Assembly (NCBI GenBank): GCA_021806545.1
Contig: JAJZXI010000009.1
Location: forward strand, 1 to 34,038
Reading direction: 5' to 3'
DNA length: 34,038 bases
DNA from: Actinomycetes bacterium
GTDB taxonomy: Bacteria; Actinomycetota; Acidimicrobiia; Acidimicrobiales; Acidimicrobiaceae
The position numbers and the translations under genes were made by a program. This document shows, one piece after another, positions 1 through 34,038 of this stretch. Under the pieces are notes generated by a model. It saw nothing but the letters and a program-made list of their open reading frames with translations. It did not search any database and was not told where the DNA came from. The first letter of the stretch is position 1, and each line of letters starts with the position of its first letter.

Positions 1-303
1 ACCTTGACGACAACGCCTTAGAGTCTCGATTGTTTGCCCGCTCAAGCCAAACCGATGCCCGATCTTGCCTACCTCCACCGTGAGCTCAAACGTCCCCACA
101 TGACGTTGATGCTCCTCTGGGTCGAGTGTCGAGAGGCTCACCCTGATGGCTATGGCTACACCCAGTTCTGTGAGTACTACCGACAATTTGCGGGTACCCT
201 CTCCCCAACGATGCGCCAGCGCCACGTAGCGGGGGCGAAGACCTTCGTCGACTTCGCTGGGGATGGCCTTCCCATTTATGGTCCAGGTAATAAGGTGCGG
301 TGA
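1..303 (+). pseudogene. IS21-family transposase (istA) fragment, frameshifted and truncated
   Basis: The reading frame from about base 3 encodes LDDNALESRLFAR, a typical stretch of IS21 IstA. That frame is then lost. Between about bases 35 and 50 the similarity moves to another frame, which runs through PDLAYLHRELKRP, HPDGYGYTQFCEYYRQF and FVDFAGDGLPIY to a stop at 301-303. These are the conserved segments just ahead of and at the start of the IstA DDE catalytic domain. The rest of the catalytic domain, and the partner ATPase gene istB, are absent. The copy is therefore dead: one frameshift plus loss of the 3' part. The 5' end lies outside the window. It directly abuts a second transposase remnant. 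Confidence 0.8.
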
Positions 304-344
304 AACTACATGCCGATCGGGATGACGCACCCAGCTAGCGCCAC

Positions 345-589
345 GTGCCCGAAGAGGGCTGGCCCATCGCCTCCGGAATGATCCAAGATGCGTATCGTCG
401 TCTGGTGAAGGATCGCCTCGATTTGACCGGCGCCCGTTGAGAGCTCTCACCACGGAGCAGAGGCGATCTTGAAGTTACGCTCCTTACGTAGCAGCGGCGA
501 CTTCGAAGAGTACTGGAGGTTTCATCTCGATGGAGAACGCTACCGAGTACACGAGGCTCGCTTCGCACATGCGACTACTCCGCTGGCCG
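345..589 (+). pseudogene. ISKra4-type transposase remnant (C-terminal part)
   Basis: From 345 one frame reads VPEEGWPIASGMIQ and RLVKDRLDLTGAR, then meets TGA at 438-440 where this family usually has Trp. Similarity continues in a different frame from about 454 with GAEAILKLRSLRSSGDFEEYWRFHL, tailing off near 589. This is the conserved C-terminal end of ISKra4-family transposases, broken by a stop or frameshift. The N-terminal catalytic part is missing. A short open frame at 530-721 overlaps its end and shows nothing I recognise. The remnant lies between the IS21 fragment and the 3' end of the serine hydrolase gene, so this corner has taken at least two insertions that have since decayed. Confidence 0.7.
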
Positions 590-717
590 CACGACGTTTC
601 TCTGCAAGAGCTGCGCCCAGGGGTATGTTTCAATTGCTCGGGAGTCCTCTCCTATGCGGGGAAAACTCCATGGGTTGGCAAAACTGGCATCACCTTGTAC
701 AAGGGCGACCAGTTTGG

Positions 718-1581
718 CTAAGACGCTAACGCCCGCACCACCTCGTCATTGATCACGGGCCACCGCTCCTTTGCCCAGGGGCCAAAAGGTCTCGACCCAA
801 GGAAAACCGCGAAACACTGCTGTATTGGATCGATCCATAGGAACGAGCCACTCTGACCAAAATGGCCAAAACTCGCCTCGGAGACGAGATCTCCCATCCA
901 GTGCGGCGACTTACGACCGCGCACCTCAGCACCAAGCCCCCACGGGTTGGGATCTTGATATCCAAAACCCGGCAGGATGCCGGCGATCCCCGGCAGAAAC
1001 GGGGCGCGCAAAGCCGTCAACGACTCTGACGATACGATCGAGGGGAAGCTCAGCGCCCGTACCAACCCTACGAGATCATCCAGCGTCCCTTCGAGGCCAA
1101 AGGCCGCACCAGTTACCTCGAGGTCACGAGCAAAGCGCACGCCGGTCATGCCGGCGGGAGCCAGCACGGCCTCCAAAATATAATCCCGATACCTCATGGA
1201 TGAGATGGACTCAAGCCCCCGTCCAAGCAATTCGTAACCGATGTTGGAGTAGACGCGACGCGAGCGCCGGGCAAGTGAAGGTTCAACATGCTCTGGCTCC
1301 GCCAGCCTCTTCTCGCCCAGCGCACCGGTAGCAAGACCGGAGCAGTGAGAAAGAAGCTCCTCGACGGCAAGCGCAAAATCTCCCAAAGTCGACTGCCGCA
1401 ACCAAGACCCATCCTCGATGGCGATATGCACCCCGAGCGACGCCACCAGCTTGGACACCGAAGCCCACGGCCGACGCTCTTCGCTTCCTACGCAGGCACC
1501 TACCTCGACACCAAGGTCGGTGATCCTGCCGTAAGCGAGTGACTCTCCCGGCTCGAGACGATCCTCAGGCATCCGACCCAT
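718..1581 (-). CDS. serine beta-lactamase-like hydrolase (class C/esterase family)
   Basis: This 287-residue protein has the active-site plan of the serine beta-lactamase/penicillin-binding-protein-like superfamily. It has SVSK (residues 41-44, the S-x-x-K nucleophile box), the LLSHCSGL segment (about 76-83, the usual LLsHtSGL), YSN (111-113, the Y-x-N box) and GHFGQSG (239-245) at the place of the KTG box. No signal peptide is visible, so a cytoplasmic esterase or amidase-like role is more likely than true beta-lactam resistance. The substrate cannot be told from sequence. The ATG at 1581 is used, and another lies at 1572. It starts 17 bases after the thioredoxin stop and is probably cotranscribed with it. 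Its 3' end reaches the transposase scar but the reading frame looks intact. Confidence 0.8.
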   Translation of the reverse strand: MGRMPEDRLEPGESLAYGRITDLGVEVGACVGSEERRPWASVSKLVASLGVHIAIEDGSWLRQSTLGDFALAVEELLSHCSGLATGALGEKRLAEPEHVEPSLARRSRRVYSNIGYELLGRGLESISSMRYRDYILEAVLAPAGMTGVRFARDLEVTGAAFGLEGTLDDLVGLVRALSFPSIVSSESLTALRAPFLPGIAGILPGFGYQDPNPWGLGAEVRGRKSPHWMGDLVSEASFGHFGQSGSFLWIDPIQQCFAVFLGSRPFGPWAKERWPVINDEVVRALAS

Positions 1582-1598
1582 CCCGGCCAGCCTAGATC

Positions 1599-1976
1599 CT
1601 ACTGCTGGGCAGCCGTCGTCTCCTGCTCAGCGATTTGGCGCCGTACCTCGTCCATATCGAGCGCCTCGACCTGGGCAATAATCTCCGCTAGTGCCTGTCT
1701 TGGCAGGGCACCAGGCTGAGCGTAGAGCAGAATCTGATCCCGAAAGGCCATCAGTGTCGGGATTGACATGATCTGGAATGCCTGGGCCAGCTCTCGTTCT
1801 GCCTCAGTATCGACCTTGCCAAAGACGATCTCTGGATGCTCTTCGGAGAGCTCTTCGTACACCGGAGCAAATGCTCTACAAGGCCCACACCATGCTGCCC
1901 AAAAGTCAACCAACACGATGCCATGACCTTCAACGGTCTCGTTGAAGTCAGCAGCTGTCAAATTCTTCGTCGCCAT
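1599..1976 (-). CDS. trxA: thioredoxin
   Basis: A 125-residue single-domain thioredoxin. It carries the redox motif WCGPC (residues 29-33) in the usual VDFWAAWCGPC context and the cis-proline loop SIPT (71-74). It would act as a cytoplasmic disulfide reductase, normally recycled by thioredoxin reductase, which is not in the window. The C-terminus extends about 15 residues past the fold in a charged Gln/Glu-rich tail. The ATG at 1976 follows AAAGGG with a five-base spacer. The gene lies downstream of tRNA-Leu and upstream of the serine hydrolase. Several thioredoxin paralogues are usual in actinobacteria, so the symbol is a family name rather than proof of orthology. Confidence 0.9.
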   Translation of the reverse strand: MATKNLTAADFNETVEGHGIVLVDFWAAWCGPCRAFAPVYEELSEEHPEIVFGKVDTEAERELAQAFQIMSIPTLMAFRDQILLYAQPGALPRQALAEIIAQVEALDMDEVRRQIAEQETTAAQQ

Positions 1977-2006
1977 CTGTACCCTTTCTCGTTGTCGGTT
2001 ACAACC

Positions 2007-2012
2007 ACTATA
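2007..2012 (-). promoter_or_regulatory. possible -10 element for the thioredoxin gene
   Basis: On the minus strand the hexamer TATAGT lies 30 bases ahead of the thioredoxin ATG, predicting a start of transcription near 2000 and a leader of roughly 25 bases. No convincing -35 hexamer is visible at 16-18 bases upstream. The thioredoxin could equally be read through from the tRNA. Confidence 0.3.
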
Positions 2013-2050
2013 CCCCTGCTGGTATTCCCAAACGGTCTACCGATGAGCCG

Positions 2051-2133
2051 TACCCGGAGCGGGAGTCGAACCCGCATGACCCCAAGGTCCGGGGGGTTTA
2101 AGCCCCCTGCGTCTACCATTCCGCCATCCGGGC
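2051..2133 (-). tRNA. tRNA-Leu (anticodon UAA)
   Basis: The reverse complement folds as a class II tRNA of 83 bases. The acceptor strands are GCCCGGA and TCCGGGT with discriminator A, the T arm is GCGGGTTCGACTCCCGC, and a long variable arm follows the anticodon stem. The anticodon stem is GGGGG/CCCCC around the loop CTTAAAC, giving anticodon TAA, which reads UUA/UUG. The first acceptor pair is G-U rather than G-C. CCA is not encoded (the next bases are CGG). It begins six bases after the DUF501 stop, so it may be processed from the end of the long upstream transcript. Confidence 0.93.
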
Positions 2134-2139
2134 GTTCGT

Positions 2140-2664
2140 CTACGCGCGCGTCCCCTGCCCCACAAGGTCCAAGAGCAGCCGATAATCGGTCTGGTAGAGC
2201 CTCCAGATCGCCCAGACTCCAACTGGAGTAAAGCCGCCAGCTAGGTGGAAGGCGACGTGCGCATGCAGACACTTTACACCAGCACGAGCACCACCGACAC
2301 CTCGACCTTGCATGTGCGCCAGGCCATGGCGACCGCTACGGTAGCTGCAATTCGCGAGTTCGAGCGCTGCAGGAGCAACCAGCGAAGCCGCCCTCCGAAC
2401 CCCTCCTTGGGATTCGAGACGCGCTATCGCGGCAACCAAATTGCGATCGACCAGCCAAAACCAATTCGACTGTGGCGTACCGACCTGATCAAATGGGGCC
2501 AGCTCGATCACGATCGGGCGCCCATCAACCGAACGTGTTGCGATTCGAAAGGGGATTCTAGGGGGACGACCGAGTTGATGTTGTACCCAGTCGCGATCGT
2601 CCCTACTCGCAAACCAGTCCGGATCAGCTTCGTTGACGTCCACGCCTGCGCACCAGGACTGCAA
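2140..2664 (-). CDS. DUF501 family protein
   Basis: A 174-residue member of the DUF501 family, widespread in actinobacteria and of unknown biochemical role. Recognisable pieces are DWVQHQLGRPPR near the N-terminus, the SNWFWLVDRNLVAAIARLES block (about 67-86, matching the family's W-L-x-P-x-L-V-R-x-V-S-R-L-E pattern), and a C-terminal GVKCLHAHVAFHLAGG block with conserved Cys and His residues. In many actinobacteria this gene sits near eno and ppx. Here it follows coxG instead. The open frame begins at TTG 2664, with GTG 2643 as an alternative. Either start overlaps the end of coxG, which implies translational coupling. Neither start has a strong ribosome binding site. Confidence 0.82.
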   Translation of the reverse strand: MQSWCAGVDVNEADPDWFASRDDRDWVQHQLGRPPRIPFRIATRSVDGRPIVIELAPFDQVGTPQSNWFWLVDRNLVAAIARLESQGGVRRAASLVAPAALELANCSYRSGRHGLAHMQGRGVGGARAGVKCLHAHVAFHLAGGFTPVGVWAIWRLYQTDYRLLLDLVGQGTRA

Positions 2665-3274
2665 TCACGATAGCCAGCGCAGCGACCGGGGCCAAACGCT
2701 TCGCGATAGGCTTAGCCAAGACACGCATTGCATTGAGCTCCGCCGGCTCCTCCTGAAACTGAGCCGACGAGGCGTTCACTGTGTCCTCACCCACCTGTGA
2801 CGTCTCTGGCTTCTCTTCGGGTCCACTCTCACTCTGACCTATCAGGTCGGCGAGCCTGGCGGCAAACTCACCCATAAGCTTCTCAGAGACCTCGCCAAGT
2901 ACGCCACGGCCGAACTGCGCGACACGGCCAGCGATAGTAAGGTCCACGTCAACTGTCACGCGAGTACTCTCCCCGTCAGGAATGAGGCGCGCCGTCACTA
3001 CCGCGCTCGCATTACCCTGACCCTTGGTTTCGCGTCCTTCGGCTCGCAGTACCGCGATATGATGCTCCTCGTCCTTGGACTCGAAGCGTGCCACTCCTGC
3101 ATAGTTCGCAGTAATCGGACCGACCTTGATCTTCACTGACCCCTTGTGCTCGTCGCCCTCGACGGAGGAGAGGGAGGCACCGGGCAGACAGGGAGCGATA
3201 CGCTCAAGATCGGTCAAGATCCCCCAAGCCTGATCGACCCCAACTGGGACCGTGAACTCGTTAACAATCTGCAT
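2624..3274 (-). CDS. coxG: CoxG-like SRPBCC protein with C-terminal membrane anchor
   Basis: CoxG proteins help form or recruit the molybdenum hydroxylase, in some bacteria anchoring it to the membrane. The first 145 residues are an SRPBCC/START-like domain, with MQIVNEFTVPVGVDQAW, the segment TDLERIAPCLPGA (21-33), and GSVKIKVGPITANYAG (45-60). A polar linker follows, then a hydrophobic helix at about 194-208 capped by RRRGRQR, consistent with a C-terminal tail anchor. The open frame extends further upstream, but ATG 3274 is preferred because homology begins there and AGAGGAAA precedes it. It overlaps the end of the mocA-like gene by 14 bases, as expected for the last cox gene of the operon. 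Confidence 0.88.
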   Translation of the reverse strand: MQIVNEFTVPVGVDQAWGILTDLERIAPCLPGASLSSVEGDEHKGSVKIKVGPITANYAGVARFESKDEEHHIAVLRAEGRETKGQGNASAVVTARLIPDGESTRVTVDVDLTIAGRVAQFGRGVLGEVSEKLMGEFAARLADLIGQSESGPEEKPETSQVGEDTVNASSAQFQEEPAELNAMRVLAKPIAKRLAPVAALAIVIAVLVRRRGRQRS

Positions 3275-3878
3275 AGCATTTCCTCTCTTTAGCACGAACT
3301 CGAGCGAGATCACTCCGGGTATCGACATCAAGCGGATCCCCTGGACACGGGACCTCGACGAGGTTCACGCGATCGAAAATCCCCCGAGCACCAACGTCTC
3401 CTTGGCGCTCAAGCAGCCCGAAGACCGACGAGGCTATCTTAACCGGGTTCCCCCTCTGACCCGCATACGTGGCGACCGCCACCCCCGTCGTTACCACACT
3501 GGACACCAAATACCAAGCTTGGGCTGGAACGAACGGCTGGTCGGCAAGGCCTACCGTGACTGCACTGAGTCCAAGGTCCTGCACGGCGTCGATGGCCAGC
3601 GCCAATGAAGACGCCAAGCCATCACGTGGACTCGGATTGTGTAGCTCTTCAAAACAGGTCGGGAGTATCCCTGCAAGGCGCTCATCCTGGGTGACGACGA
3701 AGTGCGCCCCTGCCGGCACCGCTGCCGCAGCTTCGAGCGCCCAACTCACCAGTGGCCGACCTCCGACGTCGACAAGGAGTTTGTATGTCTGGCCATCAAA
3801 GCGACTGCCAAAGCCAGCAGCAAGCACGACCAGCGCGGTCGAGGCGAGCTCCTCCGTCCGAGGTATGGCCCAGCTCAC
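3261..3878 (-). CDS. mocA: molybdenum cofactor nucleotidyltransferase (MocA/MobA-like)
   Basis: A 205-residue nucleotidyltransferase of the MobA-like family. It probably adds CMP to the molybdopterin cofactor to make the MCD form used by xanthine oxidase-type enzymes. Visible features are LAAGFGSRF with a following Lys (19-33, nucleotide binding), GLADQPF (110-116, metal site), RGNPV (142-146), GDVGAR (160-165) and DVDT (184-187). The start GTG at 3878 overlaps the xdhC stop in a GTGA junction. The cytidylyl specificity is inferred from the cox context, since the residues that separate MocA from MobA cannot be assigned securely by eye. Confidence 0.85.
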   Translation of the reverse strand: MSWAIPRTEELASTALVVLAAGFGSRFDGQTYKLLVDVGGRPLVSWALEAAAAVPAGAHFVVTQDERLAGILPTCFEELHNPSPRDGLASSLALAIDAVQDLGLSAVTVGLADQPFVPAQAWYLVSSVVTTGVAVATYAGQRGNPVKIASSVFGLLERQGDVGARGIFDRVNLVEVPCPGDPLDVDTRSDLARVRAKERKCYADC

Positions 3879-5083
3879 CAGGTCAGTGCCCCTTCTGAAT
3901 GGATAGGACCCTCTGTCATAGAAAGTGGGCTCGCACCTCGGTGTTCGCGGCGCGCGATGATTTCTGCGAGTATCGACACAGCGGTCTCCGCGGGTGTCCG
4001 CGCGCCGATATCGAGACCGATCGGCCCAGAGACGCGGCGCTCCACCTCTTCAGGTGCAACACCTTCTGCAACAAGCCGCGCGAGGCGATCCTGTTGTGTG
4101 CGCCGTGAGCCCATCACGCCAATGTACCCAGCGTTGGTCGTGAGCGACGCCCTGATAGCTGGGACATCAAACTTGGGATCATGTGTGAGGATACAGATAG
4201 CATCACGCTCGACAAAGGTCGCGCCCCACTGTGTCAGGTAATCGTTGGGCCACGCGACATGCACCTCATCGGCCGTCGGGAAACGCTCCTTTGTGACAAA
4301 GACGGCCCGTGCATCGACCACGATAACACGGTAACCAAGAAGTTTTGCCGCCTGAGAGAGGGCATCGCTGAAGTCGACCGCACCAAAAATGAGCATCCTT
4401 GCGGGCCGAGCCGACACCGCCATGACGACCGACACCTCCTGCGAGCGAGACTGCCCTCTGCGGCCATAGGTGCGTCGGGTGCCCTGCGCCTGTGTCAAGA
4501 CGCCAGCTGCATCCCGCGCCACCACCCGATCAAGATCTGCGTTGCCAAGTGTGCCTACCACCTCGTCCTCAAGAATCAACATCGAGGCACCGACCTCTGG
4601 CAATTTCACCCCACGATTCTCGTCCGCAAAGTAGGAGTCCTTGTCTTCGCTTGCTGCATAGACCGTAGCGATAACACAGGGGCTCCCTTGGTGAAGTGCA
4701 TCGGCCAGTCGGTCGAGATACTCGGGAGGCCTCGGCTGCACCAGAATGTGAAATGTCCCACCACACGTCAGGCCAACGGCGAGTGCCTCGTCGTCGGAAA
4801 ACCCGAAGGCTAACGTCGTAGCTAGCTCCGTGGGAGAGCTGCCGAGCAGTCCGAATGTCTGGAGCACTGGTTCGGGCGCCCCGAGTCGCGCGAGTGCCTC
4901 AGCAACCACCGCTCCCTCGACACAGCCGCCGGAGACCGACCCCGCCACCTCGCCCTCTTCGCTGACAGCCATGAGGGCGCCCGGCTCTCGAGGGCCAGAC
5001 CCCTCAACCGCGACAACGGTCGCAAGCGCAAAGCGCTTTCTTTGGGAACGCCACTGTAGTACTCGATCTATAACCTCGATCAT
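3875..5083 (-). CDS. XdhC/CoxI-family molybdenum hydroxylase maturation factor
   Basis: A 402-residue full-length XdhC-type protein (coxF/coxI position). These factors bind the molybdenum cofactor and assist insertion of the sulfurated form into the large subunit. The N-terminal half has GSGPREPGA (28-36), SGGCVEG with C54 (51-57) and TCGGT (106-110), the XdhC/CoxI domain. The C-terminal half is a Rossmann-like domain with LIFGAVDFSDAL (231-242), HVAWP, YIGVMGSRR (320-328) and GLDIGARTPAETA (356-368). The first Rossmann loop reads GAVDFSD rather than a classic GxGxxG, but this is common in the family. The ATG start overlaps the coxE stop by four bases (ATGA). Confidence 0.88.
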   Translation of the reverse strand: MIEVIDRVLQWRSQRKRFALATVVAVEGSGPREPGALMAVSEEGEVAGSVSGGCVEGAVVAEALARLGAPEPVLQTFGLLGSSPTELATTLAFGFSDDEALAVGLTCGGTFHILVQPRPPEYLDRLADALHQGSPCVIATVYAASEDKDSYFADENRGVKLPEVGASMLILEDEVVGTLGNADLDRVVARDAAGVLTQAQGTRRTYGRRGQSRSQEVSVVMAVSARPARMLIFGAVDFSDALSQAAKLLGYRVIVVDARAVFVTKERFPTADEVHVAWPNDYLTQWGATFVERDAICILTHDPKFDVPAIRASLTTNAGYIGVMGSRRTQQDRLARLVAEGVAPEEVERRVSGPIGLDIGARTPAETAVSILAEIIARREHRGASPLSMTEGPIHSEGALTW

Positions 5084-6183
5084 GAGAACTCTCCTTCGCT
5101 ACAGACTAGTCTTGCCAGCTGCTCAAACGAGCGAATGCTCTCACCGGGCAGGAGGGCGTCGATATACGGGAGGGCAGTCGCCATTCCGCGTGCCAGCGGC
5201 GCGTAATCTGAGGCGGCAGCCAGGGGATTTACCCAAAGAATCGTGTGCGCTAGCCTCGCAAGGCGCCCCATTGCTTCGGCCATAACCTGTGGATCACCAC
5301 GATCCCAGCCATCGGAAAAGACAACCACCACCGCTCCACGGGCGAGACCACGAGCGCCATAGTTGACGTTAAAATCAGCAAGCGAACTGCCTAACCGCGT
5401 GCCCCCCGCGAAATCCTCGACGGCAAGTGCGACTCGTCGCATAGCCTGATCGGGGTCCACGACGTCGAGTGCACGACTTACGTCGCTAAGGCGTGTTCCA
5501 AGCGTGAAGACATGTACATCGCCCAATGCCCGGCGTGCTGCCCAGGCAAAGTGCAATAGCCCCTCGGCATAGGCGTGCATCGATCCAGAGATATCGACAA
5601 GAAAGAGAAGCCTACGGTAATGGACACTCCGACTCTGGAAGCGGCGCCGTACCAACTCACCACCCGTCGAAACCGAGAGGCGCAGCGTCCTCGAAAGGTC
5701 GAGACGGTCCATCTTTGAACTCCTGGTGTATCGATAACTCCGTCTCCGAGGTGGCGAAAAACGGAACTGCTCGATGAGCCTGAACGCCTCCTGACGCTCC
5801 GCAGGCTCCAACGTTCGCAAATCCACCGTTCGAAGCCGCTCGACCGCTGAATAGCGAACGACCCGTTGTGCCTCGTCACTCTCCTCAATGCCGCTCTCTC
5901 CTGTATCGTCGGAGTCGAGTCCTACACTGATCTCGCGTGGGATCGTAACATCGTCACCGTCGCGGGCGCCATAAAAATACTCCACAAACCCACGCTCGAA
6001 CACCTCATCATCTTGGACTGACTTAACAACGATAATGCGAGCTGCTTCGCGGACCAGGGCCTCATCGGTCACTCCTATCAATGACAGTGCCTCGACAAGG
6101 TCGCTGGCACTCGAAGGCGACACCTTGAGCCCTCGAGCCCGCAGCAACTCCACCAGGCCTGTTACCAACTCCTGGGGCGTCAC
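5080..6183 (-). CDS. coxE: CoxE-like VWA-domain protein
   Basis: CoxE proteins carry a von Willebrand A domain and pair with the AAA+ protein CoxD to mature the active site of the large subunit. The 367-residue product has a helical N-terminal region of about 150 residues and an acidic linker (80-105). The VWA domain has a MIDAS: DISGSM (197-202), Thr/Gly-rich GGTRLGSSL (260-268) and SDGWDRGD (290-297). A longer open frame reaches 6294, but its extra residues lie inside coxD. GTG 6183 makes a GTGA overlap with the coxD stop and matches where homologues begin, so it is chosen. Confidence 0.9.
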   Translation of the reverse strand: MTPQELVTGLVELLRARGLKVSPSSASDLVEALSLIGVTDEALVREAARIIVVKSVQDDEVFERGFVEYFYGARDGDDVTIPREISVGLDSDDTGESGIEESDEAQRVVRYSAVERLRTVDLRTLEPAERQEAFRLIEQFRFSPPRRRSYRYTRSSKMDRLDLSRTLRLSVSTGGELVRRRFQSRSVHYRRLLFLVDISGSMHAYAEGLLHFAWAARRALGDVHVFTLGTRLSDVSRALDVVDPDQAMRRVALAVEDFAGGTRLGSSLADFNVNYGARGLARGAVVVVFSDGWDRGDPQVMAEAMGRLARLAHTILWVNPLAAASDYAPLARGMATALPYIDALLPGESIRSFEQLARLVCSEGEFS

Positions 6184-7112
6184 TCTCCCAACCGAGCAAA
6201 GGCTCGCTTGAGGAGCGTGGAGGGTCCGAGGGCCCCTAAACGCTCCTCGTCTTCGCGATATTTGATCACTGCCCCAAGCGTCATTTCGAGCCACTCCGGC
6301 GTCACCTCGGTAGCCATTAACCGAGCAAGCGCCTTGGCCCAGTCGATCGCCTCCGCGATGCCGGGAGGTTTGACCAACCCTTGTTCCCGCAACTCCTGGA
6401 CTAACGCAGCGATCTGTTCAGTAAGTCGCTCGCCTGCCTCGGGAGCTCGAAGTCGGATGATCTCCACCTCACGTGCGAAGCCTGGATGATTCACCCACAG
6501 GTACAGACAGCGCCGCTTCAGGGCATCATGGAGATCACGCGTTCGATTCGATGTGAGAATAACGATTGGTCGGACCACCGCCGATCGCGTCCCGAGTTCA
6601 GGAATAGTGATCTCGAATGTCGAAAGCAGCTCCAGCAGAAACGCCTCGAATTCATCGTCGGCACGATCCAGTTCGTCAATCAGCAGGATGGGCGGGTGTT
6701 TGGGATCTGTGTAGCCAAGCGAACGGAGCAACGGCCGTTCCACGAGGAATCGATCCTCGTAGAGCTCGGCCTCAAGCGCCGAGCGGTCGGCCCCAAGGCC
6801 TGCAGCCTCGGTTGCGCGAAGGTGCAGGAGCTGTTTGGCGTAGTCCCAGTCGTAGACGGCTTGCGTCGCATCAATTCCTTCATAACACTGCAACCGGATG
6901 AGGTCACTCTCAAACAGCCGAGACAGTGCAAGCGCAAGCTCCGTCTTACCGACGCCAGCATCTCCCTCGAGCAATAGCGGCTTTTCAAGCGCTAAGGCGA
7001 GGTAGGTCGCGGTGGTAATTTTAAGATCAGGAAGGTAGTCGACCCCACGAAGACCTATTGCGAGATCATCCGGCGTCGCGATCCCAAGCCAGTCAGTTCG
7101 TTGGTCAACCAA
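6180..7112 (-). CDS. coxD: CoxD-like MoxR-family AAA+ ATPase
   Basis: A 310-residue MoxR-type AAA+ ATPase. In the characterised form I CO dehydrogenase system CoxD acts as a chaperone in assembling the metal site. By position this one serves the form II enzyme. Visible motifs are GDAGVGKT (50-57, Walker A), ILLIDELDRAD (142-152, Walker B), TSNRTRDL (187-194, sensor 1) and the arginine-finger region KRRC (199-202). The start is TTG 7112 because no ATG or GTG fits before the Walker A region. It overlaps the coxM stop by eight bases. Immediate coupling to coxE, its VWA partner, is the standard MoxR-VWA arrangement. Confidence 0.9.
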   Translation of the reverse strand: MVDQRTDWLGIATPDDLAIGLRGVDYLPDLKITTATYLALALEKPLLLEGDAGVGKTELALALSRLFESDLIRLQCYEGIDATQAVYDWDYAKQLLHLRATEAAGLGADRSALEAELYEDRFLVERPLLRSLGYTDPKHPPILLIDELDRADDEFEAFLLELLSTFEITIPELGTRSAVVRPIVILTSNRTRDLHDALKRRCLYLWVNHPGFAREVEIIRLRAPEAGERLTEQIAALVQELREQGLVKPPGIAEAIDWAKALARLMATEVTPEWLEMTLGAVIKYREDEERLGALGPSTLLKRAFARLGE

Positions 7113-7917
7113 GTTCGCTCAAAGCCCGCTTCACGAGGACACGTGCAAGATGGCGCCGGTACTCAACGCTAGCATTGATGTCGGCCGATGGCGAGGTTCC
7201 TTCGTCGGCGACCGCAGCCGCCTCCTCAACGCTAGCCCCCGCGGACAAGCGCTCCTCGACCGCTGTTGCCCGTAATGGGGTTGGTCCCATATTGATAAAT
7301 CCGACATTCGTTCGCTCGCCACGTACGGCAACAACACCAACGATCGCCCAGTCCTGTGCACGTCGGTTGAACTTCTGGAACGCGTACTTCGTGAACCCGG
7401 TGGGTACGCGAATTTCAGTCAGAATTTCATCTGGCGCGAGCGCGGTCTCCAAAAAGCCCTTGAAAAACTCGGAGGCCGCTATCTCACGACGCCCGGAGGG
7501 TCCCTCTGCCACCATGGTGGCTCCAAGTGCAAGGAGGGCAGCCGGAAAATCGGCAGCACCATCACCATGGGCCGTAGAGCCACCGATAGTGCCAACATGG
7601 CGCACCGAAGGATCACCGATCTGACCTGCAACCTTCGAGAGAATAGGGACCTCATGAGCAAGAAGCTCTGACGTCTCAACGTCACGGTGTCGAGTGAGGG
7701 CACCGATCGCGACCTGGCTTCCCTCCTTGCGAACGTAGGACAGATTCGAGATGCGTCCGATGTCTACCAACATCGAAGGCGACGCCAACCGTAGCTTCAT
7801 GAGTGGTATGAGGGAATGTCCCCCTGCAAGCACCTTGGCGTCCTCATCGCTCGAGAGCATTGCGATCGCCTCTTGGACAGAACTCGCCCGCCTGTAATCA
7901 AAACTCGATGGATACAT
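7105..7917 (-). CDS. coxM: molybdenum hydroxylase FAD subunit (CoxM-like)
   Basis: A 270-residue FAD-binding middle subunit of the xanthine oxidase family, passing electrons from the Fe-S subunit to an acceptor. The two FAD loops are seen as AGGHSL (31-36) and TIGGSTAHGDG (110-120), and the fold continues through a typical CO-dehydrogenase flavoprotein C-terminal domain. In many relatives the second loop reads TIGGSLAHADPAAD. Thr for Leu and Gly for Ala are mild changes. The ATG at 7917 follows AGAAGGGAA and a 31-base gap after coxL, the only real gap inside the operon. Confidence 0.92.
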   Translation of the reverse strand: MYPSSFDYRRASSVQEAIAMLSSDEDAKVLAGGHSLIPLMKLRLASPSMLVDIGRISNLSYVRKEGSQVAIGALTRHRDVETSELLAHEVPILSKVAGQIGDPSVRHVGTIGGSTAHGDGAADFPAALLALGATMVAEGPSGRREIAASEFFKGFLETALAPDEILTEIRVPTGFTKYAFQKFNRRAQDWAIVGVVAVRGERTNVGFINMGPTPLRATAVEERLSAGASVEEAAAVADEGTSPSADINASVEYRRHLARVLVKRALSELG

Positions 7918-7948
7918 ACAATTCCCTTCTTCTGGTCTGTGTTAGTCC

Positions 7949-10330
7949 CTATCTGGCCGCGGTTGCTTGCTGAATCAATGAATACACCCGCTCTGGCGTA
8001 GCCGGCATCGGACAGTCGGTTACCCCGAGATCCGCAAGTGCATCGACGACTGCGTTGATCACGGCAGGTGCTGAACCAATAGTGCCAGCTTCACCAACAC
8101 CCTTGACTCCAAGGGGGTTGGTCGGGGAGGGCGTCACCGTCGAACCGAGCTCGAAACTCGGGAGCTCCGCAGCCGACGGTACCAGATAGTCCGCCAATGA
8201 CGCATTCAGCAGCTGTCCTGAGGCATCATAGAGCGCCTCCTCATAAAGCGCTTGGGCGACCCCCTGGGTAATGCCTCCGTGGACTTGACCCTCGACAATC
8301 ATCGGATTGATCTGATTCCCACAGTCATCGACCGCGATATAGCGTTCGAGCTGCACCCGACCCGTCTCCTCATCAACTTCGACCACGGCAATGTGTGTAC
8401 CGTTGGGGAAGGTGAAGTTAGGTGGATCCCAGCTGATTGAGGCCTCGAGGTTCGGCTCAACGCCATCTGGAAGATTGTGGGCAGTAAAGGCTTCGAATGC
8501 GATAGCGGCAAGAGGCAACTGTTGATCCGGCGAGCCCTTGACTCGGAATGACGCGCCGACGTACTCAAGATCCTCCTCGGCTACCTCCATCTGATGTGCA
8601 GCGATCTTCAACGCCTTCTCGATAACCCGTTCGGTGGCAAGATAGATCGCCGTACCGCCGACAGAGAGTGAGCGGCTGCCATAAGTGTCCATCCCATGAG
8701 GGGCAATGGCGGTATCAGAGTGCAGCACCTCAACATCATCGGGGGAGATACCCAGCTTATCTGCTACAATCATCGACCAACTCGTCTCGTGGCCTTGGCC
8801 GTGAGGGGCGGTACCGGTCACCACCTGCACCTTCGAGGTGGGAAGAATGCGCACCGTCGCTGCCTCCCAACCACCGGCGCCGTAGTTCAGGCTTGCTAGC
8901 ACCCGCGATGGTGCAAGCCCGCACATCTCGACATAACACGAGACGCCGATACCGAGCCGGCGGGGATCGCCGGCGGCACGGCGCCGCTGTTGCTCAGCGC
9001 GGAGTTCGGCGTAACCGGCGCGATCCAGCGCCTTGGCAAGGTTCTCTTGATACGAACCCGAGTCAAACACCAGTCCCGCAACCGACTCATACGGAAACTT
9101 CTCGGCCGCAATAAAGTTACGCCGACGAATCTCCGCAGGATCCATGGCCAGCTTGCGCGCCAACGTGTCCATCGCCCGTTCGATCGCGTACGTCGCCTCC
9201 GGCCGCCCGGCCCCTCGATAGGCATCGGTCGGCGTCTTATTGGTAAAAAGCCCGGTACAGGTGAAGGAGTAAGCACCTATGTCATAGACCCCGTGGTAGA
9301 GGAAGGCTCCTAGCAACGGGACGCCAGGGGTGACCAGCTGGAGGTAGGCACCCATATCGGCGAGCAACTTCACGCGCACCGCAGTAACCTTGCCATCCGC
9401 ATTGGCCGCTAGCTCCATGTACTGCACCTGACCCCGGCCATGAATCGTCGCCATGGTGCCCTCGCCACGCTCCTCGGTGAACCGGACGGGCTGGCGCAGC
9501 CGGCGGGCCAACACGAGACACAGCAGCTCCTCAGCGTAGACGTCAAGTTTCGATCCAAAACCGCCACCGACTGAGGGCGCCACCACCCGTAGCTTCGTCT
9601 CCGGGATGCCCGTCGTGAGTGCGAGCATCACTCGCAGCACATGTGGAATCTGGGTCGCGGAGTACACGGTATAGTCACCACCCATCGGCGACGGCACCAC
9701 CACCATTGCCCTCGGCTCCATGGCGGCAGGTATGAGCCGTTGCTGTACGTAGCGCTCGCTCACCGTCACAGCCGCCTCGCGGAAGGCCGCCTCGACCGCC
9801 TCCGGGTTTGGGTCGAGGGACCAGACAAAGCTGGCGTTGCTATCGAGCTCCTCATGCGCCAGGGAGGCGTCAGTGACCGCATCCTCGAGATCGAGCACCG
9901 GTGTCAACTCCTCGTACTCGACGATGACCGCACCGGCGGCGTCAACCGCCTCGATCTGTGAACGAGCAACAACAGCGACAACACACTCGCCGGCATAGTG
10001 CACATACTCAGTGGCGAGCGGATAATGAGCAGGGTTCTTCATATCGGGGGTCACCGGCCACGCGCACGGCATCGGGGCTGCCCACTCTGACTGTAGATCT
10101 TGACCGGTCAGAACCGCTACCACGCCTGGCATCGACCTTGCAGCGTTGGCATCTACGTGTAGAATCTTCGCGTGCGCATGCGGTGAGCGAACCAATACCA
10201 AATGGAGGGCCCCGGGAACCACGAGATCGTCGGAGAAACGATTCTCACCCGAAAGCAGTCCGGGATCCTCGCGTCGTAGCCGACGCTCTCCGATAATTCG
10301 CTCCTGCTGTGGTGAATCGGTCATGGTCAT
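7949..10330 (-). CDS. coxL: form II molybdenum hydroxylase large subunit (CoxL-like)
   Basis: The 793-residue catalytic subunit that carries the molybdenum cytosine dinucleotide cofactor. Cofactor and active-site landmarks are SVGGGFGSK (253-261), [12 protein letters not shown] (368-379), HGQGHE (510-515) and the catalytic glutamate loop GVGEAGT (744-750, E747). Authenticated CO dehydrogenases (form I) have AYxCSFR, whose Cys binds copper. Here the loop is AYRGAGR with no Cys, the form II signature. The gene follows coxS in ATGA overlap. It is surely a xanthine oxidase-family hydroxylase. Whether it oxidises CO, an aldehyde, a heterocycle or a CoA thioester cannot be told. Confidence 0.93.
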
Positions 10331-10800
10331 CGACTTGCCCCCATCGCTTCCTTAGCTGCCAACACCGCCTTGACTATGTTGTGGTATCCCGTGCATCGAC
10401 AGAGGTTGCCCTCAAGGCCCTCCCGAACCGTCGCTTCGTCAAGGGTGTCGTGCTCTGCCAGAATCGACATCGAGACCATGACCATACCGGGAGTGCAGTA
10501 CCCGCATTGAAGCGCATGATTCTCTTGGAAAGCTCGCTGGAGTGGATGTAGCGTACCATCAAGGTCAGCGAGTCCCTCGATGGTGGTCACTGCTCTTCCG
10601 TCAGCCTGGGCAGCTAAAACCGTACAGGACTTAACCGACTCACCATCAAGAAGAACCGTGCATGCACCACACGACGAGGTATCACAGCCAACGTTGGTGC
10701 CGGTCAATGCAAAATGCTCCCGCAGGAGATGGACAAGCAGCGTCCTTGGCTCGACGTCCGCTACCCTCTCCTGTCCGTTCACCGTAACTTCTACGCGCAC
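10327..10800 (-). CDS. coxS: molybdenum hydroxylase [2Fe-2S] subunit (CoxS-like)
   Basis: The small electron-transfer subunit, 157 residues from GTG 10800. It holds two [2Fe-2S] clusters. The plant-type ferredoxin cluster uses C39, C44, C47 and C59 ([12 protein letters not shown] and SCTV), and the C-terminal helical cluster uses C99, C102, C134 and C136 (QCGYCTPG and NLCRCTGY). The open frame can be extended to 10857, but GTG 10800 is preferred. A near-perfect AAAGGAGG lies four bases ahead and homologues begin at VxVxVNG. It is the first gene of the operon, giving the order S-L-M that is typical of form II clusters, whereas form I clusters run M-S-L. Confidence 0.92.
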
Positions 10801-10804
10801 TCGT

Positions 10805-10812
10805 CCTCCTTT
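10805..10812 (-). promoter_or_regulatory. ribosome binding site of coxS
   Basis: The minus-strand sequence AAAGGAGG ends four bases before GTG 10800 and decides that start over the upstream in-frame ATG at 10857. It is the strongest ribosome binding site of the cox operon, as expected for its first gene. The later genes mostly rely on overlap. Confidence 0.7.
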
Positions 10813-10875
10813 TGTCGGGATCGTACTCGTGGCCGAAGAGGAGCTACGCACCCCCATCGCAATGGCTCACGTACC

Positions 10876-10893
10876 CGAAACTAGCACGAAACT
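10876..10893. repeat. tandem 7-base direct repeat upstream of the cox operon
   Basis: CGAAACT occurs at 10876-10882 and again at 10887-10893. The start-to-start distance is 11 bases, one helical turn, about 75-95 bases ahead of the coxS start. Same-face direct repeats in a promoter region are a common form of activator site. A binding role is inference only. Confidence 0.35.
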
Positions 10894-10906
10894 GGTGCCT
10901 GTGGGG

Positions 10907-10918
10907 TTCGCATGCGAA
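10907..10918. promoter_or_regulatory. 12-base perfect palindrome upstream of the cox operon
   Basis: TTCGCATGCGAA reads the same on both strands and lies about 107 bases upstream of coxS, just beyond the direct repeat. It has the size of a dimeric regulator half-site pair and could be an operator for the molybdenum hydroxylase operon. No regulator gene is adjacent to support this. Confidence 0.4.
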
Positions 10919-11221
10919 AAAGACTCCTTGAGGTTGCCGGGATCGCCGGTATCGCGCGAGCCAACGGGCACCTGCGCGCCGGCTCCAACCCTAACGGCCT
11001 GCTCCGACCCGTCACCGCATCGTAACGACGCACGCTGGCGCCAACAGCACACCAAGGTCCATAGTCTGGGCCCTTGCAGCACTCGGTCTTGATCTCGGCA
11101 GAGCCCTACTCCTGCTCATAGCCACAAGCCTCAATCGACGAACAGACTCCACTCCCCCACGACGACGGCGACCATCATGAGAATTGCCTCCGCTCAGACA
11201 CCGAACATTGGAATCTCAATG
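10919..11221. other. intergenic region between divergent cox and nfeD/slipin operons
   Basis: No convincing gene is present. A 71-codon minus-strand frame (10867-11082) has no ribosome binding site and no recognisable domain. The stretch presumably holds the cox promoter on the minus strand, but I cannot identify good -35/-10 hexamers for it. Confidence 0.4.
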
Positions 11222-11230
11222 TGGTACAAT
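11222..11230 (+). promoter_or_regulatory. extended -10 promoter element for nfeD-slipin
   Basis: TGGTACAAT combines a TG at the extended -10 position with the hexamer TACAAT, predicting transcription from about 11237 and a short leader to ATG 11255. There is no clear -35 hexamer, which is usual for extended -10 promoters. Confidence 0.45.
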
Positions 11231-11254
11231 CAGTAGGAGAGATATCGGGGTTTC

Positions 11255-11740
11255 ATGGTACTGACCGTTGTCGTCGTCCTAGTCGTTGTGGGCCTGCTCA
11301 TCGGGGTAGGTATCCATGTGGGTCCGCACGGATCGATCGTCACCGCATCGGTTGGCATGTTGGCGGGTATCGTCTTGACGTTGCTGATCAGCCATTCGCA
11401 CTCCTCCTTAACCGCCCTCCTATGGACGCTCGTCGTGGTGCTATTTATCGCGGCGATCACCGTGCTGCTGGCGGGTATTCGAGGATTGCGGAGTACGCAG
11501 TACCACTCCAAGGAGTCAGTCCCGGGTCTTACCAAGCTTCTCGATTCGGCCGGAGTCGCTACTTCCCGTCTCGACCCTATTGGAACGGTGCAGATTGCAG
11601 GTAAAGGCTGGTCAGCACTCAACGATGCCGACGAGCCTATCGAGGTTGGCACCACGGTCTTTGTAACGAGAATTGAAGGCCTCAAACTCCACGTCATCCC
11701 AGAAGCCCCTGAGGGGAACAATCGAAAGGAAACGCCATGA
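11255..11740 (+). CDS. NfeD-like membrane protein
   Basis: A 161-residue short NfeD family protein. Residues 1-74 form three hydrophobic helices (about 2-20, 27-46 and 52-74). Residues 89-150 form the small OB-like domain with GVATSRLDPIGTVQIAGKGW (95-114) and a closing V-x-x-I-E-G-L-K-L-x-V strand (137-147), the NfeD C-terminal signature. NfeD proteins pair with slipins or flotillins in membrane microdomains. Here the stop overlaps the slipin start by four bases (ATGA), so the pair is coupled. No protease domain is fused, so this is the short NfeD1b type. A GGGG stretch four bases before the ATG is the best binding site. Confidence 0.85.
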   Translation: MVLTVVVVLVVVGLLIGVGIHVGPHGSIVTASVGMLAGIVLTLLISHSHSSLTALLWTLVVVLFIAAITVLLAGIRGLRSTQYHSKESVPGLTKLLDSAGVATSRLDPIGTVQIAGKGWSALNDADEPIEVGTTVFVTRIEGLKLHVIPEAPEGNNRKETP

Positions 11741-12690
11741 TAGCGGCGGGAATCATCGCTTTAATTATTCTGATCATCGTCTTGCTCGTGTTGACACGCA
11801 CGATAAAGATCCTCAAGGAGTACCAACGAGTCGTGGTGTTCCGGCTCGGCCGCTCCATTGGCTCAAAGGGACCCGGGCTTTTGCTCATCAACCCAGTGAT
11901 CGACCGTTTGAATCTGGTCGATCTGCGGGAGCAGTACTTTGAGATCCCTCATCAGACCGCGATCACGAAGGACAATGCTCCGATATCCATTGACTTCATC
12001 ATGTTCTACCAGGTGATCGACCCGGTCCAATCGGTGGTTGCAGTTCAGAACTTCTCCGGCGCTGCGCTGAATGTCGCCGCGACGACCTTGCGCAGCGTCG
12101 TCGGGGACATGTCGCTCGACGACGTTCTCTCGCGACGCGAAGACATGAACTCGCTGCTGCGGCTAAGGCTCGACGAGGTGACTGAACGATGGGGAGTCAA
12201 GGTCTCAAACGTCGAGGTTCGTGAGATCAACCCGCCGCCGGCCGTTCAGGATGCAATGACCCGCCAAATGTCGGCAGAACGCACACGCCGGGCGGTTGTT
12301 ACCGAATCTGAGGGGCAAAAGCAGGCGGCAGTCACCGTGGCCGAGGGGCAAAAGCAGGCGGCAGTCCTAGCGGCTGAAGGGCAGAAGCAGGCCACTATTC
12401 TCGCTGCGGAGGCCGAACGCGAATCGGCAAAGCTCAGAGCACAGGGCCTTTCAGACGCACTCGAAGCCGTGAACACGAACGCTGCGCGCTCCGATGCCAA
12501 CGTACTAACGCTCCAATACCTCGAGACGCTGCGACAACTCGCCCAATCTCCGTCCACAAAGTTCGTCATCCCTGCCGAACTCACGGGGTTGGTAGCCACC
12601 ATGGGACAGGCGACTCGCGCCGCGATGGAGGTCGTTCAGCCGTCGACCAACGGTAAGTCAAATCTGGACAAGACGCCGAGCATTAACTGA
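11737..12690 (+). CDS. slipin (stomatin/prohibitin SPFH family protein)
   Basis: A 317-residue SPFH/band 7 protein likely to oligomerise at the inner face of the membrane with the NfeD protein encoded just before it. Residues 3-20 form the N-terminal hydrophobic segment. The SPFH domain follows, with EYQRVVVFRLGR (28-39), GPGLLLINPVIDR (45-57) and ITKDNAPISIDF (76-87). A long Ala/Gln/Glu-rich coiled-coil stretch (175-235) contains three consecutive 11-residue repeats starting at E192, E203 and E214. The tail 265-317 contains FVIPAEL, common in slipins. The ATG overlaps the nfeD stop. Confidence 0.92.
   Translation: MIAAGIIALIILIIVLLVLTRTIKILKEYQRVVVFRLGRSIGSKGPGLLLINPVIDRLNLVDLREQYFEIPHQTAITKDNAPISIDFIMFYQVIDPVQSVVAVQNFSGAALNVAATTLRSVVGDMSLDDVLSRREDMNSLLRLRLDEVTERWGVKVSNVEVREINPPPAVQDAMTRQMSAERTRRAVVTESEGQKQAAVTVAEGQKQAAVLAAEGQKQATILAAEAERESAKLRAQGLSDALEAVNTNAARSDANVLTLQYLETLRQLAQSPSTKFVIPAELTGLVATMGQATRAAMEVVQPSTNGKSNLDKTPSIN
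12310..12408 (+). repeat. three 33-base in-frame repeats in the slipin gene
   Basis: Three consecutive 33-base units encode EGQKQAA(V/T)xxA (units at 12310, 12343 and 12376). The first two share their opening 24 bases exactly, and the third has diverged at synonymous and non-synonymous sites. The 11-residue period fits a hendecad coiled coil. A recent duplication of one unit is the simplest origin. Confidence 0.75.
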
Positions 12691-12895
12691 TAGGCGCTGT
12701 CGATCCTCCTGCGTTGACTTCTAAACGATGTATCGCTGGCGGGATCGCGGCTCCCGACATGCGATGCCCACCTCACTGGCGCGGTCCATCTCTTGGCGGG
12801 TGCTGTCGCGATGTGAGCAAGGCTGCTGCCAGCGATAGCCCGCTGCGCTCCGCCCCCTTTGGGAGTTCGACACCTCCGCGCTCGGCCAACCTGAG

Positions 12896-13066
12896 CTAGC
12901 TCGCCTGAATCTCTCCACAGATCCCGTGGTCAATCTGGCTGTCTAGCAGCGTGAACGCTACCACGCTCCTCCTCATCACCACCACGCAAGGCTGACAGGC
13001 GACCGCAGGGGCAGCGTCCATCACCACCTTCGCCGTAGTACCCGGTACAAGTTCGGGGGCCCGCAT
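12896..13066 (-). CDS. possible small protein, unknown (56 residues)
   Basis: This minus-strand frame starts at ATG 13066 behind AGGTGG with an eight-base spacer. It would encode a 56-residue protein with a Cys pair (ACQPC) in a hydrophobic middle and ending in ICGEIQAS. I recognise no family. It is divergent from the helicase-nuclease operon with about 26 bases between starts. The amino-acid make-up is not obviously a shadow of any gene, since nothing else is coded here, but short open frames arise easily in high-GC DNA. It may not be real. Confidence 0.25.
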   Translation of the reverse strand: MRAPELVPGTTAKVVMDAAPAVACQPCVVVMRRSVVAFTLLDSQIDHGICGEIQAS

Positions 13067-13079
13067 GCCGTTCACCACC

Positions 13080-13085
13080 TACACT
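13080..13085 (+). promoter_or_regulatory. possible -10 element giving a leaderless mRNA
   Basis: TACACT ends seven bases before GTG 13093, and no ribosome binding site precedes that GTG. This spacing puts the transcription start at or next to the first base of the start codon. Leaderless mRNAs are frequent in actinobacteria. No -35 hexamer is apparent. Confidence 0.35.
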
Positions 13086-13092
13086 AGGCAAC

Positions 13093-15456
13093 GTGAGCGG
13101 CGCGACGGTAGAGGCGAGGCGAGGTCCGACCATTAGCATCGTCGATCAAGATGACCGAGGCGGCGTCAGCACCTCGACGCTCGTCGAGCGGGCAATGCTA
13201 ACTGACCAGCCACAGCCTGTATCTGCACTGATCGACGACTGGCTGATCTCGTCAGGCACCATTGGCATGCCCAATCACGCCCGGATCTCGGAGGCAATAG
13301 TCGAGCTCGACCGTTTCGAAGTCAACCCGCGCACCCTGACCACCGTCGGTTACCACGGGAATCGCCTCGGGTGCTTGCTCGAAAGCTTCCAGAAGTGGTA
13401 CCGCGAACACTCGGACAGACTATCCGATACAGCACCCCTACCCCTGGAACCCTGGTCGCTCGCCAGCGCCGATATCAGCATCAGTGCTCCCGCGGAGCTC
13501 GCTCGCCTTGCCGGTTTCGCATCCGACAACGCAAAGCTCACCATTTCCCGATGGCGGTCACCCGAGTTCGACCCATCGGTCAGGAGGATCATCGAGCAAC
13601 TCACCACGGAGGGCTTCACCCTGTCCGGCCAGTTCCAATGGGCACCTCGACCAACGGTCGACGCCAACGTCCATCAATTCGCGGATCCCGACGAAGAGGT
13701 CGCCTGGGTGCTGGCCGAGCTTTCCAACCTTGTGCACCACGGCGACTTCGCAACGGACGAGATCGTCATCTACGCGCCATCGGAGCCCAGTTACCAGCGA
13801 GCCCTGCGACATTACAGCACCTCATTCGGCCTGCCCATCTACCGGCACGACAAGCGCCGGGCTGACGTAACCAACTTGGGCCGCCACCTGATGGAGCTCG
13901 TTGAATTTCTCGAGTTCGGTCGTGTGCTTGGTTCTGCTCACCGTAGTCGTGCACTCGCCAACCTGGTAGCACAAACAGGTGTCCCATCACACGACGTTGG
14001 GCGCGGGGAACTCACCTCGTGGTTCACGCGAACGATGGATCATCTCGTCAAACGCCCCGGCCTCAGCTCACAGGTCACACCACTCGACTTACGGCTGGTG
14101 GCCGATCTGACGCTTGAGCTGGAGCGTTCGCCGACTGCCGGGAGGGAAAACACGACCGTCACGGAGTTTCTCGGCGTCGTCCTTCAACTCCTCCACCTCA
14201 TCGATCTCGACACAGCCTCCAACACCAACGGCATCCGAGTCGCTGATCTCGGGAGTCAGATCCATAGCTATGCACTGGTCGCCGTGCTCGGCGCCGTCGA
14301 TGGTCACTTCCCGTCCGTCTTAGCGGAGAACCCCGTTTTGCCGCTCGCAGTGCGCGACCGTATCGAGGGTTTGCCGACGACCGCTGAGCTCGTCCAGATG
14401 CGACGCATCGGTGCCATCGGAGCCCTACAGGCGGCACGTCGCCACCTCATCGTCACAACCGCAAAGCGGATTGGTTCCGAGAGAACACTCCCGAGTCTGC
14501 TTCTCGAGGAGCTTGGCCTGCTCGCGACGAGTGCGCCGCCACGTTTTGCCGTTCTCCCCATGGAGCGCCAGCCCCTGGTGCCCGCTGCCACACCTCTAGG
14601 CGAACGCCTCGACCAGGCCGTGACTATCGAACGAAGTCGCATTCACGAGAGCGAACCCGGCGAATACACCGGCCAGGTCGGCCCACTCTCAGCCCGCAGC
14701 CTTTCACCGACTCAGCTCGAGGACCTTGGTCAATGCCCGTTCCGATGGTTCCTCAAGCATCACCTTCGCGTCCACGCTCCGGATGAGGCAACCAACGAAC
14801 CCGACCCGCGCCTTTTGGGTCAATTGGTACATGCAGTGCTTGAACGACTAACCGAGCAGGAGCGCTCCGAACTAGATGTCTTGGCGATCGAGTCGATGCT
14901 GCAGGCTCATGCCTCTCCCTCGCTGCAAGAGCAAACCCCAAACTGGCGACCCATTCGTGCCGAAATCGCAAAGCAGCTGTGGGCTGTCATCAATCACCCC
15001 GAGTTTGCCCCTCCTGGTTACTTCCCGCGTGTGGAGCTCGAACTTCGGGGCGACTGGTACGGAATACCGGTCGTTGGCCGAATCGATCGACTTGACGAGA
15101 CCGGACCCGAAGGCCATCGGATTATCGACTACAAGTACTCGAAGTCCGCACCAGTCGGAATCCAAAACGCCGAGCGCCGTCTCGTGGTCGATGTACAACT
15201 ATCCGTCTATACCCAGCTGGTCGAACAATGCGTAGGACACGTGGTGAGCGCCAAGTATTGCCTCGTCAAAAAGGCGGAGTTCATCAAACCACCTGGCTCC
15301 TCGAAAGGTGATACCCCGGCGATCGAGGCCTCCGCCCTCATAGCGGAGCGCCTTCGCACCGGCTGCCTTCCTGTGGCACCCGACGGTGATCGGCTCGCCT
15401 GCAAGTATTGCGATCATGCCCAGGCCTGTCGGATTGCGAGCGCCAATGCCGGTTAG
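13093..15456 (+). CDS. AddB-like PD-(D/E)XK nuclease with Fe-S motif
   Basis: This 787-residue protein resembles AddB of recombination helicase-nucleases. Its N-terminal 500 residues keep helicase-like segments, such as FADPDEEVAWVLAEL (196-210) and LVAVLGAVDGHFPSVL (395-410), but show no Walker A, so no motor activity is expected. The C-terminal nuclease looks complete: GQLVH (576-580), ELRGDWYG and GRID with D665, IIDYK with D679 and K681, then VQLSVY with Q702. C548 plus C770-x2-C773-x5-C779 match the iron-staple arrangement. It would degrade or trim DNA ends with the following helicase. Known AddB proteins are usually over 1000 residues. GTG 13093 is the longest start. Confidence 0.82.
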   Translation: MSGATVEARRGPTISIVDQDDRGGVSTSTLVERAMLTDQPQPVSALIDDWLISSGTIGMPNHARISEAIVELDRFEVNPRTLTTVGYHGNRLGCLLESFQKWYREHSDRLSDTAPLPLEPWSLASADISISAPAELARLAGFASDNAKLTISRWRSPEFDPSVRRIIEQLTTEGFTLSGQFQWAPRPTVDANVHQFADPDEEVAWVLAELSNLVHHGDFATDEIVIYAPSEPSYQRALRHYSTSFGLPIYRHDKRRADVTNLGRHLMELVEFLEFGRVLGSAHRSRALANLVAQTGVPSHDVGRGELTSWFTRTMDHLVKRPGLSSQVTPLDLRLVADLTLELERSPTAGRENTTVTEFLGVVLQLLHLIDLDTASNTNGIRVADLGSQIHSYALVAVLGAVDGHFPSVLAENPVLPLAVRDRIEGLPTTAELVQMRRIGAIGALQAARRHLIVTTAKRIGSERTLPSLLLEELGLLATSAPPRFAVLPMERQPLVPAATPLGERLDQAVTIERSRIHESEPGEYTGQVGPLSARSLSPTQLEDLGQCPFRWFLKHHLRVHAPDEATNEPDPRLLGQLVHAVLERLTEQERSELDVLAIESMLQAHASPSLQEQTPNWRPIRAEIAKQLWAVINHPEFAPPGYFPRVELELRGDWYGIPVVGRIDRLDETGPEGHRIIDYKYSKSAPVGIQNAERRLVVDVQLSVYTQLVEQCVGHVVSAKYCLVKKAEFIKPPGSSKGDTPAIEASALIAERLRTGCLPVAPDGDRLACKYCDHAQACRIASANAG

Positions 15457-15534
15457 CCGGTCGAGGCGCATGCGAACCGACACCGGTATGTGCCGACACG
15501 ATTCTGCTCCGGTTCTCGATCGGAGTCATCGATA

Positions 15535-18500
15535 ATGGGGCTCAACCCCCGTCAGCTTGAAGCGGTCGCTGCACAAGGTACGGTTGCAATCTCGGCCGGC
15601 GCAGGAACCGGCAAGACACAGACGATGGCGGCTCGTTATCTTGCCCATGTCGAGGCAGGTATGCGACCGCTTGAGGTCGTAGCCGTGACCTTCACCGTTC
15701 GAGCGGCATCAGAGCTTCGCCGACGGATCCTCGAACAGCTGCGAGAAAAGCTCCCCATCAACGACCCACGGATCCTCGAGGTTGAGGTTGCACCTATTGG
15801 CACCATCCACTCACTGTGCCAACGTATCTGCAGTGAATTCCCGGTCGAGTCGGGACTCAATTACGACTTCGTCGTTGCCGACGAGACCACTTACCAGCAG
15901 CTCTTGGCTCAGGAGCTGCCCCATCTCCTCGAGGCGGTTCCTCCCAACACCTACGAGTTGATCGACTACTCCGCGCTCAAGGGGTTCGTCGCAAGTTTCC
16001 TCGGTGACCTGGAGAAGTTTCGACGCGCCATGACGGTCGACATCGCGGAGATTAAGGCCAGCATCGCCGCCGCACGACTCCGGGTGCTCGAAGACGGAGC
16101 CCTGCCCCTCTTCGAGCACCAGTTGAGCCAGTGCGAGGCGCTCACTTTGAACGACCGAATTGAGCAGGCTCGGCGGGTAGCGCTCGCGGGTCTACGGTCA
16201 CTGTTACACGGCGACGATGCAGGCTTTGGTATGTTGGCGGCCATTGATCTACGTGGGGGCTCCGCAAAAAACTGGATCCCCGGCGAGCTGACGCTCATCA
16301 AGGACACGCTTCGCGCACTACGCGACTATCTGCGTTCACTGCCCAGCTATGTCGTCTACGGATTCAACCAGACCGACGAAGAGCACCAGGTGATCCTTCA
16401 GGAGGTCTCCAAGGCGGTGGAACTCGTAGCGGCGCAGCTCGTCGAGCTCAAACGATCACGTGGCATCGCCGACTTCAACGACCTCGAGCTGCACGCCGTG
16501 CAAGCCCTCAAAGATGACATGGTCTGCAGGGAACTCACCACCCGGTTTCGAGCCATTCTGGTCGATGAGGTACAGGACATAAGCCCACTACAGTACGAGC
16601 TTCTCACCCGGCTCGGACGTGCGGCGTCGCTCGCTGCAGTCGGCGACGTCAAACAGTCGCTCTATCGCTTCCGCGGCGCCGATCCAGACCTCTTCGCGCG
16701 ACAGATCGCTCAAAGCGCCGTACACGTCACCCTCGAAGAGAACTACCGCACCGTTCCGGGGCTCGTAGAGTTCGTCAACCACACCTTCGATGGGCTCCTA
16801 CCGGAGTACGAAGCGCTCAGTCCTCGCCGTACGACGTCCTTCCCACGGCCGCCCGTCGAGATACTCCTCGTCGACGACTCTTCAGATGCGACGCTCACGC
16901 AGAGGCGTCAAGCCCTCGCACGCCAAATAGGCCATCGTATCTTCGGTCTTCTCGAGGAGCCCTTTGAGATCGTCGACCCTCGAACGAACCTACGCCGCCA
17001 GGTGCGGCCCCATGACATCGCGATTATCTCATCCCGATGGACAATGCTCGACGCGGTTGCCGAGGAGCTGCAGCGCGTTGGGCTCGTGGCCAACATCGTT
17101 GGTGGTGGCCAACTGCTTGGCACGCAGGAGGCTCTCGATGTGTTGACCATCCTCGCATTCTGTGATAACCCCCACGACGATCTTGCCTGCATAGCGCTCA
17201 TGCGATCACCGATGATTGGCATCAGTGATCGCGAACTTGCAACGTTGGCAGAACGCAAAGGACGCTCCGTCTCGTGGTTCAGTTTTCTCAACGACGAACT
17301 CAGGGGCGATCCACGGCTCGAGGCACTGAAGTACTTGCCATACTCCCCCACTGCGCTCTCGCCAAGCGATCAGCTGGCCCAGGCTGGAGATCTACTCCTG
17401 TACCCGGAACTCCTTGCACGACTCAATCATCACGAACGCCGTCGCGCTGACTGGATCGCACTCCTTGATCTCGTCGATGACCGAAGCAGGGAGGGCCTCG
17501 ACACCCAAGCAGTCATCATGTACCTACGTCAAGCTATCAGTGATCAAGCGCGTATTCGACGACCACCCATTGAGGCAGAGGACTCGGTCTCACTCGTGAC
17601 GATCCACGCCTCCAAGGGGCTGGAATGGCCGATCACATTCGTGATCGACCTGGATCGTAGCCCAAGCCGCTCACCCAGGCAGCTCATTGATCCACACCGA
17701 GGTGTCGCCTTCACCCTCAACGGGGAGCCGTCCGGCCACCTGTCATGGATCTACGAACACCAGCTGAGAGAAGATCTCCTCGAGGAACATCGCCGATGGT
17801 ATGTCGCCACTACGCGAGCCCGCGATCATCTCATTTTGGGCTTTGCTTCGCGGTCGCAGGTTGATGAACTTCTTACCCGAGTCGAAGAACAGTTCCAGGT
17901 GTCTCAGATCCCCATCGACATTGCGCCGGCAACCCCACGCATCACGCCTGAGGCTCGGACCGCACGCTACCGATTACCAGCGGTCGACCTCAGTACCCCT
18001 TCGCCGGCGATCCGTCGATCAATCACGAGCCGAGCACTCGATGACTTCCGCCGCTGTCCGCTCCTGCTCGCCTCGTCGGAGCCCCCGTTTGGACCCGTGG
18101 GTCGGCTCCGCACGCTGTTAAGCCAACGCGCACGCGATGGCCTTTCGGTCAGTGAGCGCGATCTACCGTGGATGGGAGCACGCGATGCGCGTACACTCTT
18201 GCAAGCGGTGGGAGGCTACCAACTGCAACTCGCTTCTCACCTGATTAAACGGCCAGCGCTACGCGAAGGTACCACCAGAATCGGAGCCTGGTCAATTGCG
18301 TGGGGTCCTTTCCTCGACGACCAAGAGTCTCTCATCGATCTCGCCTTCGACGAAGGTGACCTCGTCGGCCTAGCCCTTGCCCACGCGGAGCAACCAGTTT
18401 CCCGAGCCGGTATCTATTATCTCACCCAGTCACGCATCCACTGGCTCTCACCGCCGGAGTTGGCACGAACCGCGGCGCAACTGACCTCACTGGTGCACGA

Positions 18501-18609
18501 ACTCAGCAGCAAACCGCCAAGTCCGCGTGAAGACCGTGCATCGGTGTGCCGAAACTGTCGGCGCAGCGACGTGTGTCACTGGGTTCAGTCCCAAGACCAT
18601 AGGCTCTAA
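15535..18609 (+). CDS. UvrD/AddA-like superfamily 1 helicase, nuclease domain degenerate
   Basis: A 1024-residue SF1A helicase. Motor motifs are all present: NPRQ (4-7, Q motif), AGAGTGKT (21-28, Walker A), VTFTVRAA, VDEVQD (343-348), GDVKQSLYRFRGA (370-382), ENYRT (402-406), TIHASKGLEW (689-698) and VATTRARD (757-764). The last 200 residues look like a RecB-type nuclease domain that has kept C841, C1005, C1008 and C1014 in the C-x2-C-x5-C pattern. The His, Asp and D-Y-K residues of a working nuclease are missing. ATG 15535 is chosen over the TTG-type start at 15490 because homology begins there and CGGAG lies nine bases ahead. It follows the AddB-like gene by 78 bases. Confidence 0.88.
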   Translation: MGLNPRQLEAVAAQGTVAISAGAGTGKTQTMAARYLAHVEAGMRPLEVVAVTFTVRAASELRRRILEQLREKLPINDPRILEVEVAPIGTIHSLCQRICSEFPVESGLNYDFVVADETTYQQLLAQELPHLLEAVPPNTYELIDYSALKGFVASFLGDLEKFRRAMTVDIAEIKASIAAARLRVLEDGALPLFEHQLSQCEALTLNDRIEQARRVALAGLRSLLHGDDAGFGMLAAIDLRGGSAKNWIPGELTLIKDTLRALRDYLRSLPSYVVYGFNQTDEEHQVILQEVSKAVELVAAQLVELKRSRGIADFNDLELHAVQALKDDMVCRELTTRFRAILVDEVQDISPLQYELLTRLGRAASLAAVGDVKQSLYRFRGADPDLFARQIAQSAVHVTLEENYRTVPGLVEFVNHTFDGLLPEYEALSPRRTTSFPRPPVEILLVDDSSDATLTQRRQALARQIGHRIFGLLEEPFEIVDPRTNLRRQVRPHDIAIISSRWTMLDAVAEELQRVGLVANIVGGGQLLGTQEALDVLTILAFCDNPHDDLACIALMRSPMIGISDRELATLAERKGRSVSWFSFLNDELRGDPRLEALKYLPYSPTALSPSDQLAQAGDLLLYPELLARLNHHERRRADWIALLDLVDDRSREGLDTQAVIMYLRQAISDQARIRRPPIEAEDSVSLVTIHASKGLEWPITFVIDLDRSPSRSPRQLIDPHRGVAFTLNGEPSGHLSWIYEHQLREDLLEEHRRWYVATTRARDHLILGFASRSQVDELLTRVEEQFQVSQIPIDIAPATPRITPEARTARYRLPAVDLSTPSPAIRRSITSRALDDFRRCPLLLASSEPPFGPVGRLRTLLSQRARDGLSVSERDLPWMGARDARTLLQAVGGYQLQLASHLIKRPALREGTTRIGAWSIAWGPFLDDQESLIDLAFDEGDLVGLALAHAEQPVSRAGIYYLTQSRIHWLSPPELARTAAQLTSLVHELSSKPPSPREDRASVCRNCRRSDVCHWVQSQDHRL

Positions 18610-18611
18610 CC

Positions 18612-19151
18612 GTGTCCTCAATTGATCTCGCAGGCTTCATAACCGACGTCAAAGGCCAAGCTGTCCACCACGGCTTTCACGTGCACGACGAACGTCACTT
18701 CATGGAGACCTATTCACTCCGCCAGTGGTGGGAGGTTGACCTGCACCCCGAATCCGGCTGTGGATCTCCAATGGAGCTTCATCTGGCGCTCGACGTTGAC
18801 CCACGCGTCCTTCTTGCCTTTGACGACGCGGTGACGACTGCGGCAGATCCCGACTCCATCCCGGATGATTTCTTTTTCCCTTTGACCCTGACCTGGACCT
18901 TACCCGCGCCCACTATCGATCTTCTCAACCTCGCACTCAACCTCGCAGGACTGACGGGGATGTCACTCCCGTTGGAGGTCGCGGCAACCGACAGCTACGG
19001 CTCCCCAGCTGCGACGCCAGAGCGTGCCATCAGCGTGACGGCCCGTCGATCGGTGTCGCTATCAAAAATTCTCGAAGGAGAGGAGACGATCGTTGAAACA
19101 CTTCAGCGCGCTAACGACGTCAGTCTTTTTCTCCTCAAACTCGTCCAATAG
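18612..19151 (+). CDS. unknown protein encoded with the helicase-nuclease genes
   Basis: I do not recognise this 179-residue protein. GTG 18612 begins two bases after the helicase stop, so it is almost surely cotranslated with it. The protein is acidic and soluble, without membrane segments or signal peptide. It contains HHGFHVHDERHFMET (19-33, rich in His), a double Trp (RQWWEVDLHP), a Pro/Asp-rich loop near 80, DDFFFPLTLTWTL (84-96), and a long C-terminal helix-forming region (150-179). The segment pattern suggests a beta-rich core followed by helices. By position it is a candidate third subunit or regulator of the helicase-nuclease. Function is open. Confidence 0.75.
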   Translation: MSSIDLAGFITDVKGQAVHHGFHVHDERHFMETYSLRQWWEVDLHPESGCGSPMELHLALDVDPRVLLAFDDAVTTAADPDSIPDDFFFPLTLTWTLPAPTIDLLNLALNLAGLTGMSLPLEVAATDSYGSPAATPERAISVTARRSVSLSKILEGEETIVETLQRANDVSLFLLKLVQ

Positions 19152-19226
19152 CCTCCGATGCAAGATCGCCCCATCCAAATACGAAGGCGGGACCGAACTC
19201 AAGGCACGGAAACACAACGAAGAGAA

Positions 19227-19581
19227 ATGAGTGACGCCTCTCTGGTGGTCGCGGTGGCCCGCTACAACCAGATGCGCTCGCAGAGATTTTCGGCGGCACG
19301 GACGAGCGGTACATGCGCTCGTCAAACGAGTGACGCACGACTCGGCACTGGCTGAAGAGGTCACACAAGAGCTCTTCGTCCGCCTGTGGAATGAACCCGA
19401 GCGTTACGACCCTGCACGCGGGACGTTGCGCACCTTCCTTTTGCTGCAGGCCCAGCGACGTTCCATCGACATTATCCGGTCCGAAGAAGCACGAAAGCGG
19501 CGAGAGCTCAGTGACGCTGCCACCATCGCGACGTCCTCCTACAATATCGACCATGAGTTTGGCGATCTCGCAGACAGAGAG
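19227..19581 (+). pseudogene. ECF sigma factor remnant
   Basis: From ATG 19227 the frame reads SDASLVVAVARYNQ, then needs two single-base deletions (near 19271 and 19287) to continue through DALAEI and then FRRHGRAVHALVKRVTHDSALAEEVTQELFVRLWNEPERYDPARG. This is sigma region 2 of an extracytoplasmic-function sigma factor, with SIDIIRSEEARKRRE after it. Similarity stops at about 19581 in LADRE, before the promoter-recognising region 4. No region 4 or anti-sigma gene follows. The gene is therefore broken twice near its start and truncated at its end. Confidence 0.8.
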
Positions 19582-19768
19582 ACTCCTATTACATCCCGCG
19601 ATGGGCCCCGTGCAAACCCGAGCCAAGTTTGTTACACGGTAGGGCTGCTGGGCTCCTCGGCGGCTGGCCCAGCACCTGATAGGTACTATCGGATAGTTTG
19701 CCCTTTGAGATCGGTCCTTGAGACGACCGAACCGCAAGCCAGGAATGCGCCACGAGTAGGATCGAGGG

Positions 19769-21328
19769 ATGACCGAAACGCTATTTAGCCGTGTGCAGGC
19801 CAACCTCGATATGCTCAACCACGCTATCGTTGATCAGATCAGATCCTTGGTGAGTTCAGGCACCCTCGAGACCGAGCAAGTCAAGGCCTATCAGCTTTCC
19901 CAAAGTGCCGCAGCGTTGCTCGCGATACCGACCATGATCGAGTATGCGGCGCACGGAGAACACGAACGAGACGTCGCGGCTCTGTACTGTGTGCAGACGT
20001 TGCGCGACACCGCGGCATCACTTCTGCAGGCAGGGCTCCTCGACCCTCTCGTGAGTCAGAGCATATTTTCGAGCGATCTTCAGATCGACACTGGGGTGGT
20101 TCAGCGAGTGGCGCTCGATCCAGGCCCGGCTCACCTCAGCACTGACTTGGAGTTGGCCGCCGATGCATTTCGGCGCGTTGCTGAGGACAAGATAGCCCCT
20201 TATGCCGACGAAATACATCGCCATAACCTGGATATCCCCGAGGCAATCATCGATCAACTGGCCCAAATGGGCGCCTTTGGCCTGTCGATTCCGGAGCAAT
20301 TTGGCGGCTCGTCAACCGAGAGCGCCGAGGATCTGATTGCCATGCTCATCGCCACTGAGGAGCTTTCACGTGCCTCCCTCGGCGCCGGCGGTTCCTTGAT
20401 CACCCGACCGGAGATTCTCTCCAAGGCCCTCCTCGCAGGGGGGACCCAGGAGCAGAAGCAACGTTACCTGCCGGCGCTTGCCTCCGGCGAGCTCATGGGC
20501 GCGGTCGCGGTTACCGAGCCGGACTTCGGCTCCGACGTTGCTCACATCACAACCACCGCCACGCCTACCGCCGACGGTTGGCGCATCAGTGGCACCAAGA
20601 CCTGGTGCACCTTCGCGGGAAGGGCCGAAATCCTTGCCGTCTTGGCACGAACCGACCCTGACCGTAACCTCGGACATCGGGGCCTCTCCTTGTTCTTCGT
20701 CGACAAGCCTCGGTTCCAGGGAGAGAGTTTTCGCTACGAGGCCAATGGTGGCGTCATAGAGGGCCGTGCTATCGCTACGCTTGGCTACCGTGGAATGCAC
20801 TCCTACGAGGTAAGTCTCGACAACGTCCTGGTTCCAGAGAACCAGCTGATCGGCGAGTCGGGTGGCCTCGGTCGGGGGTTCTACCTCCAAATGGCCGGGT
20901 TCGAGAACGGAAGAATCCAGACGGCCGCTCGGGCTATTGGCGTCATGCAGGCAGCTTATGAGGCCGCCCGTACCTACGCAGAGGGACGCTTGGTGTTTGG
21001 CCAGTCTTTGATCGACTACCAGCTCACCCGGGCCAAGCTCGCAAGGATTGCGGCAACCATTCAGGCGGGGCGACAGCTGACCTATGCGGTGGCGCGACTA
21101 CTCGCACACCACCAAGGATCTCTTGAAGCATCGATGACCAAGGCGTATACCTGTCGGGCAGCCGAGTGGGTCACGAGGGAGGCCATGCAGCTTCATGGTG
21201 GGATGGGTTATGCAGAGGAGTACCCAGTGAGCCGGTACTTCGTCGATGCGCGGGTCCTCTCCATCTTCGAGGGTGCAGAGGAGACGCTGGCGCTCAAGGT
21301 GATCGCGAGAGGGCTTGCCCGTCGGTAG
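19769..21328 (+). CDS. mcd: acyl-CoA dehydrogenase, probably (2S)-methylsuccinyl-CoA dehydrogenase
   Basis: A 519-residue flavoprotein with an N-terminal helical extension of about 120 residues before the acyl-CoA dehydrogenase fold. Such an extension is known for methylsuccinyl-CoA dehydrogenase of the ethylmalonyl-CoA pathway. The fold shows MGAFGLSIPEQFGG (171-184), TEPDFGSD, ISGTKTWCTFAGRA, LGYRGMHSYEV, FENGRIQTAARAIGV and the catalytic glutamate in IFEGAEE (E501). The last segments match Mcd more closely than ordinary acyl-CoA dehydrogenases in my recollection. The enzyme would oxidise methylsuccinyl-CoA to mesaconyl-CoA. ATG 19769 follows AGTAGGATCGAGGG. A different branched acyl-CoA substrate cannot be excluded. 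Confidence 0.75.
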   Translation: MTETLFSRVQANLDMLNHAIVDQIRSLVSSGTLETEQVKAYQLSQSAAALLAIPTMIEYAAHGEHERDVAALYCVQTLRDTAASLLQAGLLDPLVSQSIFSSDLQIDTGVVQRVALDPGPAHLSTDLELAADAFRRVAEDKIAPYADEIHRHNLDIPEAIIDQLAQMGAFGLSIPEQFGGSSTESAEDLIAMLIATEELSRASLGAGGSLITRPEILSKALLAGGTQEQKQRYLPALASGELMGAVAVTEPDFGSDVAHITTTATPTADGWRISGTKTWCTFAGRAEILAVLARTDPDRNLGHRGLSLFFVDKPRFQGESFRYEANGGVIEGRAIATLGYRGMHSYEVSLDNVLVPENQLIGESGGLGRGFYLQMAGFENGRIQTAARAIGVMQAAYEAARTYAEGRLVFGQSLIDYQLTRAKLARIAATIQAGRQLTYAVARLLAHHQGSLEASMTKAYTCRAAEWVTREAMQLHGGMGYAEEYPVSRYFVDARVLSIFEGAEETLALKVIARGLARR

Positions 21329-21458
21329 GTCGGTAGGTTCTCGTGACTCAGCCGCAATCGCTACACTGGCCTTGACCGAACACGAACACACGCAATCTTT
21401 GGTACGACAGCCAACATGATCAAGCATTGATGCGTCCTTGCCGATCAGAGCAAGATCG

Positions 21459-22307
21459 ATGACGATTGCCACAATAGGTGGTCACAACAAGAAAGGGAAG
21501 GTGAGTTCGCTGCGTAGGCTACTTGGCAACCTCCTACTTAGCCTTGGGATCCTTGCGGGAACGATCGCCATTTTGGCTCATCTGTGCCTGCTTACCATCT
21601 TCAACCCCAACCGATTGGCCAATGACGCACAAACGCTCAGTGCGAGCCCAACGATTCAGTCCGCAATTGCCGATGGGCTCACCAACGCGCTGGCGCCCAT
21701 CACCGGGGTATCGGGGATTGTTGTCTCCCACGCCGAACTCCAATCCATCGTTGCTGCTGCTATGCGCCAGCCCCAAGTCAGAGATCAATTTGTCAGCGCC
21801 ATTCGTCAGGCCGATGGACACTTGCTCGGCACCAACCAGGCTCCGGTCACCATCGGCGGGCCGGGACTCACTCAGTTCATCGCGGCCGGTATATCGCAGT
21901 ACTCGAGTTCGCTGGGCAATGCGGTGCAGCAGACAAACCTCAGGATCGCAATTCCGGGCGCCGACCTACCAAACCTTGGTCCTCTGGCCCGGGCCGCTCG
22001 GATAGCCGTCCCGATCGCCACCGACGCCGCTATCGTACTCTTTCTCCTCGCGCTCATCATCCACAAAGCGAGATCGGCGGTAATCGCTCGAATCGGCAAG
22101 TGGCTCATCGCGATGTCCATCGTTGCGGTGCTGATCTTTTGGGCTCTACCCACGTACCTCTTACCAAAGATCCACCTGAGCTGGGCGCTGCTCGCCTCGG
22201 TCATCCTCAAAGCAACCGGTCAGGGGGTCACCGTGTTCTACCTCGAGCTGGCCGTCTCCGGCGTCATACTCTACCTGCTCTCGAAGATCGCCACAAAGCT
22301 CGTTTGA
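21459..22307 (+). CDS. unknown integral membrane protein
   Basis: A 282-residue protein I cannot place in a family. After a short basic N-terminus there is one hydrophobic helix (about 23-47). A polar, Gln/Ala-rich region of about 130 residues follows, presumably outside the membrane. Three or four further helices lie at about 183-203, 213-232, 240-255 and 258-277. The external region includes repeated Gln/Ile-rich helices (SPTIQSAIADGL and ELQSIVAAAM). ATG 21459 is taken. The open frame allows a TTG at 21438, and neither has a strong ribosome binding site. It lies 130 bases after the Mcd gene and converges with the malyl-CoA lyase-like gene. Confidence 0.7.
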   Translation: MTIATIGGHNKKGKVSSLRRLLGNLLLSLGILAGTIAILAHLCLLTIFNPNRLANDAQTLSASPTIQSAIADGLTNALAPITGVSGIVVSHAELQSIVAAAMRQPQVRDQFVSAIRQADGHLLGTNQAPVTIGGPGLTQFIAAGISQYSSSLGNAVQQTNLRIAIPGADLPNLGPLARAARIAVPIATDAAIVLFLLALIIHKARSAVIARIGKWLIAMSIVAVLIFWALPTYLLPKIHLSWALLASVILKATGQGVTVFYLELAVSGVILYLLSKIATKLV

Positions 22308-22334
22308 TGCGCGAAGCGATGTCGGTGTCCAGTG

Positions 22335-23276
22335 TTAGCTACGCGGCGTGCGGACCATATGAGCCTTTTCCCCTCGTGCTCGGAACTTGACGGCCATCTT
22401 CCGGCTCGCTTCATCGATCATCTCATCGCCAAACATGACGGCTCCGCGGCCAGCACCGCCCGTGGCCGCCTCATAGGCATCCAGCAGGTCGCATGCCTTG
22501 TCGAAGAGCTCTTGAGACGGACGATAGACATCGTTGAGCACCTCAACTTGGGTCGGATGAATCGCCCACTTGCCGTCATAACCGAGCATGGCTGATCGCT
22601 GCGCGTACCGACGCAACCCATCAAGGTCAGCGATCTTGAGATAGGGACCATCGATCACTTGAATGCCGGCTGCTCTCGCCGCCATCAAGATTTTGGAAAA
22701 GACGTAATGGAAGTGATCACCCGGATACTCAGGCACCTCAACACCACCGGTCAGCACCGGCATCTCCATCGACGCAGCAAAGTCGGCGGGACCGAACACC
22801 ACCGCCTCCACGCGTGGCGAGGCCGCACAAATCTCCTCGACGTTGATCAGTCCTGTCGTCGTCTCGATCTGAACCTCGAGTCCGATATGGCCAGGCTCCA
22901 AGCCAACCTCTGCCTCAATCTGAGTCAGGAGCAGGTCGGTCGCGACGACCTGGGCCGCGTTCTGCACTTTGGGCAACATGATCTCGTCCAGCCGCTCACC
23001 AGCACCGGTGACAACCTCCACAATGTCACGAAACGTCAAAACGGTATCCCAGGCGTTGACGCGCACGCACAGCACTCGATCATCCCAACCACCGGCAGCG
23101 ATCGCGCGAGCCACCGTTGCCCGCGCCGCAACCTTCTCCGACGGGGCGACCGAGTCCTCAAGGTCCAGGAACGTCATGTCGGCCCCGATATCGTGGGCCT
23201 TGGTGATGAACCGCTCGCTAGAGCCGGGAACCGAGAGACAAGAACGACGCAACAAAGAGCGAGAACGTAGTGACAT
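22335..23276 (-). CDS. malyl-CoA/beta-methylmalyl-CoA lyase-like (CitE superfamily)
   Basis: A 313-residue HpcH/HpaI aldolase/CitE superfamily protein. It has FLDLEDSVAP (36-45), VRVN with R72, MLPKV (100-104), QIETTTG with E138, FGPADFAASM with D165 (the Mg2+ pair) and KWAIHPTQ (236-243). Length and the ADFAASM and GKWAIHP segments fit malyl-CoA lyases (mcl), which cleave malyl-CoA and beta-methylmalyl-CoA to glyoxylate plus acyl-CoA. They fit less well with the citrate lyase beta subunit. No citrate lyase alpha, gamma or activating genes are nearby. With the Mcd-like and MeaB proteins it supports an ethylmalonyl-CoA pathway. The related malyl-CoA thioesterases cannot be ruled out. Confidence 0.75.
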   Translation of the reverse strand: MSLRSRSLLRRSCLSVPGSSERFITKAHDIGADMTFLDLEDSVAPSEKVAARATVARAIAAGGWDDRVLCVRVNAWDTVLTFRDIVEVVTGAGERLDEIMLPKVQNAAQVVATDLLLTQIEAEVGLEPGHIGLEVQIETTTGLINVEEICAASPRVEAVVFGPADFAASMEMPVLTGGVEVPEYPGDHFHYVFSKILMAARAAGIQVIDGPYLKIADLDGLRRYAQRSAMLGYDGKWAIHPTQVEVLNDVYRPSQELFDKACDLLDAYEAATGGAGRGAVMFGDEMIDEASRKMAVKFRARGEKAHMVRTPRS

Positions 23277-23477
23277 GGGATTATCCTAGGCGATGATATC
23301 CGCACCGCGATCACATACCTACTGGCGCTGACGCGCGGCACCTAGCGCAAACTCCTGTGCTTCCGGATGCTTGTGTAGAGGGCCTCAGCGCTCGAAGGTC
23401 TTACAGATAAGGAGCCGTGCAGCCTCATCCCTACCGACTTGGCTGATATTCCCGTTTGAACCACACGCGCCCACCGA

Positions 23478-25151
23478 TCACGCGATGCAGAGTTCGAACC
23501 AGAGGAATCCGTAGGGGGCAAGGGTCAGCCGATACGCACCCTCGGTATCAATAGTAGGAAACGGGGTCATGCCTAGCAACTCCACTGGCACACGACCACT
23601 CCAGTTCGCCAGGTCAACGGTGACCGGCTGCACCTTGGATGCGAAATTCACGACACAGAGCACCACTCGTTCATCCTGGGCAAGGAACCGCGCAAACGCG
23701 AGCACGCTGTCGTTATCGACAGACAGCAGCTCGAAATCGCCGTCACCGAGCACTGACTCCCGATGCCGAACCGAGAGCATTTCCCGGGTCCATCGAAGGA
23801 ACGACGACGGGTTGTTCATCTGCGACTCGACATTGACCACCTGATAGCCGTAGACTGGGTCGATGATAGGGCTGGAGTACAGCCGGGCGGGATCGGCACG
23901 CGAGAATCCTCCGTTGCGGTCGGGCGACCACTGCATCGGAGTACGGACCGAATCTCTATCGCCGAGGTAGATGTTGTCACCCATCAGGATCTCATCACCG
24001 TAGTAGAGGATCGGGGCACCAGGTAGTGAGAGGATCAGCGCGTGCAAGAGTTCGGCTACGCGCCGATCATTGTCGATGAGCGGCGCGAGACGGCGCCCTA
24101 TACCAACGTTGCGACGAGAGATCGGATCACTCGCAAACGCGCTATAGAGAAACTCACGCTCCTGCTCCGTCACCATCTCGAGCGTGAGTTCGTCATGGTT
24201 GCGGAGGAAAATCCCCCACTGACAACCCGACGGGATCTGAGGTGTCTGGCGCAACGCCTCCGCGGTCGGCAGCGCGCTCTCGGTCTTGACACTCAAGAAG
24301 AGTCGAGGCATCAACGGGAAGTGGTAGCACATATGGCACTCGTCGCCATTGCCAAAATAATTTACTACGTCGACGGGAGGCTGATTGACCTCGGCGAGGA
24401 GAACCGCCTCGGGAAATTCAGCGTCCACCAGCGACCGGATCCGCTTCAAGAAGGCGTGTGTCGCCGGGAGGTTCTCGCAGCGGGTGCCCTCCTCCTGAAA
24501 CAGATAAGCTGCGGCATCAAGTCGAAACCCATCAAAGCCCAAGGAAAGCCAGTAACGCATCACCTGAAGAATCGCCTCCTGCACCTGCGGGTTCTCATAG
24601 TTGAGATCCGGCTGGTGGGCGAAGAAACGGTGCCAGTAGTACTGTTCACGTTCAGGCGAGTAGGTCCAGTTCGAACTCTGTGAATCAACAAAGATGACAG
24701 GGGCCGACTGGTAACCGTTGTCGTCGTCTGCCCAGACATACCAATCGGCCTTTGGGTTGTCGCGCGACATCTTCGACTCGAGAAACCATGGATGTTGGTC
24801 GCTGGTGTGGTTGAGCACCATGTCAGCAATCACCCTGATGCCTCGTAGATGCGCCTGGGTCAACAGCTCCTCGATATCGGTCACGCTCCCGTAGGCCGGG
24901 TGCACACTCAGGTAATCCGAGACGTCGTAACCACCGTCCCTCCACGGCGACGCATAGAACGGCAAGAGCCATAGACAGTCGATACCGAGCCATTCGAGGT
25001 AATCGAGCTTGGCAGTAACCCCACGGATATCACCTTGACCATCGCCCGTCGCGTCAAAGAACCCACGAACGTAGACCTCATAAAACACCGCACGCTGGTA
25101 CCAGGTTCGCTCACCGCCCAGCGCGAACATTCTCCGCGAGGGGTCAAGCAC
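23478..25151 (-). CDS. treS: trehalose synthase (maltose alpha-D-glucosyltransferase), GH13
   Basis: A 557-residue GH13 enzyme that interconverts maltose and trehalose. Conserved regions are DMVLNHTSDQHPWF (110-123), GFRLDA with the nucleophile D212, LLAEVNQ with acid/base E254, and RNHDE with D320. The TreS-typical stretches DELTLEMVTEQE and YYGDEILMGDNIYLGDRD distinguish it from amylases and oligo-1,6-glucosidases. There is no fused maltokinase. GTG 25151 directly adjoins the enoyl-CoA hydratase stop, with GAGGG seven bases upstream. ATG 25130 is an alternative. It is the last gene of the murA-meaB-echA-treS unit. Confidence 0.92.
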   Translation of the reverse strand: MLDPSRRMFALGGERTWYQRAVFYEVYVRGFFDATGDGQGDIRGVTAKLDYLEWLGIDCLWLLPFYASPWRDGGYDVSDYLSVHPAYGSVTDIEELLTQAHLRGIRVIADMVLNHTSDQHPWFLESKMSRDNPKADWYVWADDDNGYQSAPVIFVDSQSSNWTYSPEREQYYWHRFFAHQPDLNYENPQVQEAILQVMRYWLSLGFDGFRLDAAAYLFQEEGTRCENLPATHAFLKRIRSLVDAEFPEAVLLAEVNQPPVDVVNYFGNGDECHMCYHFPLMPRLFLSVKTESALPTAEALRQTPQIPSGCQWGIFLRNHDELTLEMVTEQEREFLYSAFASDPISRRNVGIGRRLAPLIDNDRRVAELLHALILSLPGAPILYYGDEILMGDNIYLGDRDSVRTPMQWSPDRNGGFSRADPARLYSSPIIDPVYGYQVVNVESQMNNPSSFLRWTREMLSVRHRESVLGDGDFELLSVDNDSVLAFARFLAQDERVVLCVVNFASKVQPVTVDLANWSGRVPVELLGMTPFPTIDTEGAYRLTLAPYGFLWFELCIA

Positions 25152-25925
25152 CTAGCGGCCCTCGAACTGGGCTTTACCAGGCCCATTCTCGAAGAACGAC
25201 TGGATACCGACCTCAGCGTCTCGCGTTCCAAACACCTGGCCAAAATAAGCCTTTTCAAGCTCGAGCCCCTCACTCAGGCTTGTCGAGAGCCCTCCATCAA
25301 TGGCGCGTTTCGCAAAAGACTGCGCTACGAGCGGACCATGGGCAAATTCGGTGGCCCAGGCAACGGCCGTGGCCAATGCATCGCCATCAGGTACAACACG
25401 ATCGACGAGTCCCCACGCAAGCGCACGGTCGGCGTCGACCGCCTGACCCCCGAGAATCATCTCCTTGGCCCGGGATGCCCCGATCAGTCGTGGAAGGCGT
25501 TGGGTGCCTCCACCTCCTGGAATGATACCAAGTGCGATCTCTGGCTGCCCAAGCTTTGCCCCGGTACCCGCGACCCTGAAATCACATGCCAGCGCCAATT
25601 CCAGGCCGCCGCCAAGCGCATAACCCTCGATCGCAGCAATCACCACCCTTGGCAACGTGCTGAGCGCGTTGAGCGCCCAGTGAAAGTATTGGCCCATCTC
25701 GCGACCCACTGCCATGCCTCCAAACTCGCTAATCTCGGCACCGGCCGCGAAAATACGTGTCGAGCCGGTCACGACGACCGCCGCCGGAGGATTCAATGCC
25801 ATGGCATTTGCATGCGTCCACAGCTCTTCAAGTAACGCCTTCGATAAGGCATTGGCCTTTGGCCGGTTCAAGCGAAGAACAACGACGTTGTCCTCGGTCT
25901 CCTCTCGGATCAGAAACTCCTCCAT
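25152..25925 (-). CDS. enoyl-CoA hydratase/crotonase family protein
   Basis: A 257-residue crotonase. The oxyanion-hole segment FAAGAEISEF (59-68) and GGGLELALACD with E109, then KLGQPEIALGIIPGGGGTQRL with E129, supply both catalytic glutamates of a classical hydratase. It is therefore likely to hydrate a 2-enoyl-CoA such as crotonyl-CoA, in beta-oxidation or in butyrate/polyhydroxybutyrate-linked metabolism. Crotonyl-CoA is also the substrate entering the ethylmalonyl-CoA pathway, which fits its neighbour meaB. The ATG at 25925 begins two bases after the meaB stop, and the product ends where treS begins. Confidence 0.9.
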   Translation of the reverse strand: MEEFLIREETEDNVVVLRLNRPKANALSKALLEELWTHANAMALNPPAAVVVTGSTRIFAAGAEISEFGGMAVGREMGQYFHWALNALSTLPRVVIAAIEGYALGGGLELALACDFRVAGTGAKLGQPEIALGIIPGGGGTQRLPRLIGASRAKEMILGGQAVDADRALAWGLVDRVVPDGDALATAVAWATEFAHGPLVAQSFAKRAIDGGLSTSLSEGLELEKAYFGQVFGTRDAEVGIQSFFENGPGKAQFEGR

Positions 25926-25927
25926 CG

Positions 25928-26890
25928 TTACTCCCTCTCCTCCCTCTCCAGAGAGACATCTATTGACCCGACAAGCTCCGCGGCAGCCTTCAAAGGGGTC
26001 AACGAACCGTCGCGCACGCGCTCTCGAAGGTCGCTGCCGCTCATAGCCCGTTCCACCGCTTGATGCAACGTAGCCATCACCAACCGATCAAACTCAGCCA
26101 ATCGTCTCGCAGCCCTGCGCCGAGACAATTCGCCACTAGCCTCCAACTCCCCTTTGAATTCTGCTAGCGTTGCAAACAGGGCATCTACCCCTTCACCATT
26201 GGTCGCAGTGGTTTCGACAATCGGAGGCCGGCGGTCGCTGGGGCTCATCTCGAGCATATTCTCCAAATCGCGGCGTGTATCGCGTAGGCCGGGGCGGTCC
26301 GCCTTGTTGATGACGAAGATGTCGGCAATCTCCATCAGTCCGGCTTTGTTCGCCTGAATCGAGTCACCCCAACCAGGGTTGACCACCACCACCGTTGCAT
26401 CCGCCTCGCCGGTGATCTCGATCTCGACCTGACCCACACCGACCGTCTCGACCAAGACCCAGGGGAAGCTGAGTGCCTCAAGGAGGCGCACGATACGTGG
26501 GACCGAGACCGTGAGACCGCCAAGATGACCGCGGGTAGCCAGCGATCGTATATAGACCCCTGCATCCTGGGTGTGACCCTGCATGCGCACCCGGTCACCC
26601 AAGATGGCACCCCCACTGAACGGCGATGAGGGATCGACTGCCAACACCGCTACCCGTTCGTCGGTGGCCCGGATCTGACCAAGCAGTCGATCAACCAGGG
26701 TTGATTTACCGCTGCCTGGCGCGCCAGTGACCCCAACAACGAACCCAGCCTCCGCCTGACCCGCAAGCCAGTCCTCAAGGTCCTGACGCTCCCTGGACGA
26801 AGGGCGTTCAACCATCGAGATCAGGCGCGCAATCGCACCCTTATCATCATGCTCTTGCACCAGCGCAATGAGCTCCTTTGGATCCTCCAA
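25928..26890 (-). CDS. meaB: MeaB-type GTPase chaperone of B12-dependent mutases
   Basis: A 320-residue G3E-family GTPase (MeaB/ArgK) that protects and reloads adenosylcobalamin mutases such as methylmalonyl- or ethylmalonyl-CoA mutase. Motifs are GAPGSGKST (56-64, P loop), VDPSSPFSGGAILGDRVRM (85-103), ETVGVGQVEIEI (148-159, switch and Walker B region) and NKAD (195-198). No mutase gene is in the window. The start is TTG 26890, one base after the murA stop, with GAGGT just upstream. Earlier ATG or GTG codons are not available without entering murA. Confidence 0.9.
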   Translation of the reverse strand: MEDPKELIALVQEHDDKGAIARLISMVERPSSRERQDLEDWLAGQAEAGFVVGVTGAPGSGKSTLVDRLLGQIRATDERVAVLAVDPSSPFSGGAILGDRVRMQGHTQDAGVYIRSLATRGHLGGLTVSVPRIVRLLEALSFPWVLVETVGVGQVEIEITGEADATVVVVNPGWGDSIQANKAGLMEIADIFVINKADRPGLRDTRRDLENMLEMSPSDRRPPIVETTATNGEGVDALFATLAEFKGELEASGELSRRRAARRLAEFDRLVMATLHQAVERAMSGSDLRERVRDGSLTPLKAAAELVGSIDVSLEREERE

Positions 26891-26891
26891 C

Positions 26892-28157
26892 CTATACCTC
26901 GATCGTCTCTATCATCGCCCCAAGCTTGACCAATGTCTCGGCAAGCGCATCGTAACCGCGCTCGATGTGTGCCACCGCCATGACGCGACTCTCACCGAAC
27001 GCGGCCAGGGAAGCGACCACCAGCGCTGCACCAGCGCGGATATCATGGGCGGTTACCTGTGCGCCTACCAGTCTAGGCACCCCTCGGATGATGATATGGT
27101 GGCCTTCGGAACGAACGTTGGCCCCGTATCGACGCAACTCGTCAAGGTAACGGAATCGTCCAGCAAAGAGGTTCTCGCTCACCACGCTCACCCCATCGGC
27201 AACCGAGAGCATCGCCACCAGCATTGGCTTGTAGTCGGTGGCAACGCCTGGATAGGGCAGGGTTTGGATATCGACCGCCTTCAGGTCTCCCGTCGCCGTT
27301 ACATCAAGCGAGCCGTCCCCGAGCTCGAAGACCAGGCCAACGCTCGTCAGTTTTCGAATCAAAATCAACATGTTCGACGGAGCCACGCCCGTGATCCGAA
27401 TACGCCCACCAGTTGCCCCTACCGCTGCAAGGTAGGTGGCGGCCACCACCCGATCACCGATCACACGATGATCCATCGGTCGAAGACGCTCAACCCCCTC
27501 AACGACAATTCTTGAGGTGCCGGCTCCCTCGATCCGAGCACCCATCTCAATCAGGGCATTAGCCAGGTCGATTACCTCAGGCTCCCGGGCCGCGTTCTCA
27601 ATGGTCGTTCGACCGCGAGCGGTCACTGCCGCCATCAAGACGTTGTCAGTTGCGGTGTGCGAAGGGAACTCCAGCACCAGATCGCATCCAACGAGCTGAT
27701 CGGCCTTCGCGACCAGTTGCCCATTTGTGGCTTCAACCACCGCCCCAAGTGAGGTGAGCGCCAACTCATGAATATCGACCGGCCGCTCGCCGAAGTCATC
27801 ACCTCCGGGGGTCGCGAGCATCACCTGTCCGGTTCGTGCGAGGATCGGTCCCAACAGTACGACGGAGGCGCGGATGCTCTTGACAAGCTCGTAATCTGGC
27901 TGACTCGCGAGCTGTTGTGAATCCGGGACCTCGATTTGCAGGCGATGTAGATCCTGCCACGCACTGTCAACGCCCAGCGACGCAAGGATGGAGCGCATAA
28001 TTTCGACGTCGGTAATCCGCGGAACATTATGCAGCAGATGAGTTCCTGAAGCCAGAATCGTGGCGGCCATCAGCTTCAGTACGGAGTTCTTTGCCCCTTG
28101 GATCTCAACGCTGCCTTCGAGCCCCTTGCAGTGCTCGATACGATAGGCACGCACCAC
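26892..28157 (-). CDS. murA: UDP-N-acetylglucosamine 1-carboxyvinyltransferase, Cys-to-Asp type
   Basis: First committed step of peptidoglycan synthesis: transfer of enolpyruvate from phosphoenolpyruvate to UDP-GlcNAc. Recognised by QGAKNSVLKLMAATIL near the N-terminus, an IRASVVLLGP block, and GGDDFGERPVDIHE at the active-site loop. There the usual GGCxIGxRP Cys is Asp, a natural change also known from mycobacteria and linked to fosfomycin insensitivity. The open frame reaches ATG 28205, but GTG 28157 (or the adjacent GTG 28154) is preferred. AAAGGAGGAG lies three bases ahead of 28157 (six ahead of 28154) and family members begin there. This gives about 421 residues, close to the family's usual length. 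Confidence 0.92.
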   Translation of the reverse strand: MVRAYRIEHCKGLEGSVEIQGAKNSVLKLMAATILASGTHLLHNVPRITDVEIMRSILASLGVDSAWQDLHRLQIEVPDSQQLASQPDYELVKSIRASVVLLGPILARTGQVMLATPGGDDFGERPVDIHELALTSLGAVVEATNGQLVAKADQLVGCDLVLEFPSHTATDNVLMAAVTARGRTTIENAAREPEVIDLANALIEMGARIEGAGTSRIVVEGVERLRPMDHRVIGDRVVAATYLAAVGATGGRIRITGVAPSNMLILIRKLTSVGLVFELGDGSLDVTATGDLKAVDIQTLPYPGVATDYKPMLVAMLSVADGVSVVSENLFAGRFRYLDELRRYGANVRSEGHHIIIRGVPRLVGAQVTAHDIRAGAALVVASLAAFGESRVMAVAHIERGYDALAETLVKLGAMIETIEV

Positions 28158-28290
28158 GCCCTCCTCCTTTGCACCGGTCTCGCGACCCATGTTAGTTGTG
28201 TTCATCTCTTCAGGGGATGGTCACTAGCCTGGAACAGGTGCAGACCAGATCTTGCGTCCTGGACAGGCTGGCACATCGTCACGAGGACCG

Positions 28291-29757
28291 ATGAGTCGCA
28301 CCGTCACCCTCTCAGCACCGAACTTTGGCGATGAGAAGGCTCTCCTCCCCTTCCTCCATGAAGAGTCGACATCTGCTGGGAATTTCACCCAGCTGATTGG
28401 TCCGTTTTCGTCCTATGACCGCCACCGCGGTACCAACGGCGATTGGATAGTGCGCTACACGCTCGACACATACGGCCTCAACTGGCTCTTCAATCCCGTG
28501 TACCGGCGGTTGCTTGGTGGAAGCAGCGGGCTGATCACCCGGCTCATCCCTCCGCAACCGATCTCGAGGGACAGTCTTCGGCTCATCAGCCTGATGTTCT
28601 GGGTGACGGCAGTGATCGCCTACTGCGGTACGTTACTCGGGCAGACTCTCGCCTTTGCAGCTCCGACACTGCACGCCGGGGCATTGGCTCAAACCCTGTC
28701 CCTCGGTGGCACGCGTATCGACGTGTTGTTCGCGCTGGGACTCGCTCGGCATGCCGACCAGCGAGGTCGAAGTCGGGTCCTCAACTGGGCGCTCTTGCTC
28801 GCTATTGGGGGCACAGTCCTCGCGGCACTCTCGGCCAACATCGTCATGCTGACGATCTGTGAGATCATAGCGAAGGCGGGGGCAACCACAGCGACACTGC
28901 TGATCGCCGTGGTCATCACCGAAAGTGTGGAGCAAAATGCCCGCGCCTGGTCACTGGCCTTCCTTGTCATCGGCACATCAATCGGGACAGGCCTCTGTGC
29001 GATACTGGTCGCGGGCCTCTCTCTCAACCAACAGTCCTGGCGCATTCTGTATCTACTCGCGCTGCTGGGTACCCCAATACTCTTTACTCTTCGTCGCCTG
29101 CCGGATACGACGCGTTTTCTGTCGCATCCTCAACCCCTTGCCTTCAGAGAGCTCCGCTCCAAGCGACACCGTGGTCGGCTGATCTTGATCTGTCTCGCGG
29201 CTGCGATGATCAACATCTTCTACATTCCGCAATCGCAACTGCGCAATCAGTTTCTTCGCTTTGACCAGCATCTACCCTCGTGGCAAATCTCCCTATTCAC
29301 CATCGGCACCAACCTTCCGGGAGCAATCGGCTTGGCCGCTGGGTCGCGGCAGGCGGAGGTGCGAGGCCGTCGGTTTATCGCAGCCTTCGGCTTGGCAGGC
29401 GGCGGCCTTCTGCTCGGCCTCGCCTTTCTCTCCTCCGGCACGCCCCTGTTCATCTTCAGTGCGCTCGGAGCCATGGTTGGCACCGCCGCAGTACCGGCGA
29501 TGGCGGTATTTGGGCCGGAACTCTTCCCCACCCGCCTGCGCTCGGGCGCGAACGCCGTTGCCACCGTTGCCAGCCGCGTAGGCAGCGTCGTCGGGCTCAT
29601 CGCAGTCGGCATTGCTGCGTCCAACGGTGCTGGTTATGGCGCGCCGATCGCGACCCTTGCCATCTTCCCTATTGGATTAGCACTCATCGTCTGGCGCCGC
29701 TTTCCTGAGACCAAGGGAGAAACCCTCGAGGATATCAACCCCGAGGATCGCACATAA
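28291..29757 (+). CDS. MFS transporter
   Basis: A 488-residue major facilitator superfamily protein of the metabolite:H+ symporter type. An N-terminal cytoplasmic stretch of about 90 residues precedes the first helix. About 12 hydrophobic segments follow. The loop ARHADQRGRSR (about 152-162) is the usual loop 2-3 motif. Near the end are GPELFPTRLRSGANAVATVASRVG, typical of sugar or organic-acid porters, and a final FPETKGETLEDI, the PETKG motif. Substrate unknown. ATG 28291 follows GAGGACCG and is preferred over the start at 28252. It diverges from murA. Confidence 0.85.
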   Translation: MSRTVTLSAPNFGDEKALLPFLHEESTSAGNFTQLIGPFSSYDRHRGTNGDWIVRYTLDTYGLNWLFNPVYRRLLGGSSGLITRLIPPQPISRDSLRLISLMFWVTAVIAYCGTLLGQTLAFAAPTLHAGALAQTLSLGGTRIDVLFALGLARHADQRGRSRVLNWALLLAIGGTVLAALSANIVMLTICEIIAKAGATTATLLIAVVITESVEQNARAWSLAFLVIGTSIGTGLCAILVAGLSLNQQSWRILYLLALLGTPILFTLRRLPDTTRFLSHPQPLAFRELRSKRHRGRLILICLAAAMINIFYIPQSQLRNQFLRFDQHLPSWQISLFTIGTNLPGAIGLAAGSRQAEVRGRRFIAAFGLAGGGLLLGLAFLSSGTPLFIFSALGAMVGTAAVPAMAVFGPELFPTRLRSGANAVATVASRVGSVVGLIAVGIAASNGAGYGAPIATLAIFPIGLALIVWRRFPETKGETLEDINPEDRT

Positions 29758-29828
29758 GCCCGGAGACCGAGCCACCACCACCGACCCGGACCCTAAAGCT
29801 ACTCGTCAACTGCTAACATCAGCACCTG

Positions 29829-30512
29829 CTAATCGGCGAGGGCATCCCTGAGAAACTGGGTGGTACGGTCCCAGGCCTGCATGGCCGACTGAGCGTGGTA
29901 GACCTCCGGGCGATCATCGTTAAAAAACGCATGCTCGGTCCCTGGATAGATGAAGAACTCTACCGATTTACCCATCGAGCGGAGACGCTCCTCCAGTTGG
30001 CGGACCACCTCCGGTGAGGACGGGTCGTCGTGCTCTGCGTAGTGCCCTTGTATTGGTGCCTGGATGCGCGCATAATCTGGCTCCGCATTTGGCCAGGGAA
30101 TGACTCCATAAAAAGGCACCACCGCCTTCACGAACTCCGGTTGATCTGCGGCTAATACGTAGGCCAACCCTCCACCCATGCAGAATCCAACGACACCGAC
30201 CCCCTCGCGACCAGAACGGCGTACGAGCTCTTGAACTGCACCGCTCATCTGCTTTGAGGCCTCCGGGATCTGCAGCGCCATCATCGCCTTGGCCGCCTCG
30301 TCTGGCTCTGCAACAACTCGCCCGTTGTAGAGATCGGGAGCGAGGGCCAAAAAACCTTGAGCCGCAAACCGATCACAGACGTCCTTGATGTGGTTGTTGA
30401 TGCCCCACCACTCTTGAATGACGATCACGCCCGGGCCACTAGCAGCCGCAGGAGTCGCCAAATATCCGGTCGCGTCATGTCCATTACTTGGGAAGCTAAT
30501 CATTTCACCCAT
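29829..30512 (-). CDS. dienelactone hydrolase family protein
   Basis: A 227-residue alpha/beta hydrolase of the dienelactone hydrolase family. The nucleophile elbow is GFCMGG (Cys in place of Ser), the acid is the Asp in EHDDPSSPE, and the base is the His in PGTEHAFFND, giving the family's Cys-Asp-His triad. The N-terminal stretch IQEWWGINNHIKDVCDRFA is also typical. Substrate cannot be deduced, and no aromatic degradation genes are nearby. The ATG at 30512 follows AGGA with an eight-base spacer. It converges with the MFS gene and is followed by no obvious terminator. Confidence 0.9.
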   Translation of the reverse strand: MGEMISFPSNGHDATGYLATPAAASGPGVIVIQEWWGINNHIKDVCDRFAAQGFLALAPDLYNGRVVAEPDEAAKAMMALQIPEASKQMSGAVQELVRRSGREGVGVVGFCMGGGLAYVLAADQPEFVKAVVPFYGVIPWPNAEPDYARIQAPIQGHYAEHDDPSSPEVVRQLEERLRSMGKSVEFFIYPGTEHAFFNDDRPEVYHAQSAMQAWDRTTQFLRDALAD

Positions 30513-30590
30513 GACGATATCCTAGCTCACGACGCGCAGAACACAACTAGCACGCCAGCGAGCGTTCGGTAGAGCGAATCGCAGATCGAC

Positions 30591-31040
30591 TCAATAGCGG
30601 CCGTTGAGCTTTCGGTGATCCCAACTCGCATACTCATCGACACGCAACGAAAAGGCAATCCTCTTGGGGGCCGAGCCCAGGAAATCCTCGACCAATCCCG
30701 GTTGGTAGCGCGCAAACAGCTCCCGACCAACGAGCAGGACTTGAGTCGGATCATCGGTGATTTGCGCATCAGCCCAAAGTGTGAGTCCCCTCAGCTCTTC
30801 GTAGCGCTCGCCCATCTCGATCAGGCCAGTCACGCGGGGGTCTCTGCGGAGATTCAACGCTTTTTGCGACTTCGCGTACGTCCAACACCAAATCGCATCA
30901 TCCATGAGGCAATACCACATCGCCACTAGATGAGGGCGGCCATTCGGGCTGAGCGAAGCCAAATTCAACGTCCTACCCTCGGCGAGAAAGGCCTCCCGTT
31001 CAGCATCTGTCATCGCAATCAATGATCGCTTTTTACTCAC
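30591..31040 (-). CDS. pyridoxamine-5'-phosphate oxidase-like split-barrel protein (PPOX class)
   Basis: A 149-residue flavin/F420-binding split-barrel protein. It has NLASLSPNGRPHLVAMWYCLMDD near the N-terminus, SQKALNLRRDPRVTGLIE in the middle, and ends with the SLRVDEYASWDHRKL pattern, typical of PPOX class F420- or FMN-binding enzymes of actinobacteria. It is too short and lacks the substrate-loop residues to be a true PdxH, so the reaction is unknown. GTG 31040 is chosen over the upstream start at 31136 because AGAAGGGAG lies ten bases ahead and the fold begins there. It lies 78 bases upstream of the dienelactone hydrolase gene on the same strand. Confidence 0.82.
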   Translation of the reverse strand: MSKKRSLIAMTDAEREAFLAEGRTLNLASLSPNGRPHLVAMWYCLMDDAIWCWTYAKSQKALNLRRDPRVTGLIEMGERYEELRGLTLWADAQITDDPTQVLLVGRELFARYQPGLVEDFLGSAPKRIAFSLRVDEYASWDHRKLNGRY

Positions 31041-31219
31041 CGCCCGCAAACTCCCTTCTCTAGCCCCACTCCAGCTGATCTCACCGGAGCAATGCGCCCT
31101 CAGCGTCAACCCTAACGCAGTGACTAACCGAGACAATCAAGGCCGCGAACCTTCAAACTCGACGTTAACCGGTATCGGCAAGCCTGCAACGTACCGGCAG
31201 GACCATGCAACGTTGGCAG

Positions 31220-31729
31220 CTACCATCCAACCAGCATCGGAGCCAACCTCGGCCAGACAAACTGCCTACGCGAAATGCGAACATCGTCAACAAAGATCGG
31301 GCGGTCGTCAAGCATCTCGACTGGCTGGTCAAACTGGGCTGCGTACTTTCGCAGGAGTTCATCCGGGAGTAGCCGAAAGCTACAGGTAGCACACTGCTCG
31401 AGAGCCCCCAACCGCAGCACGAAACGGGCGCTAACCGCACGTGGCATCGCCGAGGGCTGGTGGTGCTCACAAAAGGAAAGGTGCTCGATAAGTTGTGATC
31501 CATAATCGCCGGCTGCCGTCGAAGGCTCACTCGAATTCAAGATTGCGTTCGCCACGTTCCAGATCTCGACCGAGGCGGGCATGCCTTGCAGAAGTTGTAC
31601 AAGTGCCGGCGCAAGATCAACCGGCTCGGTTGTGGCATCGACAAGGAGGTAGCCGAACTCCCTGACAATCTCCGCATCGTCGAGGGCCACATACCTGGCG
31701 AGGTAGCGAAAGTGTTCCAAGAGAGCCAT
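31220..31729 (-). CDS. unknown protein with Cys/His cluster
   Basis: A 169-residue protein of no family I recognise. The first 80 residues look mainly helical. The middle holds HLSFCEHH (83-90) and the pair CATC (113-116), so two Cys plus a nearby Cys-x-His could bind zinc. The C-terminus is Arg/Pro-rich. There are no membrane helices. ATG 31729 follows GGAG. It is the first of three minus-strand genes (with the split-barrel and dienelactone hydrolase proteins), though a gap of about 180 bases separates it from the next start. Confidence 0.55.
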   Translation of the reverse strand: MALLEHFRYLARYVALDDAEIVREFGYLLVDATTEPVDLAPALVQLLQGMPASVEIWNVANAILNSSEPSTAAGDYGSQLIEHLSFCEHHQPSAMPRAVSARFVLRLGALEQCATCSFRLLPDELLRKYAAQFDQPVEMLDDRPIFVDDVRISRRQFVWPRLAPMLVGW

Positions 31730-32112
31730 ACCATCTCCAGCCTACGAGCCATGTCCTCTTCTTGGGCTCGCCAGCCCAGGGACTGATACCGCGATGTTGT
31801 GTGATGTTGGCTGGTGCTTGCGCACCCTCGACACGGTGTGAGGAGTTGATGAGGGCACATCGAATGGAGACGCTGCCAGCCCTGGATGGGAGTTCACCAG
31901 TAATCAGCCGTTCATGAGAGACTGATAAATTAGCCGGGAGCCTTGTTGGTCCAAGAGCTCACGGGCGAGCGCGACCGTAAGGCCCTCCGGCGCGTAACCA
32001 CCAGTTCACCGGCCACAACGTCGACACAAACCTAACGCGCCTCCTCGGGCATAATTCGTTCGGCTACGCTGTTGAGCCAGGTGTATCCAAGGGAAGTTGG
32101 AAGGAGGAATGT
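31730..32112. other. intergenic region, no gene seen
   Basis: About 380 bases between divergent genes. No reading frame with a ribosome binding site or recognisable product is visible. It presumably holds promoters for both flanking genes. CATAAT at about 32049-32054 is a weak -10 candidate for the plus-strand gene, without a matching -35. AAGGAGG at 32101-32107, five bases before ATG 32113, is a strong ribosome binding site. Confidence 0.4.
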
Positions 32113-32448
32113 ATGCACTTCTTTGGACTTGTCCTACTATTCGGGTTGGGAATCTACGCGCTTAGCCTCCTCGGGCAGCGCGCTTATACGAAGACTCGTG
32201 AGTTCAAGCCACTCACACAGCTTGTCCTGGGTGTCGCACTCGCGTGGATCGCTAATCTCAACCTCTGGACCGGTTTCTCGGTTGGCCAGCTCCGCGCTGA
32301 CTGGATTGGCGTCACGATCACGGGTCTTGCCCTCGGCGGCATTGCCTTCTTCTTCGACGCCGTCATCGGCCTCTTCGCTGGTCTTGACCGCAAAATCGAG
32401 GATCAGGCTACCCAGCTCGAACATAGCGACCTCAAGCGAGTCGCGTAG
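32113..32448 (+). CDS. small three-helix membrane protein, unknown
   Basis: A 111-residue protein with three hydrophobic segments (about 2-20, 34-52 and 64-88) and a charged C-terminal tail (LDRKIEDQATQLEH and onward). The segment KPLTQLVLGVALAWIANLNLW in the second helix is distinctive, but I cannot name a family. A very strong AAGGAGG ribosome binding site five bases before ATG suggests it is well translated. It stands alone, followed closely by a perfect hairpin and the convergent fumC gene. Confidence 0.7.
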   Translation: MHFFGLVLLFGLGIYALSLLGQRAYTKTREFKPLTQLVLGVALAWIANLNLWTGFSVGQLRADWIGVTITGLALGGIAFFFDAVIGLFAGLDRKIEDQATQLEHSDLKRVA

Positions 32449-32466
32449 GCACTTACCAGCCTCCAG

Positions 32467-32491
32467 CACAGGGGTGGTCGCCACCCCTGTG
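32467..32491. terminator. hairpin terminator between convergent genes
   Basis: CACAGGGGTGG and CCACCCCTGTG form an uninterrupted 11-base-pair stem closed by a three-base TCG loop. It lies 18 bases after the membrane protein stop and 52 bases beyond the fumC stop, so it could end both transcripts. It is not followed by a T-run on either side, so its intrinsic termination strength is uncertain. Confidence 0.6.
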
Positions 32492-32542
32492 TCGTCGCAA
32501 TGAACGGGTTCCATGCACGTTCATCGTGGTGGAGTCGCTCTT

Positions 32543-33928
32543 CTATCGAATGATTCCCCCTTTGGTCATTGCCATCACGTCGAGTGCGACGTCTACCTCG
32601 GCCTCGGTAAGAAGCCCCTTCTCAAGAACGACGGTTCGTAGGTCCTTGTCAGTCGCGAGTGCCTCCTTGATTACTTTCGCTGCCTGCTCGTAGCCGATAT
32701 AGGGGTTCAGTGAAGTTCCAATCGATGGAGAGGACAGCGCGTACGTTCGACAGCGCTCCACGTTGGCGACAATGCCGCTCACGCATTTGTCTGCCATCGC
32801 CTCCGCGATGGTCGCCAGAATGTGGATGGAGTCGAGTACGGCTACCCCGATGATCGGTTGCATGACGTTCAGTTCAAAATTGCCTGCCGCACCACCAAAG
32901 GCGATCGTCGCATCGTTGCCGACAACGCGAGCCACGACTTGGCACATCGCCTCAGGCACGACAGGATTGACCTTCCCGGGCATAATCGAAGATCCGGGCT
33001 GAAGGTCAGGCAGGTGGATCTCGCCAAGTCCGCAGCGAGGTCCCGACGACATCCACCGCAGATCATTCGCGATCTTGTAATACCCCATCGCAAGCGTCTT
33101 CAATGCACCCGAGAGCGAGACGATGCCGTCTCGTGCACCATGGGCCTCGAAATGGTTCTCTGCTTCGCGAATCGGCACGCCGAGATGCTCTCTGAGCGTC
33201 GTTAGGACCCCATCGGCGAACCCCGGAGGGGCGTTGAGTCCCGTCCCGACCGCCGTGCCTCCGAGCGGGACCTCCCCCACGTCGTCCTTCGCGATCTCGA
33301 TTCGGGCAATGGCCTTACGGATCGCCGCTGCATAACCGGAGAACTCCTGGCCGAGGGTAATAGGCGTCGCATCCATCAGATGTGTCCGACCCGACTTGAC
33401 GACCCCAGCGAACTCGTCAGCCTTGCTCTCGAGACTTTCGGCCAACCTACTCAGGGCAGGCACCAACACCTTGGTGAGCTCAAGCAGCACACCGAGGTGC
33501 AGGGCGGTGGGGAACACATCGTTCGACGACTGTGAGGCATTCACATGATCATTGGGGAGCACTTCGCGACCTAGGTGAGCGCTTGCGAGATGGGCCAGTA
33601 CCTCGTTGACGTTCATATTCGATGAGGTTCCGGATCCCGTCTGGTAGATGTCGATGGGGAACTGATCATCGTTGGTCCACGCCAGTACCTCCTCACAAGC
33701 CTCAACGATGGCTTGACTCACCGACGTCTCCAGGATTCCCAGCGTCGCATTGGTCCTCGCAGCAGCCCACTTGACCCATACCAACCCCTTGATCAACGAG
33801 AGCGGGAGACGCTGACCAGAGATCGGAAAGTTCTGCACCGCACGCTGAGTCTGCGCACCCCAGAGCGCATCAGCAGGCACCTCAATCTCACCCATTGAAT
33901 CGTGTTCGATTCGTGTACCGTCACCCAT
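32543..33928 (-). CDS. fumC: class II fumarate hydratase
   Basis: Interconverts fumarate and malate in the citric acid cycle. The 462-residue product has the superfamily signature [11 protein letters not shown]. It also has [14 protein letters not shown] and [20 protein letters not shown], whose THLMDATP corresponds to the catalytic His region of FumC. The ending and length fit fumarase rather than aspartase or argininosuccinate lyase. A longer frame begins at 33964, but ATG 33928 is used. GGGAGGAA lies just ahead and the [23 protein letters not shown] start is family-typical. Single gene, converging with the small membrane protein gene. Confidence 0.93.
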
Positions 33929-34038
33929 GTCGTTCCTCCCAGTCCCACCTGAACATCTGTCCATCCACGCTATCGGAGTCCTCGGGAGTTTTCCACTCCG
34001 TCTCCACCACCCCTCCCGGAGGTCGATCGAGACTAGGA

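Follow-up and report, generated by a model that had tools for sequence, protein, structure and literature searches.

The numbers of motors and nucleases vary among the helicase-nucleases RecBCD, AddAB and AdnAB, and a locus in a 34,038 bp contig of an acidimicrobial actinomycete (JAJZXI010000009.1, referred to in full as the window) raises the question of whether an enzyme of this kind can operate with a single motor in one subunit and a single nuclease in the other. An earlier note on this DNA had read three adjacent genes as one helicase-nuclease unit with divided labor. The three reading frames lie where that note placed them, at 13093-15456, 15490-18609 and 18612-19151, all on the forward strand. 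The features of the locus are as follows.

13093-15456, forward strand: addB-like gene encoding P0001 (787 aa), with a helicase-like N-terminal part and a PD-(D/E)XK nuclease
14698-15432, forward strand: PD-(D/E)XK nuclease domain of P0001 (Pfam PDDEXK_1)
15490-18609, forward strand: addA-like gene encoding P0002 (1039 aa), with an SF1A motor and a catalytically dead nuclease-like tail
15598-17823, forward strand: motif span of the P0002 SF1 motor, Walker A (GAGTGKT) through motif VI (YVATTRAR)
18025-18579, forward strand: nuclease-like tail of P0002 (approximately residues 846-1030), with the catalytic residues gone and C856, C1020, C1023 and C1029 invariant
18612-19151, forward strand: gene encoding P0003 (179 aa), conserved across the order and next to the addA-like gene

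P0001 is an AddB-like nuclease without a motor

The first protein was described in the earlier note as having a full nuclease set and no Walker A, and both observations are borne out. P0001 covers Pfam PDDEXK_1 from end to end (E 7.9e-33), the active-site residues H580, D665, D679, K681 and Q702 are intact and invariant in an alignment of all ten orthologues, and no Walker A was found in P0001 or in the orthologues. Four cysteines, C548, C770, C773 and C779, are also invariant in the ten orthologues and constitute a predicted Fe-S-type motif. P0001 thus has the features by which AddB is recognized: a UvrD/AddB-like fold without a working motor, and a PD-(D/E)XK nuclease accompanied by a putative four-cysteine Fe-S motif.

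The structural comparisons point the same way. The AF2 model of P0001 has a mean pLDDT of 65, being usable over approximately residues 9-480 and poor across the nuclease part, and a Foldseek search with it returns B. subtilis AddB as the top match (4ceh_B, E 1.1e-20); the five top matches are all AddB, with RecC and AdnA following. A phmmer search of P0001 against PDB sequences gave no match, whereas a profile of the P0001 family aligns piecewise along AddB, cysteine motif included. The nuclease region also aligns to AdnA in profile searches. Relative to AddB, P0001 is about 120 residues shorter before residue 192 and about 90 shorter in its middle part, and in total it is some 380 residues shorter than the B. 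subtilis protein. It also evolves fast, as judged by comparison of dN/dS values.

P0002 is an AddA-like motor with a dead nuclease tail

The second protein had been credited with a complete SF1 motor and a tail devoid of catalytic residues, and examination of the ten orthologues agrees on both counts. All of the motifs of an SF1A helicase are present in P0002, including Q22, Walker A at residues 37-43, TFT at 67-69, DEVQ at 359-362, GDVKQS at 385-390, HASKGLEW at 706-713 and YVATTRAR at 771-778, and the residues of these motifs are mostly invariant across the orthologues. Translation more probably starts at the ATG at 15535 (M16) than at 15490, because the orthologue alignment begins there. 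Among proteins of solved structure, the best match to P0002 is B. subtilis AddA (profile E 3e-76), and AddA is also the best-scoring model in a search of curated models (E 7e-68), although the score is under that model's cut-off. Profile searches of the kind that the earlier note had suggested place P0001 with AddB and P0002 with AddA.

No nuclease Pfam family matches the P0002 tail. The states of AddA tails were assigned by hand reading together with profile scores; the profiles were derived from intact AddA nuclease tails, which themselves score at least 35 bits. The P0002-type tails of the ten orthologues score 1-22 bits and are full-sized, with 232-269 residues after the motor; other nuclease-less AddAs mostly have tails of fewer than 100 residues that score below 10 bits. 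None of the ten orthologues keeps the H, the D-x-K strand or the Q, each being substituted or deleted, and P0002 thus lacks the active C-terminal RecB-type nuclease of a standard AddA. One residue, D950, may match the first Asp of the nuclease site, in the window's genus only. Cysteines C856, C1020, C1023 and C1029, however, are present in ten of ten orthologues, and hhalign aligns the end of the P0002-type tail, cysteines included, with the cyanobacterial AddA nuclease over 62 columns (probability 92, E 6.2e-7). The tail has dN/dS values of 0.15-0.28, indicative of purifying selection, and the range for motor, tail and nuclease together is 0.08-0.28; none of the three is therefore a pseudogene. 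Judged from the alignments and substitution rates, the tail is a maintained non-catalytic domain and not debris.

RecC provides a parallel, in that its nuclease-like domain is dead and has been redeployed as a DNA guide, forming a hoop for single-stranded DNA (PMC1185551). There is no motor in RecC either, whereas the dead nuclease of P0002 sits on the motor subunit. By analogy with RecC, the dead, cysteine-bearing AddA tail probably has a structural role, guiding or clamping DNA or AddB.

One motor and one nuclease

The inventory of domains and active sites upholds the central claim of the earlier note, that one subunit has the only complete motor and the other the only complete nuclease; the two findings that would contradict it, a Walker A in the first protein and a nuclease triad in the second, were both sought and neither was seen. 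Among 60 relatives, P0001-type proteins are found in a single family, comprising seven species of genus g1, two of g5 (one represented by a fragment) and two of g7. The three genes are kept together in all three genera, so the conservation of the trio on which the earlier reading depended is real. Both the intact P0001 nuclease and the dead P0002 tail are fixed in ten species of these three related genera, which excludes chance and assembly error. Each genome with the trio has a single AddA-like match, which in one genome is split over two contigs.

A second system of recBCD or adnAB type, which the earlier note had thought worth seeking, did not emerge: a search of the window's genome for AddA, RecB and AddB found no other such protein, no other AddAB or AdnAB, and no other RecB-like chain with both motor and nuclease. 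The locus also differs from RecBCD, where motor and active nuclease reside in one RecB chain, since P0002 has no nuclease site.

The sole other PDDEXK_1 match in the genome is a stand-alone 274-aa PD-(D/E)XK RecB-like exonuclease (L312, genome G000 contig C48), with a site that looks intact and includes H, GVIDRLD and VVDYK.

Could a second nuclease nonetheless be at work, either through an unrecognised site in the P0002 tail or through the 274-aa protein cutting the 3' strand in trans? The retained size of the tail, its four cysteines and the single Asp in the window's genus speak for the first version, and the intact-looking site of the 274-aa protein for the second. However, the H, D-x-K and Q residues are gone from every P0002 orthologue, cyanobacterial relatives do without the whole AddA nuclease domain, and the gene for the 274-aa protein is at a separate place in the genome, with nothing linking it to addAB. 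We therefore regard a second nuclease as unlikely, and favor a pair in which P0001 is the only nuclease.

P0003 is a conserved neighbor

The P0003 gene begins two bases after the stop codon of P0002 (18610-18611), and the earlier note had counted its product as part of a three-gene unit. This part of the reading is not supported. Relatives of P0003 are present in 45 of the 60 genomes of the order, have varied neighbors and, among the genera examined, are not near addAB outside g1, g5 and g7. P0003 is also under far stronger constraint, with dN/dS of 0.007-0.023 compared with 0.1-0.25 for addA and addB, evolving about ten times more slowly. It matches no Pfam family and none of the defence models, and contains an invariant cluster of residues, H23/H25/E27/H29/E32. 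The predicted structure is confident (pLDDT 90.3). Foldseek found no significant match to it, and a second structural alignment gave a YbjN or type-III-secretion-chaperone-like arrangement (Z 7-9), which may be a common one and is taken to imply no function.

That P0003 is a true third subunit or a regulator of the AddAB-like pair is improbable. Speaking for such a complex are the tight adjacency of 2 to about 10 bases throughout g1, g5 and g7 and the sigma-factor gene that follows P0003 in g1 and g7; against it, we know of no P0003-like partner for AddAB. Because P0003 is found order-wide, is unlinked to addAB elsewhere and is so much more constrained, it is probably not an AddAB subunit but a neighbor with a function of its own, perhaps co-transcribed with the addBA genes.

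In the window, the ECF sigma-factor gene at 19231-19788 is frame-shifted near codon 16, its last part is gone and the anti-sigma gene is absent; a genus mate (L081, 11504-12879) has an intact ECF sigma-factor gene followed by an anti-sigma gene.

A putative 5'-strand resection enzyme

Taken as a whole, we consider it probable that P0001 and P0002 constitute an AddAB-type break resector with one motor (AddA) and one nuclease (AddB), cutting the 5' strand and using the dead tail as a guide, with P0003 as a neighbor. That the two proteins form one complex is something we infer from homology and gene order. It is highly improbable that the pair serves, in the manner of Gabija or a similar system, as a helicase-nuclease for defence against foreign DNA instead of break repair: GajB models match the P0002 motor and P0001 evolves fast, but those matches reflect the shared SF1 motor and are far outscored by AddA and RecB models, the partner of P0002 is a PD-(D/E)XK AddB-like protein and not GajA, the OLD-type nuclease that accompanies GajB in Gabija, and the addBA locus stays in place within the genus as the sole such system in the genome.

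The AddAB-type pair resembles B. subtilis AddAB in having an AddB with a helicase-like N-terminal part, a PD-(D/E)XK nuclease and a four-cysteine motif, and an AddA with a single SF1A motor. It differs in that the B. subtilis AddA nuclease works (PMC4824097), whereas that of P0002 is dead yet cysteine-bearing. Other genera of the order also have a motor-less AddB (about 930-1120 aa, without Walker A) encoded next to a motor AddA (about 1100-1250 aa); in those genera, however, the AddA nuclease site is intact in nearly all cases, there is no C-terminal cysteine motif, and the AddAs form a separate clade. The earlier note had regarded the split as unusual, and this is correct for the lost AddA nuclease but not for the motor-less AddB, which is usual both in the order and in B. 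subtilis. What is new in the pair is thus confined to the loss of the AddA nuclease. The pair is an AddAB by descent but falls outside the usual definition of one motor and two nucleases, and without the AddA nuclease it is a variant and not a canonical AddAB.

Mycobacterial AdnAB is likewise a two-subunit motor-nuclease for break resection. Both AdnAB subunits carry a motor and a nuclease, in contrast to the window's pair, in which P0001 has no Walker A, P0002 has no nuclease site and each subunit has one activity. AddAB of H. pylori and Campylobacter, with proteins of similar lengths (Campylobacter AddA is 921 aa and AddB 788 aa), was considered as a precedent and set aside because H. pylori AddAB reportedly has nuclease activity in both subunits.

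In B. subtilis, AddAB combines two nuclease domains with one motor (PMC4824097). The AddA nuclease cuts the 3'-ended strand until Chi is encountered; Chi is read by the N-terminal region of AddB, the 3' strand is then sequestered and the AddB nuclease keeps degrading the 5' strand (PMC4824097; PMC4027173). If these strand roles are transferred to the window's pair, across a great sequence distance, P0002 would pull the 3'-ended strand through AddB and unwind the duplex, the helicase-like part of AddB would guide that strand, and the AddB nuclease would degrade the 5'-ended strand. The counterpart of the domain responsible for pre-Chi cutting of the 3' strand in B. subtilis is dead here, so the 3' strand would be spared and 3' single-stranded tails would be available to RecA from the start, with no Chi switch required. 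With the AddA nuclease removed, the remaining activity would correspond to that of post-Chi AddAB, and the simplest prediction is that the window's enzyme would carry out constitutive, Chi-independent 5'-strand resection.

Apparent recurrent loss of the AddA nuclease

In a tree built from 67 AddA motors, the ten AddAs of the trio form one clade (SH-aLRT 99) that is nested within a clade of cyanobacteria/Deinococcota-type AddAs (SH-aLRT 99), and the order's own AddAs form a separate clade (SH-aLRT 99); the tree gives no support to descent from the order's own AddAB. The cyanobacterial/Deinococcota-type AddAB (L134, L291-L310) is the nearest AddA lineage among the matches listed. This position in the tree implies either that a foreign-type system took the place of the order's usual AddAB, or that these genera retained an old second system and lost the usual one.

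AddAs of the cyanobacteria/Deinococcota type come in two forms, one with the nuclease and, in cyanobacteria, about 1080 aa long and cysteine-bearing, the other without it and mostly 810-900 aa long. When the short-form loci were searched in all six frames, no displaced nuclease turned up, which rules out a frameshift or assembly error that hides a nuclease near the short AddAs. On the evidence of these sequences, the missing AddA nuclease is not peculiar to the window's clade but extends to cyanobacteria and Deinococcota. Unweighted parsimony requires four changes of AddA nuclease state, and more if losses alone are permitted. The nuclease seems to have been lost several times within the cyanobacteria/Deinococcota-type clade, elsewhere by clean deletion; in this sample, a dead domain is retained only in the window's clade. 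Some cyanobacterial/Deinococcota-type members likewise pair a nuclease-less AddA with a nuclease-intact AddB, and where the AddA of a cyanobacterial or Deinococcota pair lacks the nuclease, its AddB partner in most cases retains an intact nuclease and the cysteines. Cyanobacterial split pairs show no shortening of the Chi-reading N-terminal region of AddB relative to non-split pairs, and the length of this region is thus uninformative as a sign of lost Chi reading.

We found no description of an AddA without a nuclease in the literature searched, which excluded most subscription papers, and provisionally regard the one-motor, one-nuclease AddAB as a previously unrecognised variant. A broader proposal, which we offer tentatively and with some doubt, is that it represents a fourth resection architecture, arisen repeatedly in AddAB, that would be 5'-only and Chi-independent, the dead nuclease of the window's clade being reused as a cysteine-bearing guide for DNA, a step that RecC took independently. 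As Chi in AddAB stops 3'-strand cutting, lineages without the 3'-strand nuclease are natural experiments on whether Chi control is dispensable, on how foreign linear DNA is handled without a fully destructive mode, and on the role of the dead nuclease domain. Matched pairs for such a test are available in cyanobacteria, where some AddABs retain the AddA nuclease and others lack it.

The split does not hold throughout the clade, as two Meiothermus-type genomes (L260, 1963-4584; L304, 6058-8286) have a degenerate AddB nuclease together with a nuclease-less AddA; these are possibly nuclease-free AddABs. Some AddAs outside the clade are also short-tailed, for example at Acidobacteria loci L196 and L197. 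A second AddB-like protein of 788 aa, encoded at L261 2122-4488, combines Walker A (GPPASGKT) in its N-terminal part with a C-terminal cysteine motif, and several other Deinococcota genomes contain weak matches of this kind.
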